From Hyphomicrobiales bacterium (GTDB lineage: Bacteria; Pseudomonadota; Alphaproteobacteria; Rhizobiales; Rhizobiaceae), in the NCBI GenBank assembly GCA_900473915.1, contig UCNG01000014.1, positions 94,745 to 158,744 on the forward strand: a stretch of DNA of 64,000 nt. The letters are read 5' to 3'. Numbering within the stretch: the first letter of the stretch is position 1; each line of letters opens with the position of its first letter. Below are positions 1-64,000 of this stretch, in pieces. The notes beneath the pieces were generated by a model that saw nothing but the letters and a program-made list of their open reading frames with translations, was not told the DNA's origin and did no database searches. Made by a program: the position numbers and the translations under genes.

Positions 1-396
1 AAAATGCTGCAACAGATAGCCGTCATTGCTGGCGATCTCGACCACGAAGCTGTTTTCGTTCAGCCCCAGCCGCTCGGTTATCTCATCGCAATAGGTCTTC
101 GCATGGCTGACCCAACTGGTCGCGAAGGATGAGAAATAGGCATATTCCGTGAAAATTTCGGCAGGCGAGAAATATTCCTTCAGCTGCACCAGATAACAAT
201 GGTCGCAGACAAGCGCATAGAGCGGGTAATAAGGCTCCATACGGTCGAGGCGATCCGCCGTGATGAAGCTCTCGCAGGGCGGTGACATGCCGAGATCGAC
301 GAAGGTGTGCTTGAGTAGTTTACCGCACAGGCGACAACCGGTTTGCTCTTGCGCCATGCTCGTGCTCCGCGAAAAATCCGGCGTCTGGATGGTCAT
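1..396 (-). CDS. Class I SAM methyltransferase with N-terminal zinc domain (C-methyltransferase type), cut by left edge
   Basis: The reverse strand reads 132 codons without a stop from an ATG at 396 to the window edge, so the C-terminal part is missing. The N-terminal half has a CxxC pair (residues 21-24, CRLC), a later CDHC and the block GMSPPCESF, the layout of the putative zinc-binding domain found before the SAM fold in NovU/TylCIII-type sugar C-methyltransferases. The SAM-binding motif begins at the end of the visible part (VEIASNDGYLLQ). A GAGG ribosome site lies 8 bases before the ATG. It diverges from the RmlC-like gene. In this family the substrate is usually an NDP-4-keto-deoxysugar; the exact sugar cannot be told. 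Confidence 0.8.
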   Translation of the reverse strand, partial: MTIQTPDFSRSTSMAQEQTGCRLCGKLLKHTFVDLGMSPPCESFITADRLDRMEPYYPLYALVCDHCYLVQLKEYFSPAEIFTEYAYFSSFATSWVSHAKTYCDEITERLGLNENSFVVEIASNDGYLLQHF

Positions 397-725
397 ACGT
401 CATTCCTCGCCTTTTGAACCTGTACGGCCCGCCCCTTGTGGGATTGAACTCCGATCCGCGTCGGATAACCAAAACTACTAAGCAGCCTGAAAATTGCCGA
501 GACTGTCATGGGGAGCGAGCCGCACATACGATCGGGCGCGACATTCACCGGACGGACTACGCGGCGTAAGCGTGCAATCTTCACCCAATGGCGGCGTGGG
601 CGTAGCCGCCTACCTCATTCGGACAGCTTGGCCTCATCCGGAAGTCCATTCGGATGCATCGAAGAAGGTTCTATCGCGTGAGCGTCCTGCTGTCAGAATG
701 CCGATATAGGCAATCGGGGCAAAAC
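397..725. other. Divergent intergenic region of the sugar-biosynthesis genes
   Basis: This 329-base gap separates two divergent genes and must hold both promoters. No convincing -35/-10 pair is visible. It contains a GGCGGC/GCCGCC inverted repeat (590-595 and 605-610) and three spaced copies of CATTCGGA or CATCCGGA (616-623, 635-642, 647-654) that might be protein-binding repeats. The short reading frames across it look like noise. Confidence 0.4.
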
Positions 726-1250
726 ATGCGGTTTACTTCGCTCAACATCGACGGCGCCTGGTCTATCGAACCGGAAAGGCTGGAAGACGAACGCGGCTGG
801 TTCGCGCGGGTTTATTGCGAGGCCGCATTCGCCGAGCGAAAGATGGAAACGCATTTTCCGCAGCACAGCCTGTCCTTCTCGCGTGAGGAAGGAACATTGC
901 GCGGCCTTCATTATCAGAGCGAACCGCATTCGGAGACGAAGCTCGTCACCTGCCTGCAAGGGATAATCTGGGATGTTCTGGTCGATCTGCGCCCGCATTC
1001 GCCAACCTATCGGCACTGGACCGGCATGGAACTATCCGCCGAAAACGGCTTGCAGCTTTATATCCCTGAAGGATGCGCGCATGGCTTCCAGACCCTGACG
1101 CCTGATGTTCTCGTGCGTTACATGATCTCAAAGCCCTATGCGCCTGATTATGCTGCGGGTTTGCGCTATGACGATCCGTCGCTTGGCATACCTTGGCCGA
1201 GCAGGCCGAGCGTCATTTCCGAAAAGGATCTGGCGTGGCCGCTTCTTTGA
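726..1250 (+). CDS. dTDP-4-dehydrorhamnose 3,5-epimerase family protein (RmlC-like cupin)
   Basis: This 174-residue protein is close to the usual 180-residue RmlC length. The core motifs are GTLRGLHYQ (catalytic His62), WDVLVDLR, PEGCAHGF, Tyr132 in VRYMISKPYAP, and the C-terminal YDDPSLGIPWP. RmlC enzymes epimerise C3 and/or C5 of an NDP-4-keto-6-deoxyhexose. I chose the ATG at 726, with GGGG six bases upstream, because translation from the in-frame ATG at 654 would add a basic, non-conserved tail. No rmlA, rmlB or rmlD lies next to it, so the substrate may be another NDP-4-keto sugar. Its 3' end overlaps the 3' end of the opposite-strand DUF4910 gene by 38 bases. Confidence 0.85.
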   Translation: MRFTSLNIDGAWSIEPERLEDERGWFARVYCEAAFAERKMETHFPQHSLSFSREEGTLRGLHYQSEPHSETKLVTCLQGIIWDVLVDLRPHSPTYRHWTGMELSAENGLQLYIPEGCAHGFQTLTPDVLVRYMISKPYAPDYAAGLRYDDPSLGIPWPSRPSVISEKDLAWPLL

Positions 1251-2553
1251 GCAGCCCCGCATCACGGAGCCGATCCGCGGCATCGGCAAGGATCGCGAAA
1301 GGCAGTTTCGCCCGCTCCGCCATATCGAGGATGGAATGCTCACCATCTGCCAGATTCAGCACCCAAAGCAGCGCCATGGCATTTTGCGCAGCACTGCTGT
1401 CGCCGCCCATGCTGCCATAAAGCCCGCGCCTTCCAAGCTGCGGTTCTCCCTTCGGCGAAGTATTGACGGGACGCCAGTTTCGTTCAGCAATTTCAATAGC
1501 CTGCATGAGCATATTGAAAGATTGATCGAGATATTCCGGCCTGATGAAATCGAGATTGTCCGCCGATGTATGATATTCAGGAAACGCACCATAGAGGCTG
1601 CGCTGGAACATGCCGACCGGCAGGTTGAATCCCGGCGAACAGAACTGGCGCTCATCATACCCATAAGGCCAGAAATCATGCATCGTCGTATTGGCGCACC
1701 CGGCCAGCACATGCCTCATGATACGATCGATCTCCGCATCGCCGCGACGACTGCGCTTGTAATTCGGTCCGCCTGCATCACCAACGCAGGACAGGACCAG
1801 CCCATGTCGAACCATCCCCAGATGCGCCTCGTTCTGTTGAAGCCATGCAAGCGCGCCGAAAGTCGCCGGACCAAAAAGCAGGCGATAGGTCAGGCGCGTG
1901 CGCCGTGATTGCAGCATTTCACCAAGACGGGCCAGCAGCGCCAGCCCGGAGCAATTGTCGTTGGCGAGCGAGGGGTGGCAAAGATGGGCCGACAGAATAA
2001 ATGTCTCGTCGGTTTCGCCGGGGTGAATGAACTCGCCGAAGGTCAGGAAGCCGTCGCGACGCTCCGCATCGATCACGACATCATAATCGCCCTCCGGCAT
2101 CGACAGAAATTCACGATGCGCCATGCAGAAGCCCCAGCCTTCCGCGTGATAGCAGGTGCGGTAGGGAATGAGGTCCGGCTGATCGGGCAGCGTATGAATA
2201 TGCTCCTTCAACGTGCTGAGCGTCATTCTTGTCCGCACGGGCACGCTGAAATTCACGACATGCAGGTTATGCCGGGCAAAATCGACAACACGATTGCCGC
2301 TCCTATCCGCGATATAGGCTTCGCGAATGATCCATTCCTGCGGCGCTTTCCAGTCATAAAGCGGTGTGCCGGTCGGCACCTGATGGATCGTCAGCGGCAG
2401 GCATTCTTCGATGACGGCAAGCGTTTCGAGCACCCCATCACCGGCCAGACTGCGGCACAGAGGATAAATGCGGGCGGCAAGATCATAGATCGCCTTTCCG
2501 TTCGATGGCTGTGGAACAACCCGTTCTGCGCCTCTAATCGCCCCGGTATCCAT
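1213..2553 (-). CDS. DUF4910 / DUF2172 aminopeptidase-like protein of polysaccharide loci
   Basis: This 446-residue protein resembles the DUF4910 family, which combines an M28-like zinc peptidase fold with an inserted DUF2172 domain and a C-terminal winged-helix-like region. Visible putative metal ligands are in HLCHPSLANDNCSG (about 210-223) and EYHTSADN (about 320). The C-terminal part (LADGEHSILDMAERA...) looks like a winged helix. Members are recurrent in LPS, capsule and sugar-nucleotide clusters, but the reaction is not established to my knowledge. Its ATG overlaps the upstream stop in TAATG (1 base), so it is probably translationally coupled to the epimerase. It is the last gene of the 7666-to-1213 operon. 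Confidence 0.8.
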   Translation of the reverse strand: MDTGAIRGAERVVPQPSNGKAIYDLAARIYPLCRSLAGDGVLETLAVIEECLPLTIHQVPTGTPLYDWKAPQEWIIREAYIADRSGNRVVDFARHNLHVVNFSVPVRTRMTLSTLKEHIHTLPDQPDLIPYRTCYHAEGWGFCMAHREFLSMPEGDYDVVIDAERRDGFLTFGEFIHPGETDETFILSAHLCHPSLANDNCSGLALLARLGEMLQSRRTRLTYRLLFGPATFGALAWLQQNEAHLGMVRHGLVLSCVGDAGGPNYKRSRRGDAEIDRIMRHVLAGCANTTMHDFWPYGYDERQFCSPGFNLPVGMFQRSLYGAFPEYHTSADNLDFIRPEYLDQSFNMLMQAIEIAERNWRPVNTSPKGEPQLGRRGLYGSMGGDSSAAQNAMALLWVLNLADGEHSILDMAERAKLPFAILADAADRLRDAGLLKEAATPDPFRK

Positions 2554-3614
2554 TACGCCGTCGCCCGCAGCGGTTGCGGCTGTTCATCAACCCGCCGCAG
2601 ATCGGAATCCAGCACGCCTTCCGCTATCAGCTTGCGGATATGGGCGATGCGCTGGAAGCGCGGCCCCTCGAACTCTTCAAGCGTCAGGGTCGAGCGGCTA
2701 TAGGCTGCGAGCAGTTCGCGCGCACCCGCGACCGCGTCCCACTCCGGTTTGGCTTCCGGCAGTACCCGCGCCAGCTTTTCAAAACTGACACGATAGGAGC
2801 GCGTGTCCGGCCCGGCGTCATCCGCATAATCGATGCGGCAATCGGGAACATTCTCGGCAACGATGCCCGCAATGTCACGAATACGGTAATTGTGCTCCGT
2901 CGAACCGACATTGAAGGCCTCGTTCCAGACTTTTTCACGCGGGGCTTCCATGGCCGCCATGAAGGCGCGGGAAATATCGCGGATATGCACGATGGGACGC
3001 CAGGGCGTACCGTCGGACTTGAGATAGATCAGCCCCTTCGTCACCGCCCAGGCAACCAGATTGTTAAGCACGATATCGAAACGCAGGAACGGCGAAACGC
3101 CATAGGCCGTGGCAGGCCGTAGATAGACCGGGCAGAACCTTGCATCCGCCAGTTCCCTAATTTCCCGTTCCGCCCGCACCTTGGAGCGGCCATAGGCCGT
3201 TACCGGTTTCAGTTCGCCGGTCTCATCGATCAGGTCGGCATCGCTGATACCGTAATTGCTGCAGGATGAGGCGAACAGAAAACGCCCGACACCGGCCTGT
3301 TTCGCGGCCTTTGCCATGGCGACGCTTGCCCGGTGATTGATATCGTAGGTCAGTTCCTCATTGAGATTGCCAAGCGGATCGTTGGAAAGCGCGGCAAGAT
3401 GAATGACCGCGTCGAACCCCTCCAGATCGCGCGGCGACACATCGCGCACATCCTTGCGGATGGTCGGCACATTCATTACCGCGCCGCCTTCCTGAAAAAG
3501 GCAATATTCGTAAAGCCCAATGTCATAGCCGGACACGTCATGCCCCGCATTGATCAGGACCGGCACCATGACCGACCCGATATAGCCCTGATTGCCCGTA
3601 ACCAATACCTTCAT
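2553..3614 (-). CDS. NAD-dependent epimerase/dehydratase (extended SDR) for a sugar nucleotide
   Basis: A 353-residue extended SDR. The N-terminal Rossmann motif is [10 protein letters not shown], the active-site region has ASSCSNYG and YGRSK (YxxxK), and RPATAYGVS and HIRDISRAF follow as in UDP-glucose 4-epimerase-like and NDP-sugar reductase families. I chose the ATG at 3614, preceded by GAGGAG at good distance, not the in-frame start at 3686. It lies 119 bases downstream of the GH140-like gene in the same direction and is coupled to the DUF4910 gene. It may act on the same sugar as the RmlC-like and methyltransferase genes; whether it is an epimerase or a 4-ketoreductase cannot be decided. 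Confidence 0.85.
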
Positions 3615-3733
3615 GTCCAGCTCCTCAAGCTTTGATAAATGTATGTTAGCGACGCAGCTCAGGAGCGGCGACTTGACCGAAGGCATGCCCCATTAGGACA
3701 AGCGTTTATGAAAGGTATGAAAGGGCGTATCGC

Positions 3734-5056
3734 CTACTCCTTTTGGATGTCGCGCAGGCGCGCGGCGCTGCCGATCAGCAAAAGCCAGTCGGTTCCGCCG
3801 CCCGCATTTTCTGCCTGCCGGGGTCTATAAGTCGCGACCGTCCCCTCGATTTTCGGCTGGCCCGCCTCCGCGAACACGCCTGAAACCGGATCGAACCAGA
3901 TTGCTTTCCCCCCTTGCCTGACCGCATCCTTCGGCACTGCAAAGCCATCGGCGTCGCCATAGATCACCGACAACGTGCCGTCTGACAGGGATGAGGCATG
4001 GCTTTCCGGCTTCAATGCGATGCGCTTTTCGCGATCAGGCTGCAATTGCGACCATGGCAACCTGTCGAACAGTTTCTTCAATACCATCATTGACCGCGCG
4101 CCAGGACTGCCGAGCGCTTCCTGCCAGCTACGGTCAGCGTTGAAGACACCCGGCCCGGTGAAATGCCAGATCGGATTATTGCCAAAGAACTGCCCTGCGG
4201 CACCGGCCAGCAGCGCGCCATAGGCATTGCGGCGGATCATGCGGGCAGTGGTGTCCCGCTCGAACTCGTAAGCGCCTTCCAGCAGGATGACCGGCATCCT
4301 GCCCGCTTTTCGTCGGGCAGAAATCGCCGCATGAACATCGTCATAGGTATAAACCGTATCGAATCCAAGCCATGGCTGGTCGGCCCACAGTTCCGCCGTG
4401 TTGGTGTTGCGGCCGGAATGCACCGTCTGGAGCGCGTCCGGGGCTACCTGCGCCAAGCCTTCGGCCAGATCAGAGACAAGCTGACGATCCGGCGCATTAA
4501 AATCTCCGCCCAACACCCAGATAATATTGTGAAATTTTGCAAACCGCCGGGCAATCGCTTCGCCATAGGCGCGCATTTTTGCGGGTCCGGCAGCTTGAAC
4601 TCTGGAAAACCACCCCTGATTGTTGCCATTGACGCCCAGATAGGCTGGCGTCAGGAATACGGCCATGCCCAACTGTTCCGCCTGCCCGATCACCCAGGCG
4701 GCATGGTCGAAATATCTCGGATTGAGCTCGCCGAACGCATCGCCCTCGAAGGGCTTCTCGCCATAGGCATTGGCAGGCGGATGGCTGGAAAACCGGTGTT
4801 CGAGAAGATTGACAAGAATGGCATTGAAGCCGCGCTTCCTGCGATCCTGCAGATAGATCTCGGCGTCCTCCCGCTTCAGTTCGGCAATCAGCGACCATGC
4901 GGTATCGCCTTGCAGCAGGAAGGGCCTGCCCGTCGCATCCTCGAAAATGCGCCGGTCCTGATCGATCCTGATCGGGAAAAGATCAGCCGCATTTGAAACC
5001 CCTGCTGCCAAACATAGCAGGATTGTGGAGATCAAAGCCGCTGCGAGGCGCTTCAT
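3734..5056 (-). CDS. Secreted glycoside hydrolase, DUF4038 / GH140-like
   Basis: A 440-residue protein with a Sec signal peptide (basic start, hydrophobic LISTILLCLAAGVS, cleavage near NAAD). The body matches the DUF4038 apiosidase-like TIM barrel: LLQGDTAWSL, RRKRGFNAILVNLLEH, a candidate catalytic Asp in LGGDFNAP and a candidate Glu in ILLEGAYE. A DUF5060/collagen-binding-like C-terminal beta domain follows (about 350-430). Known GH140 members release apiose; here the substrate is more likely the polymer made by this locus. The gene overlaps the aminotransferase by 4 bases (ATGA), so it belongs to the biosynthetic operon. Trimming, editing or release of the polymer in the periplasm is my inference. 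Confidence 0.8.
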   Translation of the reverse strand: MKRLAAALISTILLCLAAGVSNAADLFPIRIDQDRRIFEDATGRPFLLQGDTAWSLIAELKREDAEIYLQDRRKRGFNAILVNLLEHRFSSHPPANAYGEKPFEGDAFGELNPRYFDHAAWVIGQAEQLGMAVFLTPAYLGVNGNNQGWFSRVQAAGPAKMRAYGEAIARRFAKFHNIIWVLGGDFNAPDRQLVSDLAEGLAQVAPDALQTVHSGRNTNTAELWADQPWLGFDTVYTYDDVHAAISARRKAGRMPVILLEGAYEFERDTTARMIRRNAYGALLAGAAGQFFGNNPIWHFTGPGVFNADRSWQEALGSPGARSMMVLKKLFDRLPWSQLQPDREKRIALKPESHASSLSDGTLSVIYGDADGFAVPKDAVRQGGKAIWFDPVSGVFAEAGQPKIEGTVATYRPRQAENAGGGTDWLLLIGSAARLRDIQKE

Positions 5057-6408
5057 CGCATCGCGGGCGGATAGGTCGGCGCTTCGTTGAAGCGGCGATA
5101 GACCACCTGCGAAGGACGTCCGGTCAGATAGGAACCCACCCCGTCATTGAGCGCTCGGACATAAATGCCGAGCGCACCGTCGATTGCATCCACCGTGCGC
5201 GCAATATCGCTATCGCTGTGGGTGTAGCTTACCACCAGCGACGGCATCAGCACGCCGCGCCGGATCGTCTCCTGAAGGAACAGCGTGCGATAAGCCTGCG
5301 ACGGCTGGCCCTCTTCATCGAGCGTTCCATAGGCAAGGCAGCACGGTCGCCCGAACAGGCGAACATGGTTCTGAAGCCCGTGAGCGGCAATCGCTGCATT
5401 CACGCCCTCTGCCAGTTTGGAACCTTGCTCATAGAGCCTTTCGATCACCGGCTCGTCGCGATAGATGGTCATTGTGGCAATCGCTGCAGCCATGGCGTGG
5501 GTTTCCGCGCCATGCGTGGTCGAGAGCAGGAAAACGCGAGGATGGTCCGTCTGCGTCAGACCGCCAAGCTGCATATATTCCGCCTTGCCCGCGAGTGCGG
5601 AAATGGCAAAACCGTTGCCCAGCGCCTTGCCGAAGCAGGAAAGATCGGGGTCGACATCGTAAAGCTTCTGCGCCCCGCGCAGGTGCCAGCGAAAGCCGGT
5701 AATCATCTCGTCCAGAATGAACAAGGCCCCGTTTTCATGGGCGATCCGCCTTGCTTCCTGCAGAAAATTGCCCTGCGGCTCATCAGCCTTTGCAGGCTCG
5801 AGGATAAGGGCCGCGATACGCCCCGGATAATCATCGAACAGGGCTTGCACGCTTGCAATGTCGTTATAGCGGAACGTCGCCGTCAATGCCGAGACCGATG
5901 CGGGAATGCCCGCATTCATCTTGGTTGTACCGATAAACCAGTCATCAGTCGAAAAGAATGGATGATCGGCGCAGCAGGCAACCATGTCGCGCCCGGTATA
6001 GGCGCGCGCCAGCCGCACCGCACCGGAGGTCGCGTCCGACCCGTCCTTGCAGAATTTCACCATCTCCGCATTGTCGATCAGCTCGAGAAAACTTTCCGCA
6101 CATTCGACTTCGATGGCGCTTGGGCGCGTGAAATTGCACCCGTCCTGCAAGGCGTCGCGCACGGCGCGCACGATTGGCGGATAGGCATGACCGAGGCCGA
6201 CGGCGCGATTGCCCATGCCGTATTCGATATATTCATGCCCATCGACATCGAAGACATGCGAGCCGGAACCGCGCTGGATGAAACCGGGCGCCAGAACCGG
6301 ATATTGATCGTCGCCCTTGGCATAGGTGTGACAGCCGCCGGGAATAAGCGCATGCGCCTTGCTGGCGAGCAATTGGGAATTGCGGAACTGCGATGTGAAA
6401 AGGTTCAT
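5053..6408 (-). CDS. Class III PLP aminotransferase, glutamate-1-semialdehyde aminomutase-like
   Basis: A 451-residue fold-type I PLP enzyme. The motifs are the N-terminal PGGCHTYAKG, FCKDGSDATSGAVRLARA, FILDEMITGFRWHL (PLP-ring Asp) and the Schiff-base lysine in CFGKALGNGF. It differs from housekeeping HemL and resembles the GSA-like aminotransferases found in surface-polysaccharide loci, where they transfer an amino group to a keto sugar or make an amino-acid-derived decoration. GAGAAGGGG lies just upstream of the ATG at 6408. It follows the glycosyltransferase by 25 bases and overlaps the GH140-like gene. The acceptor is unknown. Confidence 0.85.
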   Translation of the reverse strand: MNLFTSQFRNSQLLASKAHALIPGGCHTYAKGDDQYPVLAPGFIQRGSGSHVFDVDGHEYIEYGMGNRAVGLGHAYPPIVRAVRDALQDGCNFTRPSAIEVECAESFLELIDNAEMVKFCKDGSDATSGAVRLARAYTGRDMVACCADHPFFSTDDWFIGTTKMNAGIPASVSALTATFRYNDIASVQALFDDYPGRIAALILEPAKADEPQGNFLQEARRIAHENGALFILDEMITGFRWHLRGAQKLYDVDPDLSCFGKALGNGFAISALAGKAEYMQLGGLTQTDHPRVFLLSTTHGAETHAMAAAIATMTIYRDEPVIERLYEQGSKLAEGVNAAIAAHGLQNHVRLFGRPCCLAYGTLDEEGQPSQAYRTLFLQETIRRGVLMPSLVVSYTHSDSDIARTVDAIDGALGIYVRALNDGVGSYLTGRPSQVVYRRFNEAPTYPPAMR

Positions 6409-6433
6409 GCCCCTTCTCCTTTCTATTCACAGG

Positions 6434-7666
6434 TCATGCTGCCGACCATCCCGCATGCAGGCGCTCGCGCATCTGGCGCAGCCAGTTCTTGACCGGCTTC
6501 GGCAGGCGGCTGCGCAGGCTGGAATGAAGTGCATTCGGCATCGCCCATTGCGACAGCGCCAGCGGCGCGGCAATGGCCGGAGGTTCCATCGCCAGATGTT
6601 CAAGAAGGCTTGCATAGGTGCGGCCCACAACATCGTTGTCGAACACGGTTTCCACCTTTTGCCGCGCAGCGGCGGCCATGCCCGCAAGCAGTTTGCGGTC
6701 GCGGGCAAGCCGTTCGATATGACGTGCCGCCTGACGGAAATCGCCGACCCGGAACAGGAAACCGTCCTCGCCGTCGGTGACGATAGTATCGGTCACCCCG
6801 GCGATCCTCGATACAACCGCTGGGCAACCCTGGCTCATCGCCTCGATGAGCGTGAGGCCGAACCCCTCGAAGCGTGACGGCATGACCAGAACGTCATGCT
6901 GGCTTACCCGCCACGGAACATCGGAAGGCGCAACCCAGCCCGTAAAGCTGACCTTGTCGCCAAAAGGCGCAAGACGGTGACGCAGTTCCGCCAGATCAGG
7001 ACCGTCACCGGCGACTGTCAGATGGTAGGGGCAATCGAGCTCGCGCAATATGTTCGGCAACCAGAAAATGCCCTTGGAGTTGTCCTCGATACGCCCAAGA
7101 TAAAGCAGGCGCAGCGGACCGCTTTCATCGTGTTTGGCGCCATTGCGCGCCAGATGAATGTCCCGGTTCAATCCGTGCGGGATGACCAGCGTGCGCGCCG
7201 CATCGAAACCGTGCTGGCGGACGAGATCGTCGCGGCAGCGTTTCGAAACGCCGACCGTGGCGTGGACGTGATCGCGGATCGCCCTTGCCGCGGCATAGGT
7301 GCCGGGAGTGATATTATGCACGATCATGACGCGCAGAATATCGGCAGGCAGATAGCGCACCAGATTGGTTTCAAAACGGTTGGCGAGAACATTGACGAAA
7401 ACGGCGTCGAAGCGGTTGTCGCGCAGAAAGCCGATCATGTGCCGGGCGCGTGTTTCCTCATCGAGCAGCCCCATGCGGTCGATGGCATCGCCCTTGCGCA
7501 GCGCATCCTCAAGCCCCTGCCCGCTCGGCACGCTGACCGTATCGCCGGCGGCGCCCGCGGCCAGCCAGCGAAGCTCGATCCCCGACTGACCCAGCGACGA
7601 GCGCAGCCGTGTAAAGACCGAATAGGTCCCGCCAATGTGGGGACGGACAAAGTAAGCACATTTCAT
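6434..7666 (-). CDS. Glycosyltransferase family 4 (GT-B fold)
   Basis: A 410-residue retaining glycosyltransferase. A GT-B N-terminal half (VRPHIGGTYSV) is followed by the nucleotide-sugar domain with LLYLGRIEDNSKG, VSFTGWV and the EX7E block SRFEGFGLTLIEAMSQGCP. I chose the ATG at 7666; the frame is open to 7795, but the added residues are not family-like and lie in a region full of inverted repeats. This is the first gene of the leftward operon 7666 to 1213 and diverges from the pyruvyltransferase. It most likely adds one sugar of the repeat unit at the cytoplasmic face of the membrane. Confidence 0.85.
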   Translation of the reverse strand: MKCAYFVRPHIGGTYSVFTRLRSSLGQSGIELRWLAAGAAGDTVSVPSGQGLEDALRKGDAIDRMGLLDEETRARHMIGFLRDNRFDAVFVNVLANRFETNLVRYLPADILRVMIVHNITPGTYAAARAIRDHVHATVGVSKRCRDDLVRQHGFDAARTLVIPHGLNRDIHLARNGAKHDESGPLRLLYLGRIEDNSKGIFWLPNILRELDCPYHLTVAGDGPDLAELRHRLAPFGDKVSFTGWVAPSDVPWRVSQHDVLVMPSRFEGFGLTLIEAMSQGCPAVVSRIAGVTDTIVTDGEDGFLFRVGDFRQAARHIERLARDRKLLAGMAAAARQKVETVFDNDVVGRTYASLLEHLAMEPPAIAAPLALSQWAMPNALHSSLRSRLPKPVKNWLRQMRERLHAGWSAA

Positions 7667-7709
7667 GGCCGGAACCTTGTTGCCACGTGAGATTGCAAGG
7701 GAGCCAAGA

Positions 7710-7734
7710 CTTCGAGGGAACAACTCCCTCGAAG
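7710..7734. promoter_or_regulatory. Perfect inverted repeat, 10-bp arms
   Basis: CTTCGAGGGA (7710-7719) and TCCCTCGAAG (7725-7734) are exact reverse complements with a 5-base spacer. They lie 44 bases upstream of the leftward glycosyltransferase start. This could be an operator or a 5' leader hairpin. Confidence 0.6.
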
Positions 7735-7742
7735 CCTTACTC

Positions 7743-7771
7743 CGGTATATCGGGGGGCAATGGATATACCG
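7743..7771. promoter_or_regulatory. Perfect inverted repeat, 9-bp arms with 11-bp spacer
   Basis: CGGTATATC (7743-7751) and GATATACCG (7763-7771) are exact reverse complements, with 20 bases between arm starts, about two helical turns. That spacing suits a dimeric regulator bound in the middle of the divergent promoter region. Confidence 0.6.
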
Positions 7772-7814
7772 CTGGCCAGTGTATCGAAATCGCAACGCTG
7801 CGCATTTCGGCTAT

Positions 7815-7831
7815 GAGGGGTACATCCCCTC
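7815..7831. promoter_or_regulatory. Short inverted repeat in the same divergent promoter region
   Basis: GAGGGG (7815-7820) and CCCCTC (7826-7831) flank TACAT. It is the third inverted repeat within 235 bases and lies about 90 bases upstream of the rightward pyruvyltransferase start. Confidence 0.4.
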
Positions 7832-7919
7832 CTACAATAGAGGATGGTGTTCACCCTTCTGCCAGTTTTCCCGAAAGCCAGTCCGGCATTAGCTTCTAGG
7901 TATGTCTGGAGTTGCGCAT

Positions 7920-9200
7920 ATGCGGGTAGGTCTTTTCGGGCAATTTGGATCGGGCAATACCGGCAATGACGGTTCGCTGGAGGCCATGTTGCAACTCTTG
8001 AAGCGCAACTGCCCCGACGCGCAACTTGTCTGCATCTGCTCAAGACCCGACATTGTTGCGCAGAAATTCGATCTTCCAGCCCATCCGGTCTCCCGGCCCT
8101 ATCCATCCAACTGGCTGTTGCGCGCCATCAACAAGGCAATGTTGCATGCGCCCCGCCGAACGATCGGCTTCTGCTGCGCGCTGCTGCTCGCTTCTCAACT
8201 CGACTTCATTGTCGTACCGGGCACGGGCATATTGGACGATTTTAACGAAAATCCTTTTGGCTGGCCTTTCGCAGTGTTGCGATGGTCCCTTGCGGCGCGG
8301 CTGACCGGCACGCGCATGATTTTCGTGTCGATTGGCGCCGGACCCGTCAATCACCCGTTGAGCCGGTGCTTCGTACGCTGGGCCGCGAAGCTTGCCGCTT
8401 TCCGGTCTTACCGGGATCAGGTGTCCCACGACTTCATGAGGCAACTCGGCGTAGCCCCTTCCGGGGATTTCGTCAGCGCGGATATCGCCTTCGCGCTGCC
8501 AACGGTTCCGGATGGAAATCGGGACAGTCTCCGCCAATGCGTGGGCATCGGTGTGATGACCTATCGCGGATGGGAAAAGGCCGAGAAGGATGGCAACGCG
8601 ATCTACAGGAACTATGTCACCAAGATGGCGACACTTGCGAAAAGACTTCTGGACAGCGGGCGACAGGTCCGGCTGCTGATCGGCGACAAGGGCGATATGG
8701 CAGCGGCGGGCGACATATTGGAACAGCTTCCTGCGGCGGAAGCGGACAAGGTGATATTTGAGCCATCCACATCGCTGCACGACCTCATGCAGCAGATAGC
8801 CAAAACAGATGTCGTTATTGCCAGCCGCTACCATAACATCGTCTGCGCCCTTGCGATGGGGCGTCCTGCAATCTCGCTGGCTTATGCGAGCAAGAACGAT
8901 GCGCTTCTGCACGATACCGGTCTCGCGGCATTCTGCCACCGGATAGATAGTTTCGATCCCGAAACCATCCTCTCCCAGATCGATCTTGCCTTCACGAAGC
9001 GAACGGCATTGAGCCAGCAAGTCAAAGCCGGGGTGGAGCGCTATCGAAGCAGGCTGGCAGGACAGGAAGAAATCCTTCGCGCCCTTTTTCTCGATCCGAC
9101 ACGGCATAAGGCCGATTGCGCCACCCAATCATGCGCCGCGTCCGTTGCGCCAGGCGGATCGTTTCAACAAGTAGTCGAACGGGGGCACGACTGCCAGTAA
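7920..9200 (+). CDS. Polysaccharide pyruvyl transferase family protein
   Basis: This 426-residue protein resembles the polysaccharide pyruvyl transferase family (CsaB/ExoV/WcaK group): N-terminal LFGQFGSGNTGNDGSLEAML, central VVPGTGILDD, and late HDLMQQIAKTDVVIASRYHNIVCALAMGRPAISLAY. These enzymes add a ketal-linked pyruvate from PEP to a sugar of the repeat unit, giving negative charge. I prefer the ATG at 7920 (GGAG eight bases upstream) over 7902. The last 24 residues are coded in DNA that also codes, on the other strand, for the end of the GT2 gene, and look non-conserved. Confidence 0.8.
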   Translation: MRVGLFGQFGSGNTGNDGSLEAMLQLLKRNCPDAQLVCICSRPDIVAQKFDLPAHPVSRPYPSNWLLRAINKAMLHAPRRTIGFCCALLLASQLDFIVVPGTGILDDFNENPFGWPFAVLRWSLAARLTGTRMIFVSIGAGPVNHPLSRCFVRWAAKLAAFRSYRDQVSHDFMRQLGVAPSGDFVSADIAFALPTVPDGNRDSLRQCVGIGVMTYRGWEKAEKDGNAIYRNYVTKMATLAKRLLDSGRQVRLLIGDKGDMAAAGDILEQLPAAEADKVIFEPSTSLHDLMQQIAKTDVVIASRYHNIVCALAMGRPAISLAYASKNDALLHDTGLAAFCHRIDSFDPETILSQIDLAFTKRTALSQQVKAGVERYRSRLAGQEEILRALFLDPTRHKADCATQSCAASVAPGGSFQQVVERGHDCQ

Positions 9201-10094
9201 CGGCTCCCGCTTCAGCGCGAACGCCATCAGCGAACCCGCCACTTTCGGCTGCCGCGCCAGACTGGAGATCGCGGACCAGTAGGCGCGCTTGGTCAGGCAA
9301 TCCCGGACCATCGCGAACAACCGGTCCCGATGCGGCAGGCTCGCCCCCTCATGATCGAAAAAGGACCGGAAACCAGCCTCGAACTCCCGATTCCAGTTCA
9401 AAATGCCATTCACCGCCGCCGACTGGTTCTGGGCGTGTGAACGCGCAAAGGCCTGTATCCGGCTCGTCGACGCAACAGCCCCGCGCATGGCGATGCGCAG
9501 CCACATTTCCAGATCGTCCGTATGGGAAAGCGAAGTGCGGTAATATCCAGCCTGTTTCTGGATCGCGGTCCGCACGACTGCGGTGGGGCCGATCACCGGA
9601 TTAAATGCATGGCGGCAGGCAAATTCGATAAATTCATCCCCGGAGCGTATCCGCCAATCACCCCCCGCCTGGTCTGTAATAGCGTGATGAGGTTCCCCGT
9701 CATCGGCCTTCATCCTGCCGGTCGCGCCGTGCGCCAGATGAACGTCCGGGTGTTGCGAGAGCAATCCCGCCGCCCTTTCCAGCGCGCCGCCTGCCAGCAG
9801 GTCATCCGAACAGAGGATCAGGAAATAATCCGATGCGGCCCAGTCTATGCCTTCGTTGAACGAAGCATGCGGCCCCAGATTTTTGCTGCGAAGCAGCAAC
9901 TCCACCCGGCTGTCCCCGGCGGCAAGGCCCTTTGCCACCTCGACGCTGTCATCGGTTGAGGCATTGTCGATAATGAGCAGACGGACATCGACGCCTGCCT
10001 GGCCCAAAACACTGTTGGCGCTGAGAGAAAGATACCGGCCATAGTTGAAATTGGGGATCACGACGTCAATCGTCGGCAATTTGTATTTGACCAT
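9129..10094 (-). CDS. Glycosyltransferase family 2 (GT-A fold)
   Basis: A 321-residue inverting glycosyltransferase. The N-terminal nucleotide-binding motif is IDVVIPNFNYGRYL, then LIIDNASTDDSVEVA, KNLGPHASFNEGI and the DXD-type LILCSDDLL near residue 97. SHTDDLEMWLRIAMRG fits the acceptor/base region. No transmembrane segment is evident. It lies 11 bases behind the Wzx gene on the same strand and is the last gene of that two-gene operon. It probably adds a repeat-unit sugar. Its 3' end overlaps the pyruvyltransferase gene tail to tail by 72 bases. Confidence 0.85.
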   Translation of the reverse strand: MVKYKLPTIDVVIPNFNYGRYLSLSANSVLGQAGVDVRLLIIDNASTDDSVEVAKGLAAGDSRVELLLRSKNLGPHASFNEGIDWAASDYFLILCSDDLLAGGALERAAGLLSQHPDVHLAHGATGRMKADDGEPHHAITDQAGGDWRIRSGDEFIEFACRHAFNPVIGPTAVVRTAIQKQAGYYRTSLSHTDDLEMWLRIAMRGAVASTSRIQAFARSHAQNQSAAVNGILNWNREFEAGFRSFFDHEGASLPHRDRLFAMVRDCLTKRAYWSAISSLARQPKVAGSLMAFALKREPLLAVVPPFDYLLKRSAWRNGRGA

Positions 10095-10105
10095 CGCCAG
10101 CTGTC

Positions 10106-11590
10106 CTATTCCGCGAGTCTGGAAGCTGGCGGCTGCACACTCCGCGCCCGAAACTTTCCGACAAGCCAGCCCAGTATCGGTTCGACCTCGGCGGCGAAAG
10201 GATGCCGCGCCACGAACAGCGCGCCCAGCCAGCTAAACGCCGCGATGACGCCCATTACAACGCCCGTGGAGCGATGAATTTCCAGCGAAAAGCCATTCGC
10301 CGCCACAATCGCCAGCGGTATGGCAAGGGTGATCAGGGTAACGAGCCCGCTTTTCAGCAAAGCACGGCCAAGCTCGGCATAGGAAAAGACCACATGCCTG
10401 CGCACGAATATGATGGCTATGACCATCTGTATCGGCAGGCTGATGAACTGGCCGAGCGCAACGGCAAGCAGCCCGTAGAAAGCGGCTGTGCCGATGACGG
10501 TGACCGCAACCAGCCGCGAAATCAGGTTGGACAGAAACGCCTCGCGGTTCTGTCCCAATGCCATCAGCAGCGGATAGGTGAGGATCGATGGAAACCAGAA
10601 CAGACAGGCAAGGCTGAGGATTGCAACAATGGGTGCCGCTTCGTCCCAGCCGGGGCCAAGGACGATGTGCACCGCCGGATATGCCAGCAGCGCAAGCAGT
10701 GCCTGCGCTGGCCAGTAGGCGACAGTGATATAGGATAAGGCACGGATATAGGATTGGCTGATATTCGCCCCCTCACGGACCTGTGCCGAAAGCATCGGGA
10801 AAGCCACGGTAAAAACGGCAGAAAGGATGATGCGATCAGGCAGGCCGCTCAGCGTGTCGGCGCGATTGTATATCCCGACCGCCGATATGGGCATGAAGCG
10901 CCCGAGCAGGAGTTGCGGCAGCGTCATGCAGACCTTGTTCAGCCCGGCATTGCCCCCAAGATAGATCCCGAACCGCCAGGCCGTGTCGAAACTGGCCAGC
11001 GACGGACGAAACAGATTTTTCAAAGGATGGATCGAGATAGCCAGCGCCGTTATCATCAACGCACTTGCCAGCAGGCCAAAGGCAAAACACATATGGCCGA
11101 AGCCACAATAGGCCATGGCAACCGTTACCAGAGCACCGAGACCCGCCCCTGCGGTGCGAATGCGCGCCAGTGCTCCAAAAGCCATCTCGCGTCTCAACAG
11201 CGCGACAATCGGCAAGGACAGGCTTTCAATCAGCGCGGCTATGATGGTGATGCTCAGAAAAAGCTTCAGTTTCGGATCGTTATAGGCTTCGGCGAAGTAA
11301 CCCAGAGAAAGATAGAGAGCGATCGATAGCAGGGCTGTCACGCCCATCAGGAAAGTCAGCGAAGTCCGAATATCCTGATCGCGCACCGTGTCGATCTTTA
11401 TCAGGAACTCCGGACTGGCGAATTCACGCAGTGAGAACACGATTGCCGTAAGGCTCAAGCCTATCACGCCCATTCCGGTTTCCGCCGGTCCCAGAAAGCG
11501 CGAAACCGCAGCGACCGTCACGAAGTTGAAGAGCAGCCCCGCATACTGCTCCAGCGCCGCCATGAGAAAGCCTCTGCGACTGCCATTCAT
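10106..11590 (-). CDS. Wzx-type polysaccharide flippase (polysaccharide_synt family)
   Basis: A 494-residue integral membrane protein with about 12-14 hydrophobic segments spread along its length, matching the Wzx/RfbX translocases that flip undecaprenyl-PP-linked repeat units. The start MNGSRRGFLMAALEQYAGL has the usual layout, with an early helix and VSRFLGPAETG near residue 30. I chose the ATG at 11590 (GGAG six bases upstream); the frame is open to 11782, but that extension is not membrane-like. It diverges from the WecA-like gene and is followed after 11 bases by the GT2 gene. Confidence 0.85.
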   Translation of the reverse strand: MNGSRRGFLMAALEQYAGLLFNFVTVAAVSRFLGPAETGMGVIGLSLTAIVFSLREFASPEFLIKIDTVRDQDIRTSLTFLMGVTALLSIALYLSLGYFAEAYNDPKLKLFLSITIIAALIESLSLPIVALLRREMAFGALARIRTAGAGLGALVTVAMAYCGFGHMCFAFGLLASALMITALAISIHPLKNLFRPSLASFDTAWRFGIYLGGNAGLNKVCMTLPQLLLGRFMPISAVGIYNRADTLSGLPDRIILSAVFTVAFPMLSAQVREGANISQSYIRALSYITVAYWPAQALLALLAYPAVHIVLGPGWDEAAPIVAILSLACLFWFPSILTYPLLMALGQNREAFLSNLISRLVAVTVIGTAAFYGLLAVALGQFISLPIQMVIAIIFVRRHVVFSYAELGRALLKSGLVTLITLAIPLAIVAANGFSLEIHRSTGVVMGVIAAFSWLGALFVARHPFAAEVEPILGWLVGKFRARSVQPPASRLAE

Positions 11591-11864
11591 GATGCGCTCC
11601 AACGAGTGATGTTCCCCGGCGCGGTCGACGGTTTTTGTGTCACCTTTCGTCCCCCATTCATCGCAGTCCGGCAGCAGCGCCCGCAGGCGCAATCTTCCCG
11701 GCAGGACCAGAATAGCCTTTTGCGAAAGGCCCGAAATGCCGCCCTTGGTGTTAGCCCCCAACCTGAAAGGAGTATGCGGCACGCTCTAAAGCCAAGTCGT
11801 GGACGGCGCGGCAATGGGTAAAAATTTGCGGAGTTTGATCTTTTGCACGCGGCTTGGAGGAGAC

Positions 11865-12983
11865 ATGACAAGTCTTTCATGGATCACGCTTCTGGCCTTC
11901 GTCCTTTCCGTCGCTTTCTGCCTCGGCTTTCGCGGACTGGCGCGTGAATGTTATCTCATCGACATACCCGATGCACGCAAGACGCATGACGGAGACGTCC
12001 CGCTGTGCGGAGGCATTGCCATTTTTCTCTCGTTTTCCGTTGCCGCGCTGCTTGCGTCCGGCATTACAGGTCACGCCAATGCCGCCGCCCTGCTGCCGGG
12101 GCTGGTGCTGGTCCTCGTTGCAGGCGTGCTGGATGACCGCTTCAATCTGCCCGTCGCGCCACGCCTTGCGGTCCAGCTTCTGGCGGCACTTCTGATCATC
12201 GGCATAGCCGGTGTCCGGCATATCTATCTGGGGCTTGCTTCCAGCGGCATCGCCCCGGACATGCTGGCCCAGTTTCTCGCCGGACCGCTTTTTCTTCTCA
12301 TCGCGTCCGCTTTCATTGTAGGCCTCGTCAACGCGGTCAATATGAGCGATGGCGTGGATGGGCTGGCGGGGTCGGCAAGCGCTGCCGCCTTCTTCTGGCT
12401 GGCCGTCATCGGTTTCGGCGCGGGCGAGCATCGCCTCGGCTTGCAGGCGCTCGCCATCGCCGCCGCCTGCCTCGGCTTTCTCGTCTTCAATATGCGGCAT
12501 CGCTGGCGCAACAGGGCAAGCCTTTTCCTTGGGGATGGCGGAAGCACCTTTCTGGGTGCGGCCCTTGCCGGGTTTATCCTCATCCTTGCAAGCGGAACCG
12601 CCGCCGTCGCCTTTCCCATCCTGATCTGGATCGTCATCGTGCCCGTCATCGATACGCTGAGCCTGATCGTGCGCCGCATGTCGGCGCGCCGAAGCCCGTT
12701 CTCGCCGGACCGCCAGCATCTGCATCACCTGCTGATGGATGCCGGGCTTTCCTGCGGGCAGACAGCCGTCGCGGTCATGATGCTCAATCTCATGGCTGGT
12801 GCCGTCGCCTACATCGCCGTCCGGTTCGAAACGCCTGTCTGGCCAATGCTTCTGGCGCTGGCGATACCGGCTGCGGCACATACGCTTTTCGTGCTGCGCA
12901 TGACCAGAGGTCCGCGCCAGACGGTTGCAGTTTCAAAGGCCGAAGCCAAACCGAAGATCACCTATCCCGAGGCAACTTCATGA
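11865..12983 (+). CDS. WecA/MraY-family undecaprenyl-phosphate sugar-1-phosphate transferase (initiating enzyme)
   Basis: A 372-residue membrane protein with about 11 transmembrane segments. Family motifs in order are DIPDARKTHDGDVPLCGG, VLDDRFNLP (Mg2+-binding Asp pair), NAVNMSDGVDGLAG, LFLGDGGS and RQHLHHLL (His motif). It would load the first sugar-1-phosphate, often GlcNAc-1-P, on undecaprenyl phosphate at the cytoplasmic face and start repeat-unit assembly. GGAGGAG lies just before the ATG at 11865, which decides the start over 11799. It overlaps the next GT2 gene by 4 bases (ATGA) and opens a five-gene rightward operon ending at 16363. Confidence 0.9.
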   Translation: MTSLSWITLLAFVLSVAFCLGFRGLARECYLIDIPDARKTHDGDVPLCGGIAIFLSFSVAALLASGITGHANAAALLPGLVLVLVAGVLDDRFNLPVAPRLAVQLLAALLIIGIAGVRHIYLGLASSGIAPDMLAQFLAGPLFLLIASAFIVGLVNAVNMSDGVDGLAGSASAAAFFWLAVIGFGAGEHRLGLQALAIAAACLGFLVFNMRHRWRNRASLFLGDGGSTFLGAALAGFILILASGTAAVAFPILIWIVIVPVIDTLSLIVRRMSARRSPFSPDRQHLHHLLMDAGLSCGQTAVAVMMLNLMAGAVAYIAVRFETPVWPMLLALAIPAAAHTLFVLRMTRGPRQTVAVSKAEAKPKITYPEATS

Positions 12984-13867
12984 ATGTTTCCGTACTCATC
13001 ATGACGCTGAACGAAGAGGCCAACCTGCCAGCCTGTCTGGCTTCGCTGGACTGGTGCGACGATATCGTCGTCCTCGATTCCTTCAGCAGCGACCGCACGG
13101 TCGAAATCGCAAGGGCAGCAGGCGCCCGCGTTTTCCAGCGTGCCTACGACACCGAGGACCGCCAGCGCATGTATGGCCTGACGGAAATCAAGTTCAAGCA
13201 TGACTGGGTTTACACGCCTGACGCTGACGAGATCACCCCGCCGGACCTGCGCGACGAAATGCTGGCAATCGCCGCCGACCCCGACCGGCCGGAGGTGTTT
13301 TTCAAGGCGCGATACAAGAACATGTTCATGGGGCGCTGGATACGTCATGCGAGCCTTTATCCCACCTGGATCACGCGGCTGGTGCGGCCCGACCGGGTGC
13401 GGTTCGAACGCTCGGTGCATTCGCGCGCCAGCGGCGGGCCGGAGGGTGCCTTGCAGGCCCATTTCATCCATTACAGCTTCAACAAGGGTCTCGAAGCCTG
13501 GTACGACAAGCATAACCGCTATTCTTCCGCCGAGGCTGATCTGTCAGCCTCGCGCCTGCTTGAACGCAAGATCGACTGGGGCGGTATTATTTCGGCAGAA
13601 CCGGAGCGGCGGCGGCGGGCATTGAAATCGCTTTCCTATCACATGCCGTTCAGGCCAAGCCTGCGCTTCCTCTACATGTACCTGCTGCGCGGCGGCTTTC
13701 TGGACGGCAAGCCCGGCTATCTCTATTGCCGCCTGCTTTCGGCTTACGAGTTCATGATCGTGGTCAAGATGGAAGAACAGCGCCAGCGGCAGTCAGCCAT
13801 GCGGACGGAGATCCCTTTGGCCGGGCGGTCACTGGAAACCGGGGCAGCGGAACGGCGTGTGGTATGA
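12980..13867 (+). CDS. Glycosyltransferase family 2, WaaE/KdtX-like
   Basis: A 295-residue GT-A enzyme that begins MNVSVLIMTLNEEANLPACL, then WCDDIVVLDSFSSDRTVEIA, and WVYTPDADEITP with the DXD-like motif near residue 80. It belongs to the WaaE/KdtX-like group of LPS-core and polysaccharide glycosyltransferases. The sequence SLYPTWITRLVRPDRVRFE and HYSFNKGLEAWYDKHNRYS are typical of the group. It starts inside the stop of the WecA-like gene and ends in ATGA shared with the YdcF-like gene, so the three are tightly coupled. Confidence 0.85.
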   Translation: MNVSVLIMTLNEEANLPACLASLDWCDDIVVLDSFSSDRTVEIARAAGARVFQRAYDTEDRQRMYGLTEIKFKHDWVYTPDADEITPPDLRDEMLAIAADPDRPEVFFKARYKNMFMGRWIRHASLYPTWITRLVRPDRVRFERSVHSRASGGPEGALQAHFIHYSFNKGLEAWYDKHNRYSSAEADLSASRLLERKIDWGGIISAEPERRRRALKSLSYHMPFRPSLRFLYMYLLRGGFLDGKPGYLYCRLLSAYEFMIVVKMEEQRQRQSAMRTEIPLAGRSLETGAAERRVV

Positions 13868-14484
13868 TGCTTCTCGTCGTCCTGCCCTGCGCCATTCTGT
13901 TCGGCATTGCCGCGATGTTCTTATCGGAACCGGTCCTGACCTTGCAGGATGATGGCGGCAGGGCGGATGTCATCGTCGTGCCGGGTGGTGATGGCCCCCC
14001 GCGCGCGGCACAGGCCGCCCGTCTGTGGAAGGAAGGCCGCTCGCCGGTGATCCTCGTTACCGGCGATGGCGACTGCCTCTATAACAAGCGGATCATGGTG
14101 CGCAACGGCGTGAACCCTTCGGCGATCTTCGTCGAATGCCGGTCGGGCAGCACGTGGCAGAATGCGCAATTTTCCGCGCCTGTTTTGCGCGAAATCCGGG
14201 CGAGAAGCGCCCTCATCGTGACCAACTGGTATCATTCCCGCCGCGCAATAGCGAGCTTTCGCGCCGCCTGCCCGCAGATGCGCTTCATCTCGTCCCCCAT
14301 CGGCGGCGATGACGGACGCCCCGGTTTTCCGGCGACGCCCGCCGACATGGAGCTCGTCGCAAAGGAATATGTGAAGCTCGGCTGGTATCTGGTTTCAGGC
14401 CGCATTTTCCCGCACGATCTTACGGCAGGCGAGCCTGCACCCGACCTTTCAGACATATGCGCTGCGACGGGGGGCACGCAATGA
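13864..14484 (+). CDS. YdcF/DUF218-like membrane-anchored protein
   Basis: A 206-residue protein with an N-terminal hydrophobic anchor (MMLLVVLPCAILFGIAAMFL) and a DUF218-like domain: ADVIVVPGGDGPPRAAQAARLWKEG, ILVTGDGDCLYN, STWQNAQFS and TNWYHSRRAIASFR. The domain faces the periplasm if the anchor is N-in. DUF218 proteins (SanA, ElyC, YdcF) are linked to envelope polysaccharide and lipid-carrier maintenance, with no settled reaction. It overlaps both neighbours by 4 bases (ATGA) in the initiating-transferase operon, which supports a role in EPS assembly. Confidence 0.75.
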   Translation: MMLLVVLPCAILFGIAAMFLSEPVLTLQDDGGRADVIVVPGGDGPPRAAQAARLWKEGRSPVILVTGDGDCLYNKRIMVRNGVNPSAIFVECRSGSTWQNAQFSAPVLREIRARSALIVTNWYHSRRAIASFRAACPQMRFISSPIGGDDGRPGFPATPADMELVAKEYVKLGWYLVSGRIFPHDLTAGEPAPDLSDICAATGGTQ

Positions 14485-15770
14485 ACCTGTCGCTCACCTG
14501 GATCTTTGTCGGCTTCGTCCTCTGCCTTCTGGCTGGCGGCCTCTTCTCGCGGCCGGAACGCATGTACCAGTTTCCATTTCTCGCTGGCGTGATGACCTTC
14601 GGTTTCCTGCTACCGCAGCTCCCGGCCCTTATTTACGATCAATTCCTGCCTTCCGGCGCTTATGCCAAGACGATGATCATGGGCATCCTGTCCTTCACAA
14701 TGCTTGCCATCGGGTGGCGGACAACGAAAAAGCCGATCCGGTTTCTCCGCATGAGTTTCAGCGAGCGGCGGCTGATATGGGCATCAGCCGGGCTGTCGGC
14801 TTTCGGCGCCATATTCTATTTTCTGCTAAGCCGCCTTCCGGGTGATGTTTCCATCGGCATGCAGATGACCGGCATGCCGGTGGTTTATCTCTTCTTCGCA
14901 CAGCTCATGCCCTATGGTCTTGCCATCGCTATCCTGTGCTTTGCGCGGCGTCCATCATGGGCTGCGCTGGCGATCATTCTGTTCGATCTCGTTTTCTATC
15001 TGGACCGGATTCTGGTGACCGGAAAACGCGCAGAGACAATTCAGCTTGTCCTCATGTTCCTTCTCGCCTTCTGGTTTTACCGGCGGATCGTCGTGCCTCG
15101 AACCGTCATGGCCATCGGCATCCTTGCCGGCACTTTCCTGATGACCAGCATGGGCGATTATCGTCAGGTAACGCGCACGGATGCGAGCTTCGTTCTCGAT
15201 GAAATTCTGGAAATCGATTATGCCGCCAATTTCCGCAGCACACTTGAGCGCGGCGGCCCCGAAATGCGCAATGCCGTGCAGCGCATCGATGAAATCGACC
15301 GGCGGCTGGAATTCGACTACGGCAAATATCACTGGAACCGGATCGTCTTCACATTCGTTCCGGCACAGCTCGTCGGCGGCGACGTCAAGGAAGCGCTCTA
15401 TCTCGACGTCCCCGAACCCAGCCGCGATTACAATCCGCTGACCGGCACCACCGAGACCGGGCTGGTCGATGCATTTTCATCATTCTGGTATTTCGGCGCG
15501 CTGAAATTCCTGGTGCTGGCCTGGGCGATGCGCAGGCTCTGGGAAACTGCAATGGCGGGCGAGATGCTGGGTCAAATGGTCTACATGCTGTCCATCGTCC
15601 CGGCCATGCATTCCATTTCTCACCATACGGATTGGGTCGTGCCGGTCTGGATTCACATGGCATTGTTCCTCATTCCGGTTCTTTCGTTCTGCGTAATCCG
15701 CAATCGATCGATCCACCTGCCGCTCCCGCCATCGCATAGCGGCACGCTTCAGGAAGGATGGTCATCATGA
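14481..15770 (+). CDS. Wzy-like polysaccharide polymerase (putative)
   Basis: A 429-residue integral membrane protein with about 10-12 hydrophobic segments and a large hydrophilic loop in the middle (about 230-330, containing GDYRQVTRTDASF, ERGGPEMRNAVQRID and DYNPLTGTTETG). This topology and the locus position fit an O-antigen/EPS polymerase, which joins repeat units in the periplasm. Wzy proteins are weakly conserved, so the call rests on topology and context. It starts in the ATGA shared with the YdcF-like gene and ends in the ATGA shared with the acetyltransferase gene. Confidence 0.7.
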   Translation: MNLSLTWIFVGFVLCLLAGGLFSRPERMYQFPFLAGVMTFGFLLPQLPALIYDQFLPSGAYAKTMIMGILSFTMLAIGWRTTKKPIRFLRMSFSERRLIWASAGLSAFGAIFYFLLSRLPGDVSIGMQMTGMPVVYLFFAQLMPYGLAIAILCFARRPSWAALAIILFDLVFYLDRILVTGKRAETIQLVLMFLLAFWFYRRIVVPRTVMAIGILAGTFLMTSMGDYRQVTRTDASFVLDEILEIDYAANFRSTLERGGPEMRNAVQRIDEIDRRLEFDYGKYHWNRIVFTFVPAQLVGGDVKEALYLDVPEPSRDYNPLTGTTETGLVDAFSSFWYFGALKFLVLAWAMRRLWETAMAGEMLGQMVYMLSIVPAMHSISHHTDWVVPVWIHMALFLIPVLSFCVIRNRSIHLPLPPSHSGTLQEGWSS

Positions 15771-16363
15771 CCGCAACGACGCACCGCAGGGCGCCCGCAG
15801 AAGGCATCAAGGGCAGAATGAATGCGTCGCGCCCGCTTGAGGGCGGGGCGACCTTCACGCTCGGGCATCGCGTCCAGCGCCTGTGCTGGCAGGCAAGCTG
15901 GCTGTTGCTTGCCGCATGGACGCCTTCCTTCCTGTGGCGCTGGCGCGGCGCGGTGCTGCGCGCCTTCGGCGCAAAGGTGCACAAGACGGCCATCGTGCGC
16001 GGCAGCGCCCGCATCTGGTGGCCGGGCAACCTGACCATGGGCGCGCACTCATCGCTGGGACCGGGCGCGCTGTGTTACAACGTGGCGCATGTGACGCTTG
16101 CGCCTTTCGCCATCGTTTCGCAGCGCGCGCATCTGTGCACCGCGGGCCACAATATCGATCAGGCCGACTTTCCGCTGACGGCAGCACCCATTCATGTCGG
16201 CGCTTATGGCTGGGTTGCAGCCGAAGCCTTCGTCGGGCCGGGAGTGAACATCGGTGAAGGCGCGGTTCTCGGCGCGCGCGGGGTCAGTTTCCGCGATATG
16301 GAACCTTGGATGGTCTATGCGGGCAATCCGGCCAAGCCGGTGCGGCCACGGCGAAAGCCCTGA
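15767..16363 (+). CDS. WcaF-like hexapeptide acetyltransferase
   Basis: A 198-residue protein with left-handed beta-helix repeats in the C-terminal two thirds (AKVHKTAIVRGSARIWWPGNL, then GPGALCYNVAHVTLAP and GVNIGEGAVLGARG) and the end VYAGNPAKPVRPR. It resembles WcaF-type O-acetyltransferases, which acetylate colanic-acid-like polymers from acetyl-CoA. AGGAAGG lies nine bases before the ATG at 15767, which also forms ATGA with the polymerase stop, so this start is better than the ATG at 15758. It is the last gene of the operon and converges, three bases apart, with the leftward GT4 operon. Confidence 0.85.
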   Translation: MTATTHRRAPAEGIKGRMNASRPLEGGATFTLGHRVQRLCWQASWLLLAAWTPSFLWRWRGAVLRAFGAKVHKTAIVRGSARIWWPGNLTMGAHSSLGPGALCYNVAHVTLAPFAIVSQRAHLCTAGHNIDQADFPLTAAPIHVGAYGWVAAEAFVGPGVNIGEGAVLGARGVSFRDMEPWMVYAGNPAKPVRPRRKP

Positions 16364-16366
16364 CCC

Positions 16367-17563
16367 TCAGCTTGCAGTAACGGACCGGAGCGCCTTGCGA
16401 CTTGCAACCGCGTCCGGCTTTTGTGACTGAAAATCCTGATAGGCCGTAATTGTCTGGACCGCGATGCGCGGCCAAGTGTAATTGTCGCGCACCAGTTTTG
16501 CACCGGCGGCACCCATCCGCGCCGCGCGATCCGGGTCTTCCAGAATCCGCTCAAGCGCCGCAGCAACCGCCATCGGATCGAGCGGGGAAACCACACCCGC
16601 CCCCGCCTCACCCACCTCCGGAAAATGACACGCATCGGTAATCGCCACCGGCACGCCGCAGGCAAGCGCCTCGGTGATGGCGACGCTGAACCCCTCCTGA
16701 CGGCTGGGCAGGCAGAAACAGGCCGACATCTTCAGGGCAGCGATCTTGGCCGGACCGTAAAGCCCGCCGGTCATGTGCACGCGCTCTTGAAGCCCGTATT
16801 GGCGGATACGCTCGCGAAATTCTTCTTCCGCCCCGCCATCAGGGCCAGCCACCACCAGATCGACTTCGGGAAACAGGGGGGCGACACGGCGAAAGGCATC
16901 GGCGAGAATGTCGAGCCCCTTCTTGTAATGAAGCCGCGACAGAAACAGCACATAGGGCCGCTTGGGCAAACCGCCCACGTCGGCCTCGCCCCCTTCGACC
17001 TCGTTCAAAAAAATCCCGTTGGGGATAATCACCGGCGGAGCCTTCAGGCCAAGAGGCCGCATCAGCTCGATCTCATCCGCATTCAGCGCATGGATAAAGG
17101 CCGCGCCGTCGAGCATCTGGCGAAAGCCAAGCATCATTGCGACTTTCTTCTTCCACGCGCTCTGCTGCATGCTCCACACGTCGAGCATCCCGCAGCAGCA
17201 CACGCAATAGGGCACGGAAAAGCGGCGGCAGAGCATCGATGCGCGCAGCAGATTGGTTTCCCACACGCCATGCAGATGCACAAAATCCGTGGCCCGCAAC
17301 AGCGCTTCCATCGCCTTCGCTGCGGCGCTTCCAGACAGCGTTTCGCGCAGATCGGGCATTGGCAGCAACAGGGTCCGCACCTTGTCGAAACCGGGAATTG
17401 TCGCAGTAGCCGCGACAGCCCGTCTGCTCACCTCATGGTCGCTGTAGCTGACAATTGTCACCTCATGGCCGAGCGCCGCCTGTGCCGCCGCCAGCCGCAC
17501 CACGACCGCCTGCGGTCCGCCCTTGGCGGGATCGTAGGAACCGATAACGTGGACAATGTTCAT
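16367..17563 (-). CDS. Glycosyltransferase family 4 (GT-B fold)
   Basis: A 398-residue GT4 enzyme: N-terminal HVIGSYDPAKGGPQAVV, donor-domain VLFLSRLHYKKGLDIL, VDLVVAGPDGG, VHMTGGLYG and the EX7E block SRQEGFSVAITEALACGVP. VHLHGVWETN near residue 97 is common in polysaccharide GT4 enzymes. It is the last of three leftward GT4 genes and shares ATGA with the preceding gene. It probably adds one sugar of the repeat unit; donor and linkage cannot be read from the sequence. Confidence 0.85.
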   Translation of the reverse strand: MNIVHVIGSYDPAKGGPQAVVVRLAAAQAALGHEVTIVSYSDHEVSRRAVAATATIPGFDKVRTLLLPMPDLRETLSGSAAAKAMEALLRATDFVHLHGVWETNLLRASMLCRRFSVPYCVCCCGMLDVWSMQQSAWKKKVAMMLGFRQMLDGAAFIHALNADEIELMRPLGLKAPPVIIPNGIFLNEVEGGEADVGGLPKRPYVLFLSRLHYKKGLDILADAFRRVAPLFPEVDLVVAGPDGGAEEEFRERIRQYGLQERVHMTGGLYGPAKIAALKMSACFCLPSRQEGFSVAITEALACGVPVAITDACHFPEVGEAGAGVVSPLDPMAVAAALERILEDPDRAARMGAAGAKLVRDNYTWPRIAVQTITAYQDFQSQKPDAVASRKALRSVTAS

Positions 17564-18786
17564 GCCGCCTTCTCCCCGAAAATCGCGGCAGCGAGCCTTT
17601 CGCCATAGCGTGACAGGGTATAATCGGCTGCACGCTCGCGCGCATTTTCTCCCATCCGTTCCAGTGCCGCCGGATTGCCCGCCAGTTCCCGCAGGATTTC
17701 GGCTGTCTCCCTGACGTCGCGGATCGGCACGATGTAGCCGTCGACACCGTTGCGCACCACGCTGCCGGTATTCTCGGTACAGATCACGGGCAGCCCCGCG
17801 GCCAATGCTTCATAAACGGAAATCGCGGACCCTTCGCATAAGGAGGGAAGCAGAAAGACATCGGCCCATTCAAACTGCTTGCGCATCTCGCTGCGCGGAA
17901 TGGGGCCCGTCAGTTCAACCGTTGCAGCCAGCCTTGCCTGCGCCTCCGGCAAAAGTTCCAGCGGCCCCACCATCCGGAATTCTGCCTGCCCCGCCAGCAG
18001 CCTTGAAACCGCGCCGACATAGGGCGAGCCTTTGCGTAAGCCAACAGCGCCCACCGTCAGCACGCGCAATTTGCCCGGCTTCCGCGCCTTTCGTTCGATC
18101 TGGAAGCGTGTATCGACCCCGGTCGGAACCACGACGATCTTTTCCGGCGCGCAACCTTCCTCGGCAACATGACGGGCAACGAAGGGCGATGGACACACGA
18201 CCAGATCGGCGAGCCGCCATTCGGTTCGCTCGCGTTCCGCGAAAGCCTCGCAATAGCCATCGTCTTCGACCGGCAATTGCCAGCCCGGATTCAACAGCTC
18301 CTCTTCCTGCCCTAGCCGGTCGACGATTGCGCGCGGCGCGATGACCTGATCGACAGCGGTCCACAGCCCCGCTTTCCGAGCAGCCGACAGCACTTCCACG
18401 GCTTCGCCGCTGAAAGCATAGACCCCGCCCGCGCCGTGGAATCCGCTTTCAGCGACCAGCCTGCCGAATGTTTCGCCAGCCCATATCGCATTGGCGGTGG
18501 ATTTCGGCCCGGTCTGGTTCGCCAGCCTGCGCAGGGCCGAGCGCAATCCGAAAACCGGAAAGGTCGTCATCTGCTTGAGCGGGATTCCCTGCGGCTTGCG
18601 CCCGACCAGCCGGCGCACCGAGGATGGAAGCGCAGTGGGCGGCACGCTGCCGAGCAGACGCGGCCATCCCTGAAAGGCGCAGATATCCGTATAGAAATGC
18701 GCCAGTCTCTGGTTGTTTGCGAAAATGCGCGGGACCGCATAATGCCGGCGCGCGCCAAGCTGGCTGACAACGACCGAGCCTTCCAT
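17560..18786 (-). CDS. Glycosyltransferase family 4 (GT-B fold)
   Basis: A 408-residue GT4 enzyme with VVSQLGARRHYAVPRIFANN at the N terminus, donor-domain LRVLTVGAVGLRKGSPYV, ATVELTGPIPRSE and the EX7E block SLCEGSAISVYEALAAGLP. GTG (18789) and ATG (18786) starts are both possible; GAGGGA lies six bases before the ATG, which I prefer. It overlaps the stop of the WcaI-like gene and shares ATGA with the next GT4 gene. The role is addition of a repeat-unit sugar. Confidence 0.85.
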   Translation of the reverse strand: MEGSVVVSQLGARRHYAVPRIFANNQRLAHFYTDICAFQGWPRLLGSVPPTALPSSVRRLVGRKPQGIPLKQMTTFPVFGLRSALRRLANQTGPKSTANAIWAGETFGRLVAESGFHGAGGVYAFSGEAVEVLSAARKAGLWTAVDQVIAPRAIVDRLGQEEELLNPGWQLPVEDDGYCEAFAERERTEWRLADLVVCPSPFVARHVAEEGCAPEKIVVVPTGVDTRFQIERKARKPGKLRVLTVGAVGLRKGSPYVGAVSRLLAGQAEFRMVGPLELLPEAQARLAATVELTGPIPRSEMRKQFEWADVFLLPSLCEGSAISVYEALAAGLPVICTENTGSVVRNGVDGYIVPIRDVRETAEILRELAGNPAALERMGENARERAADYTLSRYGERLAAAIFGEKAA

Positions 18787-20057
18787 CACAGTTCCCTCGG
18801 CTGGAACTGGCGGTCGAGAACCGGCATGGCCTGCGGCACCACCTTCTCCTCAAGCCGCGAGATGGCCGATTGCCAGACGGCTGCGCCATATTCCCGCGAA
18901 TAGGCGGTTTCCATCAGATAACGGGCATTGTTGCCCATCGACATGCGTCCGACTGGCGAGCGGCGCAAATGAAGGATCGCACCGACCAGCGCGTCGACAT
19001 CGCCTGGTCTCAACGCCATGCCGCACTGGAAATCGCGGACAATCGTGCCGATCTCGCCCTCCGTGTCGCCGACGAAGATCGTCGGGCGGGCGGCGGCAAG
19101 CACACCATAAAACTTGCTGGGAACGATGCAATGCTCCAGTTCCGGCTTCAGCGAAACCAGATGCACATTGGCAGCGCCAAGGCTTTCGGACAGTTTTTCA
19201 ACCGGCTGGAACGGCTTCATCATCACATTGGTCAGGCCGCGCCGCCTGACCTCGCTTTCGACGAAGGCGCGCTGCTGCCCCTCGCCGATCATCAGGAAGA
19301 CGATGCTTTTCATATGCCGCAGCCGCTCGGCTGCATCGAGCACCGTCTGAAACTCGTGCGCACGCCCGAAATTGCCTGAATAGCCGACAACGAATTTGCG
19401 TCCGAGGCCCCAGGCGCGGCGGAGCGGATTATGCGCCGGTTCGGTCGGCACGATCTCGTTTCGGTCGGCCCAGTGGTGGACCACGCTCAGGCTTTCCGCC
19501 GGAATGTCTCGCGTCGCCAGATAATGCGCCATGCGCTCTATCGGGCAAATGGTCAGCGCCGACTGGCGCATCGACCAGTTGCGCAGGATCATGGCGAGCT
19601 TGCCGGAAATGGTATCGGACCGGATGAGGCCGAGCTCCATCGCCGTTTCGGGAAAAAGGTCCATCACCCAGTTGACCAGCCTTGCGCCGCGCAGCCGGAC
19701 CGGCAGCGCAGCCGAAACCGACAGAAGCGGCGGATCGGTGCAGACGACGCACACATCATCCTTCTTGGCATGGGCCGCGAACCATGCGGCGGCGGACAGA
19801 TGGAAGGTCGCATAATCCACCGCGCGCCCGACAAGCCTGCCGCGACCGAAGCCCGAGGTCCATATGCGGTGCACGTCGACACCGTTTATCGTCTCGCGCG
19901 CAGGGAGCACATCCTTCCGCCTGTCGTGATAGCTGCGGCTTGCCAGCACCGTCGTCTCTATGCCTTCGCGCACCAGCGTATGCGCAAGGCTCGTCACCAT
20001 CCGGCTCGTCGCCGACTGGTCCGGGTAGTAGTAACGATTGGCAAGCACCACACGCAT
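18786..20057 (-). CDS. WcaI-like glycosyltransferase family 4
   Basis: A 423-residue GT4 enzyme with NRYYYPDQSATSRMVTSLAHTL at the N terminus, which is typical of colanic-acid WcaI-like proteins, GRKFVVGYSGNFGRAHEFQ and VIVPSKFYGVLAAARPTIF-type donor region (SKFYGVLAAARP near 330). The standard EX7E is replaced by the PSKFY variant seen in the WcaI group. I chose the ATG at 20057, preceded by GGAAGCG. It is the first gene of the three-gene GT4 operon and diverges from gmd. Confidence 0.85.
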   Translation of the reverse strand: MRVVLANRYYYPDQSATSRMVTSLAHTLVREGIETTVLASRSYHDRRKDVLPARETINGVDVHRIWTSGFGRGRLVGRAVDYATFHLSAAAWFAAHAKKDDVCVVCTDPPLLSVSAALPVRLRGARLVNWVMDLFPETAMELGLIRSDTISGKLAMILRNWSMRQSALTICPIERMAHYLATRDIPAESLSVVHHWADRNEIVPTEPAHNPLRRAWGLGRKFVVGYSGNFGRAHEFQTVLDAAERLRHMKSIVFLMIGEGQQRAFVESEVRRRGLTNVMMKPFQPVEKLSESLGAANVHLVSLKPELEHCIVPSKFYGVLAAARPTIFVGDTEGEIGTIVRDFQCGMALRPGDVDALVGAILHLRRSPVGRMSMGNNARYLMETAYSREYGAAVWQSAISRLEEKVVPQAMPVLDRQFQPREL

Positions 20058-20297
20058 GATTTCGCTTCCTGTGCACGATCCCTTACCCAGAGGATCGCAA
20101 CAGCGCGACAGATACCGCAAGAAACACAAAGGCATGGCAGGCACCGACAGCGGGCGAACTGCCTACTTCTTTGGGTGAAACCAGCCATGCCGGACGCGCC
20201 GCAAGCCTCATCCGAAGAGGGATGTTCCGGCCCGCGTTTGCCGTTTTGGAGCCGTTCTGCCCGCGCCGGAAATCGCTAACATGCTTCCATCGAGTTT
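20058..20297. promoter_or_regulatory. Divergent promoter region between the GT4 operon and gmd
   Basis: This 240-base gap holds the promoters of both operons. No clear -35/-10 pair or strong inverted repeat is visible to me. Confidence 0.35.
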
Positions 20298-21386
20298 ATG
20301 ATCGGAGGCAGGGTCTTGCAGGAGAAAACAGCTCTCATCGTCGGCGTGACCGGACAGGACGGCGCCTATCTAAGCGAGCTTCTGCTCAAGAAAGGCTATC
20401 GCGTGCATGGTCTGAAGCGGCGGTCTTCCTCGTTCAACACGGCCCGCATCGATCATCTCTATCAGGACCCGCACGAAGAGAACATTCGCTTTCGCCTGCA
20501 TTTCGGCGACCTGACGGATGCCACCAATCTGTGTCGCGTCATTCAGGAAGTGCGGCCCGACGAGATTTACAATCTCGGCGCCCAGAGCCATGTGCAGGTG
20601 AGTTTCGAGACGCCCGAATATACGGCCAATGCCGATGCGCTCGGCACGCTTCGCCTGCTTGAATCCATGCGCATTCTGGGGCTGGGCAAAACATGCCGCT
20701 TCTATCAGGCCTCCACATCGGAGCTTTTCGGCAACAGTTCGCCCAAGGCGCAAAACGAACAGACGCCCTTTGCGCCGCGCAGTCCCTATGCGACGGCAAA
20801 GCTCTATGCCTATTGGACAACGGTGAATTACCGCGACGCCTATGGCTTCCATGCATCCAACGGCATCCTGTTCAATCACGAAAGCCCGCTACGCGGCGAA
20901 ACCTTCGTCACCCGCAAGATCACCCGGGCTGTCGCGGCCATCGAACGCGGCCTTCAGGACAGGCTTCGGCTCGGCAATCTCGATGCCCGCCGCGACTGGG
21001 GCCATGCCCGTGACTATGTCGAGGGTATGTGGCGCATCCTGCAGGAAGATGTTCCCGACGATTACGTTCTGGCCACCGGCGAAACGCACACCGTGCGGGA
21101 GTTCGTCGAACGCGCCTTCAAGGCGGTCGACAAGGAAATCGTGTGGCAAGGCGATGGCGTGGAAGAAATCGGCCGCGACCGGAAATCCGGCAATTGCCTG
21201 ATCGAGATCGATCCGCGCTATTTCCGTCCGAACGAAGTCGATTTCCTGCTCGGCGATGCGTCCAAGGCGAAAGATCGCCTCGGCTGGCGGCATACGACAG
21301 GCTTCGACAGCCTTGTAGCTGAAATGGTCGACTGGGATTTGCGCAACATCATGCGGGAGGTCGGACGCAATGACTTCTATGGCTGA
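20298..21386 (+). CDS. gmd: GDP-mannose 4,6-dehydratase
   Basis: A 362-residue extended SDR matching Gmd: [20 protein letters not shown] (NADP+ site), [27 protein letters not shown], catalytic STSE and [10 protein letters not shown] (YxxxK), [17 protein letters not shown], and [18 protein letters not shown]. It converts GDP-D-mannose to GDP-4-keto-6-deoxy-D-mannose. The ATG at 20298 has no clear ribosome site; a TTG at 20316 lies eight bases after GGAGG and may be the real start, giving 356 residues. It overlaps fcl by 17 bases, so the pair makes GDP-L-fucose for the locus. Confidence 0.95.
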
Positions 21387-22344
21387 TATCGCCCCACTCT
21401 ATTCGCTGGAAGGCAAGAAGGTGTTCGTTGCCGGGCACACGGGCATGGTCGGTTCGGCCATCCTCCGCCGCCTGCATGGCACGGATTGCGACATCATCAC
21501 TGCCGCGCACAGCACGCTCGACCTGACCCGGCAGGGACCGACGGAAAATTTCATCAGCGGCCGCAAGCCGGATGTCATCATCATCGCGGCCGCCCGCGTT
21601 GGCGGCATTCTGGCCAATTCGCAATATCCGGCGGATTTTCTCTACGACAATCTTTTGATCGGCATGAACCTCATCCACGCCGCCCATCAGACAGGCGTGG
21701 AGCGCCTCTTATGGCTCGGCTCAAGCTGCATCTATCCCCGCGACGCGGCGCAGCCTCTCACCGAAGACGCGCTTTTGACCGGCCCCCTGGAGCCGACCAA
21801 CGAAGCCTATGCCATCGCCAAGATCGCCGGGCTGAAATATGCGCAAGCCTGCGCGCGGCAATATGGCAACCGCTTCATGACGGCTATGCCGACCAATCTC
21901 TACGGCCCGAACGACAATTTCGATCCCGAAAGCTCGCATGTGCTGCCCGCACTGATCCGGCGGATTCATGAGGCCAAGGTGCGGGGCGTCGACCATGTGA
22001 CGCTCTGGGGAAGCGGCAAGCCCCTGCGGGAATTCCTGCATGTGGACGACCTTGCCGATGCCTGCCTGCACATGCTGCGTTTCTATGACGGCATCGAGCC
22101 AATAAATATCGGAACGGGCGACGAGATTTCGATCAGGGATCTGGCACTGACGGTCGCGCGCGTCGTCGGCTACGAAGGCCGCTTTGAACATGATCTCGGC
22201 AAGCCCGACGGCACGCCGCGCAAGCTTCTCGACACCTCGAAGATGCGGGCGCTTGGCTGGAAGCCGCGTATTCGTCTCGAAGATGGCTTGCGTCAAGTCT
22301 ATCGCGATTGGTTGCAGGAAGCCGCCGATCCCGTCGCGGCTTGA
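21370..22344 (+). CDS. fcl: GDP-L-fucose synthase
   Basis: A 324-residue SDR matching Fcl/Wca[52 protein letters not shown] (YxxxK), [26 protein letters not shown], and [15 protein letters not shown]. It performs the 3,5-epimerisation and NADPH-dependent 4-reduction that give GDP-L-fucose from the Gmd product. An ATG at 21379 is an alternative start. It overlaps gmd and converges with the ExoF-like gene ten bases on. Confidence 0.95.
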
Positions 22345-22347
22345 GAA

Positions 22348-22368
22348 GCTCGCTTTATGAAGGCGAGC
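22348..22368. terminator. Stem-loop in the fcl / exoF-like convergent gap
   Basis: GCTCGC (22348-22353) and GCGAGC (22363-22368) can pair around a 9-base loop at the junction of the two convergent genes. There is no T-run, so the role as a terminator is only suggested by position. Confidence 0.35.
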
Positions 22369-23602
22369 CGCCTACCCTGCTCATATCCAGTTCGACGCGC
22401 AGGATATCGCCCGGCTTGATCTCCGTGCGCTCATTGGCAACGATATCCTGGAAGCTGCCATCAACGATACGGCTGATCGAGAAGATCAGCTTCTGGCGCA
22501 GCGTGGACGAGGCAATATTGCCGGATGACTTGGCGATTTCGGCCATGGTCTGAAGCTGCGCATTGCTGCGGTGCTCCATGCGGGCAATGTTGAGGTCAAT
22601 GTCCTGCAACGCAGTCGCAGCCTCGCTCCTGCGGATTTCGTCCAGATTGGCGATGCGCTGCTGCATGGCAAGCTGGTTCTGCCTCGCCCGCGCGAGGAAG
22701 GAGGCAAGCTCCAGCGCGGCCCGCCGCGTAGCCGACAGATCGCGCTCCATGTCGCGAAGATTGGATTTGGCGGCAAGGCCGCGATCCACCAGCGACTTGC
22801 TGGAATCCACGTTCTCCTGCAACAGCCCGATTTCCGTGTCGTGCAGCTTGATGCTCTGCTGCAAGGTCTCGATCTCGTCGCCATAGCTCGCGGCCTGCGC
22901 TTCCAGTGCCTGACGTTCGGCGGCGAGATTGTTGCGGCGGACATTGAAGACGGTCTTTTCCCCGTCCAGCATCTGCTGCGTCAGCGCCACCGTTTCCTTG
23001 TTCGCGGCAGGCTGTTCTGGAAGGGCATAATTGAATTCCGCGCCGTTCAGCTCCGCCTCGAAACGCGCCCGGCGGATTGTCATGGCGGTGATCTGCATCT
23101 GCAAATCCGCATATTCCTGCTGGACGGTGATAAGCTGCATCCCGGCGGTCAGCGCTGGCGTCTCGGTCTTGCCTGCCCCGCCGCCAAGCGCCGTCAGTTC
23201 AAGCACCACCATGCCGGGCCGAAATTGATATTTTCCCGGCATCTTCACGTCGCCGACCACAAATACCGGCGCGTACTGGTTGACCGTTGCCGTGACCGTC
23301 AGGCCGGGAATATGCTGGGACAGCGATCCGGCGATCTTTTCACCAACCTCGTTTATGGTCAGCCCGTTTACCGGGATGTTGCCCACGATCGGATAGCCGA
23401 TATTGCCATCCACATCGACCGGGTAAAGCCCTGTGAGGGACGGCTGGCCATAGACGGTCACCTGCAACACGTCGTTGGCGCCGACCCGGTAGGCCTGCCC
23501 TTCGCCAAGCGCGGCAAAATTTCCGCCAGCCAGAATGAGCCCCGAGAGCATCGTGGCCCGCAGATAAGTGGCGATGCGATTTCTGATGATCCTGTGTGAC
23601 AT
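22355..23602 (-). CDS. ExoF-like outer-membrane polysaccharide export protein (OPX)
   Basis: A 415-residue protein with an N-terminal signal (LRATMLSGLILAGGNFAALG), then a Poly_export domain (YRVGANDVLQVTVYGQPSL, PVDVDGNIGYPIVGNIPV), an SLBB region (VFVVGDVKMPGKYQFRPGMVVLE... about 115-150), and a long coiled-coil segment (about 170-350). This is the ExoF layout rather than that of the lipoprotein Wza; no lipobox Cys is seen. It would form or assist the periplasmic and outer-membrane part of the export channel. It is nine bases downstream of the ExoP-like gene on the same strand, and the two are likely partners. Confidence 0.85.
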   Translation of the reverse strand: MSHRIIRNRIATYLRATMLSGLILAGGNFAALGEGQAYRVGANDVLQVTVYGQPSLTGLYPVDVDGNIGYPIVGNIPVNGLTINEVGEKIAGSLSQHIPGLTVTATVNQYAPVFVVGDVKMPGKYQFRPGMVVLELTALGGGAGKTETPALTAGMQLITVQQEYADLQMQITAMTIRRARFEAELNGAEFNYALPEQPAANKETVALTQQMLDGEKTVFNVRRNNLAAERQALEAQAASYGDEIETLQQSIKLHDTEIGLLQENVDSSKSLVDRGLAAKSNLRDMERDLSATRRAALELASFLARARQNQLAMQQRIANLDEIRRSEAATALQDIDLNIARMEHRSNAQLQTMAEIAKSSGNIASSTLRQKLIFSISRIVDGSFQDIVANERTEIKPGDILRVELDMSRVGGSPS

Positions 23603-23611
23603 GGCTTGCCC

Positions 23612-25804
23612 TCACGCCTGTTCCTGAACGCTGCCTGCGGCTGACTTTGGCCGTCGCGAGAAGATGGCACTCACGCCTCGCTTCGCCCACAAGCCCAACC
23701 CGCCCATGACGCCAATGACGGCCAGCCAGCCGTGATAGGACGACGAATTATGGTTCACGACCGCAAGCGCTGGCTTGCGCCCGAAGGACGCCATCGTCTG
23801 GATCAGCGCATTGGTCGCATACTGGTCCTGCCGGTCCGACGGCACCACGAGAAGCGCCGTATCCGTTGCCCGCGACAGCAGAACCGAGCGCTTGTCCTCC
23901 ATGACCGCCGGGAGATCGACCAGAATGATCTTGTGATCGGCGCGCAACTGGGCAATCAGCTCGGCCAGCCAGTCGCCCTCGCGCCTCTGGCTGTTGGGCG
24001 TGACGATATCGATGCCTGAACCATGGTCGTGCACCAGTGTCGCGCCTGCCAGCGCGCGACCGCTGGAAATGATGCCGTTATCCCCTTGCGGAAGCCCGAA
24101 AGCCTCCGCCAGCCCCGACCGCCTGCTGGTCGCATCGATAACCGCAACCGTCAAGCCGGTCGCGGCAATCTGTTGTGCGAGCGCGGTGATCAGCAAAGTC
24201 TTTCCCTCGCCGTTGGACAGGGAAACGACCGAAAGCGCCAGCGAATCCCGACCCCGGGTCAAAGCCCGCAGGCGATCATGCACGGACTTGATCGCCCGAC
24301 CGAACGGGCTTGCCGGGTCGAGGCCGCGATTGACAAGAAGCGGCACGGTCATTTGCGGCGAAACCGGCAGCAGCGTCGCTGCCGGAATGCCCGGCAGCAT
24401 CAGCGAAGCCGTCTGCGCGGGCCTGATCTTGTCGAACGTTTCCTTAAGCATCGTGCCCGCAAGTGCTACCAGCCCGCCAAGCCCCAGCCCCAGCAACAGC
24501 CAGTTCGGCAAGTTGGGGCTGGCCTTGGCCATTGCCGGTTCCGCCGGAGAAATCATCTGCGCTTCGGGCGCGGCCATGCCGTCCTGCTCGATCAGCTGCT
24601 TGTACCGCGTCAGATAGCTTTCATAGACCGTTCGGCTGGCATTGGCTTCCCGGTCAAGCTGCACGGCTTTCACCTGCGCCTGATTGGCTTCGGCAAGATC
24701 GGCCTCCGCTTTTCTCAACGCCTCTTCCAGTCCGCTGCGCCTTTGGCGCGCTATCTGGATTTCGTTGCCGAGGCTCTTGATGATTTCGCCAACCTGGCTG
24801 GAAATCTGCTGTTTCAGCGCTTCCTGTTCAGCCTTCAGCACCGGGATTTCGGCGCTCTTCAGCGCCCCGTTCGACTGTAACTCGCCAAGCTGCCGCTCGA
24901 CGCGCGCCTGTTCGCTGCGCAAGGTCTGGATGGCGGGCGAGGCCAGAACCTCGGCCAGTGCAGGCGCTTCATCGTTACTCTTGAGTTCTTCCGCCGTGCG
25001 CAACCGCGCCTCGGCAAGCGAAACGGCGCCCGTCGCCGCGACAATCTCGCTGTTCAGCGCCGCCACGCGCTGGGCCTGAAAGCTGATCTGTCCCTGATCG
25101 CCTGCAAGCCGTGACTTCTGCCGGAATTCTTCCGCCGCACGTTCCGCACTTTCAAGGTCGCTGCGCAAGTTGCCCAGCTTATCGCCAAGCCATTCGCTGA
25201 TGCGCCGTGTCGCCGATTGCTGCACATCGATCTGATGGTCGAGATAGGCGGTGGCGAAGGCGTTGGCGACCTGCGCCGCATAAACCCGGTCGGAAGCGCG
25301 GTAGGATATGAAGATCGTATAGGACCGCCCGTCATTGGTGACGCGCAGCCGCGAAAGAAGCAGGTCTATCTGCTGGCGTTCACGCAAGGCAGGATCGACA
25401 TCCCGGGCGCCTTTGGCGCGCGAACTCGTATCTGAAGCGGACGACAGCACCGTGCGCGAACGGAATTCCGTCGGCACGGCAATGTTCTCCGCTTGCAGGA
25501 TGTCGATGACCTTGCGCGCCATCATGCGGGAATTGATGATATCGAGTTCGGAACGCAGCACCGGGCTGTCCTGTGGCAACGGCGTGATTGCAGTTTCATT
25601 GGGAAGCGCCTGCAAGCGGCGCATATCCAGCACCAGCACGGACTCCGACACATAACTGACCGGCGCGGTAAGGTAGCCCGCAAAACCCACGCCGATGCCC
25701 GCGACCACCGGCACGATCAGCATCATTTTTCTGCGCCTTATTGTGTCGAGCAGGTCAGCCACCGGCTGCCGCCCGTTTCCTGCCGAAACGTCGGAGATAA
25801 TCAC
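23612..25804 (-). CDS. ExoP/Wzc-like polysaccharide co-polymerase with degenerate BY-kinase domain
   Basis: A 730-residue PCP-2a-type protein: TM1 near 28-48, a Wzz domain, a long periplasmic coiled coil (about 210-400), TM2 near 434-452, and a cytoplasmic ParA/BY-kinase-like domain with Walker A SNGEGKT (530-536) and Walker B IILVDLP (626-632). The A-prime motif is VIDATSRR instead of the usual DxDxR. No C-terminal tyrosine cluster is present; instead there is a third hydrophobic segment (about 692-706). Start is GTG at 25804 with AAGGAG upstream. It controls chain length and export with the Wzy and ExoF-like proteins. It lies 58 bases behind the LuxR-type gene on the same strand. Confidence 0.85.
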   Translation of the reverse strand: MIISDVSAGNGRQPVADLLDTIRRRKMMLIVPVVAGIGVGFAGYLTAPVSYVSESVLVLDMRRLQALPNETAITPLPQDSPVLRSELDIINSRMMARKVIDILQAENIAVPTEFRSRTVLSSASDTSSRAKGARDVDPALRERQQIDLLLSRLRVTNDGRSYTIFISYRASDRVYAAQVANAFATAYLDHQIDVQQSATRRISEWLGDKLGNLRSDLESAERAAEEFRQKSRLAGDQGQISFQAQRVAALNSEIVAATGAVSLAEARLRTAEELKSNDEAPALAEVLASPAIQTLRSEQARVERQLGELQSNGALKSAEIPVLKAEQEALKQQISSQVGEIIKSLGNEIQIARQRRSGLEEALRKAEADLAEANQAQVKAVQLDREANASRTVYESYLTRYKQLIEQDGMAAPEAQMISPAEPAMAKASPNLPNWLLLGLGLGGLVALAGTMLKETFDKIRPAQTASLMLPGIPAATLLPVSPQMTVPLLVNRGLDPASPFGRAIKSVHDRLRALTRGRDSLALSVVSLSNGEGKTLLITALAQQIAATGLTVAVIDATSRRSGLAEAFGLPQGDNGIISSGRALAGATLVHDHGSGIDIVTPNSQRREGDWLAELIAQLRADHKIILVDLPAVMEDKRSVLLSRATDTALLVVPSDRQDQYATNALIQTMASFGRKPALAVVNHNSSSYHGWLAVIGVMGGLGLWAKRGVSAIFSRRPKSAAGSVQEQA

Positions 25805-25862
25805 CCAAATTCTCCTTCACGGAATAATTCAATGCGCCGGCTGGCAAACGCCCGCCAATGGC

Positions 25863-26639
25863 CTATTGCAGATCGGCAAACGATGTTTCCGACGGGAACA
25901 GCTCGTTGATGATACACGCCACTTCAGTACGGTTGGACGCTTTCAGCTTCTTCATGATGTTGCGGATATGAACCTTCACGGTGCTTTCCCGCAGCTTCAG
26001 TTCATAGGCGATGATCTTGTTCGCCTTGCCCCGGCGCAGCGCATTGACCACTTCGGCCTGACGCTGGGTGAACATGCCGCCAAGGGGTTGCAGCCGCTGT
26101 GAGTTCGGATCGGTGGCATGGCGCAGAGCCAGCACGCTGCTGGCCGGAACGAAGGTTCCCCCCGCCATGGCAAGCCGCAATGCCTCGACGCAGACATTCA
26201 CATTGACCGATGTCGGAATATAGCCCTTCACACCATGGTCGAGCGCCTTGAGAACCTGAGAAATTTCTTCCTTGTCGGCCAGGAGAATGACAGGCGCTGG
26301 AGCGCAATCCGTGACAATGCGATTGAGGTAATTACCAACCGCCGGGTCTGAAACCTTCTGACCGCCGATGTTGAAAAGCACCGCGCCCGCCGTGCGGCCA
26401 CGGCGCTGATGCTGCCACTGCTCGAACGAGCTGAATGTGGCGATCGACATTTCGATGCTGTGGTTCGTCAGCCCGTGCGCAAGACATTCGCGATCCAGTG
26501 CGCGGTTGTCTATGATAACCAGCAGCGGCAGCACGCTGTCGCTCGGCAGTTCAGGCTTAAAGGAAGTGTCTTTCGCTACCCCCAAACCGTTATTCTTTAA
26601 TTCAGTGGTTCTGTTGCTAAACTGTGGAGAAATGTTCAT
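25863..26639 (-). CDS. LuxR/FixJ-family transcription regulator with pseudo-receiver domain
   Basis: A 258-residue protein: a receiver-like domain (about 36-160) and a C-terminal GerE/LuxR helix-turn-helix (about 188-246, MFTQRQAEVVNALRRG, ESTVKVHIRNIMKKL). The receiver has lost its chemistry: the phosphorylated Asp position reads LFNIG (Asn90), the acidic pair reads DN (44-45), and the conserved Lys position reads PTS (142-144). It is thus probably not a classical phospho-acceptor, like CsgD/VpsT regulators. Its position directly upstream of the ExoP/ExoF operon, same strand, suggests it controls EPS production. GAGGGCG precedes the ATG. Confidence 0.85.
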   Translation of the reverse strand: MNISPQFSNRTTELKNNGLGVAKDTSFKPELPSDSVLPLLVIIDNRALDRECLAHGLTNHSIEMSIATFSSFEQWQHQRRGRTAGAVLFNIGGQKVSDPAVGNYLNRIVTDCAPAPVILLADKEEISQVLKALDHGVKGYIPTSVNVNVCVEALRLAMAGGTFVPASSVLALRHATDPNSQRLQPLGGMFTQRQAEVVNALRRGKANKIIAYELKLRESTVKVHIRNIMKKLKASNRTEVACIINELFPSETSFADLQ

Positions 26640-27030
26640 TTGTTCGCCCTCTAACCCAATTTAAACCCGCGCCTCCGTTGCTTGCACGTCACAATCAAGT
26701 AAGCGCATCGGTTACCTGGTTTATTTATCTTTATGATTTATAGACAGCCACCGGGAGAAACTATTCCGGTATTTGTTCTTGTTTTCAGGAAAGTTGCCCG
26801 AAATTTTCTTGAGTGTCATTAACCTAGATTAAGGGTTTCGCGAAAATATGGTTTAGTAGAAGCGCGGATATATACCCAATTAGTGGTAGAAATTACTACC
26901 TTGCCAAAACACGCTCCCTCGATAACACTCTTGCGAAGCCCTGCTTCCGGGCGAGAGCGGGGAAAGAACGCGGGGATACCAGACTTAAAATTTATATTTC
27001 CTTTGCTGGGCGAAACGGCAGGTAGGCTCA
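26640..27030. other. AT-rich divergent regulatory region between the LuxR-type and Crp-type genes
   Basis: This 391-base gap is clearly richer in A+T than its surroundings and must hold both promoters. I see no gene in it. The only clear symmetric site is the near-palindrome at 26885-26900, listed separately. Confidence 0.5.
26885..26900. promoter_or_regulatory. Near-palindrome, candidate operator
   Basis: GGTAGAAATTACTACC is a 16-base palindrome with one mismatch. It lies 131 bases upstream of the Crp-type gene in the AT-rich gap and could bind either flanking regulator. Confidence 0.4.
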
Positions 27031-27789
27031 ATGGTGGTAAATGCCGACGAAGCAAAAACGCTGCGCCATTTTCTGGAAAGCGCCCCCATTGGCGCGGTCT
27101 TTGAAGAAAGCGATCTCGGCGTGCTCGGGGCCCTGCCAATAACATCAAAGAACTACGCCTCGCACACTGTCGTCAGCAGCCAGGGCGACTGGGCCAATTC
27201 GGTTCACATCATCAAGAGCGGCTGGGGCTGCATCTATCGCGATCTGCCCGATGGCGACCGGCAGATCCTCGATTTCCCCATGAAAGGCGATTTTCTGGGT
27301 TTCCGCACCGGGCTGGGCTTCAACTATTACACGCTGATTTCGGTTACGGAGCTTTCCGTCCTCGAAATCTCGCTGGACCATCTCACCGAAAGCCTGCTCA
27401 AATCGCCGCGCCTTGCCATGACATTCATGGAACTGATGGCCCGGCAGCGGGCTATTCTCATCGAGCATCTCATCAGCATCGGCCGCCGCAGCGCGCTCGT
27501 GCGCATCGCGCATCTTCTGCTGGAGCTTGGCCACCGGGCCCGCATCAACGGCACGGGCGACGAGAACAGCTTCTTTTGCCCGCTGACGCAGAGCGAACTG
27601 GCCGATGCGCTGGGGCTTACGCCGATCCATATCAACCGTATGCTGCGCGAACTGCGCGAGGATGACCTTCTGGTTTTCCGCAATAATGAAGTCGAGTTTC
27701 TGAACCGTTCCGCGCTCGTTCACATTTCAAGCTTCGACGAGCATTACCTGACCATGGAAATCTTCCCGCGCGTTCGGATCAGCCGTTAA
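27031..27789 (+). CDS. Crp/Fnr-family transcription regulator
   Basis: A 252-residue protein with a cyclic-nucleotide-binding-like beta-barrel (about 20-130, [19 protein letters not shown]), a dimerisation helix (about 130-165) and a Crp-type winged helix (about 165-235) with recognition-helix region [26 protein letters not shown]. The nucleotide-binding Arg/Glu signature and the Fnr cysteines are not seen, so the ligand is unknown; this subgroup is common in Rhizobiales. AGGTAGG precedes the ATG. It diverges from the LuxR-type EPS regulator. Confidence 0.85.
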
Positions 27790-27893
27790 GTTCGTTTTTT
27801 CCGGATTTCTTCAACAGTTCGTCATTTGCGCGGGACTGGAATAGTTGCTTCCTACAGCCTAGATTCAGGGCACCTATTAAGGGAGCGCACATC

Positions 27894-28340
27894 ATGACCT
27901 ACAGAAAAGATCCCGAAGCGATTGCGAAGCTTACCCCGGAGCAATATCGCGTCACGCAGGAAAGCGGCACCGAGCGCCCCGGCACCGGCGAATATCTCTA
28001 TAACAAGGAGCCGGGAATCTATGTCGATATCGTCTCCGGCGAGCCGCTGTTCGCCTCGTCCGACAAATATGAATCCCATTGCGGATGGCCAAGCTTCACC
28101 AAGCCGATCGAACCCGCCAATGTCGCCGAACTGACCGATATGTCTCACGGCATGGTACGCACCGAAGTGCGCTCGGCCCATGGCGACAGCCATCTGGGAC
28201 ATGTTTTCCCTGACGGCCCGTTAGATCGCGGCGGTCTTCGCTATTGCATCAACTCGGCCTCGCTTCGCTTCATTCCGAAGGACCGGATGGAAGCGGAAGG
28301 ATACGGTCAGTATCTCGATCAGGTTGAAGATATCGGCTGA
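27894..28340 (+). CDS. msrB: Peptide-methionine (R)-S-oxide reductase
   Basis: A 148-residue SelR/MsrB domain protein. Motifs are [17 protein letters not shown], the resolving Cys63 in [18 protein letters not shown] and the catalytic Cys118 in [13 protein letters not shown]. The two CxxC zinc-binding pairs of the zinc form are absent. It reduces methionine-R-sulfoxide in proteins, recycled by thioredoxin, in the cytoplasm. GGGAG lies just before the ATG. It stands alone, with a strong stem-loop 186 bases downstream. Confidence 0.95.
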
Positions 28341-28525
28341 ACGGAAGTTAAATCAAAGTTGGCGCACGCAGTATTTGAAATAAAATACATGCGATATGCG
28401 AACAATTTGGCTTCGAATTAATTGATCCACAGCCATTCCATACAGGATCGAAGAAAGACTTCTTTCTGTCGCAATGATCCTTAATCTGGTGTGGCGCACG
28501 CTTCGGCGGAATCAGGCAAATGCGC

Positions 28526-28573
28526 AGCCTCGGTATGATTATGCTATCACCACACATACCGAGGCTTTCTTTT
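28526..28573 (+). terminator. Strong stem-loop followed by T-rich tract
   Basis: AGCCTCGGTATG (28526-28537) and CATACCGAGGCT (28555-28566) are exact reverse complements around a 17-base loop, followed by TTCTTTT. It fits a rho-independent terminator for msrB or for an unannotated small RNA upstream. Confidence 0.65.
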
Positions 28574-28715
28574 GAGCTTTCTGGAGATTTCAGCCGCTTT
28601 GCGGGCGCTCCATTCCAGCTCATCTCCCATACGGAAAGATAAGCCACCTGTCACAGCGGTTGCATTGCTTGCTTTAGCTCTATTGCAAATAGCGGGCAAT
28701 TATATTCAATATACT

Positions 28716-28733
28716 GTCCGGCTATAGCCGGAC
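28716..28733. promoter_or_regulatory. Perfect 18-bp palindrome upstream of the LytTR gene
   Basis: GTCCGGCTATAGCCGGAC reads the same on both strands. It ends 36 bases before the TTG start and abuts a TATACT (28710-28715) that could be a -10 box, so a bound protein would block transcription initiation. It is a likely operator, perhaps for autoregulation. Confidence 0.6.
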
Positions 28734-28769
28734 GGCGGATATTGATACCGCAACATCAGGGGAGACAGT

Positions 28770-29690
28770 TTGGACAGCACGGCTGGCGCCTACCGGATCT
28801 ATTCCGAGACCGAGTGTGCGGAAGCACCGGCGCTCGACTGGCCCTATGTTTGTGCCTTGTACCTGCTCAGGAAGCCCGTCGAGAAGGCCATTTCGGAATT
28901 CCTCGCCGCCGTCGGCAATGCATCACGGTCAGACCGGGCATGGATGATCGAATATGGGCCTGACCTCCTGCGGTTTCGCAATACGCATGAATGGTGCAAG
29001 GGCGATACGGTAGCCTATATTTCCGAGCTTCAACAGGCTCCGAGCACGCTTATTGCATGGCTGCATCGCTACCTGACCGAAGGGCGGGCCGTCGCCGTTC
29101 ATGATGTAAAGGGACTGCCTCGCAGCGCACGCGCGCTTCAGGCGGAATTTCTGCGGCAGGGCAATCGGAGTATTCTCAGCATCCCGCTTTTTCATCACGA
29201 TCGGCTGCGCGGAATAATCGGTTTCGACACGACAGAGGAAACCCGGCGCTGGTCCCGCGCGGAAATCAAGGCGATGTTCCAGTGCGCAAGCCTGATCGCC
29301 CAGGCGAAATACGCGACGCCCGAAAACCGACCAGCTTCCTGCGAGGAACCCGACCCGACATCGGTGATCTATGTCAGCAAACGCGGCGTAATGCGCGGGT
29401 TTTCACCGGAGGAAATCATCGGGGTCCGCTCGGCAGGCAATTACAGCGAGGTCTGGCTTGCCGACGGTTCTGCAATTCTTGATTCCCGGCCGCTTGGCAT
29501 ATGGGCAGGCATTCTGCCGGCAAGCCTGTTTTTCCGCATTCACCGCACGGCATTCGTAAACGTCCTGCACGTCTCCGACATAGACCGAAGCACAATCGAC
29601 AAATGGTTGGTCAGGATGCGCGGCATCGATCAATCATGGCCCGTTTCACGATCCTACCGAAAAGCCCTGCGGGAGCGCCTGGGCTTCTAG
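28770..29690 (+). CDS. GAF-LytTR transcription regulator
   Basis: A 306-residue protein. The N-terminal part (about 25-180) looks like a GAF sensor domain (NRSILSIPLFHHDRLRGIIGFD). The C-terminal part (about 200-303) is a LytTR DNA-binding domain with EEIIGVRSAGNYSEVWLADG, FFRIHRTAFVNVLHVSDID and PVSRSYRKALRERL. There is no transmembrane segment or receiver, so it would sense a cytoplasmic signal. The start is TTG at 28770 with GGGGAG upstream; rare starts often mark low-level regulators. LytTR proteins are uncommon in alphaproteobacteria compared with LuxR or TetR types. Confidence 0.8.
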   Translation: MDSTAGAYRIYSETECAEAPALDWPYVCALYLLRKPVEKAISEFLAAVGNASRSDRAWMIEYGPDLLRFRNTHEWCKGDTVAYISELQQAPSTLIAWLHRYLTEGRAVAVHDVKGLPRSARALQAEFLRQGNRSILSIPLFHHDRLRGIIGFDTTEETRRWSRAEIKAMFQCASLIAQAKYATPENRPASCEEPDPTSVIYVSKRGVMRGFSPEEIIGVRSAGNYSEVWLADGSAILDSRPLGIWAGILPASLFFRIHRTAFVNVLHVSDIDRSTIDKWLVRMRGIDQSWPVSRSYRKALRERLGF

Positions 29691-29793
29691 CCTTTATTTC
29701 GCCACAAAATAATCCGTCCTTCGCCACAAATTTCGATGCGAAAAACGCAGGTTTGGGCGCAATCCCGGTTTTGCCTCAATTTGAAATCGCCGC

Positions 29794-31422
29794 TCACGAG
29801 AGGTCCAGATGCGCCTTCAGAGGCATGTCATCATGAACCGGCACAGTCTGCCTTTCGATCATGCGATGGACGAGCGGCGGCTTGTCTCCCTTGTGCAAGG
29901 CGAGCAGCCTTTCCGACACTTCCGCATCGGCGTGGGTGCGACGCTGGTTATGGCGGACATACTCCACCCAGGTCGGCACGTGATAACTTTCCGTCCAGGT
30001 TTCCGGGTTCTCCAGATCGCGCAGCAGCACCCACTGCCGGGCACCGTCGCGGATGCGCATGCGCCGCCGCAAGGCCATGGCGGAAAGGAACGCCGGAACA
30101 TCTTCCTGCGCGATCTTGTAATCGACCATGATCATGATCGGACCGCTGCGCGAACGAAGATCAAGCCGAAGCTGCGGCTCGCTGAAACGGTTGAGCGGAT
30201 CGAGATTGAGGGCCTCAAAGTCAGGCTGTGGCAGGAGAAGCCCGATCAGCGCACCGAAAACGAGCACGACGGCGGCAGCCAGAAGCGCGCCCGGCACGCT
30301 ATATTCGTCCGCCACGGCACCCCAGAGCCAACTGCCCGCCGCCATGCCGCCGAAGGTCGCGGTCTGGTAGAGCGCCAGCGCGCGCCCCACCACCCAGCGC
30401 GGCGTGGAAAGCTGCACGGTGACGTTGAACAGCGACAGCGCCAGCACCCATGAAACACCGGCAGGCAGCAGGAAAATGCAGCTCAGCCACATGTTCCGGC
30501 TGATCGACAACAGGCCGCAACTGACCGCGAACGCGATGAAAGCGCCGCGCACCAGCCATTCATTGCCGAGAAGCTCGCGCAGCCGGGCGCTGAGCAACGC
30601 GCCGCCAATGGCGCCAAGCCCGAAGAAACCCAACATGATACCATAGATCAGCGCCGTTCCGTGAACGAGATCGCGGGCGACGAGCGGCAGAAGCGCCAGA
30701 ATGACAATGGCGGACAGGCCGAACAGGAATCCCCGGAACATCACTTTCAGAAGGTTCGGAGACATGGCGACATAACGCAGCCCAGCGATCATGGCCGGTC
30801 CCAGCGTTTCGCGCGGCAAGGTGGACTTGACCGTTTCGGGCTTCCACTGCCACAGCGCCAGAATGAGCGCGCAATAGCTGAACGCATTGAAAATGAAGGC
30901 AAAAGCCGCACCTGCCGCCGCAACGATGATACCGCCGATAGCCGGACCAATGCTGCGCATGAGATTGAAGCTCATGCTGTTGAGCGCCACCGCCGCAGGC
31001 AGATCGGTGCGCGGCACGATGTCGCCCATCGACGCCTGCCACGAAGGATTGTGCAAGGCCCCGCCGCAGCCGATGAGGAACGTAAAACTGAGCAGCATCC
31101 ACGGCGTCAGGATGCCAAGATAGGCAAAAACCGCCAATGCAACCGAAATGAACAGAAGCAGGACCTGCGCAGTCAGCATGATGCGGCGGCGGTCGAAATT
31201 ATCGGCCAAGGCACCGGCTGCGACCGAAAAGATCATCACAGGCAGGGTTGTCGAAGCCTGCACCAATGCAACCATATCGTCCGAATGGGCGATGGTTGCC
31301 ATCATCCAGCCAGCGCCGACCGTCTGCACCAGACCGCCAAGGTTGGAAACCAGTGTAGCTGACCACAGCGCCCGGAATGTCTTGTACTGGAAAGGCGCCA
31401 GGGGGGAAATTCTCTGCGGCAC
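29794..31422 (-). CDS. MFS transporter, MFS_3 (EntS-like) with C-terminal soluble domain
   Basis: A 542-residue protein with 12 hydrophobic segments over about 10-400, with FDRRRIMLTAQVLLL as the MFS loop 2-3 signature and LIGCGGALHNPSWQASMGDIVP. It belongs to the MFS_3/DUF894 exporters (enterobactin-exporter EntS-like). A soluble domain of about 120 residues follows (IMIMVDYKIAQEDVPAFLSAM, SYHVPTWVEYVRHNQRRTHAD), seen in many rhizobial members. I chose the GTG at 31422, seven bases after GGGAGG; the frame opens at 31521. Substrate is unknown. It diverges from the GNAT gene. Confidence 0.8.
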   Translation of the reverse strand: MPQRISPLAPFQYKTFRALWSATLVSNLGGLVQTVGAGWMMATIAHSDDMVALVQASTTLPVMIFSVAAGALADNFDRRRIMLTAQVLLLFISVALAVFAYLGILTPWMLLSFTFLIGCGGALHNPSWQASMGDIVPRTDLPAAVALNSMSFNLMRSIGPAIGGIIVAAAGAAFAFIFNAFSYCALILALWQWKPETVKSTLPRETLGPAMIAGLRYVAMSPNLLKVMFRGFLFGLSAIVILALLPLVARDLVHGTALIYGIMLGFFGLGAIGGALLSARLRELLGNEWLVRGAFIAFAVSCGLLSISRNMWLSCIFLLPAGVSWVLALSLFNVTVQLSTPRWVVGRALALYQTATFGGMAAGSWLWGAVADEYSVPGALLAAAVVLVFGALIGLLLPQPDFEALNLDPLNRFSEPQLRLDLRSRSGPIMIMVDYKIAQEDVPAFLSAMALRRRMRIRDGARQWVLLRDLENPETWTESYHVPTWVEYVRHNQRRTHADAEVSERLLALHKGDKPPLVHRMIERQTVPVHDDMPLKAHLDLS

Positions 31423-31597
31423 CGGACGACCTCCCGTTCCATCTGCCTCACATAGCGGATACGTGAATCTCTCCCACGGGACAAGGGGGATAGTGCCAAA
31501 CTTGTCACGACATCCCATCAACGTTTATATGTGCTGTAAATATTGAGCCAACCCTTTATTCTTGATTATTATTTTTCCTGTTGGAGTACAGTTGCCC

Positions 31598-32107
31598 ATG
31601 GGCTTGCGAACAGCACAAATTTCTGACGCTTCTGTTCTCGCAGCCATCTCGATTGAGGTTTGGCTGGGCACCTACATCCGCCAAGGCGTGAACGCATTTT
31701 TTGCCGATTACGTTTTAAGCGAGTTCACGGAGAAGAAATTCCGGAACCTCATCGAAGACTCCGATGAACATATTGTCGTTTCGGAGAATAAAGAGGGTCT
31801 GGATGGCTTCACTCGGATCAGTTCAAAAAGCTCCGCTCCGATAGATAATTGTTCGACCATGGAAATCTCGACCCTTTACGTCCAGCCTCGACATCAAAAA
31901 AGCGGGATTGGACGAGCACTGCTGCAGGAAGCTTTGCGCCACGCACGTGATGCGAATGTTCCTTCCGTATGGCTGACCACGAACTCGGAAAATACCTCCG
32001 CAATCAATTTCTATACGTCCCAAGGCTTTGAACGAATTGGAACAACGCATTTCCGGATTCAGAACCAGGCCTATTTGAACGACGTGTTTCGATATGCCTT
32101 TCCCTGA
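31598..32107 (+). CDS. GNAT-family N-acetyltransferase
   Basis: A 169-residue acetyltransferase with ISTLYVQPRHQKSGIGRALLQEAL (acetyl-CoA loop QKSGIG) and NSENTSAINFYTSQGFERIGTTHFRI (motif B). The start may be ATG at 31598 or TTG at 31592, the latter five bases after GGAG. Base composition is visibly lower in GC than neighbours, and codon use is different (many AAT, ATT, TCG/TCC mixed), which suggests acquisition. The substrate, small molecule or protein, cannot be inferred. Confidence 0.85.
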   Translation: MGLRTAQISDASVLAAISIEVWLGTYIRQGVNAFFADYVLSEFTEKKFRNLIEDSDEHIVVSENKEGLDGFTRISSKSSAPIDNCSTMEISTLYVQPRHQKSGIGRALLQEALRHARDANVPSVWLTTNSENTSAINFYTSQGFERIGTTHFRIQNQAYLNDVFRYAFP

Positions 32108-32192
32108 CAATTGACAGGTCTGTTCGGCTGTCCGGCAGGATCCCATGCGGATACAAATCAGTTCACATCAAGACGGCACGGCTACCGCGGAA

Positions 32193-32230
32193 TTGACTCG
32201 GCCTCCCGATTAGGTAGACTGGTCTACCTA
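32193..32230 (+). promoter_or_regulatory. Promoter with embedded TetR-type operator
   Basis: TTGACT (32193-32198), a 16-base spacer and TAGACT (32215-32220) form a plausible promoter. The -10 lies inside a perfect 20-base inverted repeat (32211-32230): TAGGTAGAC, TG, GTCTACCTA. This is 20 bases before the TetR-type gene, so autorepression of the TetR-EamA operon is likely. Confidence 0.75.
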
Positions 32231-32249
32231 TTCATCAAGGCAACGAATT

Positions 32250-32840
32250 ATGAGCGATTCCGCAACGACAAGTTCAAAACCAGCCCGCGAGCGGCTTCTG
32301 CAAGCGGCGGCGGAACTGTTTTACGACGAGGGCATTTCAGCCACCGGGATCGACGCGATCATCCAGCGCGCAGGCGTGGCGAAGCAGAGCCTCTACAACA
32401 ACTTCGCCTCCAAGGCGGAGCTGGTGGCCACCTATCTGGAGCACCGCCACGCCGAATGGCTTGGCCTCTATGAAAAGCGGCTCGAACAGGCAGCAAACCC
32501 GATGGACGGGATACTGGCCATCTTCGACGCTTATCGCGATCACGCGGAATTTGCCTATGAACACGGGTTTCGCGGCTGCGGCCTGCTGAATGCGGCAGCA
32601 GAACTGCCCGCTGGCGACCCCGGACGGGAAGCGGTCAGAAAACACAAGGAACAGGTGGAGCACCTGCTTGTGGAGCATCTGAACGGCCTGATCCCCGATA
32701 ATCCGGAACGGGTCAGCCAGTTGGCCGTGCAGCTTTCCTTCATACTGGAAGGAGCAATCATGCGCGCAGGGCTTGAGGGAAACAGCGCCCGCCTCGGGGA
32801 AGCCAGGGCGATGGTGGCTACAGTTTTGCGGCTGGGATAA
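32250..32840 (+). CDS. TetR-family transcription repressor
   Basis: A 196-residue protein. The N-terminal TetR helix-turn-helix (about 12-58) reads RLLQAAAELFYDEGISATGIDAI, with AKQSLYNNFASKAELVATYL as recognition helix region. The C-terminal ligand domain carries FRGCGLLNAAAELP, typical of a YcdC/TetR_C-like group. Its stop is one base before the EamA transporter ATG, so the two form an operon, and the 20-base inverted repeat just upstream is its probable operator. The ligand is presumably a substrate of the transporter. Confidence 0.9.
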   Translation: MSDSATTSSKPARERLLQAAAELFYDEGISATGIDAIIQRAGVAKQSLYNNFASKAELVATYLEHRHAEWLGLYEKRLEQAANPMDGILAIFDAYRDHAEFAYEHGFRGCGLLNAAAELPAGDPGREAVRKHKEQVEHLLVEHLNGLIPDNPERVSQLAVQLSFILEGAIMRAGLEGNSARLGEARAMVATVLRLG

Positions 32841-32841
32841 A

Positions 32842-33771
32842 ATGCAATCATCGAGGGACTATTTTCTGGGCGTGGCAGCTATCCTCGTCGCGTCCACGAT
32901 CTGGGGCACGACCGGAACGGCAGCAACCTTCGCGCCGGAAGTCAGCGCGGTCGCAATCGGCGCCGCCGCCATGGGGCTTGGCGGGCTGGCGCAGGCGGCA
33001 ATCGCCTGGCGCGGCATCATCGCATCGCGAAAGGCGCTCGCCCATCAATGGCGCGGGCTGATGCTGGGAGCCATCTGCGTCGCCCTTTATCCCCTCGCCT
33101 TTTATGCGTCGATGCGGCTTGCAGGCGTGACCATCGGAACGGTCATTTCGCTCGGTTCCGCCCCGCTTCTTTCGGCGGCTGTCGAATACAGGCAAAGCGG
33201 TTTTCGCCCATCGCTGCGCTGGCTGGCGGGAGCAATCATCGGCATTGTCGGCATGATGATGCTCAGCCTGTCGGAGGACGGCGGCGCCCATGCCACCGGA
33301 AGCGCCACCCTGACCGGCTCGCTGCTTGGCCTTGTGGCAGGCCTTACCTATGCCGTCTATTCCTCATGCGCACGCCAGCTTATGCAGGGCGGCATGGCCT
33401 CGACCACCGCCATGGGCGCCATATTCGGCGTTGGCGGACTGTTGCTCATGCCGGTTCTGATCGCCACCGGTGGACCGTTTCTCGCCTCGTGGAACAATGC
33501 TGCGGTGGGGCTCTATATGGCCTTCGTGACAATGTTTCTCGGCTATGTCTGTTTCGGCTATGGGTTGAGCCGGGTCGAAACGAGCGTCGCTACCACGCTG
33601 ACGCTGTTCGAGCCGGTGGTGGCCGCGTTTTTCGCGGCAGTGATCGTGGGTGAAAGGCTCTCCGCCACCGGCTGGCTCGGCGTGGTTCTGGTTGTGGCCT
33701 GCCTTGTCTGCATCACCATACCGACACGCAGCCAGAAAACCCGGCTGGAAGTGCCCGAACCATCAACCTGA
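32842..33771 (+). CDS. EamA/DMT-family transporter (RhaT-like)
   Basis: A 309-residue protein with ten hydrophobic segments in two EamA repeats (about 10-140 and 155-290): AAILVASTIWGTTGTAATFAP at the start and TTLTLFEPVVAAFFAAVIVGERLS near the end, the family hallmark. It is a probable inner-membrane exporter of metabolites or amino acids. The ATG at 32842 follows the TetR stop by one base; the frame is open from 32773, but that extension overlaps the TetR gene. Regulation by the upstream TetR protein is likely. Confidence 0.85.
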   Translation: MQSSRDYFLGVAAILVASTIWGTTGTAATFAPEVSAVAIGAAAMGLGGLAQAAIAWRGIIASRKALAHQWRGLMLGAICVALYPLAFYASMRLAGVTIGTVISLGSAPLLSAAVEYRQSGFRPSLRWLAGAIIGIVGMMMLSLSEDGGAHATGSATLTGSLLGLVAGLTYAVYSSCARQLMQGGMASTTAMGAIFGVGGLLLMPVLIATGGPFLASWNNAAVGLYMAFVTMFLGYVCFGYGLSRVETSVATTLTLFEPVVAAFFAAVIVGERLSATGWLGVVLVVACLVCITIPTRSQKTRLEVPEPST

Positions 33772-33774
33772 TGC

Positions 33775-33852
33775 TTCACACTTCTCGGGATGCGCTTTAT
33801 TTCTGCGCGCATCTTGTCCGAAAACCGTTTCACACTTTTCGGGATGCGCTTT
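33775..33852. repeat. Tandem pair of 24-bp dispersed-repeat units
   Basis: Two copies (33775-33798 and 33829-33852) of a 24-base unit starting TTCACACTT and ending GGGATGCGCTTT differ at one base and lie 54 bases apart. The second copy runs into the 3' end of the LysR gene and supplies its last codons and stop. The unit resembles those at 35580 and 47085. Confidence 0.65.
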
Positions 33853-34711
33853 TCAGCCAATCCTTCACCGCCTCCACGGATTGCGGATGGCGCGGCTTTC
33901 GCAGTGAAACCGCATAGAAATCCGCGCCGACCCGCAATTCGGTGGCCAGCGCCTGCACGAGACTGCCCGCCGCAATATCCTTTTCCACGAAAAAGCGGCT
34001 TGCCAGCGCCAGCCCGTGCCCGGCAATTGCCGCATCGATGGCAAGCGAAGTCTGGTTGAAGCGGGTGTTCTTCGGCGATGCCGACACGCCGCCGGGAAAA
34101 GCCTTTTCCAGATATCGCGGCCAGAAATTATGCGCATCGTGCAGCAGCGGATAGCGCCCCAGATTTTCCGGCAGGCCCGGATCACCCAGCCTCTCGACCA
34201 GCACCGGGCTTGCGATGGCGACAATCACATGCTCAAAAAGCAGCTCCGCATTCAGCCCCGGACCGAATGGCGGCTCGCCATAGCGCACCGCGAGATCGAC
34301 GGCATCGGTCTGGAAATTGGCGACCTTGTCGCTCGCAACAATGCGCAGTTCAATATCGGGATGCGCTTGCGTAAACTCGGCCAGTCGCGGGATCAGCCAT
34401 TTCGAGGCGAAGGTCGGCGTCACGCTGACAGTCAGGTGCTGCGGCTCGGGACGCAGCATTTCGGTCGCTTCCGAAAGCAGGTCAAACGCCCGCCGCACAC
34501 TGGCGATATAAGAACGGGCCGGTTCGGTCATGACCAGCGTGCGCGGCTGGCGCTCAAAGAGTTTCAGCCCAAGCTCCGCCTCAAGGCCGCGTATCTGCTG
34601 GGCCACCGCGGCCTGCGTCACGCCAAGTTCCTCCGCCGCCAGACGGAAGTTCAGATGCCGCGTGACGACTTCGAACACACGCAGACCGTTGAGCGAGGGA
34701 AGTCTTTTCAT
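33830..34711 (-). CDS. LysR-family transcription regulator (GcvA-like)
   Basis: A 293-residue LysR protein: winged helix at the N terminus (about 1-62, LNGLRVFEVVTRHLNFRLAAEELGVTQAAVAQQIRGLE) and a substrate-binding domain (about 90-290, HLTVSVTPTFASKWLIPRLAEF), the GcvA-like type. Its last residues SASRKV and stop lie in a copy of the dispersed repeat, so the 3' end seems to have been remodelled by it. It diverges from the SDR gene at 34850, its likely target, with an inverted repeat between. Confidence 0.9.
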   Translation of the reverse strand: MKRLPSLNGLRVFEVVTRHLNFRLAAEELGVTQAAVAQQIRGLEAELGLKLFERQPRTLVMTEPARSYIASVRRAFDLLSEATEMLRPEPQHLTVSVTPTFASKWLIPRLAEFTQAHPDIELRIVASDKVANFQTDAVDLAVRYGEPPFGPGLNAELLFEHVIVAIASPVLVERLGDPGLPENLGRYPLLHDAHNFWPRYLEKAFPGGVSASPKNTRFNQTSLAIDAAIAGHGLALASRFFVEKDIAAGSLVQALATELRVGADFYAVSLRKPRHPQSVEAVKDWLKSASRKV

Positions 34712-34721
34712 GAACCAAAAC

Positions 34722-34738
34722 CGATAGATTTTCTATCG
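34722..34738. promoter_or_regulatory. Inverted repeat between LysR and SDR genes
   Basis: CGATAGA (34722-34728) and TCTATCG (34732-34738) are exact reverse complements with TTT between. It is 11 bases upstream of the LysR start, where a LysR autoregulatory site would lie. Confidence 0.5.
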
Positions 34739-34849
34739 CCTGATGTTACGCATTTTCGTTCGTCAGGACAATGGTTCTCCGTTATAAATGGAAGGAACGG
34801 TTGTTGGCGGTTGCCGTCTCGGGCAGCATTTCCCGGAAAGGAAAGCATC

Positions 34850-35554
34850 ATGACAGTAGAAAAAGTAGCGATTGTGACGGCTGGCGGAAGCGGCATGGGC
34901 GCAGCCGCCGCACGCAGGCTGGCGCAGGACGGCTTCAAGGTCGCAATCCTTTCATCCTCCGGCAAGGGCGAAGCACTGGCGCAGGAACTGGGCGGCATCG
35001 GCGTTACCGGCTCAAACCAGTCGAATGACGATTTGAAGCGTCTGGTGGATGAGGTTCTGGAAAAATGGGGCCGTATCGACGTGTTGGTCAACAGCGCTGG
35101 CCATGGTCCGCGCGCGCCAATCCTCGACATCACCGATGAGGACTGGCATAAGGGGATGGACACCTATTTCCTCAATGCGGTGCGGCCGTCCCGTCTCGTG
35201 GTGCCGACAATGCAGAAGCAGAAATCCGGCGTCATCATCAATATCTCGACCGCATGGGCCTTCGAACCAAGCGCCATGTTCCCGACCTCGGCGGTGTTCC
35301 GCGCCGGCCTCGCCTCTTTCACCAAGATTTTCGCCGACACCTATGCTGCCGACAATATCCGCATGAACAATGTTCTTCCGGGCTGGATCGACAGCCTGCC
35401 GAAGGTGGAAGAGCGCCGCGCAAGCGTTCCGATGCAGCGCTATGGCAAGAGCGAGGAAATCGCCGCGACAATCGCCTTCCTCGCATCGGATGGCGCCGCT
35501 TACATTACGGGCCAGAACCTGCGCGTGGATGGCGGCCTGACCCGGTCGGTATGA
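34850..35554 (+). CDS. SDR-family oxidoreductase lacking the YxxxK catalytic pair
   Basis: A 234-residue classical SDR by fold: cofactor motif TAGGSGMGAAAARRLA (10-25), NSAGHGP (81-87), Asn109 and Ser133 in NISTAW, and the C-terminal TGQNLRVDGGLTRSV. The position of catalytic Tyr-x-x-x-Lys reads SAVFR (147-151), so both Tyr and Lys are replaced. Either it uses other residues or it binds cofactor or substrate without the usual reduction. It diverges from the LysR gene. Confidence 0.85.
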   Translation: MTVEKVAIVTAGGSGMGAAAARRLAQDGFKVAILSSSGKGEALAQELGGIGVTGSNQSNDDLKRLVDEVLEKWGRIDVLVNSAGHGPRAPILDITDEDWHKGMDTYFLNAVRPSRLVVPTMQKQKSGVIINISTAWAFEPSAMFPTSAVFRAGLASFTKIFADTYAADNIRMNNVLPGWIDSLPKVEERRASVPMQRYGKSEEIAATIAFLASDGAAYITGQNLRVDGGLTRSV

Positions 35555-35579
35555 TTTGATGGCGCGGCGGCAGCGCTCG

Positions 35580-35613
35580 AGCGGTTCCGGCAAAAGTTGA
35601 AACCGGTTTTGCG
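35580..35613 (-). repeat. Single copy of the dispersed repeat, inverted
   Basis: On the minus strand this reads CGCAAAACCGGTTTCAACTT then TTGCCGGAACCGCT, clearly related to the 47085 units (CGCAAAACCGGTGCCCACTT then TTGCTGGAAATGCTT). Confidence 0.6.
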
Positions 35614-35645
35614 GCTGGAAAATGCTCCAAGCCTGCCGCGGCTGC

Positions 35646-35690
35646 GTTAGAGCGCGTTTCGATCTGATTGGATCAGATCGGCGCTCTAAC
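35646..35690. terminator. Long nested hairpin between convergent genes
   Basis: GTTAGAGCGC (35646-35655) and GCGCTCTAAC (35681-35690) pair exactly, and inside them GATCTGAT (35661-35668) pairs with ATCAGATC (35672-35679). It lies between the convergent SDR and amidohydrolase genes and may terminate both, although such elements also occur as dispersed palindromic repeats in this group. Confidence 0.6.
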
Positions 35691-35703
35691 TTCTTCTATT
35701 TCA

Positions 35704-35748
35704 AGCATAATCTTATCGATCCTCGTTTCACTCCGGTCGGATTATGCT
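35704..35748. repeat. Second palindromic element in the same gap
   Basis: AGCATAATC (35704-35712) and GATTATGCT (35740-35748) are exact reverse complements 27 bases apart. It ends 11 bases from the amidohydrolase stop. Confidence 0.55.
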
Positions 35749-35758
35749 CTAAAGTTCG

Positions 35759-37510
35759 TCAGGCAGCGTAACGCTTGGTGCCGTCCATCCAGGTTTCGCT
35801 GACCTTGATCTTGCCGATCTTCACATCCGGCGCAGTCGGGTCTTCTTCCAGAATGGCGAAGTCTGCGAACTTTCCGGTTTCCAGCGAACCGATCTGGTCT
35901 TCCATATGACACTGCCAGGCCGCATCGATGGTGACGGCGCGCAGCGCTGCATCCACCGGGATACACTCTTCCGGGAAGAACACATCGCCGCCTTCGTTCA
36001 TGACGCGGGTGACCGCGTTTTCGACATAGCGCAGCGGTTCAATTGGCGTCACGTTCCAGTCGGAATGGAGCGAAATCTTGAGGCCCGCCGCCAGTGCCGA
36101 AGCGCATGGGTCATAGAAACGGGCGCGCTCCGGCCCCAGAAGACGGTCGCGGAACGCCTTGCCCCACCAGTGCACATGGCCAATCAGGAAGGATGGCGAC
36201 AGCCCCATCTCCTTCATGCGGACCATCTGTTCCGGGTGGAAGACGCTGCAATGCTCGATGCGATGACGAAGATCGCTGTTCGAGGTTTTTCCGAGAACGG
36301 CCTCATAGGCATCCAGAACCATGTCGATGGCCGCGTCGCCATTGGCGTGAACGCCAACCTGCCAGCCGCCTTCATGCGCCCGGCGGATGACATCCGTCAC
36401 CTGCTCAAGGCTGTAGTTCAAAGCGCCGCGCGCGTCGGTGCCGAGGTAATTTTCGCGCTGGTAGCCGGTCCGCGCCTGATTGGACCCGTCGGCCCAGGCC
36501 TTGATGCCATCGACGCGGAAAAGGTCGTTGCCGCGACCGGGCTTGATCCCTTCCTTTTCCCATTCGTCCATGATCGTCGACACGAGCATGCCGCGATAGC
36601 GCACCGGAGCCTTGCCGTCGCCCAGAGCCGCATCGAGGATTTTCAGGTCCTGTGCGCCTGCCATGATGCCGATGCCGCAATCGTGCAGCATCGTGCAGCC
36701 GACGGAACTTGCATGATCCACAAAACGTCGAACGCGGCCAACCATGTCCGCAGCCGTCGGCGAAGGCATGGCGCCGAGGAACACCTGCTGCGCCGCCATT
36801 TCTTCAAGACGCCCGGACAGGTTGCCGCTGGCGTCCTTCACAAAGCGGGCACCCGATGGATCGGGCGTATCCCGCGTGATGCCGGCAGCCTTGAAAGCAG
36901 CGCTGTTGGCATAGGCGATATGACCGTTGCTTTCCTGCATGAAGAACGGATTGTTGGGAGCAAGAGCATCCAGTTCGGCCAGCGTCGGAATTTTGGCGTC
37001 GCGGGTGATGCTGGCGTCGAACTGCTGCGCGCGCACCCATTCGCCCGGCTTGGCGTCGGCAACACCCTTCTGGAGCTTTGACCAGACGGTTGCATAATCC
37101 GGCGTCGTGATCGGGCTGACGTCGATCCAGTCCTCAAAGGCCGTGAACACGAAATGCATATGCGGATCGATCAGGCCTGGCATCAGGGTGCGGCCCTGAA
37201 GGTCCACCACCTGCGCCCCGGAGCCGATAGCGGACTGCACGTCATCCAGCTTGCCGACGGCCAGTATCTTGTTGCCGCGGATGGCGATCGCTTCGGCACG
37301 CGGCGCCTGATCGTTCATCGTGATGATCGTTCCGCCCTTGAAGATGATATCGCCTGCGGGTGTCGCGGCCTGCTGCGCAAACGCCATGCCCGGCGAAGAA
37401 CAGGCGAAGGCCGACGTCGCGGCGGCGGCACCGAGATATTTGAGAAAATCGCGCCTTGACGCCGTGGACCGCAGATAAGCCACCATGCCGGGATTACAGG
37501 CAATACACAT
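35759..37510 (-). CDS. Tat-exported amidohydrolase family 3 protein (YtcJ-like)
   Basis: A 583-residue metal-dependent amidohydrolase. The N terminus carries a twin-arginine signal (SRRDFLKYLGAAAATSAFA, about 18-36) with cleavage near AFAQQA, so the enzyme is exported folded. The catalytic domain has LMPGLIDPHMHF (HxH), GIKAWADGSNQARTG, GWQVGVHANGDAAIDMVLDAY, HRIEHCSVF and LHSDWNVTPIEPLRYVENAVTR, all typical of the YtcJ/NfdA group. The unusual leader MCIACNPGM lies before the Tat motif. Substrate is probably an amide or formamide. It converges with the SDR gene. Confidence 0.85.
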   Translation of the reverse strand: MCIACNPGMVAYLRSTASRRDFLKYLGAAAATSAFACSSPGMAFAQQAATPAGDIIFKGGTIITMNDQAPRAEAIAIRGNKILAVGKLDDVQSAIGSGAQVVDLQGRTLMPGLIDPHMHFVFTAFEDWIDVSPITTPDYATVWSKLQKGVADAKPGEWVRAQQFDASITRDAKIPTLAELDALAPNNPFFMQESNGHIAYANSAAFKAAGITRDTPDPSGARFVKDASGNLSGRLEEMAAQQVFLGAMPSPTAADMVGRVRRFVDHASSVGCTMLHDCGIGIMAGAQDLKILDAALGDGKAPVRYRGMLVSTIMDEWEKEGIKPGRGNDLFRVDGIKAWADGSNQARTGYQRENYLGTDARGALNYSLEQVTDVIRRAHEGGWQVGVHANGDAAIDMVLDAYEAVLGKTSNSDLRHRIEHCSVFHPEQMVRMKEMGLSPSFLIGHVHWWGKAFRDRLLGPERARFYDPCASALAAGLKISLHSDWNVTPIEPLRYVENAVTRVMNEGGDVFFPEECIPVDAALRAVTIDAAWQCHMEDQIGSLETGKFADFAILEEDPTAPDVKIGKIKVSETWMDGTKRYAA

Positions 37511-37749
37511 CCGAATATTCCTCTCTTACCCACTCATCCAAATATCGTAGTCCGGATGACAAATATTCTTTGAACCTATACGATAGGAAAAAAGAATTTC
37601 AAATCAATAAATGAAACCATTATTATTTATATTAGTTGATACTAATAAAATAGAAATAAAAATGCGGAAAAATACTGGGCTACATTGTATAAAAACCTGA
37701 AAGAAATCGGCATATTTTGCAAATTTCTCACAGGTTTTGATAAATCCGC
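37511..37749. promoter_or_regulatory. AT-rich promoter region with inverted repeat
   Basis: This gap upstream of the amidohydrolase is strikingly AT-rich. It holds TATTAGT (37630-37636) and ACTAATA (37641-37647), exact reverse complements around TGAT, about 120 bases before the ATG. A regulator-binding site is possible. No gene is visible. Confidence 0.45.
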
Positions 37750-38151
37750 TCAGCCGCGTCCGGGCTTTTTCCGCGCCTTTTTGGCCTGATTATGCGCTAT
37801 GGCAGCGCGAACGAGCGCAATGAAGGCGCCTTCGTCGATCGTTTCGCCCTCGGCTATATCGATCGCCCGGCGCATATTGCCTTCAAGGCTGGCATTGAAG
37901 ATATGGGCCGGATCGTCGAGCGCCGCGCCATTGGCGAAAGTCAGCTTCACGACCTTCTTGTAGGTCTCGCCGGTGCAGATGATGCCGTCATGCGACCAAA
38001 CCGGGACGCCGCGCCATTTCCATTCCTCGATGACGTCCGGATCAGCCCGCTTTATCAGCGCGCGCATTCTGGCAAGCGTTTCGCCGCGCCAGTCGCCAAG
38101 TTCCGCAATGCGCCCGTCAATCAGCTTCGAAGCATCGTCGTCGCCTGCCAT
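37750..38151 (-). CDS. DUF1801 domain protein
   Basis: A 133-residue cytoplasmic protein of the DUF1801 (YdhG-like) family: LARMRALIKRADPDVIEEWKWRGVPVWSHDGIICTGETYKKVVKLTF region, with the conserved pattern of Trp-rich strand and VKLTFANGAALDDP. I chose the ATG at 38151, with GGAGG upstream, and not the in-frame ATG at 38208. The biochemical role of the family is not known. It stands between the GGDEF-EAL gene and the amidohydrolase on the same strand, without close linkage to either. Confidence 0.85.
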   Translation of the reverse strand: MAGDDDASKLIDGRIAELGDWRGETLARMRALIKRADPDVIEEWKWRGVPVWSHDGIICTGETYKKVVKLTFANGAALDDPAHIFNASLEGNMRRAIDIAEGETIDEGAFIALVRAAIAHNQAKKARKKPGRG

Positions 38152-38247
38152 AAGTTTCCTCCCTCCGGACAGATTCAGCATTTTCTCCACCTGCCTTCTC
38201 CCTCGCAAGCGAGAACCGGTTGAGGAAGAATGCGTGAAGTTAAAGCT

Positions 38248-40233
38248 TTATCGTAAAGCCTGGTCAAGCCGCGCACCGGACCGGCCAAGCGCATCCAGGG
38301 CCATGCCCATCGGCAGGGCGGGAGCAAACAGGAACCCCTGCCCGCTGCCGCAGCCGAGGCTGCGCAGCATATTGCGGTCGTCTTCCGTCTCGATCCCTTC
38401 AGCCGTGACCTTGACGCCGAGGGCATCGGCCAGGGCAACCATCGCCCGCACGATGTGCTGGTCGCCCTCCGATCCCGCGATACCGCGCACGAACACCTGA
38501 TCAATCTTGATCTTGGTGACAAGGCCCTTCTTCAAGGAAGCAAAGGTGGCAAATCCCGTGCCGAAATCATCCAGCGCGATGGAAACACCGGCATTCGCCA
38601 GCGCGCTCAGGCTGTCATTCATTCCGCGCTGGTCGAAGGGGGCCTCCTCCGTGATCTCGATTTCCAGCATGGAGACCAGCAGTTTGCGCTTTTCCATCTG
38701 GGACAGGATTTCGTGCGGAATGCGCCCTCCGGACAGTTCGCGCGGCGACAGGTTCATGGCGACCGTCAGATCGCAGCGGCCGCTTTCCATGAGCTTGTCG
38801 ATCATCTCGCAGCAATTGAAGAACACATTATGCGTGAGCTGCCGCACCACGCCCACCTCACAGGCAACATCGATGATTTCCGGCGGGGCGATTGTGCCGT
38901 GCTGCGGATGATCCCAGCGCAGCAAGGCCTCGAAGCCCACCATGTTCCCGCTCGATAGCTCCACCACCGGCTGGAAATAGGTTTGTATCTGCCCGGTCTC
39001 GATGGCGATGCGCAGATCACGCTCGATGCTCTGCTTGCGTTCCCATTCATGTTGCAGGCGTTTTTCGAAAAAGTAATATTCGTTGCGGCCTCGTTTCTTG
39101 GCCGCATAAAGTGCGAAATCGGCGCGCAGCAGCATTTCCACCGGGTCGAGCTGCTCCAGCCGGCAGATGCCGACGCAGGCGCCGATCTCCACCGACAGGA
39201 TGCCCTCATAATGGGCGCTCAGGCTGCCAATGATGCGCGCTGCAACCAGCCCCGCCTCGATGGTCGCCGACGGCTCGGGATATGCGAGCACGAATTCGTC
39301 GCCGCCAATGCGCGCCAGAATGGACCGTTCGGGCGAAATCTGGCGGATGCGCTGCGCGATGGAAACGAGGAGATCGTCGCCCGCCTTGTGACCATAGGTA
39401 TCATTGACGGACTTGAAGCCATCGAGATCGATCAGCATGACAATGAAGGGGCCGTCCCTTGGCGGAAACAGCCGAATGGAGGTTTCCAGCCCGCGCCGGT
39501 TGAAAAGGCCCGTCAAAGGGTCTTCCTGCGACTTGAGCGCCATTTCGTCAGCGAGTTGCTCGGCCTCGTGCTTCAGCCTGCTTGTCTGGATGAAACGGTT
39601 CTGCCCCAGAAGCGCGCCGCGTGTAAGCCCGCACCAGAACAGGACGACGGAAACCACGATCACGCCGCTATGCAGGTCTGCATGCACGGCCAGGCACACC
39701 GCCGTCACGACAAGCGGCGGCGTTATGAAATTGATGGCGACGGACGCATAGGACGAACCGTAGGTAACAGCGCCTGCGCAGATGCCGGCAAGAATGACGA
39801 GGTAGGCCGGCGATTGCGGGTCCGTGAAGCCGTTGGAGAGCACCGCGACGCCGGACCACAGAAAGCCGGACAGGGCCGCAAGAAGCTGGAACCGCCTGAT
39901 CTGGCGCTGCAAATCCGCAATATTCCCGATCGGTGCCGTGCGGCGGGTATGGGCAATTGCCTCGAAGAAACGCAGCGCGTTGACGATATTCACCAGCGCG
40001 AACCAGACAATCGATTCCCAGAAATGCCCGGCGGCGCTCTGGACCAGCACGATAAGCCCCGAAAGAATCGTGCTGATGGGCATCGAGAAGCGCGCCCCCT
40101 CGCAAATCTCCCCGAGCTGGTCCGCAAGGATCTTGTCGGCTATCGGACTGTCGTGGCTGCCATAGGCCGAGCGAACAAGTTGAAACCAGTATGCAGTTCT
40201 AGACCCCATTGACGCAACCATCTGCCAGACCAC
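38248..40233 (-). CDS. Membrane GGDEF-EAL protein, dual c-di-GMP enzyme
   Basis: A 661-residue protein (if read from the GTG at 40233; ATG at 40218 or 40209 are alternatives). About six hydrophobic segments occupy 50-205. The GGDEF domain (about 235-395) has intact GGDEF at 310-314 but no RxxD inhibitory site. The EAL domain (about 400-645) has intact EALLRW (435-440), the Glu in EITEEAP and DDFGTGFATF, so phosphodiesterase activity is likely. Both activities could be present. The output presumably feeds motility or polysaccharide control. Expression seems monocistronic. Confidence 0.9.
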   Translation of the reverse strand: MVWQMVASMGSRTAYWFQLVRSAYGSHDSPIADKILADQLGEICEGARFSMPISTILSGLIVLVQSAAGHFWESIVWFALVNIVNALRFFEAIAHTRRTAPIGNIADLQRQIRRFQLLAALSGFLWSGVAVLSNGFTDPQSPAYLVILAGICAGAVTYGSSYASVAINFITPPLVVTAVCLAVHADLHSGVIVVSVVLFWCGLTRGALLGQNRFIQTSRLKHEAEQLADEMALKSQEDPLTGLFNRRGLETSIRLFPPRDGPFIVMLIDLDGFKSVNDTYGHKAGDDLLVSIAQRIRQISPERSILARIGGDEFVLAYPEPSATIEAGLVAARIIGSLSAHYEGILSVEIGACVGICRLEQLDPVEMLLRADFALYAAKKRGRNEYYFFEKRLQHEWERKQSIERDLRIAIETGQIQTYFQPVVELSSGNMVGFEALLRWDHPQHGTIAPPEIIDVACEVGVVRQLTHNVFFNCCEMIDKLMESGRCDLTVAMNLSPRELSGGRIPHEILSQMEKRKLLVSMLEIEITEEAPFDQRGMNDSLSALANAGVSIALDDFGTGFATFASLKKGLVTKIKIDQVFVRGIAGSEGDQHIVRAMVALADALGVKVTAEGIETEDDRNMLRSLGCGSGQGFLFAPALPMGMALDALGRSGARLDQALR

Positions 40234-40380
40234 GTTCAGCTTGTTTCAACCGGCCCCCGTTCCGGTCAAAGGAATGACAGCAAACCCGCCCCTGACTGGC
40301 AAGTATAACATGCGTCCAAACTGGGGTCAGGGCCTATTAGTTGGTGAAGTTTTCGTAGCCGGAGCACAGATAAGCACTCG

Positions 40381-40417
40381 TTCCTCGCGATGCCGGGCAG
40401 CGCGGCATCGCGAGGAA
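40381..40417. other. Very stable stem-loop, 15-bp perfect stem
   Basis: TTCCTCGCGATGCCG (40381-40395) and CGGCATCGCGAGGAA (40403-40417) pair without mismatch around a 7-base loop. It is about 40 bases downstream of the CNNM/CBS gene stop. No T-run follows on either strand, so it is not a standard terminator. Confidence 0.6.
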
Positions 40418-40458
40418 TGTAACTGTAACATCAAGATTACGCTTCAAGGAGACCGGAA

Positions 40459-41751
40459 TTATTCAGTCGGCTGTTCTTCCGCCGTCAGCAGCAGCTTGTC
40501 GATGCGGCGTCCGTCAAGGTCGACAATCTCGAACACCCAACCGTTCTTGACGAAGGTTTCGCCCACATCCGGCAGATGCTTGAGTTCCTCAAGCGCCAGC
40601 CCGGCAACGGTGTTGTATTCCGCCTCATCATCGATCTGGAAACGCAGGAATTCCGAGAACTCGTCAATCGGCATCCAGCCCGAGACGAGATAGGAACCAT
40701 CGGCCCGGCGCACGATCGCCTTTTCCTCGATATGGTCCTCTTCCTGCATGGCGCCGATAATGGCCTCGATCACGTCACCCGCAGTAATCACGCCTTCAAA
40801 ATGGCCGTATTCGTCATAGACGAGCACCATATGCGTCGGTGTGCCGCGAATGGCTTCCACCACGTCCAGCGCATCGGAAAAATCCGACACGACGGGGACG
40901 TCCCGGACGATCTCGCGCAGATCGACGCTCCCCTTTGAGGACAGCTGGTTGAAAAAATCGCGCACGTGCAGGACACCGATCACCTCATCGGAATCTTCGC
41001 CGCGCACCGGAAGCCGTGAGCGGCTGGTAGTGTGCAACTGCTCGCGGATTTCATCGAAACTGTCTTCTATATCGACCATTTCGACGTCCATGCGCGGCGT
41101 CATCAACCCGCGCGCGGTGCGGTCTGCGAGGCGCATAACGCCCGCGATCATGCGGGATTCCTCGGTCTCGATCACACCGGCGCTGTGCGCTTCGGCAAGA
41201 ACGGACTTGATCTCCTCATCGGTCACGCCATCACTCGTCTTGCCCGACTGGCCGAGCAGTTTCAGGACCAGACGACCCGATGTATCGAGAAGCCAGACGA
41301 GCGGCGCCGCCATTTTCGACAAAAGCGTCATGGTCGGGGCGACGCGGCTTGCCACCGCCTCCGGTGCGCGCAGCGCAATCTGCTTCGGCACGAGTTCGCC
41401 GACGATCAGCGACAGATAGGTAATGACCACGACGACCGAGCCGACGCCAAGCGCATCGGCAAGGGCGGGCGAAAGGCCCTGCCCCAGAAGCCAGCCCGAC
41501 AGGCGCGCGCCCAGCGTCGCGCCGGAAAATGCGCCGGACAGAATGCCGACCAGCGTAATGCCGATTTGCACGGTGGACAGGAAACGGCCTGGATTATCGG
41601 CAAGCTCGATAGCCATGCGGGCGCCGCGGCTGCCCTTGTCAGCCATTACCCTCAGTCGTGCCGGGCGGGAGGAAACTACTGCCAGTTCCGACATGGCGAG
41701 AACGCCATTGAGGATCGTCAACAGCACGACCGTAATTATTTCGAAATACAA
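40459..41751 (-). CDS. CNNM/DUF21-CBS-CorC_HlyC protein (TlyC/CorC-like)
   Basis: A 430-residue protein: CNNM/DUF21 membrane domain with three to four hydrophobic segments (about 1-195, LTILNGVLAMSELAVVSSRPARL, GELVPKQIALRAPE), a CBS pair (about 205-330, MTPRMDVEMVD, HMVLVYDEYGHFEGVITAGDVIEAIIG) and a CorC_HlyC domain (about 345-425). Relatives move Mg2+ or other ions or aid CorA; some are miscalled hemolysins. The start is TTG at 41751, with GAGGGG five bases upstream. It diverges from the sugar ABC operon. Confidence 0.9.
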   Translation of the reverse strand: MYFEIITVVLLTILNGVLAMSELAVVSSRPARLRVMADKGSRGARMAIELADNPGRFLSTVQIGITLVGILSGAFSGATLGARLSGWLLGQGLSPALADALGVGSVVVVITYLSLIVGELVPKQIALRAPEAVASRVAPTMTLLSKMAAPLVWLLDTSGRLVLKLLGQSGKTSDGVTDEEIKSVLAEAHSAGVIETEESRMIAGVMRLADRTARGLMTPRMDVEMVDIEDSFDEIREQLHTTSRSRLPVRGEDSDEVIGVLHVRDFFNQLSSKGSVDLREIVRDVPVVSDFSDALDVVEAIRGTPTHMVLVYDEYGHFEGVITAGDVIEAIIGAMQEEDHIEEKAIVRRADGSYLVSGWMPIDEFSEFLRFQIDDEAEYNTVAGLALEELKHLPDVGETFVKNGWVFEIVDLDGRRIDKLLLTAEEQPTE

Positions 41752-42120
41752 AACTGCCCCTCAGGATCAGATAATCGGAATATAATGATAGAAAGGAAAG
41801 CACCCTCTTTCCAGAGGCGCCCCGCATAAAATACTGCGATACTGCCTGAATTACAGTCATGACGCGCTTTCTTCCGACCCGTTTCCGTGCGGAAAGCCTG
41901 TCCTTTGGCCGTCCTTCCGATAAATGTTCCGGAATGCAGGTAAAACAGAGAAACAGAAGTTTGGTCAGGCCAATCAGGGCTAACAGCGGCAATTCAGGGC
42001 CGAGCCTCTCCATCCTAACGAGTTTTTTGCTGCCTGCACAAAATTGGCTTGACCAGAAACCGCGTGCCTTCTACTTCTTCTGTCGATAGTTGACGAAACT
42101 TTGCGCGAGGAGGAAGCGCG
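41752..42120. other. Divergent promoter region, CNNM/CBS gene and sugar ABC operon
   Basis: This 369-base gap holds no visible gene. The rightward promoter at 42049-42077 is listed separately. No strong operator-like symmetry was found, and no repressor gene lies next to the sugar operon. Confidence 0.45.
42049..42077 (+). promoter_or_regulatory. Candidate sigma-70 promoter of the sugar ABC operon
   Basis: TTGACC (42049-42054), a 17-base spacer and TACTTC (42072-42077), 44 bases before the ATG. The -35 is good and the -10 weak, as expected for an activated promoter. Confidence 0.45.
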
Positions 42121-43662
42121 ATGGGAGGATTACCGTCAGCGTCAGCGCGCGCGGATGCTGCGCCTGTATTGCTGAAGCTGGATTCCGTTTCCAAGGAATT
42201 TCCGGGCGTCAAAGCCCTGTCGAACGTCAGCTTTGAATTGCGGGCGGGCGAGGTTCATGCCGTCTGCGGTGAAAATGGTGCGGGCAAATCGACCCTGATG
42301 AAGATCGTCAGCGGCGTCTATCAGCCCGATGGCGGGACGATCCATTATCGCGGCCAGCCGGTTCGCTTTGGCTCCACGCTGGAATCGGAAGCGGCGGGCA
42401 TCGCCATCATCCATCAGGAACTGAACCTCATTCCGCACTTGAGCGTTGCCGAAAACATCTATCTTGCGCGCGAGCCGAAACGCGGTTTCTTCGTGAACCG
42501 CCGCAAGCTGAAGGAAGACGCGCAGCGCTGCCTCGACCGGCTTGGCGTGAAGATCGACCCGTCGACACAGGTGCTGAACCTTTCGGTCGCCCAGTGCCAG
42601 ATGGTCGAGATCGCCAAGGCGCTGTCGCTCAATGCCTCCGTCCTCATCATGGACGAGCCGACCTCCTCCCTGACTGAACAGGAAGCGCAGCTCCTGTTCA
42701 GGGTCATCCGGGAACTGAAGGCGCAGGGCACCGGCATTGTCTATATCTCGCATCGCCTCGACGAAATGGCGGAGATTGTCGACCGCGTCACCATTCTGCG
42801 CGACGGGCGCTACGTCTGGACCAAGGATTTCCACGATGTCACCGTCGATGAGATCGTGGCCGGAATGGTCGGGCGCTCGCTGGACGAGAAATTTCCCGAA
42901 CCGACGCGAAAGCCGACGGAAGAGGTGATGTTCTCCGTCGCCGGGCTGACGCGGGGCGGCGTCTTCGAGAATATCGGCTTCGAGCTCAGGCGCGGCGAAA
43001 TCCTTGGCTTTGCCGGGCTGATGGGCGCGGGACGGACGGAAGTGGCGCGCGCGATCTTCGGTGCCGATCCGCATGACGCCGGAACCATCGTGCTTGAAGG
43101 CGAAACACTTTCGATCACCAGCCCGCGCGACGCCATCGAGGCAGGCATCGCCTACCTGTCGGAAGACCGCAAGGCGCAGGGGCTGGCCGTCAAGATGCCG
43201 GTCGACGCCAATCTGACGCTTGCCAATATGGAAGCCGTCAGCAGTTCCTATGGCGTCATCGATTTCGAGCGCCACCGGCAGGCAAGCCAGCGCTATGTCG
43301 ATCTTCTCAACATCAAGACGCCGGGGCTGGCCCAGCCCGTCCGCCTGCTTTCGGGCGGCAACCAGCAGAAGATCATCATCGGCAAATGGCTGTTCCGCGA
43401 GCCGCGCATCATGTTCTTCGACGAGCCGACGCGCGGCATCGATGTGGGCGCGAAATTCGCGATCTACCAGATCATGGACGAGCTGGCCGCAAGAGGCATC
43501 GGCATTGTGCTGATCAGCTCGGAACTGCCGGAAATTCTCGGGCTTTCGGACCGCGTGGCGGTCTTTCACGAGGGGCGCATCACCGCGGTCCTCGACACGG
43601 CTGCGACAACGCAGGAAGAAATCATGACCTATGCCTCCGGTCGGGGCCGGCAGGACAAATGA
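42121..43662 (+). CDS. Sugar ABC transporter ATP-binding protein (RbsA/MglA type, two ATPase domains)
   Basis: A 513-residue double ATPase. Domain 1 (about 16-250): Walker A GENGAGKS (50-57), Walker B LIMDEP (175-180), signature changed to LSVAQCQ. Domain 2 (about 265-505): Walker A degenerate (GLMGAGRTE), signature LSGGNQQK intact, DEPTRGIDVGAK. This asymmetry is usual in CUT2 sugar importers for ribose, galactose, xylose and related sugars. AGGAGG precedes the ATG. It begins the three-gene operon 42121-45719. Confidence 0.9.
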   Translation: MGGLPSASARADAAPVLLKLDSVSKEFPGVKALSNVSFELRAGEVHAVCGENGAGKSTLMKIVSGVYQPDGGTIHYRGQPVRFGSTLESEAAGIAIIHQELNLIPHLSVAENIYLAREPKRGFFVNRRKLKEDAQRCLDRLGVKIDPSTQVLNLSVAQCQMVEIAKALSLNASVLIMDEPTSSLTEQEAQLLFRVIRELKAQGTGIVYISHRLDEMAEIVDRVTILRDGRYVWTKDFHDVTVDEIVAGMVGRSLDEKFPEPTRKPTEEVMFSVAGLTRGGVFENIGFELRRGEILGFAGLMGAGRTEVARAIFGADPHDAGTIVLEGETLSITSPRDAIEAGIAYLSEDRKAQGLAVKMPVDANLTLANMEAVSSSYGVIDFERHRQASQRYVDLLNIKTPGLAQPVRLLSGGNQQKIIIGKWLFREPRIMFFDEPTRGIDVGAKFAIYQIMDELAARGIGIVLISSELPEILGLSDRVAVFHEGRITAVLDTAATTQEEIMTYASGRGRQDK

Positions 43663-43672
43663 GGACGCAGTA

Positions 43673-44710
43673 ATGGCCGAAATCACCACCGACAAGCCCC
43701 AGCAGACGGCAAAATCCAAAGGGCTCAGCGACCGCCAGAAGGACATCATCCAGAAATTTGCGGCTGTCGGCAGCCTGATCATTCTGGCGGCGATCTTTTC
43801 CGTCACCAGCAGCGCCTTCATGACCGTCAACAATGCGATGACCATCGCCTTGCAGGTGACGTCCATCGCGCTGCTCGGCATCGGCGCGACCTATGTCATC
43901 ATCACCGGCGGCATCGATCTTTCGGTCGGCTCCGTGCTGGCGCTTGCGGGCGTGGTGGCCGCTCTCGCGGTCAAGGAGCTGTCGCTGCCGATCCCGCTCG
44001 CCATGCTGCTCGGCATATTGACGGGATCGCTCTGCGGCCTCATCAACGGCTTCGTCATCACCAGGCTCAAGCTGCCGCCCTTCATCGCCACGCTTGGCAT
44101 GATGCTGATCGCGCGCGGCGTCGCGCTCCAGATCACCGGCGCGCGCGCTGTTTCCGGCCTTGGCGAATCCTTCGGCGTACTGGGCAACGGCTCGCTGTTC
44201 CGCATCGAGAGCATCGACGAACAGGGCTTTCCGGTCGTCACCTTCCCCGGCATCCCCTACCCGGTGGTGCTGATGATCGTGATCGCGATTGCGGCCGCGC
44301 TCGTCTTGAACCGCACCGTGCTTGGCCGCCACATCTATGCCATCGGCTCGAATGCCGAGGCCGCGCGGCTTTCCGGCGTCAATGTCGCCCGCGTGACGGC
44401 CTTCACCTATATCGTTTCGGGAACGCTTGCCGGGCTTACGGGCTGCGTTCTCATGTCCCGCCTCGTCACCGCACAACCCAATGAAGGCGTTGCCTATGAG
44501 CTTGACGCCATTGCGAGCGCGGTCATCGGCGGCACGTCGCTCATCGGCGGCGTCGGCACGATCTCGGGCACGTTCATCGGCTCGTTCGTCATCGGCATCC
44601 TGCGGAACGGCCTCAACATGAACGGCATTTCCGCTTTCACACAGCAGATCATCATCGGCCTCGTCATTCTGGTCACCGTTTGGATCGACCAGATGCGCAA
44701 CCGCCGATGA
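43673..44710 (+). CDS. Sugar ABC transporter permease (RbsC-like)
   Basis: A 345-residue inner-membrane protein with about 8-10 hydrophobic segments. GATYVIITGGIDLSVGSVLAL is the CUT2 permease hallmark, and NAEAARLSGVNVARVTAFTYIVSG is the conserved cytoplasmic loop contacting the ATPase. I chose the ATG at 43673, preceded by GAGGACG and ten bases after the ATPase stop. It pairs with the double ATPase and the binding protein to import a sugar. Confidence 0.9.
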   Translation: MAEITTDKPQQTAKSKGLSDRQKDIIQKFAAVGSLIILAAIFSVTSSAFMTVNNAMTIALQVTSIALLGIGATYVIITGGIDLSVGSVLALAGVVAALAVKELSLPIPLAMLLGILTGSLCGLINGFVITRLKLPPFIATLGMMLIARGVALQITGARAVSGLGESFGVLGNGSLFRIESIDEQGFPVVTFPGIPYPVVLMIVIAIAAALVLNRTVLGRHIYAIGSNAEAARLSGVNVARVTAFTYIVSGTLAGLTGCVLMSRLVTAQPNEGVAYELDAIASAVIGGTSLIGGVGTISGTFIGSFVIGILRNGLNMNGISAFTQQIIIGLVILVTVWIDQMRNRR

Positions 44711-44719
44711 CAGGGGAGA

Positions 44720-44738
44720 CGGAATGCGGGGCATTCCG
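44720..44738 (+). other. Intra-operon stem-loop before the binding-protein gene
   Basis: CGGAATGC (44720-44727) and GCATTCCG (44731-44738) pair exactly around GGG. No T-run follows, so it is likely an mRNA-processing or stabilising hairpin that raises binding-protein expression above permease expression. Confidence 0.55.
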
Positions 44739-44777
44739 GCAAGGGTAGAGCCAAGAGCTCGATAACAGGAGGAAAAC

Positions 44778-45719
44778 ATGCGTAAACTGGTGTCTGCATT
44801 GATGGCTTCGGCCTTTGTGCTAGCAGGAGCGGCAGGCGCTTCGGCGGGCGAAATCGCCGTGATCGTGAAGACCGTGAACTCGACCTTCTGGCAGAACGTC
44901 CAGAAGGGCGCCGAAGCTGCGATCAAGGATTCCAAGGATCACACCATGACCTTTCAGGGTCCGGCGGCTGAATCGGCTATCGCCGATCAGGTGAACATGG
45001 TGGAAAATGCCGTGAACCGCAAAGTGGATGCGATCCTGCTCGCGCCTTCCGACCCGGATGCGCTGACGCCTGCCGTGAAGAAGGCATGGGAAGCCCGCAT
45101 TCCGGTGGTCATCATCGACTCGCAGCTCGCCGATGGCGGCGACAAATATTACCAGTCCTTCCTCGCCACCGATAACCGCAAGGCTGGCGAAGCCGCAGCC
45201 AAGGCCCTGATCGACAAGGCAGGCACCACCGGCAAGATCGCCGTCATGTCCTATGTCGCGGGTGCAGGTTCGGAAATCGGCCGCGTCGGCGGCTTCGTGG
45301 ATTACATCAAGGCCAATTCCAAGCTGGAAATCGTCGGCCCCTATTACTCGCAGTCGCAGATGGCGACCGCGCTCAACCAGACCACCGACGCGCTGGCGGC
45401 CAATGGCGATCTCGTCGGCATCTTCGGCGCCAACGAACCGACCGCCATCGGCATGGGCCGCGCGATCAAGCAGGCAGGCAAGTCCGGCAAGCTGACCGCC
45501 ATCGGCTTCGACGGCAATCAGGACCTGCAGGAATTCGTCAAGGACGGCACGCTCAACGCCATCGTCGTTCAGGGTTCCTACCAGATGGGCGAAAAGGGCA
45601 TCGAAACCCTGCTGAAAGTGCTGAACAAGGAAAAGGTCGAGAAGTTCGTTGATACGGGCGCTGTTGTCGTAACCAAGGACAATATCGACAAGCCGGAAGC
45701 CAAGAACGTACTCTACTAA
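44778..45719 (+). CDS. Periplasmic sugar-binding protein of the ABC transporter (RbsB-like)
   Basis: A 313-residue protein with a Sec signal peptide (MRKLVSALMASAFVLAGAAG, cleavage near ASAGE). The Peripla_BP_4 fold shows EIAVIVKTVNSTFWQNVQKGAEAA, DAILLAPSDPDALTPAVKKAW, FLATDNRKAGEAAAK and GANEPTAIGMGRAIKQAG, the ribose-type layout. Ligand is probably a pentose, hexose or polyol; sequence alone cannot tell. AGGAGG is six bases before the ATG. A strong terminator follows. Confidence 0.9.
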   Translation: MRKLVSALMASAFVLAGAAGASAGEIAVIVKTVNSTFWQNVQKGAEAAIKDSKDHTMTFQGPAAESAIADQVNMVENAVNRKVDAILLAPSDPDALTPAVKKAWEARIPVVIIDSQLADGGDKYYQSFLATDNRKAGEAAAKALIDKAGTTGKIAVMSYVAGAGSEIGRVGGFVDYIKANSKLEIVGPYYSQSQMATALNQTTDALAANGDLVGIFGANEPTAIGMGRAIKQAGKSGKLTAIGFDGNQDLQEFVKDGTLNAIVVQGSYQMGEKGIETLLKVLNKEKVEKFVDTGAVVVTKDNIDKPEAKNVLY

Positions 45720-45727
45720 ACATGGCG

Positions 45728-45756
45728 ACAAAGGGAGGCGCAGCGCCTCCCTTTGT
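45728..45756 (+). terminator. Rho-independent terminator of the sugar ABC operon
   Basis: ACAAAGGGAGGCGC (45728-45741) and GCGCCTCCCTTTGT (45743-45756) are exact reverse complements, nine bases after the stop. It can also serve the convergent YeeE/YedE operon ending at 45769. Confidence 0.85.
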
Positions 45757-45768
45757 TCTTGTAGCGCT

Positions 45769-46206
45769 CTATGAAGAGCTCACCATGATGCGATCATGGA
45801 CAATCATTCCCACCATCATCATCGCGACGAAAAGCCAGACCTGCGGCAGGCCCATCGATAGCGCGGAGATGACCGGACCGGGGCAGAAGCCTGCCAGCCC
45901 CCAGCCCGCGCCGAAAATGGCGGAACCGACAATCAGCCGCCGGTCGATTTCCGTCTTTTCCGGCAGATGGAAGGACTGCTCCAGCACGGGCCGCGCCATG
46001 CGCCGCTGGATCATCACGCCGGGGATAGCCACCAGAAGAGCGCCGCCCAGCACAAAGGCAAGGCTCGGATCCCAATGACCGCTGGTGACATTCAGGAAGC
46101 CCGTCACGCGCGACGGGTCGATCATGCCGGACAGCGACAGGCCGAAACCGAAGATCGCGCCCGCAAGCAGCGTCACGACGAGACGTGCACAAGCCGACTG
46201 TTTCAT
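45769..46206 (-). CDS. YeeE/YedE sulfur-transport family protein (DUF6691 half)
   Basis: A 145-residue membrane protein with four hydrophobic segments and the conserved GAGWGLAGFCPGPVISAL, with the Cys expected to handle sulfur. It corresponds to one half of YeeE/YedE transporters, which carry thiosulfate or reduced sulfur across the inner membrane. It overlaps the other half by 4 bases (ATGA), and together with the BigR regulator upstream forms a three-gene operon. Confidence 0.85.
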   Translation of the reverse strand: MKQSACARLVVTLLAGAIFGFGLSLSGMIDPSRVTGFLNVTSGHWDPSLAFVLGGALLVAIPGVMIQRRMARPVLEQSFHLPEKTEIDRRLIVGSAIFGAGWGLAGFCPGPVISALSMGLPQVWLFVAMMMVGMIVHDRIMVSSS

Positions 46207-46613
46207 AGCAATGCTCCTGAAATGCTGGCGACCACGATGCCGGTTATGAGGAAAGTGAGCGTCGCGGCTATCGAACGCTTGGAAAACCGCGCCATGCCGA
46301 GAATGCCATGACCAGAGGTGCAGCCTGACCCCATGCGGGTGCCGATGCCGACCAGAAGCCCTGCCACGACAATGACAGGCCAGGACATGGCAATCGTCAC
46401 CGGCGGAAAGGAACCATAGATCGCCGCATAGATAATGGGTCCGAGAATGAGGCCGACCACAAAGACCGCATTGGCCGGTATCTGTTTGCCGCCAAGAAGA
46501 CGCCCGACGATGCCGCTTATGCCGGCAATGCGCCCGTTGAAGACGAGAAGCAGAATGGCGGACAGGCCGAGCAACATGCCGCCCGCCAGCGATTGCAGAT
46601 AGGTTGCGATCAT
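46203..46613 (-). CDS. YeeE/YedE sulfur-transport family protein (first half)
   Basis: A 136-residue membrane protein with four hydrophobic segments and the Cys-bearing loop MGSGCTSGHGILGMAR, the second hallmark of YeeE/YedE transporters. It should pair with the 145-residue protein to form a functional transporter. It overlaps the BigR gene by 4 bases and its partner by 4 bases. Confidence 0.85.
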   Translation of the reverse strand: MIATYLQSLAGGMLLGLSAILLLVFNGRIAGISGIVGRLLGGKQIPANAVFVVGLILGPIIYAAIYGSFPPVTIAMSWPVIVVAGLLVGIGTRMGSGCTSGHGILGMARFSKRSIAATLTFLITGIVVASISGALL

Positions 46614-46960
46614 GATCGGTCCTCCGGTGTGCAGAAAATGCCGTAAAGAGCCTCGATAAGCTGCGCGGCCCGCGCTTCCGTCAGGCGGTAGAAAATCTGC
46701 TTGGCGTCGCGGCGGGTTTCGACGACACCAGCTTCGCGCAACACGCCGAGCTGCTGCGACAGCGTCGGCTGGTGAATGCCAAGCGCCTCCTCCAGCTCCC
46801 CGACCGAATATTCTCCTTCCGCGAGCGTACAGGCCAGCATCAGCCGCGCCGGATGCGACAGCGTTTTCAGGAGTTCGGCAACCTCGGTTGCCCGCCCCTC
46901 CATTTCCGCGCGCGTCATTCTGTTTTCATGGGCTGGCGCACCGCCCGACATCGCTTCCAT
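46610..46960 (-). CDS. bigR: BigR-type ArsR-family repressor of sulfide/persulfide detoxification
   Basis: A 116-residue winged-helix protein. It closely follows BigR: EGRATEVAELLKTLSHPARL, ALGIHQPTLSQQLGVLREAG and RRDAKQIFYRLTEARAAQLI. The two redox-sensing cysteines are present at 44 (LMLACTLAEG) and 110 (YGIFCTPED), which form a disulfide or polysulfide bond and release DNA. GTG (46963) and ATG (46960) are both possible; GAGG spacing favours the ATG. It is the first gene of the operon and should repress itself and the YeeE/YedE pair. Confidence 0.9.
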   Translation of the reverse strand: MEAMSGGAPAHENRMTRAEMEGRATEVAELLKTLSHPARLMLACTLAEGEYSVGELEEALGIHQPTLSQQLGVLREAGVVETRRDAKQIFYRLTEARAAQLIEALYGIFCTPEDRS

Positions 46961-46977
46961 CACGGCACCTCATTATC

Positions 46978-47004
46978 AATATACAATTAAGTATATTATA
47001 TAAT
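46978..47004. promoter_or_regulatory. Candidate BigR box, AT-rich palindromes
   Basis: AATATAC (46978-46984) and GTATATT (46991-46997) are exact reverse complements around six bases; ATTATATAAT (46995-47004) is a perfect palindrome overlapping it. It lies 18-44 bases upstream of bigR, where an ArsR-family repressor would bind. BigR sites in other species are AT-rich inverted repeats. Confidence 0.6.
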
Positions 47005-47030
47005 GATATTTACAAGAGGGGCCGAAGCAA

Positions 47031-47062
47031 AAAACCGCCGCTCAATTCTGAACGGCGGTTTT
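47031..47062 (-). terminator. Rho-independent terminator of the esterase/dioxygenase operon
   Basis: AAAACCGCCG (47031-47040) and CGGCGGTTTT (47053-47062) pair exactly around a 12-base loop; on the minus strand a run of T follows. The two dispersed repeat units lie between it and the esterase stop. Confidence 0.75.
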
Positions 47063-47084
47063 GTTTCCGCGAACACATTTCCGG

Positions 47085-47176
47085 ACGCAAAACCGGTGCC
47101 CACTTTTGCTGGAAATGCTTTGTTTTCACGCATTATCCTACGCAAAACCGGTGCCCACTTTTGCTGGAAATGCTTT
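47085..47176. repeat. Tandem pair of 37-bp dispersed-repeat units
   Basis: Two identical 37-base units (47085-47121 and 47140-47176), beginning ACGCAAAACCGGTGCCC and ending GGAAATGCTTT, lie 55 bases apart. The second touches the esterase stop codon. Units at 33775-33852 and 35580-35613 are related. Confidence 0.8.
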
Positions 47177-47780
47177 ACTTCCCAAGCAGCGCCTGCACGG
47201 CGCTCAGTTCCGTCTGGCGCAATTCATGCCCGCCCGGATGCCAGACAAGCTCGACATCGGCCTTCTGGCGCTCGAAGTATTGCGCGAGCGCTTCCGTCTG
47301 ATCCGGCGGGCAGATGGGGTCCATACGGCCAGCGGTCATCAGAATTTTCGCGCCCTCAAGCGCCGGATTGTCCTTCGGCCTGAACGGCACCAGCGGATGC
47401 AGAAGCGCCGCCTTGTCAAAGATCCGGCCTTTCTCGATCAGAAGGTTCGCCATGATGTTGGCACCATTGGAATAGCCAAGCCCGATCACTTCCGACGGCT
47501 TGTGTTCCGCCACAAGCCCGGCGATGAACCCGGCCATCTTGTCGGTGGCGCGGGTAAGGTCTTCCATATCGTAGACGCCCTCGCCCGTGCGGCGGAAGAA
47601 GCGCGCGGCGCCATATTCCGACACGTCACCGCGCGGCGACACGATGGTCGCTTCCGGCAGAAGCTGTTCCGCCAGGCCGAAAAACTGGTTCTCATCGCCA
47701 CCGGTGCCATGAAACACGATGAAAAGCGGCGCGCCGTTCGCACCGGCCTTTAGCCGGTGCTCATAGGTTTGAATGGTCAT
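47175..47780 (-). CDS. Alpha/beta-hydrolase, phospholipase/carboxylesterase family (MhqD-like)
   Basis: A 201-residue serine esterase. Oxyanion loop FIVFHGTGGDENQF, nucleophile Ser in GLGYSNGANIM, Asp in TAGRMDPICPPDQ and His in HPGGHEL form the catalytic triad. It resembles MhqD, which in Bacillus lies with the MhqO dioxygenase for methylhydroquinone and catechol resistance. Here it is 24 bases downstream of an MhqO-like gene on the same strand, so the pair probably degrades or detoxifies quinones. Confidence 0.85.
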   Translation of the reverse strand: MTIQTYEHRLKAGANGAPLFIVFHGTGGDENQFFGLAEQLLPEATIVSPRGDVSEYGAARFFRRTGEGVYDMEDLTRATDKMAGFIAGLVAEHKPSEVIGLGYSNGANIMANLLIEKGRIFDKAALLHPLVPFRPKDNPALEGAKILMTAGRMDPICPPDQTEALAQYFERQKADVELVWHPGGHELRQTELSAVQALLGK

Positions 47781-47804
47781 GTCCGATCTCCTGTCCCGAC
47801 GTTT

Positions 47805-48731
47805 TCAAAGCTTGTCGAGATGTTCTTCGAGATAGTCGCGCAGATGCTGGTGCTGCGTCGGCAGCTTCAATGCCTCGCCGAGATGGGCCGTATCCTCGTC
47901 ACGGTCGAAACCGGGTTCACTGGTCGCCACCTCGAACAGCACGCCGCCCGGCGTGCGGAAATAAACGGCCCAGAAGTAATCGCGGTCGATGACCGGCGTC
48001 ACATGATAGCCCGTATCCATCAGCGCCTTGCGCACTTCCAGCTGCTTCTCGCGATTATCGACGGCAAAGGCCACGTGATGCACGGAACCGGCACCCTGCT
48101 GGTTGCGACCGACTGATGGCAGCGTTTCCAGATCGATAACGCCCGCGCCATTGCCTTCCGGCATGATGAGACGGGTGATGCCATCTTTCGCATCAAGCTT
48201 CTGATATCCCATATAGTTCAGCAATTCGGCTGTAGCGCCTTCGTCGCGAAGCCGCATCGAAACCGAATGAAAGCCGCGAATGGCGTGATCGGCATCGATC
48301 CCGTCATGCAGCCAGGGCGCACGCGGATCGTCCTTCACTTCCACCAAGGCAAAGCTGTCGCCATCCGGCCCACGGAAATGGATGCGCTTCTCGCCAAAGG
48401 CTTCATCTTCGGACTCGACCTTGATAGCGGACTGCGCAAAGCGGTCCTTCCAGAAACCAAGCGAACCCTGCTGCACGGCAAAAACAGTCGTCCCCACCTC
48501 GCCGGTGCCTTCGCGGCCCCGCGGAATTCCGGGAAACGGGAAATAGGTCATAATGGTGCCGGGCGTGCCCACTTCATCGCCATAATAAAGGTGATAGACG
48601 CTCGGATCGTCGAAATTGACGGTCTTCTTGACGCGGCGCAGCCCCAGAACATCGGTGAAAAACCGGTTGTTGGAACGCGCATCAGCGGCAAGCGAGGTGA
48701 CGTGATGGAGCCCCTTGATCTGATTAAGCAT
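47805..48731 (-). CDS. Ring-cleaving dioxygenase, VOC family (MhqO-like)
   Basis: A 308-residue protein with two glyoxalase/VOC domains (about 3-140 and 150-275). Metal ligands are probably in GLHHVTSLAADA, GSVHHVAFAVDN and the Glu in GGVLFEVATSEPGFDRDED. It resembles MhqO/PcpA-type hydroquinone dioxygenases. I chose the ATG at 48731 with AGGAGAGA upstream; the frame stays open to 48869. It forms a two-gene operon with the esterase. Confidence 0.85.
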   Translation of the reverse strand: MLNQIKGLHHVTSLAADARSNNRFFTDVLGLRRVKKTVNFDDPSVYHLYYGDEVGTPGTIMTYFPFPGIPRGREGTGEVGTTVFAVQQGSLGFWKDRFAQSAIKVESEDEAFGEKRIHFRGPDGDSFALVEVKDDPRAPWLHDGIDADHAIRGFHSVSMRLRDEGATAELLNYMGYQKLDAKDGITRLIMPEGNGAGVIDLETLPSVGRNQQGAGSVHHVAFAVDNREKQLEVRKALMDTGYHVTPVIDRDYFWAVYFRTPGGVLFEVATSEPGFDRDEDTAHLGEALKLPTQHQHLRDYLEEHLDKL

Positions 48732-48788
48732 GGCGATCTCTCCTGTTGTGTTACCGCCAATATAACCATCAGAATGCATATTGAAATA

Positions 48789-48810
48789 TTGACAATCATA
48801 CACAGATTGT
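48789..48810. promoter_or_regulatory. Inverted repeat in the dioxygenase / DUF808 divergent region
   Basis: ACAATC (48792-48797) and GATTGT (48805-48810) are exact reverse complements seven bases apart and overlap a TTGACA (48789-48794). The layout suits a MarR-type site such as those that control mhq genes, but no MarR gene lies in the window. Confidence 0.45.
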
Positions 48811-48908
48811 ATCGATTTTAGAGACAATAACTCTCGATGATTTTTCATCTGGACGTAGCGCCCCGACAAAGTTTAGCTACTTGCAACAGCAATATAGAAA
48901 GGTTCCCC

Positions 48909-49853
48909 ATGGCGTCCGGCTTGTTCGCGCTTCTCGATGATGTCGCAGCCATTGCGAAAATGGCGGCAGCCTCCCTTGATGACGTTGCAGGACAGACGGC
49001 AAAGGCCAGCGCCAAGGCGGCAGGCATCGTCATCGACGACACCGCCGTCACGCCGAAATATGTCGTGGGGCTGAAGCCGGAACGCGAATTGCCGGTCATC
49101 TGGAAAATCACCAAGGGATCGCTGCGCAACAAGCTCATCTTCCTGCTGCCGCTGGCGCTCATCCTCGGCTATTTCGCGCCATCCTTCATCATGCCGCTTT
49201 TGATGATCGGCGGCGTCTATCTGGCCTTTGAAGGAACGGAGAAACTGGTGGAGTTCTTCATTCCGCACAAGGAAGAGGAACATGAGGAGACCAAGGGCGC
49301 GACGCCCAAGGAGATCGAGGAAACGACCGTCAACGGTGCGATCCGCACGGATTTCATCCTCTCGGCGGAAATCATGGCGCTGACGCTGGCCGGGCTGGGG
49401 CCTTCAAGCATTTATACACAGGCGGCCATTCTCGCCAGCGTGGGCATTCTGATCACCTTCGCCGTTTACGGCGTGGTTGGCTTCATCGTGAAGCTCGACG
49501 ATATGGGCGTCTCGCTGGTGCGCAACAGCCATACGGCCTTCGGCAGACAATTCGGCAAGGGGTTGGTCGCGGGCATGCCCATCGTGCTGAAGGTTCTAAG
49601 CACGGTCGGCACCGTCGCCATGCTGTGGGTCGGCGGCAGCATCATCGTTCACGGGCTGGATTCCATCGGCGTGCACGGCGTTGAAGCCTTCATCCATTCC
49701 ATCGTGTCCCACCTGCCGACCGAAGGCACCCGGTTTTCGGGCGCTTTCGAATGGATCGCAACGTCGTTCCTGCAAGCAGTGCTCGCCATTCTGATCGGCA
49801 TTGTGGTGGTGATCGCCTTCAACATCTTCAAGTCGCTGAAGGCGAAAGCCTGA
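48909..49853 (+). CDS. DUF808 (YedI-like) membrane protein
   Basis: A 314-residue protein matching DUF808: MASGLFALLDDVAAIAKMAAASLDDVAGQTAKA at the start, AGIVIDDTAVTPKYV, KGSLRNKLIFLLPLALIL and about seven to eight hydrophobic segments. The family is widespread in proteobacteria and its role is not known; the conserved start is soluble and acidic. I chose the ATG at 48909 over the in-frame 48837 because the family begins here. It diverges from the dioxygenase operon. Confidence 0.85.
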   Translation: MASGLFALLDDVAAIAKMAAASLDDVAGQTAKASAKAAGIVIDDTAVTPKYVVGLKPERELPVIWKITKGSLRNKLIFLLPLALILGYFAPSFIMPLLMIGGVYLAFEGTEKLVEFFIPHKEEEHEETKGATPKEIEETTVNGAIRTDFILSAEIMALTLAGLGPSSIYTQAAILASVGILITFAVYGVVGFIVKLDDMGVSLVRNSHTAFGRQFGKGLVAGMPIVLKVLSTVGTVAMLWVGGSIIVHGLDSIGVHGVEAFIHSIVSHLPTEGTRFSGAFEWIATSFLQAVLAILIGIVVVIAFNIFKSLKAKA

Positions 49854-49869
49854 TTATCAGGCAGAATTG

Positions 49870-49901
49870 TCCGTCCCGCACCCTGAAAGGCGCGGGACGG
49901 A
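49870..49901. terminator. Stem-loop between convergent DUF808 and SDR genes
   Basis: TCCGTCCCGC (49870-49879) and GCGGGACGGA (49892-49901) pair exactly around a 12-base loop. There is no T-run, but the position between convergent genes suggests a terminator for both. Confidence 0.55.
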
Positions 49902-49906
49902 TACAG

Positions 49907-50686
49907 TCAGCGATAGACGATACCGCCGTCGGTCAGGATGGCCTGACCGGTGATATAGTCGGAATCCGGGCTTGAGAGGAACGACACCAGAGCCGCCACA
50001 TCGTCCGGCGTCTGGGCGCGGCCAAGCGCGATGCCATCCACATATTTCTTGTAGGTCTCGCCTTTCGGCGCGCCTGTGATTTCCGAGAAGCGCTCATCGA
50101 TCTCGACCCACATATCGGTGCCGACAATGCCGGGGCAATAGGCGTTGACCGTGATCCCGGCGCTTGCATATTCCTTGGCGGCGGCTTGCGTCAGCGCGCG
50201 CACCGCGAATTTTGTCGCCGAGTAGACGCCCAGCATCGCAAACCCGTCATGGCCGGCAATGGAAGAGGCATTGATGATCTTGCCCTTCTGCTTGCGCGCC
50301 TTGAACTTGGCGGCTGCCGCCTGAATGCCCCACAGGACGCCATCGACATTGATGCGGAAAATCCGTTCCACCTCTTCCGGCTTCACGTCGGCAATCGGCT
50401 GAACCTGCGCGATACCGGCATTGTTGACGATCACATCGAAGCCGCCAAGCGTTTTTTCCGCATGGTCAATCGCGGCATAGACATCATCGCGCTTGCTGAC
50501 ATCGGCGGAAAAAGTGGACGCCTTGCGGCCCAGCGCCTCGACTTCCTTCCGCACCGCATCAAGCTTGTCGGCCTTCAGGTCGACCAGCGCGATATCGAAA
50601 CCGTCCTTGGCCAGTCGCAATGCGATGCCGCGCCCAATGCCCTGTGCTGCGCCCGTGACAAGCGCGACCTTACCGTTTGCCGACAT
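49907..50686 (-). CDS. SDR dehydrogenase, acetoin/diacetyl reductase-like
   Basis: A 259-residue classical [19 protein letters not shown] (cofactor), [22 protein letters not shown] (Ser), [13 protein letters not shown] (YxxxK) and [13 protein letters not shown]. It follows the BudC/ButA type (meso-2,3-butanediol dehydrogenase, acetoin reductase), with the hallmark [17 protein letters not shown] precedes the ATG. The ligand is not certain because many polyol dehydrogenases share this pattern. It is monocistronic, with a stem-loop at its 3' end. Confidence 0.85.
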
Positions 50687-50844
50687 GATTCATCCTTTCC
50701 TGCGTGGTTGGTGAATGGCAATGCAACGCATCCCACAAGCGATATGGAACACGCGCCTGTCCCATCAACCCAATTCGGAGCCGGATGTCATTGATTGGGA
50801 TCAACTTTGCCTAATTTAGCGCATGTTTGGCAAAGCGGCTCCAA

Positions 50845-51705
50845 TCAGCGCTCGGAGAATTCCAGAAGCGTGCCGCTGGCATTCTGCGGCAGCACGGCGA
50901 TGCCTGCTGGTGTCGTCACATAAGAAACGCCGTTGGCTTCAAGAACGCCCTGCGCCTTGTCCAGCGAAGCGACACGGACCCGAAGGACCGCGAAGGCCTG
51001 ACCCGGCGTTTTGCTGAAATCGACGCCGGGATAGATTTCCGCCGCCCGGTCGTTGGTCACCACCCATATGTCAGCCGAGCGCGGGCCTGTCGAGACCTTC
51101 CAACCGCCATCCTGTGCCTCAGCTCTCCCATCCGCGAACAGGCGGGCAAACCCCTTGGCGGCTGTTTGCGGGTCGGATGAAATGGCAATAATGGCAGAAA
51201 GGCCGTTCGCACCGTTTGGATGCTCGATCAGCTCCGGCAGCCAGACGGTCTCGCGGGTTTTGTGCTGGCACATGAACACCATGCCTTGCGGCACTTCACT
51301 GTCGGCAAAGGACACGGTTTCAAAAGCCGCGACACCCTCGCCGCCGCCCGGCAGTTCCACGGGGCGCTGGAAAGCGCCGACTTCGCCCGTCGTGATGCCA
51401 AGAGCGCCCAGTTCGGCCTTGGCGTCTCGCGCATTGTCGATCCGGCAGGCGATGGCATGAAGCCCCTCGCCCTGCGCCGCCAGTTTCTCGCGCTGGTGCA
51501 GATTGCCCGGCGTCTCGGTGACAATGCCGAGCAGCTCGAAATAATCTTCCGGAAACATGATGGTGTAATTGCCGGTGCCTTTTTCCTTGCTGTGCAGCCC
51601 GCGCGGGCTCAGCGTAAAACCGAAACGGCGATAGTGCGCGGCACTTTTCTCCAGATCATCGACCAGCAGGAAAATATGATCGACGCCCTTGACCGGATGA
51701 GACAT
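50845..51705 (-). CDS. VOC/glyoxalase-like protein (Glyoxalase_5 type)
   Basis: A 286-residue protein: an N-terminal VOC-like domain (about 1-170, VKGVDHIFLLVDDLEKSAAHYRRFGF; FPEDYFELLGIV) and a second domain (about 180-286, ending NASGTLLEFSER). Relatives are called glyoxalase-like or lyase of unknown substrate. I chose the ATG at 51705 (GGGA upstream) over ATG at 51729 or 51801. It diverges from the peptide ABC operon. Confidence 0.8.
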   Translation of the reverse strand: MSHPVKGVDHIFLLVDDLEKSAAHYRRFGFTLSPRGLHSKEKGTGNYTIMFPEDYFELLGIVTETPGNLHQREKLAAQGEGLHAIACRIDNARDAKAELGALGITTGEVGAFQRPVELPGGGEGVAAFETVSFADSEVPQGMVFMCQHKTRETVWLPELIEHPNGANGLSAIIAISSDPQTAAKGFARLFADGRAEAQDGGWKVSTGPRSADIWVVTNDRAAEIYPGVDFSKTPGQAFAVLRVRVASLDKAQGVLEANGVSYVTTPAGIAVLPQNASGTLLEFSER

Positions 51706-52018
51706 GCAAAATTCCCTTTTCAATTTCATCGCCGCCGCCGGTTTGCCCGCTATTTTGCGGGAAACCGGCCTACCGCCGATCTTCATCAGAAAAATACACA
51801 TTTATTGGCGCGGAACCGCTGATATATTTTTCTAAATTTATGCTTCATATTAGTTTATCTTGACAATATCGTCACGCATTCTAGCATGCCAGTGCTTGTG
51901 TAGAATAAAGACCTTCTGAAGCAGCTTTTCGAGCAATTTCAGGGGCTTGAACAATATTGGGACCTGCGGGAAAAGAGGCTTGAAAGCCCTCCCTCAACGT
52001 CCTTCAGGGGAACAGAGA
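51706..52018. other. Divergent promoter region of the peptide-type ABC operon
   Basis: This 313-base gap is AT-rich in its middle and holds no visible gene. The rightward promoter is listed separately; no strong operator symmetry was seen. Confidence 0.45.
51860..51887 (+). promoter_or_regulatory. Candidate sigma-70 promoter of the peptide-type ABC operon
   Basis: TTGACA (51860-51865), a 16-base spacer and TAGCAT (51882-51887), followed by a leader of about 125 bases before the ATG at 52019. Confidence 0.6.
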
Positions 52019-53605
52019 ATGCATATCAGAAAGACTGGCCTTGGCCTGTTTGTTGCGGCGTTTTCGCTTGCGACGGCGCCTTCGCACGCCGAAGAAGTGA
52101 AGCGCGGCGGCACTGTCATCGTCCATATGAATACCGAGCAGGGTGTGCTTAACCCTGCGCTGCGCGCCTCGACCGGCGTCTATCAGATCACCGGCCGCAT
52201 CATGGAGCCGCTGATCGACCGCACCTATGAAGGATATGTGCCGGTTCTGGCGACAAGCTGGTCTTCCTCGGAAGACGGCAAGGCCATCACCTTCAAGCTG
52301 CGCGAAAATGTGCGCTGGCATGACGGCAAGCCTTTCAGCTGCGATGACGTCTCCTATACCGCGATGAACTTCTGGAAGACGCAGCTCAACTATTCGACCA
52401 CGCTCCAGGCCAATCTGGAAGCGGTGGACTGCACCGATCCGCACACCGCCGTGTTCCGCTATTCCAAGCCGATGCCGCTCGAACTGCTCGTCGCGGCCAT
52501 GCCCGATCTCGGCCATCCCGTGCCGAAGCATCTTTATGAGGGCACGGATATTCTGAAGAACAAGTATAACGCCGCGCCAATCGGCACGGGACCGTTCAAG
52601 TTCGTCGAATATGAGCGCGGCCAGCACATTATTGCCGAACGCAATGACGATTACTGGCGCGGAAAGGAATATCCTTATCTCGACCGCATCATCTGGCGTT
52701 TCATGCCGGACAAGGCCGCTGCCGCCGCAGCGCTTGAAGCAGGCGAAATGATGGAAACCGCCTTCAACGGCATTTCCATGTCGGACACCGAACGTCTCCA
52801 GAAGGATGGCCGCTTCGATACCGGCACCAAGGGTTTTGAGAACAACGTCGCCCACTCGACAATCGAGTTCAACCTGCGCAATCCGATCCTCGCCAATCTG
52901 AAGGTTCGCCAGGCGATCTATCACGCGCTCGACATCGACTTCGCGATCAAGACGATCATGCGCGGCTATGCCAAGCCGGGTCGCGGCCCGATCCCCAGCA
53001 CCGGCGGTGCCAACTATACGGATCAGGTTCAGACTTACCCGTATGATGTGGAAAAGGCAAAGAAACTGCTCGATGAAGCCGGTTATCCCGCTGGCCCCGA
53101 TGGCATCCGCTTCAAGCTCCGCCACCGTCCAGCACCTTGGGGCGAATATACGCAGCTCTGGGCTGAATATTACGCTCAGGCGATGAAGGAAGTCGGCATC
53201 GACGTCCAGATTCTCACCAACGACGCGCCGGGTTTCCTCAACGGCGTCTATCGCGATCACGACTTCGATACGGCCAATGGCTGGCACCAGTTCCGCTCCG
53301 ATCCGGCGGTTTCCACCACGGTTTGGCTGCGCTCCGGCGCTCCGGTCGGCACGGCATGGTCCAACCAGTTCGGCTACAAGTCCGACGAGATGGACAGCCT
53401 GATCGATCAGGCCGCTTCCGAGCTCGATCCGGCCAAGCGCGCCGATCTCTACCACCAGATCCAGCAGCTTGAGATGAAGGACCTGCCGGTCATCTTCGCC
53501 ATCGAGCATCCGTTCGTCGGCGTGACCAACAAGGTGTTGAAGAACCACCACAACACGCCGCGCTGGGATTCCTCCAGCTGGTATGATCTGTGGATCGACC
53601 AATAA
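52019..53605 (+). CDS. Peptide/nickel-type ABC transporter substrate-binding protein (SBP family 5)
   Basis: A 528-residue periplasmic protein with a Sec signal peptide (KTGLGLFVAAFSLATAPSHAEE). SBP_bac_5 motifs are ITFKLRENVRWHDGKPFSCDDV, GTGPFKFVEYERGQHI, NPILANLKVRQAIYHALD and KAKKLLDEAGYPAGPDG. I chose the ATG at 52019, with AGGGGA upstream, over the in-frame 51947. The ligand could be a peptide, an opine or an acylated amino compound; the operon (oxidase, ATC-hydrolase-like, M20 amidohydrolase) favours a modified amino acid. Confidence 0.9.
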   Translation: MHIRKTGLGLFVAAFSLATAPSHAEEVKRGGTVIVHMNTEQGVLNPALRASTGVYQITGRIMEPLIDRTYEGYVPVLATSWSSSEDGKAITFKLRENVRWHDGKPFSCDDVSYTAMNFWKTQLNYSTTLQANLEAVDCTDPHTAVFRYSKPMPLELLVAAMPDLGHPVPKHLYEGTDILKNKYNAAPIGTGPFKFVEYERGQHIIAERNDDYWRGKEYPYLDRIIWRFMPDKAAAAAALEAGEMMETAFNGISMSDTERLQKDGRFDTGTKGFENNVAHSTIEFNLRNPILANLKVRQAIYHALDIDFAIKTIMRGYAKPGRGPIPSTGGANYTDQVQTYPYDVEKAKKLLDEAGYPAGPDGIRFKLRHRPAPWGEYTQLWAEYYAQAMKEVGIDVQILTNDAPGFLNGVYRDHDFDTANGWHQFRSDPAVSTTVWLRSGAPVGTAWSNQFGYKSDEMDSLIDQAASELDPAKRADLYHQIQQLEMKDLPVIFAIEHPFVGVTNKVLKNHHNTPRWDSSSWYDLWIDQ

Positions 53606-53614
53606 GCAAGGCCC

Positions 53615-53642
53615 AGCCGCTGCCGGTCAACCGGCGGCGGCT
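53615..53642 (+). other. Intra-operon stem-loop after the binding-protein gene
   Basis: AGCCGCTGCCGGT (53615-53627) and ACCGGCGGCGGCT (53630-53642) pair with one G.U wobble around a tight loop. It sits in the 85-base gap before the permease gene and probably limits read-through or protects the upstream mRNA, raising binding-protein levels. Confidence 0.6.
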
Positions 53643-53690
53643 CCCCTGTTTTATGAATGCCGAAATGAATATCTTGCAGGATAATCCGCA

Positions 53691-54674
53691 ATGCCCCTGC
53701 CCCCGATCCTGACTTTTGCGCTTCGGCGCATCTTGCAGGCCATCCCCGTCATTCTCCTGATCATGATCGGGTCATTCCTGCTGCTCAAGCTTGCCCCCGG
53801 CGATACGGTGGACGCGCTTGTCGGCGACATGGGCGGCGCAGACCCGCAATTCGTCGCCAATCTGCGCACTGAATATGGCCTCGACCAGCCGGTCTGGACG
53901 CAGCTGTGGATTTACATGACCAAGCTGGCGCAGTTCGATTTCGGCTGGTCCTATGTCTATGAACAGCCGGTGCTGGACGTGCTGAAAGCCCGCCTCGTGC
54001 CGACGCTCCTGCTGATGGTTTCCTCGCTTTCGGTGGCCTTCATTTTCGGCATCGCGCTCGGTGCCTTTGCGGCGCGGCGCGCCTACTCGCTGACCGATAA
54101 TGCGATTTCCACGCTCGGCCTTGTCTTCTACGCCATGCCAAGCTTCTTCCTCAGCCTCATCCTGATGTTCATCTTTTCGGTCAAGCTCGGCTGGCTGCCG
54201 GTCGGCGGCTACAAGACGCTTGGCGGATTTTATACCGGCTGGAAGAATGTCTGGGATATTGCCGTCCATCTCGTCATGCCAACGACGGCGCTTTCGCTTA
54301 TCTATCTCGCTTTCTACATGCGCCTGATGCGCACCAGCGTTTTGGAAGTGGCCGACCTCGATTATGTGCGCACCGCGCGCGCCAAGGGCGCCAGCGGCGC
54401 AAGGCTGATGTTCCACCACATCATGCGCAACGCCTTCCTGCCTGTCGTCACGCTGCTCGGCCTGCAATTTTCTACCGTGCTTGGCGGCTCGGTCGTGATC
54501 GAAACGATCTTCTCACTGCCCGGCCTCGGCCAGCTTGCCTATACATCCGTGATCAAGCGCGACCTCAACACGCTGATGGGCATCATCTTCCTGTGCTCGG
54601 TGCTGGTGGTGATCGTGAATTTCATCACCGATCTCATCTATGCACGGCTTGATTCCAGGATCGAACTGTCATGA
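53691..54674 (+). CDS. Peptide-type ABC transporter permease (DppB/OppB-like)
   Basis: A 327-residue inner-membrane protein with six to seven hydrophobic segments. Motifs are PVILLIMIGSFLLLKLAPGDTVDAL at the start and the cytoplasmic EAA loop VLEVADLDYVRTARAKGASGARLMFHHIMRNA. GLGQLAYTSVIKRDLNTLMGIIFL is the C-terminal hallmark. It shares ATGA with the next permease gene. Confidence 0.9.
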   Translation: MPLPPILTFALRRILQAIPVILLIMIGSFLLLKLAPGDTVDALVGDMGGADPQFVANLRTEYGLDQPVWTQLWIYMTKLAQFDFGWSYVYEQPVLDVLKARLVPTLLLMVSSLSVAFIFGIALGAFAARRAYSLTDNAISTLGLVFYAMPSFFLSLILMFIFSVKLGWLPVGGYKTLGGFYTGWKNVWDIAVHLVMPTTALSLIYLAFYMRLMRTSVLEVADLDYVRTARAKGASGARLMFHHIMRNAFLPVVTLLGLQFSTVLGGSVVIETIFSLPGLGQLAYTSVIKRDLNTLMGIIFLCSVLVVIVNFITDLIYARLDSRIELS

Positions 54675-55546
54675 CTTCACAGGACCTTTCCCTTACCCGC
54701 CCGCAGGTCTCGCGCACGAAAATTCTGTGGCAGCGCTTCAGCCGCAACCGCGCCGCCGTGCTGGGCCTCATCCTCTTCATCGTCGTTGTGCTGATCGCGC
54801 TTTTGGCCGATGTCATTGCGCCCGGCGACCCGCTGCGGCGCGCTGGCGATCCGCTGGTCTGGCCGTTCATCAATGCGGCAACGCCGCTCGGCACCGACCA
54901 GCTTGGGCGCGATATCATGGCAGGCATCTTCCATGGCGCGCGCATCTCGCTCATGATCGGCGTGGTGGCCACCCTGATTTCGATCTTCATCGGCATCATT
55001 ATAGGCGCGCTTGCCGGCTATTATGGCGGCTGGGTGGATGACATTTTGATGCGCATCACCGAAGCCTTCCAGACGGTGCCAAGCTTCGTGCTGCTTCTGA
55101 CATTGGTGGCGATCTTCGGCTCGTCCATCGAAAACATCATCATCTGCATCGGCATTGTTTCATGGACAGCGCCCGCTCGCATGGTGCGCGCCGAGTTTCT
55201 GGCGCTGCGCAAGCGTGAATTTATCGACGCCGCGCGCAATCTGGGTGTCGGAAACGCATCAATCATCTTCCGCGAAATCCTGCCGAATGCCCTGCCGCCG
55301 GTGATCGTCTTCGCATCCGTGGTGATGGCCACGTCCATCCTGATGGAAAGCGCGCTCGCCTTCCTCGGCCTTGGCGATCCGAACTATGCGAGCTGGGGCA
55401 ACATGATCGGCCAGGGCCGCGCCGTGCTGCGCACCGACTGGTTCTGCTCGGTCATTCCTGGCATCGCCATTCTGCTCACCGTCCTGTCCTTCAGCCTGCT
55501 TGGCGAGGGCCTGAACGACGCGCTCAATCCGAGGCAGAAGAAATAA
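54671..55546 (+). CDS. Peptide-type ABC transporter permease (DppC/OppC-like)
   Basis: A 291-residue inner-membrane protein with an N-terminal OppC_N segment (NRAAVLGLILFIVVVLIALLADVIAPGDP), GTDQLGRDIMAGIFHGARISLMIGVVA, EAA loop LALRKREFIDAARNLGVGNASIIFREILPNA and ESALAFLGLGDPNYASWG. It overlaps its partner permease by 4 bases and the ATPase gene by one base (TAATG), so the transporter is strictly coupled. Confidence 0.9.
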   Translation: MTSQDLSLTRPQVSRTKILWQRFSRNRAAVLGLILFIVVVLIALLADVIAPGDPLRRAGDPLVWPFINAATPLGTDQLGRDIMAGIFHGARISLMIGVVATLISIFIGIIIGALAGYYGGWVDDILMRITEAFQTVPSFVLLLTLVAIFGSSIENIIICIGIVSWTAPARMVRAEFLALRKREFIDAARNLGVGNASIIFREILPNALPPVIVFASVVMATSILMESALAFLGLGDPNYASWGNMIGQGRAVLRTDWFCSVIPGIAILLTVLSFSLLGEGLNDALNPRQKK

Positions 55547-57183
55547 TGACCGCCGCACCTGTGCTTGAAATCAAAAACCTGCAAATCGCGCTGCCGAAAG
55601 GCGCCGACCGGCCTTATGCCTTGCAAGACCTTTCACTCACCATCAATCCCGGCGAGATCGTCTGCCTCGTCGGCGAAAGCGGCTCCGGCAAGTCGCTTTC
55701 GGCAGGCGCGATCATGCGCCTTCTGCCGGAACCGCATGTGCGCGTGACCAATGGCACGATCAGGCTTGAAGGCACCGATCTTTATTCGCTCAGCGAAGCC
55801 GATATGAAGAAGCTGCGCGGCAACCGCATCGGCATGATTTTTCAGGAGCCGATGACCGCGCTCAACCCGCAAAAGACGGTTGGCTGGCAGATCGATGAAG
55901 TGCTGCGCCTGCACACGAAACTCGGCCGCAAGGAGCGCCGCGCCGCCGTTCTCGACATGCTGGCAGAGGTGAAAATTCCTGACCCGGAATCCGCCTATAA
56001 CGCCTATCCGCACCAGATTTCCGGCGGCCAGCGCCAGCGTGTCATGATCGCCATGGCGCTGATCCTGAAACCGCGTCTCATCATCGCCGACGAACCGACC
56101 ACGGCGCTCGACGTGACCACGCAGGCGCAAATCCTCAAACTGATCCGCGACCTGCAACGCGAGCATAATACCGGCATCCTGTTCATCACGCATGATTTTG
56201 GCGTGGTCGCGGAGATCGCCGACCGCGTGGCCGTCTTGCGGCTCGGCGAACTGGTCGAGGAAGGCCCGGCAAATGAAGTGCTGAACCACCCGCAGCACGC
56301 CTACACAAAGGCGCTGATTGCCTCGGTTCCAGCCCTCACGCCCCCCGAACCGAAGCCAGCGGGAGACGCGCAGCCGATCATTCTCAAGGCGAGCGCCTTA
56401 CGGAAAACCTTCAGGGCGCGCGGCGGCTTGCTGACCGGCAAGCGCAGCGCCGTCTCCGCCGTGAAAGACCTTTCCTTCGAACTGCGTCAGGGCGAAACGC
56501 TTGGCGTCATCGGCGAAAGCGGTTCCGGCAAGACGACCGTTTCGCGGATCGTGACGCGACTGCTGGAAGCCGATAGCGGCAAGGTCGATGTGAATGGCCG
56601 CGATTTTCTGAGCGCCAGCCCGCGCGAAGTACGCGCCATGCGCAAGGATATCCAGATGGTCTTTCAGGACCCTATGGCCTCGCTCAATCCGCGCCGTCGC
56701 GTCGTGGACCTGATCGCGCAGGGTCCGATCGTCCATGGCGTGCCGAAGGAACAGGCACACGCGAAGGCACGCGAATTGCTGGAACTGGTCGAACTTTCGC
56801 CCGCTGCCGCCGACCGTTTCCCGCACGAGTTCTCGGGCGGACAGCGCCAGCGTATCGGCATCGCCCGCGCACTGGCGCTGGAGCCGCGCATCATCGTGGC
56901 CGACGAACCGGTCTCTGCGCTCGATGTTTCGGTGCAGGCGCAAGTGCTGCGACTTCTGGCGGATTTGCGCGAAAGGCTGAACCTGTCGCTCCTTTTCGTA
57001 ACGCACGATCTGCGCGTCGCAGCCCAGCTTTGTGACCGCGTCATCGTGATGTCCAAGGGCGAGATCGCCGAAACCGGGCCGACGGCGCAAGTCTTCGCCA
57101 ACCCGCAACATGAATATACACAGCGCCTGCTAGCCTCCATCCCCGGCAAGAGCTGGACGCCACCCCGTTTTGAAAATGCGTGA
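55546..57183 (+). CDS. Peptide-type ABC transporter ATPase, DppD-DppF fusion
   Basis: A 545-residue protein with two complete ATPases. Domain 1 (about 1-255): Walker A GESGSGKS, signature ISGGQRQR, Walker [13 protein letters not shown]. Domain 2 (about 280-540): Walker A GESGSGKT, signature FSGGQRQR, Walker [13 protein letters not shown]. Each has the oligopeptide-transporter C-terminal extension ([28 protein letters not shown]). The fusion replaces the usual separate D and F subunits. It is directly followed by the oxidoreductase. Confidence 0.9.
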
Positions 57184-57187
57184 AGCC

Positions 57188-58489
57188 ATGCAAAAAGTAG
57201 AATTTCCACCCTCCATCTGGGCCGCAACCGCACCCGAACGCATACCCGCCCCCGCGCTCACAAAAGACGCGGAAGCCGATATTGTCATTGTCGGCGGCGG
57301 CTTTACGGGGCTTTCGGCGGCACTCCATCTGGCAAAGCGCGGCAAGCGCGTCATCCTGCTGGAAGGCAAAGCGGTCGGCTGGGGCGCATCTGGGCGCAAT
57401 AATGGCCAGGTGATCCCGACCATGACCGCCGCCGAGCCGGATGCCATTGCCAAGCGTTATGGTGCTTCGGGCGAGCGTTTTGCCCGATTGATCGGCAACA
57501 GCGCCGACATATTGTTTTCCATCGTGCGCGATGAAAACATCGAGGCCGAGGCTGAGCAGAACGGCTGGTTCCAGCCTGCCCATTCGCCGGGCCGGGTAAA
57601 ACTTTCGCAAAGTCGCGTGGAAGCGTGGAAGCGCTTCGGCTTCCCGGCAGAGTTTCTCGACCGCACGGCAACATCGCAGCTATTGGGCAGCGATTTCTGG
57701 TATGGCGGCATGTTCAACCCGACAGGCGGGCATATCAATCCGCTGGCTTTCGCGCGCGGCCTTGCCGCGGCTGCCGAACGCTACGGCGCAACCATCCACG
57801 AACAAAGCCCGGTCGTCACCTATGCTCAAGCGGGCGACCATTGGGAGGTGAAGACCGCCAGCGCCACAGTGCGCGCCAAGGGCTTTCTGCTTGCCACCAA
57901 CGCCTATACCGGCGAACTGCGCGAAGGGCTTGCCCCGCGCCTTGCCCGCACCATCGTGCCGGTGCTCTCATGGCAGATGGCGACAGCGCCGGTCAGCGAC
58001 AATCTGCGCGCAACGATCTTGCCCGGCAGGCAGGCGGTTTCCGACACACGCGGCGACCTGCGCTTCTTCCGCTACGATGCCCGCAACCGGCTGATTACCG
58101 GCGGCGTGGTGATGGGCGATTTCAACGTGGCTGAGCGCGTCAGGCGCAAGACGGCGCGCAACATGGCGGAAGCCTTTCCAGCCCTTGGCGAACCGGAAAT
58201 CACCCATGTGTGGAGCGGCTATATCGGCATGACATGGGATCGCTTTCCGCGTGTCCATCAACTCGGCTCCAATGGCTGGGCATGGATCGGCTGCAACGGT
58301 CGCGGCGTTGCGCTTGGCACATCGCTTGGCCGGGAATTCGCGCGCGCACTGGATGGCGAGCCTGTGCAGGAACTTGCGCTTCCCGTTTCGGAACCGGCGC
58401 CGCTGCCTTTTCATAAAGTCGCCCGAAAAATCGCACCGTTCTATCTCGCATGGCTTCGGCGCAAGGATCTCACCGAGCCAAATCTCTAA
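57188..58489 (+). CDS. FAD-dependent oxidoreductase, DAO/PuuB-like
   Basis: A 433-residue flavoprotein with the dinucleotide-binding motif IVIVGGGFTGLSAALHLAKRG near residue 32 and GWGASGRNNGQ, typical of DAO-type amine and amino-acid oxidases (PuuB, glycine oxidase). TTG 57170, ATG 57176 and ATG 57188 are possible starts; the last has GAAG upstream and does not overlap the ATPase stop. It could oxidise the imported compound at an amine or secondary amine. It lies in the middle of the operon. Confidence 0.8.
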   Translation: MQKVEFPPSIWAATAPERIPAPALTKDAEADIVIVGGGFTGLSAALHLAKRGKRVILLEGKAVGWGASGRNNGQVIPTMTAAEPDAIAKRYGASGERFARLIGNSADILFSIVRDENIEAEAEQNGWFQPAHSPGRVKLSQSRVEAWKRFGFPAEFLDRTATSQLLGSDFWYGGMFNPTGGHINPLAFARGLAAAAERYGATIHEQSPVVTYAQAGDHWEVKTASATVRAKGFLLATNAYTGELREGLAPRLARTIVPVLSWQMATAPVSDNLRATILPGRQAVSDTRGDLRFFRYDARNRLITGGVVMGDFNVAERVRRKTARNMAEAFPALGEPEITHVWSGYIGMTWDRFPRVHQLGSNGWAWIGCNGRGVALGTSLGREFARALDGEPVQELALPVSEPAPLPFHKVARKIAPFYLAWLRRKDLTEPNL

Positions 58490-58526
58490 CGCATCTCATT
58501 CAACGTTCATGTGAAAGGTCAGGTCC

Positions 58527-59006
58527 ATGAATCAAATGTCAATTCTCGAACGTCGCCGCATCGAAGCGCTGGTTCTCAAGAATGTCTACGAAGTTATCCG
58601 CGAGCGCTCCGGCGAGGAAGAAGCGCAAGCCGCAATCGGCGAAGCCGTCAGCCGCTCGGCCATCGAACAGGGCAAAAGCTTTGCCAACGAGCTTGGCCGC
58701 ACGCCGACCATACAGGATTTTGCCGATATCCAGCCGCTGTGGACGAAGGAAAATGCGCTGGAAATCGATGTGATTTCGCAGGGCGAAGATCATTTCGATT
58801 TCAACGTGACGCGCTGCCGCTATTCGGAAATGTACCGCGAGATGGGCCTTGGCCATATCGGGCACCTGCTCTCCTGCAATCGCGATGGCGATTTCTGCAT
58901 CGGCTACAACCCCGACATGAAGCTGGAGCGCACGCAGACCATCATGAAGGGCGCAAGCCACTGCGATTTCCGCTACCGCCTCGAATCCAAAGACAAGGAA
59001 GCCTGA
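58527..59006 (+). CDS. L-2-amino-thiazoline-4-carboxylate (ATC) hydrolase-family protein
   Basis: A 159-residue protein. The sequence ALEIDVISQGEDHFDFNVTRCRYSEMYREMGLGHIGHLLSCNRDGDFCIGYNP region and TQTIMKGASHCDFRY fit the small ATC-hydrolase family; conserved Cys residues in VTRCRY, LSCNRD, DFCIGY and SHCDFR are visible. The founding enzyme opens the thiazoline ring of L-ATC to N-carbamoyl-L-cysteine, but many members have other or unknown substrates. It sits two bases before the M20 amidohydrolase, a pairing that recalls the ATC pathway but is not proof of it. Confidence 0.7.
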   Translation: MNQMSILERRRIEALVLKNVYEVIRERSGEEEAQAAIGEAVSRSAIEQGKSFANELGRTPTIQDFADIQPLWTKENALEIDVISQGEDHFDFNVTRCRYSEMYREMGLGHIGHLLSCNRDGDFCIGYNPDMKLERTQTIMKGASHCDFRYRLESKDKEA

Positions 59007-59007
59007 T

Positions 59008-60180
59008 ATGCCGGTTGAAAACTGGACTTCGAACCAGATTGAAGAACTGGTCGCCTTCCGCCGCGACCTGCACCAGAATCCGGAACTGCTCTATGACGTC
59101 AACCGCACCGCCGAAAAGGTGGCCGAGGCGCTGCGCGCTGCGGGTGTCGATGAGGTGGTGACCGGCATCGGGCGCACCGGCGTCGTCGGCGTCATTCGCG
59201 GCCAGTCCAACCGTTCGGGCCGGGCCATCGGCCTGCGCGCCGACATGGACGCCCTGCCGATCCTTGAGGAAACCGGCGCTGAATGGTCGTCGAAAGTGCC
59301 GGGCAAGATGCATGCCTGCGGCCATGACGGCCATACGACCATGCTTCTGGGCGCTGCCCGCGAACTGGCGCAAAGCCGCGCATTCGACGGCACGGTCATC
59401 GTGATCTTCCAGCCTGCCGAAGAAGGCGGCGCTGGCGCCAAGGCGATGATTGACGACGGTTTGTTCAAGCGCTGGCCGGTCAACGAAGTCTACGGCATGC
59501 ACAACCGCCCGAACCTTGCGGTCGGGCATTTCACCATCAATTCCGGCCCGATCATGGGATCGGTGGATGTGCTGGATATCACCATTGAAGGCGTTGGCGG
59601 ACATGCGGCCTCTCCGCACCAGACCATCGACCCCATTCCGGTGACGGCGGCGCTCATTCAGGCGATCCAGACGCTGACGGCACGCACCATCGATCCGCTG
59701 GATTCGGCTGTGATTTCGATCACCACCATTCAGGGCGGCGATGCGTTCAATGTCATTCCGCAGAAAATCCGCCTGACCGGCACGGTGCGCACGCTGCGCG
59801 AGGAAGTGCGCAACCATATCGAGGAGAAACTCACCCGCGCCGTGCAAGGCATTGCCGATGCTTTCGGAGCAAAGGCCGCGCTCGACTACCAGCGCAATTA
59901 TCCGGTGACGGTCAATCACGAGCGGGAGACCGAGCTTGCGGCGATTGCCGCCGAAGCCGTCTCTGGCGCTGAACGCGTCACGCGCGACATGCCGGCAACG
60001 CTTGGCGGCGAGGATTTTGCCTTCATGCTGAACGAGGTGCCGGGCGCGATGATCAACATCGGCAATGGCCCGAGCGCCAATCTGCACCACCCGAAATACG
60101 ACTTTAACGATGATGTGATCGCCTGGGGCTGCTCCTACTGGACAACCCTCGTGCGGCATCGCCTGCCAATCAGCAACTGA
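59008..60180 (+). CDS. M20-family amidohydrolase (hippurate/N-acyl-amino-acid hydrolase type)
   Basis: A 390-residue dinuclear metallohydrolase. Motifs are RRDLHQNPEL, GLRADMDALPI, KMHACGHDGHTTMLLG (metal ligands), FQPAEEGGAGAKAM (catalytic Glu pair), GMHNRPNL and GGEDFAFMLNEVPGAM. It removes an acyl or carbamoyl-like group from an amino acid or a related amide, with the dimerisation domain GHAASPHQTIDPIP in the middle. Its ATG lies one base after the preceding stop. It is the last gene of the operon, before the terminator at 60220. Confidence 0.9.
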   Translation: MPVENWTSNQIEELVAFRRDLHQNPELLYDVNRTAEKVAEALRAAGVDEVVTGIGRTGVVGVIRGQSNRSGRAIGLRADMDALPILEETGAEWSSKVPGKMHACGHDGHTTMLLGAARELAQSRAFDGTVIVIFQPAEEGGAGAKAMIDDGLFKRWPVNEVYGMHNRPNLAVGHFTINSGPIMGSVDVLDITIEGVGGHAASPHQTIDPIPVTAALIQAIQTLTARTIDPLDSAVISITTIQGGDAFNVIPQKIRLTGTVRTLREEVRNHIEEKLTRAVQGIADAFGAKAALDYQRNYPVTVNHERETELAAIAAEAVSGAERVTRDMPATLGGEDFAFMLNEVPGAMINIGNGPSANLHHPKYDFNDDVIAWGCSYWTTLVRHRLPISN

Positions 60181-60219
60181 GCGAACCCGGCCTCTACCGG
60201 CGAAATATGGGTTCTGAAT

Positions 60220-60246
60220 GGGCGGTCCGCTGGGCCGCCCTTTTTT
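60220..60246 (+). terminator. Rho-independent terminator of the peptide-type ABC operon
   Basis: GGGCGGTCC (60220-60228), GCT loop, GGGCCGCCC (60232-60240), then six T. One G.U wobble. It ends the operon 52019-60180. Confidence 0.85.
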
Positions 60247-60431
60247 CGTCTTTGCGCACAAAGCTGAGACAGCAAGTCATAAAACCCCTAGTTTATGCAA
60301 GATAACCATAATATAAGGCGGCCAAATAACCATCGCGGCTTTTCCCGATGGGACGGACAACGCATCCCGAACATTGTGAGACGGCCCCCAACCTGGACAC
60401 GTGTTTCGGCAAAAAGTTGGAACGGAAATCC

Positions 60432-61877
60432 ATGAATATCGAGTCTGCCCTGAGCGACAGCGCCAATATTTTTGACCTCGCGCCAATCTCCCTGTGGCTT
60501 GAGGACTATAGCGGCCTGCGCAGGCAGTTCGAAGAATGGCGTGCGCTGGGCGTTACCGATCTGCGGGCGTTCCTGCACGAAGATACGAGTCGGCTGCGCA
60601 TCTGCACCAGCCATATCCGGGTGCTGAAGGTCAATCGCAAGACGCTTTCGCTTTTCGAGGCCGATAGCGTCGACCATCTGGTCGCGAATCTGGAACGCGT
60701 GTTCCGCGACGACATGCTGGACCCGCATATCGACGAGATGGTGCAACTGTGGAATGGTGGCAATGCCTTTTCCAGCGACACCATCAACTATACGCTCGGC
60801 GGCAAGCGGCTCGACATTCAATTGAAGGGTGTCGTTCTGCCCGGCTACGAACATTCATGGGAGCGCGTCCTGCTTTCCATCGAGGACGTGACCGCGCGCG
60901 AAAATGCCCGCCGCGAACAGGACCGCCACAAGCAGCATGCGCAGGGGCTTTTCGAGCATTCGCCGGTTTCCCTCTGGGTCGAGGATTTCAGCCGCATCAA
61001 GCAGTTGATGGACGATGTGCGCCAGCGCGGTATTGTCGATTTTCGCGTATTCACCGACGTGCATCCGGAATTCGTGCGCCAGTGCATGAGCGAAATCCGC
61101 GTGCTCGAAGTCAATTCCGAAACGCTTGCCCTCTTCCTCGCGCCCGACAAGAAAACCCTGCTGCAAAACCTGCCGCACATCTTCAAGGACGAGATGGAGG
61201 CATCATTCCGCGAGCAGCTGATCGACTTGTGGAACGGCTTGCTGTTCCAGCGCCGCGAAGTGGTCAATTACGCACTCGACGGCACCGAGCGGCATGTGCT
61301 GCTGCAATTCTCGGTCCTGCCGGGACATGAGCAGGACTGGTCGCTGGTGCAAGTCGCCCTCACCGACATTACTGCCCGCAAAAAGGCGGAAGCCTATCTG
61401 GAATATCTCGGCAAGCACGATGTGCTGACGAAGCTGCACAACCGCGCCTTTTATGTCGATGAACTCAACCGGCTTGAGCGCAAGGGCCATGCGCCCATCT
61501 CGATCATCATCATCGATCTGAACGGCCTCAAGGCCGCAAACGATCAATGGGGCCATGCCACGGGTGACGGGTTGCTGCGGCGCCTTGGCGAAGTGCTGAA
61601 TGAGGCTGTGAAGCAGCCGGGCCATGCGGCCCGCATCGGCGGTGACGAGTTCGCCGTCGTGCTGCCTTATGTGGACGAGCGCGGCGCCGAAGCGATGGTC
61701 GAGGACATCCAGCGGCTGGTGGATATCAACAACCAGTATTATTCGCAGCTCAAGCTCAATCTTTCCATTGGCACGGCCACGAGCCTGCCCGGCGAAAAGC
61801 TGGAGACAGTCGCCAAGCGCGCCGACCTGCTGATGTATGAAAACAAACGCCAGCAATATACGGGCGGCATGATCTAG
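60432..61877 (+). CDS. Tandem-PAS GGDEF diguanylate cyclase
   Basis: A 481-residue cytoplasmic protein. Two PAS-like sensor domains are clear internal duplicates (about 14-154 and 174-314, period 160): SLWLEDYSGL/SLWVEDFSRI, SHIRVLKVNRKTLSLF/SEIRVLEVNSETLALF, then the GGDEF domain (about 325-480) with GGDEF at 403-407 and no RxxD inhibitory site. It should make c-di-GMP in response to a cytoplasmic signal. I chose the ATG at 60432 (GGAA upstream) over 60348. It overlaps the YigZ gene tail to tail by 4 bases. Confidence 0.9.
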   Translation: MNIESALSDSANIFDLAPISLWLEDYSGLRRQFEEWRALGVTDLRAFLHEDTSRLRICTSHIRVLKVNRKTLSLFEADSVDHLVANLERVFRDDMLDPHIDEMVQLWNGGNAFSSDTINYTLGGKRLDIQLKGVVLPGYEHSWERVLLSIEDVTARENARREQDRHKQHAQGLFEHSPVSLWVEDFSRIKQLMDDVRQRGIVDFRVFTDVHPEFVRQCMSEIRVLEVNSETLALFLAPDKKTLLQNLPHIFKDEMEASFREQLIDLWNGLLFQRREVVNYALDGTERHVLLQFSVLPGHEQDWSLVQVALTDITARKKAEAYLEYLGKHDVLTKLHNRAFYVDELNRLERKGHAPISIIIIDLNGLKAANDQWGHATGDGLLRRLGEVLNEAVKQPGHAARIGGDEFAVVLPYVDERGAEAMVEDIQRLVDINNQYYSQLKLNLSIGTATSLPGEKLETVAKRADLLMYENKRQQYTGGMI

Positions 61878-62461
61878 TCGTCGAACTTGATAACTGTCTT
61901 GCCGCGCGTCAGATCGGTCACGAGCCGCGCGACATCATCCTGCGCGGCAATGGGCATGGCACCCGTTATCTCGACGCCGGTTCCGGTGAAGTTTTCCTGC
62001 GCAATGGCGAGATTTTCGACCGCAGTGAGACGTGCCTTCAAAAGCGCATGGTCGGAAAAATCGCAGGCGAGCGAGAAGCCGATCAGCGGAATGACCTCGG
62101 TCTTTTCGGCCTGCCGCAGACAGGTCGCGGCAGTCCCGCCATAGGCGCGCATCAAGCCGCCGCTGCCCAGCAGAATGCCGCCGAACCAGCGCGTAACCAC
62201 CACCACGATGTTATCGAGCTGCTGGCCATCGATGGCTTGCAGGATCGGCTTGCCCGCCGTGCCGCTCGGCTCGCCATCGTCGCTGAACCGATAGCTCTGC
62301 CCCATGCGCCACGCCCAGCAATTGTGGGTGGCGGCAAGATCCGAATGCTCGCTCAAGAAATCCTTCGCCGCCTGTTCGTTCGCAACAGGCGCGGCAATGG
62401 CCAGAAACCGGCTCTTCTTGATCTCCTGGCTGAAGGTTTCGACGCGGCTGATCGTGAACAT
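61874..62461 (-). CDS. YigZ/IMPACT-family protein
   Basis: A 195-residue protein of the IMPACT (UPF0029) family: KKSRFLAIAAPVANEQAA, HNCWAWRMG, RFSDDGEPSGTAGKPIL and VVVTRWFGGILLGSGGLMRAYGG, followed by the small C-terminal DUF1949-like domain. Family members are associated with translation control, with no settled reaction. It converges with the GGDEF gene by 4 bases. Confidence 0.9.
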   Translation of the reverse strand: MFTISRVETFSQEIKKSRFLAIAAPVANEQAAKDFLSEHSDLAATHNCWAWRMGQSYRFSDDGEPSGTAGKPILQAIDGQQLDNIVVVVTRWFGGILLGSGGLMRAYGGTAATCLRQAEKTEVIPLIGFSLACDFSDHALLKARLTAVENLAIAQENFTGTGVEITGAMPIAAQDDVARLVTDLTRGKTVIKFDD

Positions 62462-62594
62462 GGCAATCCCGAAAACAATAACGTTCGCGCCCTAACATTT
62501 TCCATTGAGGATGACGACCCCTTCCAGACTTTATCCGGGCGCTAAGATGCTGACGCATCACGCCCGGAAATGCTCAATCGCCGCACGGGCTTGA

Positions 62595-62629
62595 CCAAAA
62601 CTCGATGAGCCAAACTCATTGAGTTTTGG
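62595..62629. promoter_or_regulatory. 35-bp inverted repeat upstream of the deaminase-like gene
   Basis: CCAAAACTCGATGAG (62595-62609) and CTCATTGAGTTTTGG (62615-62629) are reverse complements except for one G/T pair, around CCAAA. It lies 105 bases before the ATG. It may be an operator or a leader hairpin that senses a metabolite. Confidence 0.6.
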
Positions 62630-62733
62630 TATTTCCCGCCATTGCGCCCACCGGTTATAGAGTATAAGGCAATTGAAAAATGAGCCCTTCTTTTGGGCTC
62701 GGTTCTTGCATACCCAGATGAAAGGTCCCGCCG

Positions 62734-64000
62734 ATGTTCGATTTGATCGTGAGAAACGCCAATCTCCCCGACGGTCGCGAGAAGCAGGACATTCTGGTCC
62801 AGGACGGCAAGATTGCCGACATTATCCCATCCAGGGGCGAGCATCAGGCGGCTCAGGAAATTGATGCAACCGACCGGCTCGTAACCCCGCCTTTCGTCGA
62901 TCCGCATTTCCATATGGACGCGACCCTGTCGCTCGGCCTGCCGCGCCTCAACCGCTCCGGCACGCTTCTGGAAGGCATCGCGCTCTGGGGTGAACTGAAG
63001 CCGATGCTGACCGTCGAAGCCATGGTCGAGCGCGCATTGCGCTATTGCGATCTGGCCGTCAGCCAAGGCCTGCTGGCGATCCGCAGCCATGTCGATGTCA
63101 GCGACCCGCGCCTTCTCACCGCAGAAGCGATGATCGAGGTGCGCGAGAAGGTGAAGCCTTATATCGACCTGCAACTGGTCGCCTTCCCGCAGGACGGCTA
63201 TTACCGTTCGCCGGGCGCGGTCGATCTCGTCAACCGCTCGCTCGACATGGGTCTCGATGTCGTTGGTGGCATTCCGCATTTCGAACGCACCATGGCCGAT
63301 GGCGCGGCCTCGCTGGAAGCGCTGTGCCGCATCGCCGCCGAGCGCGGTCTGCCGGTCGATATTCATTGCGACGAGAGCGACGACCCGATGTCGCGCCATG
63401 TCGAAACGCTGGCCGCCGAGACCATGCGCTTCGGGCTACAAGGCCGCGTTTCCGGCTCGCACCTCACCTCCATGCACTCCATGGACAATTACTACGTCTC
63501 GAAACTCATTCCGCTGATCGCGGAAGCGAAGATGAACGCTATTCCGAACCCGCTCATCAACATTACGCTGCAGGGACGCGCCGACACCTATCCGAAGCGC
63601 CGCGGCATGACCCGCGTGCCGGAACTGATGGCGGCGGGCATCAATGTCGCCTTCGGCCACGACTGCGTGATGGACCCGTGGTATTCGATGGGTTCCGGCG
63701 ACATGCTGGAAGTGGGACACATGGCAATCCATGTCGCGCAGATGACGTCCATCGAAGGCAAGCGGCAGGTTTTCGACGCGCTGACCGTCAACTCGGCCAA
63801 GGCGCTCGGCCTCGAAGGCTACGGTCTGGCCAAGGGCTGCAATGCGGATTTCGTGGTGTTGCAGGCACGCGACCCCATTGAAGCGCTGCGGCTCAAGGCA
63901 AACCGCCTCAAGGTCGTGAAGCGCGGCAAGATCATCGCCGAGACCCCGCAGCGTGTAAGCGCACTCAACCTCGAAGGCCGCCCGTCTTCGGTTGATGGAG
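62734..64000 (+). CDS. Cytosine-deaminase-like amidohydrolase (CodA group), cut by right edge
   Basis: The first 422 codons are open to the window end. Motifs are FVDPHFHMDATLSLG (metal HxH at 58-60), DIHCDESDDP (His211, Glu214), SGSHLTSMH (His243) and AFGHDCVMDPWYSMGSGDMLEVGHM. In E. coli CodA the corresponding loop reads HDDV with Asp313 and Asp314; here it is Asp310-Cys311. The Asp that gates the ring substituent is therefore replaced, so the substrate may differ from cytosine. AAAGG lies eight bases before the ATG. It is separated from the operon upstream by two genes, but the shared amidohydrolase theme is suggestive. Confidence 0.85.
   Translation, partial: MFDLIVRNANLPDGREKQDILVQDGKIADIIPSRGEHQAAQEIDATDRLVTPPFVDPHFHMDATLSLGLPRLNRSGTLLEGIALWGELKPMLTVEAMVERALRYCDLAVSQGLLAIRSHVDVSDPRLLTAEAMIEVREKVKPYIDLQLVAFPQDGYYRSPGAVDLVNRSLDMGLDVVGGIPHFERTMADGAASLEALCRIAAERGLPVDIHCDESDDPMSRHVETLAAETMRFGLQGRVSGSHLTSMHSMDNYYVSKLIPLIAEAKMNAIPNPLINITLQGRADTYPKRRGMTRVPELMAAGINVAFGHDCVMDPWYSMGSGDMLEVGHMAIHVAQMTSIEGKRQVFDALTVNSAKALGLEGYGLAKGCNADFVVLQARDPIEALRLKANRLKVVKRGKIIAETPQRVSALNLEGRPSSVDG

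What the first reader, a model, noticed from the sequence alone, without database searches (positions are those of the whole stretch)
52019..60180. Candidate undescribed pathway: uptake, oxidation and deacylation of a modified amino acid
Seen: an eight-gene-scale unit ABC transporter (binding protein, two permeases, fused ATPase), DAO-type oxidase, ATC-hydrolase-family protein and M20 amidohydrolase, with promoter at 51860 and terminator at 60220 and 1-4 base overlaps. Known: ATC hydrolase opens a thiazoline ring to an N-carbamoyl amino acid, and amidohydrolases then release the amino acid. Inferred: the operon imports a ring-containing or acylated amino compound (thiazoline-, hydantoin- or opine-like), oxidises it and frees the amino acid. 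I know of no characterised system with this exact set.
Basis: partly seen in the sequence, partly recalled or inferred. Interest (0 to 1): 0.7.

Follow-up and report, generated by a model that had tools for sequence, protein, structure and literature searches.

The report
Operon salvaging cysteine from sulfur rings
Seven genes in a soil bacterium appear to import a ring-shaped cysteine derivative, oxidise it, open the ring and release cysteine: a plausible recycling pathway for aldehyde-trapped cysteine that still needs testing at the bench.

Summary
The operon is real: seven (not eight) co-directional genes at 52019-60180 encode a Dpp-type importer, a DAO/pipecolate-oxidase-like flavoenzyme, an ATC_hydrolase-family protein and an M20 aminoacylase. 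Nearest named relative: Brucella pseudintermedia (Ochrobactrum group). Best reading: thiazolidine-4-carboxylates (cysteine-aldehyde adducts such as thioproline) are imported, oxidised to the thiazoline, opened by the ATC-like hydrolase to N-acyl-cysteine, and deacylated to cysteine. Pointers: in 129 loci chosen by ATC similarity, the oxidase accompanies the aminoacylase-type M20 (70 of 79 oxidase loci) and hardly ever the N-carbamoylase type (1 of 79), which marks 8 of 50 oxidase-free loci. A Cds1-like desulfhydrase (13) or SufS-like desulfurase (35) accompanies 48 of 79, never both. The nearest solved M20 is the N-acetylcysteine deacetylase ScmP/YxeP; the nearest solved binding protein is CtaP, linked to cysteine transport. 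The ATC-like protein is predicted (pLDDT 92.7) to have a V4R/TRAPP-like fold with three invariant cysteines. No step is shown biochemically, the associations are not phylogenetically independent, nine oxidase loci lack the M20, and one relative lacks the oxidase. A new variant of a known kind; confidence in the mechanism 0.5.

The parts
50845..51801 (-). divergent VOC/Glyoxalase_3 protein; constant companion of the Dpp-type layout, role unknown
   Evidence: PF13468 131.8 bits; present in 65 of 66 Dpp-layout and 0 of 13 HAAT-layout oxidase loci
51860..51887 (+). probable promoter TTGACA-16-TAGCAT
   Evidence: pattern 10 of 12 but the number of sites is not above chance; 10 of 12 positions conserved in at least 85% of 14 aligned rows
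51935..52018 (+). conserved leader of unknown role (sequence conserved in Brucellaceae-type loci, no structural covariation)
   Evidence: alignment of 20 rows; covariation term -0.05; no Rfam match at gathering score in the window
52019..53605 (+). substrate-binding protein, SBP_bac_5 family; N-terminus looks like a signal peptide by eye (longest ORF starts at TTG 51947)
   Evidence: nearest solved sequence 5isu Lmo0135 (also for the Pseudosulfitobacter and Agrobacterium orthologues)
53615..53642 (+). terminator-like hairpin between binding-protein and permease genes (12 pairs, 10 G-C)
   Evidence: role not tested
53691..54674 (+). ABC permease 1 (DppB/OppB type)
54671..55546 (+). ABC permease 2 (DppC/OppC type)
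55546..57183 (+). fused double ABC ATPase (DppDF type)
57188..58489 (+). FAD-dependent oxidase, DAO family, nearest curated model AmaA L-pipecolate oxidase; proposed thiazolidine-4-carboxylate oxidase (longest ORF starts at TTG 57170)
   Evidence: PF01266 217.2 bits; NF050086 267.3 bits, cut-off 600 not reached
58527..59006 (+). ATC_hydrolase-family protein, proposed thiazoline-4-carboxylate hydrolase; V4R/TRAPP-like fold, invariant C97, C117, C146
   Evidence: PF14196 144 bits; invariant columns in 67 rows; model pLDDT 92.7; fold matches
59008..60180 (+). M20 aminoacylase-type metallohydrolase, proposed N-acyl-cysteine deacylase
   Evidence: TIGR01891 355.1 bits, over cut-off; nearest solved sequence 1ysj YxeP, 268 bits
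60220..60240 (+). intrinsic terminator-like hairpin
   Evidence: 9 pairs, 8 G-C, TTTTTT tail

Best explanation
A transport-coupled salvage pathway for thiazolidine-4-carboxylates, the rings that cysteine forms with aldehydes (simplest case thioproline, from formaldehyde). The Dpp-type ABC importer takes the compound up. The DAO/AmaA-like flavoenzyme oxidises the ring N-C2 bond to the 2-thiazoline-4-carboxylate, as L-pipecolate oxidase is recalled to oxidise the ring carbon distal to the carboxyl-bearing one. The ATC_hydrolase-family protein adds water to the thiazoline and opens it to an N-acyl-L-cysteine (N-formyl-cysteine from thioproline). The M20 aminoacylase removes the acyl group and releases L-cysteine, which many relatives then degrade with a Cds1-like desulfhydrase or a SufS-like desulfurase encoded in the same cluster. 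Shown here: gene content, families, conservation and gene association. Inferred: every substrate and every reaction.
For: (1) Order of chemistry matches order of genes: oxidase, thiazoline-opening family, N-deacylase. (2) Precedents for the steps: bacteria and isolated mitochondria convert thioproline to N-formylcysteine (stated with references in PMC9814826, passages); sarcosine oxidase (recalled as a DAO-family enzyme) oxidises L-thioproline as a minor substrate (PMC12582975, passages); the nearest solved relative of the M20 is YxeP = ScmP, an N-acetylcysteine deacetylase (PMC12757645, passages). (3) The end product points to cysteine: a Cds1-like enzyme (561.7 bits to NF052478, cut-off 600) in 13 and a SufS-like enzyme with the motif RGGCSCAGPYGH conserved in 33 of 33 aligned copies in 35 of 79 oxidase loci, never both. 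(4) Type switch: oxidase with aminoacylase-M20 70 of 79, with carbamoylase-M20 1 of 79; oxidase-free loci 3 and 8 of 50. (5) Oxidase, ATC and aminoacylase-M20 are still found together in 7 of 13 oxidase loci whose importer is of the branched-chain (HAAT) type. (6) The nearest solved binding protein is CtaP, associated with cysteine transport, for three orthologues (PMC10269559, passages).
Against: No reaction was tested. The co-occurrence counts come from related loci: on the ATC tree only 5 supported independent pairs differ in the oxidase (aminoacylase-M20 goes the same way in 2.1 on average, the other way in 0.0, median p 0.5), so they are not independent evidence. Nine of 79 oxidase loci have no aminoacylase-M20 in the stretch held (L030, L035, L060, L064, L074, L078-L081), and L027 (Brucella gallinifaecis) has importer, ATC and M20 without the oxidase. 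The window and the 16 loci assigned to Brucellaceae have neither desulfhydrase nor desulfurase in the cluster, and the nearest genome G001 has only distant Cds1 relatives (best 27% identity). Several ATC-family proteins sit in other contexts (SDR, alcohol dehydrogenase, CoA transferase), so the family is not tied to thiazolines. YkuR, in the same M20 group as ScmP, is a N-acetyldiaminopimelate deacetylase, so this homology does not fix the substrate. Thioproline is a poor, self-inhibiting substrate of sarcosine oxidase. N-formylcysteine also appears without enzymes from cysteine and formaldehyde. Sarcosine-oxidase-type enzymes may oxidise the alpha carbon of such rings (recalled), which would not yield N-acyl-L-cysteine. 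The role of the VOC protein is unexplained.
Confidence: 0.5

Rival explanations
1. Variant of the known DL-ATC pathway: the substrate is 2-amino-thiazoline-4-carboxylate (from cyanide and cystine, or from isothiocyanate-cysteine adducts; sources recalled), the ATC-like protein makes N-carbamoyl-cysteine, the M20 cleaves it, and the oxidase serves a side substrate.
For: The ATC protein is 51-52% identical to that of S. meliloti, which stands beside an annotated racemase-family gene and a carbamoylase-type M20. The review PMC10821248 (passages) describes DL-ATC to cysteine and its further breakdown by cysteine desulfhydrase.
Against: The M20 is far below the carbamoylase model (38.5 bits against 204) and over the aminoacylase-type model; no racemase among the operon genes; the oxidase would be idle although it accompanies the ATC gene in 79 of 129 loci.
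Confidence: 0.17
2. The operon degrades N-acylated or S-substituted cysteine conjugates, like the B. subtilis scm/yha/ytn clusters: import, deacylation by the M20, oxidation of the freed amino acid by the DAO, with the ATC-like protein acting on a cyclised imine product.
For: Nearest solved M20 is ScmP; those clusters are predicted or shown to salvage alkylated cysteine (PMC12757645, passages).
Against: The acetyltransferase and monooxygenase that mark those clusters are not among the operon genes.
Confidence: 0.13
3. The substrate is a sulfur-free cyclic amidine or imine (ectoine-like, pyrroline or piperidine carboxylate) or a small peptide or opine; the sulfur enzymes in relatives are incidental.
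For: M20 scores 320.2 bits with DoeB2 of ectoine breakdown (cut-off 550) and the oxidase 267.3 with AmaA (cut-off 600); some members of the ATC family occur in contexts without recognised sulfur genes.
Against: No ectoine hydrolase among the operon genes; two unrelated cysteine-degrading enzyme families accompany 48 of 79 oxidase loci.
Confidence: 0.15
4. Uptake and breakdown of thiazoline/thiazolidine natural products, such as siderophore fragments or plant thiazolines, rather than aldehyde-cysteine adducts; same chemistry, larger acyl group.
For: A siderophore uptake cluster lies next to the Agrobacterium copy and an NRPS near an ATC gene in Martelella.
Against: Single cases; the Martelella stretch shows neither DAO nor M20. 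Siderophore and NRPS genes were not scored in my survey of loci, so how often they are neighbours is unknown.
Confidence: 0.05

Closest known systems
DL-ATC to L-cysteine pathway of Pseudomonas (ATC racemase, L-ATC hydrolase, carbamoyl-cysteine amidohydrolase)
   Same: ATC_hydrolase-family ring opener followed by an M20-family N-deacylase in the S. meliloti-like loci, with cysteine desulfhydrase acting afterwards
   Different: oxidase added, no racemase in the operon, M20 of aminoacylase and not carbamoylase type, own importer
Thioproline oxidation by proline enzymes (PutA, ProC) and mitochondria to N-formylcysteine
   Same: same proposed first step and N-formyl-cysteine intermediate
   Different: there a side activity of proline metabolism; here a dedicated operon with importer, ring-opening hydrolase and deacylase
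B. subtilis scm (yxe), yha and ytn S-alkylcysteine salvage clusters
   Same: M20 N-acetylcysteine deacetylase as last step of cysteine salvage
   Different: no acetyltransferase or monooxygenase here; oxidase and ATC-like hydrolase instead
Ectoine degradation (DoeA/DoeB; recalled)
   Same: logic of ring-opening hydrolase followed by an M20-type deacetylase
   Different: no DoeA homologue among the operon genes; sulfur chemistry proposed here
MopR/PoxR/DmpR phenol-sensor (V4R) domains and TRAPP Bet3
   Different: those are sensors or trafficking proteins; sequence identity 8-14%

Membership tests
ATC_hydrolase (PF14196) | profile score over gathering cut-off | tested here: met
   144.0 bits against 28.1
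ATC_hydrolase (PF14196) | cluster of three conserved cysteines shared with V4R domains (PMC5847659, passages) | tested here: met
   C97, C117, C146 invariant in 67 rows, 10 of them divergent paralogues; that these are the same three as in the paper was not checked
ATC_hydrolase (PF14196) | opens 2-amino-thiazoline-4-carboxylate | not testable with these tools
   needs enzyme assay
DL-ATC pathway | carbamoylase-type (TIGR01879) M20 partner | tested here: not met
   38.5 bits against cut-off 204
DL-ATC pathway | ATC racemase gene in the unit | tested here: not met
   no Asp/Glu racemase-family protein among the operon genes; it could lie elsewhere, no whole genome is held
L-pipecolate oxidase AmaA (NF050086) | model cut-off 600 bits | tested here: not met
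   267.3 bits: related, not shown to be the same enzyme
M20 amidohydrolase subfamily (TIGR01891) | cut-off 153.75 bits | tested here: met
   355.1 bits
N-acetylcysteine deacetylase (ScmP/YxeP) | deacetylates N-acetylcysteine | not testable with these tools
   nearest solved relative by sequence, 268 bits, with HACGHD and other motifs aligned
scm/yha/ytn S-alkylcysteine cluster | acetyltransferase and monooxygenase genes in the cluster | tested here: not met
   none among the operon genes
Dpp/Opp ABC importer | SBP_bac_5 protein, two permeases, ATPase pair | tested here: met
Ectoine deacetylase DoeB2 (NF038260) | cut-off 550 bits | tested here: not met
   320.2 bits
V4R/TRAPP-like fold | structural match over most of the domain | tested here: met

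The most novel reading that the evidence does not exclude
A dedicated, transporter-coupled catabolic pathway for cysteine-aldehyde adducts (thiazolidine-4-carboxylates) in alphaproteobacteria, in which a small metal-thiolate enzyme built on a V4R/TRAPP-like sensor fold opens the oxidised ring. It would return trapped cysteine and turn the aldehyde into a carboxylic acid, a cysteine-based route of aldehyde clearance beside glutathione.
Probability: 0.4. Interest if true: 0.68.

Novelty: new variant of a known kind. Interest (0 to 1): 0.5.

Why it matters
Thioproline and related adducts form wherever cysteine meets formaldehyde or other aldehydes, and in the papers I saw their turnover is a side reaction of proline enzymes. 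A dedicated operon would supply genes for that turnover, suggest a natural role for at least one branch of the ATC_hydrolase family (named after an industrial substrate), and make the idea testable in ordinary marine and soil bacteria. It would also let annotators improve a possibly misleading name in many alphaproteobacterial genomes.

Tried and rejected
Own-genome search: none held. RNA switch in the leader: conserved in sequence, but covariation term -0.05 and only 3 of 23 pairs with changes on both sides, and no Rfam match at gathering score in the window; the one weak match (Atu_Ti4, other strand, E 0.41, 17.8 bits against 40) was judged chance. Phylogenetic test of the oxidase/M20 association: direction as expected but far too few independent pairs; the same for carbamoylase-M20 and for the two cysteine-degrading enzymes. 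A first ORF caller by length gave many wrong-strand ORFs and was replaced by a codon-scored one (which still missed some ATC genes) and by six-frame stop-to-stop translation, on which the counts rest. Sequence search of solved structures with the ATC protein: nothing (best E 1). Hydantoin, opine and ectoine readings: see rivals. Literature: ten searches; none of the listed titles or abstract starts describes this gene set, but long lists were seen in part and asked other questions. PMC8882339 on thiazolidine carboxylates is not held. Papers were seen as listings or passages only, none in full.

Sampling limits: the 129 loci are the window; 8 plasmid loci (from 85 records with a match); the best 80 of 549 relatives in the genome scan; and 40 of the 82 places listed. 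All were chosen by ATC similarity and some are near-copies (about 20 Brucellaceae-type loci; L002 and L034 are one species). Of 129, L193 was left out of the tree for a low score. L066 was set to 'no carbamoylase' in the tree, because its M20carb lies distally, but is counted with it in the table. Identity thresholds for calling a partner present were my own choice.
Full report
WHAT IS THERE. Gaps are 85, -4, -1, 4, 37 and 1 bases (with starts at ATG 52019 and ATG 57188), as in an operon. Pattern scans for promoters and terminators give no more sites than shuffled sequence. The 51860 promoter is supported instead by conservation (10 of 12 positions in at least 85% of 14 aligned rows), and the 60220 hairpin by its strength and place. 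The count is seven genes, not eight.

WHERE IT IS FROM. DNA of 51848-60143 is 79.7% identical to Ochrobactrum quorumnocens; the ATC protein is 97-98% identical to that of Brucella pseudintermedia, an Ochrobactrum-group species by recalled history. No whole genome of the window is held.

CONSERVATION. The oxidase is near the ATC gene in 79 of 129. Of these 79, 66 have the Dpp-type importer and 13 a branched-chain (HAAT) importer. In 7 of the 13 HAAT loci the oxidase and the aminoacylase M20 are both there, for example L039, where DAO, ATC and M20 are adjacent after the HAAT genes. So the enzymes can stay together while the transporter differs. The divergent VOC gene is present in 65 of 66 Dpp loci and 0 of 13 HAAT loci. 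In a sample of 398 Pseudomonadota genomes, 30 had an ATC-family match, 29 over the family's cut-off.

THE CARBAMOYLASE CONTRAST. S. meliloti pSymA carries a gene annotated as Asp/Glu racemase family (Pfam: arylmalonate decarboxylase-like 72.1 bits, Asp_Glu_race 28.6, just under its cut-off of 31; EutA-like 205.5 bits, cut-off 318), the ATC gene and an M20 of the hydantoinase/carbamoylase type (TIGR01879 465.9 bits), and no oxidase in the stretch held. This resembles the DL-ATC pathway (racemase, hydrolase, carbamoyl-cysteine amidohydrolase; PMC10821248, passages). The window's M20 is instead of the aminoacylase subfamily (TIGR01891 355.1 bits; TIGR01879 38.5 against 204). Over 129 loci the oxidase goes with the aminoacylase type (70 of 79; oxidase-free 3 of 50) and not with the carbamoylase type (1 of 79; oxidase-free 8 of 50). 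An N-carbamoyl intermediate arises if the thiazoline carries a 2-amino group; an N-acyl intermediate arises if a thiazolidine made from an aldehyde is oxidised. The oxidase/aminoacylase pairing is what the second route needs. The test is weak: with the tree taken into account there are only 5 supported independent pairs.

THE END PRODUCT. Right after the M20 gene, Agrobacterium has a protein scoring 561.7 bits with L-cysteine desulfhydrase Cds1 (cut-off 600). The Pseudosulfitobacter and Sagittula copies have a class V PLP enzyme between ATPase and oxidase that is SufS-like (155.2 bits, cut-off 475.1) and conserves, in 33 of 33 aligned copies, the motif RGGCSCAGPYGH and an HK pair; reading these as the desulfurase cysteine and PLP lysine is recalled knowledge. 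Among the 79 oxidase loci 13 have the first, 35 the second, 31 neither and none both (Fisher p 3.4e-4, uncorrected for kinship). Two unrelated enzymes that take sulfur from cysteine filling one slot suggest that cysteine is the product. The window's own group has neither, and its nearest genome has only distant relatives of Cds1 (27%).

ENZYME BY ENZYME. Oxidase: nearest curated model AmaA, L-pipecolate oxidase (267.3 bits, cut-off 600 not reached); AmaA-type regiochemistry (recalled) would oxidise the ring carbon distal to the carboxyl-bearing one, as needed. Sarcosine oxidase takes L-thioproline as a minor, inhibitory substrate (PMC12582975, passages). M20: nearest solved sequence is YxeP, now ScmP, an N-acetylcysteine deacetylase (PMC12757645, passages); the same M20 group also holds YkuR, a N-acetyldiaminopimelate deacetylase. 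Binding protein: nearest solved sequence Lmo0135, CtaP, associated with cysteine transport, for three orthologues (PMC10269559, passages); such binding proteins are broadly alike, so this is a pointer only.

CHEMISTRY PRECEDENT. [quoted passage not shown] it also reports N-formylcysteine forming from cysteine and formaldehyde in buffer without enzymes. PMC12899673 (passages) measures L-thioproline oxidation by E. coli ProC.

AGAINST. Nine of 79 oxidase loci lack the aminoacylase in the stretch held, and one Brucellaceae locus, L027, lacks the oxidase. Some ATC-family members without these partners stand beside alcohol dehydrogenases, a CoA transferase or SDRs, so the family name does not prove thiazoline chemistry. 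The VOC protein and the leader have no place in the scheme.

VERDICT. I put 0.5 on thiazolidine to thiazoline to N-acyl-cysteine to cysteine, less on any one aldehyde adduct. It is a new variant of a known kind, not a categorically new system.

Noticed in passing
window 51935-52018: Leader before the binding-protein gene is highly conserved in 20 aligned Brucellaceae-type rows (with single-base indels) but shows no covarying structure and no Rfam match; perhaps a small-RNA target site.
   Followed up: partly
window 49907-50686 (-): SDR gene beside the operon is about 82% identical in DNA over about 750 bases to genes annotated acetoin reductase or SDR oxidoreductase on Klebsiella and Enterobacter plasmids, suggesting transfer between distant groups.
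   Followed up: no
window 50845-51801 (-): Glyoxalase_3/VOC protein accompanies 65 of 66 Dpp-type oxidase loci but none of 13 HAAT-type loci; function unknown.
   Followed up: partly
L027 around 9900-9986: Brucella gallinifaecis has importer, ATC and M20 genes but no oxidase found between ATPase and ATC.
   Followed up: no
L003:4743-5276 and 12 other HAAT-type loci: A second, divergent ATC-family paralogue (13-22% identical to the window's in the 10 rows) stands before the HAAT transporter genes; possibly a second subunit or a second ring-opening step.
   Followed up: partly
   Followed up: no
L004 (Martelella plasmid): ATC gene with HAAT importer, Asp/Glu racemase and a monooxygenase-like flavoprotein, near a non-ribosomal peptide synthetase.
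   Followed up: no
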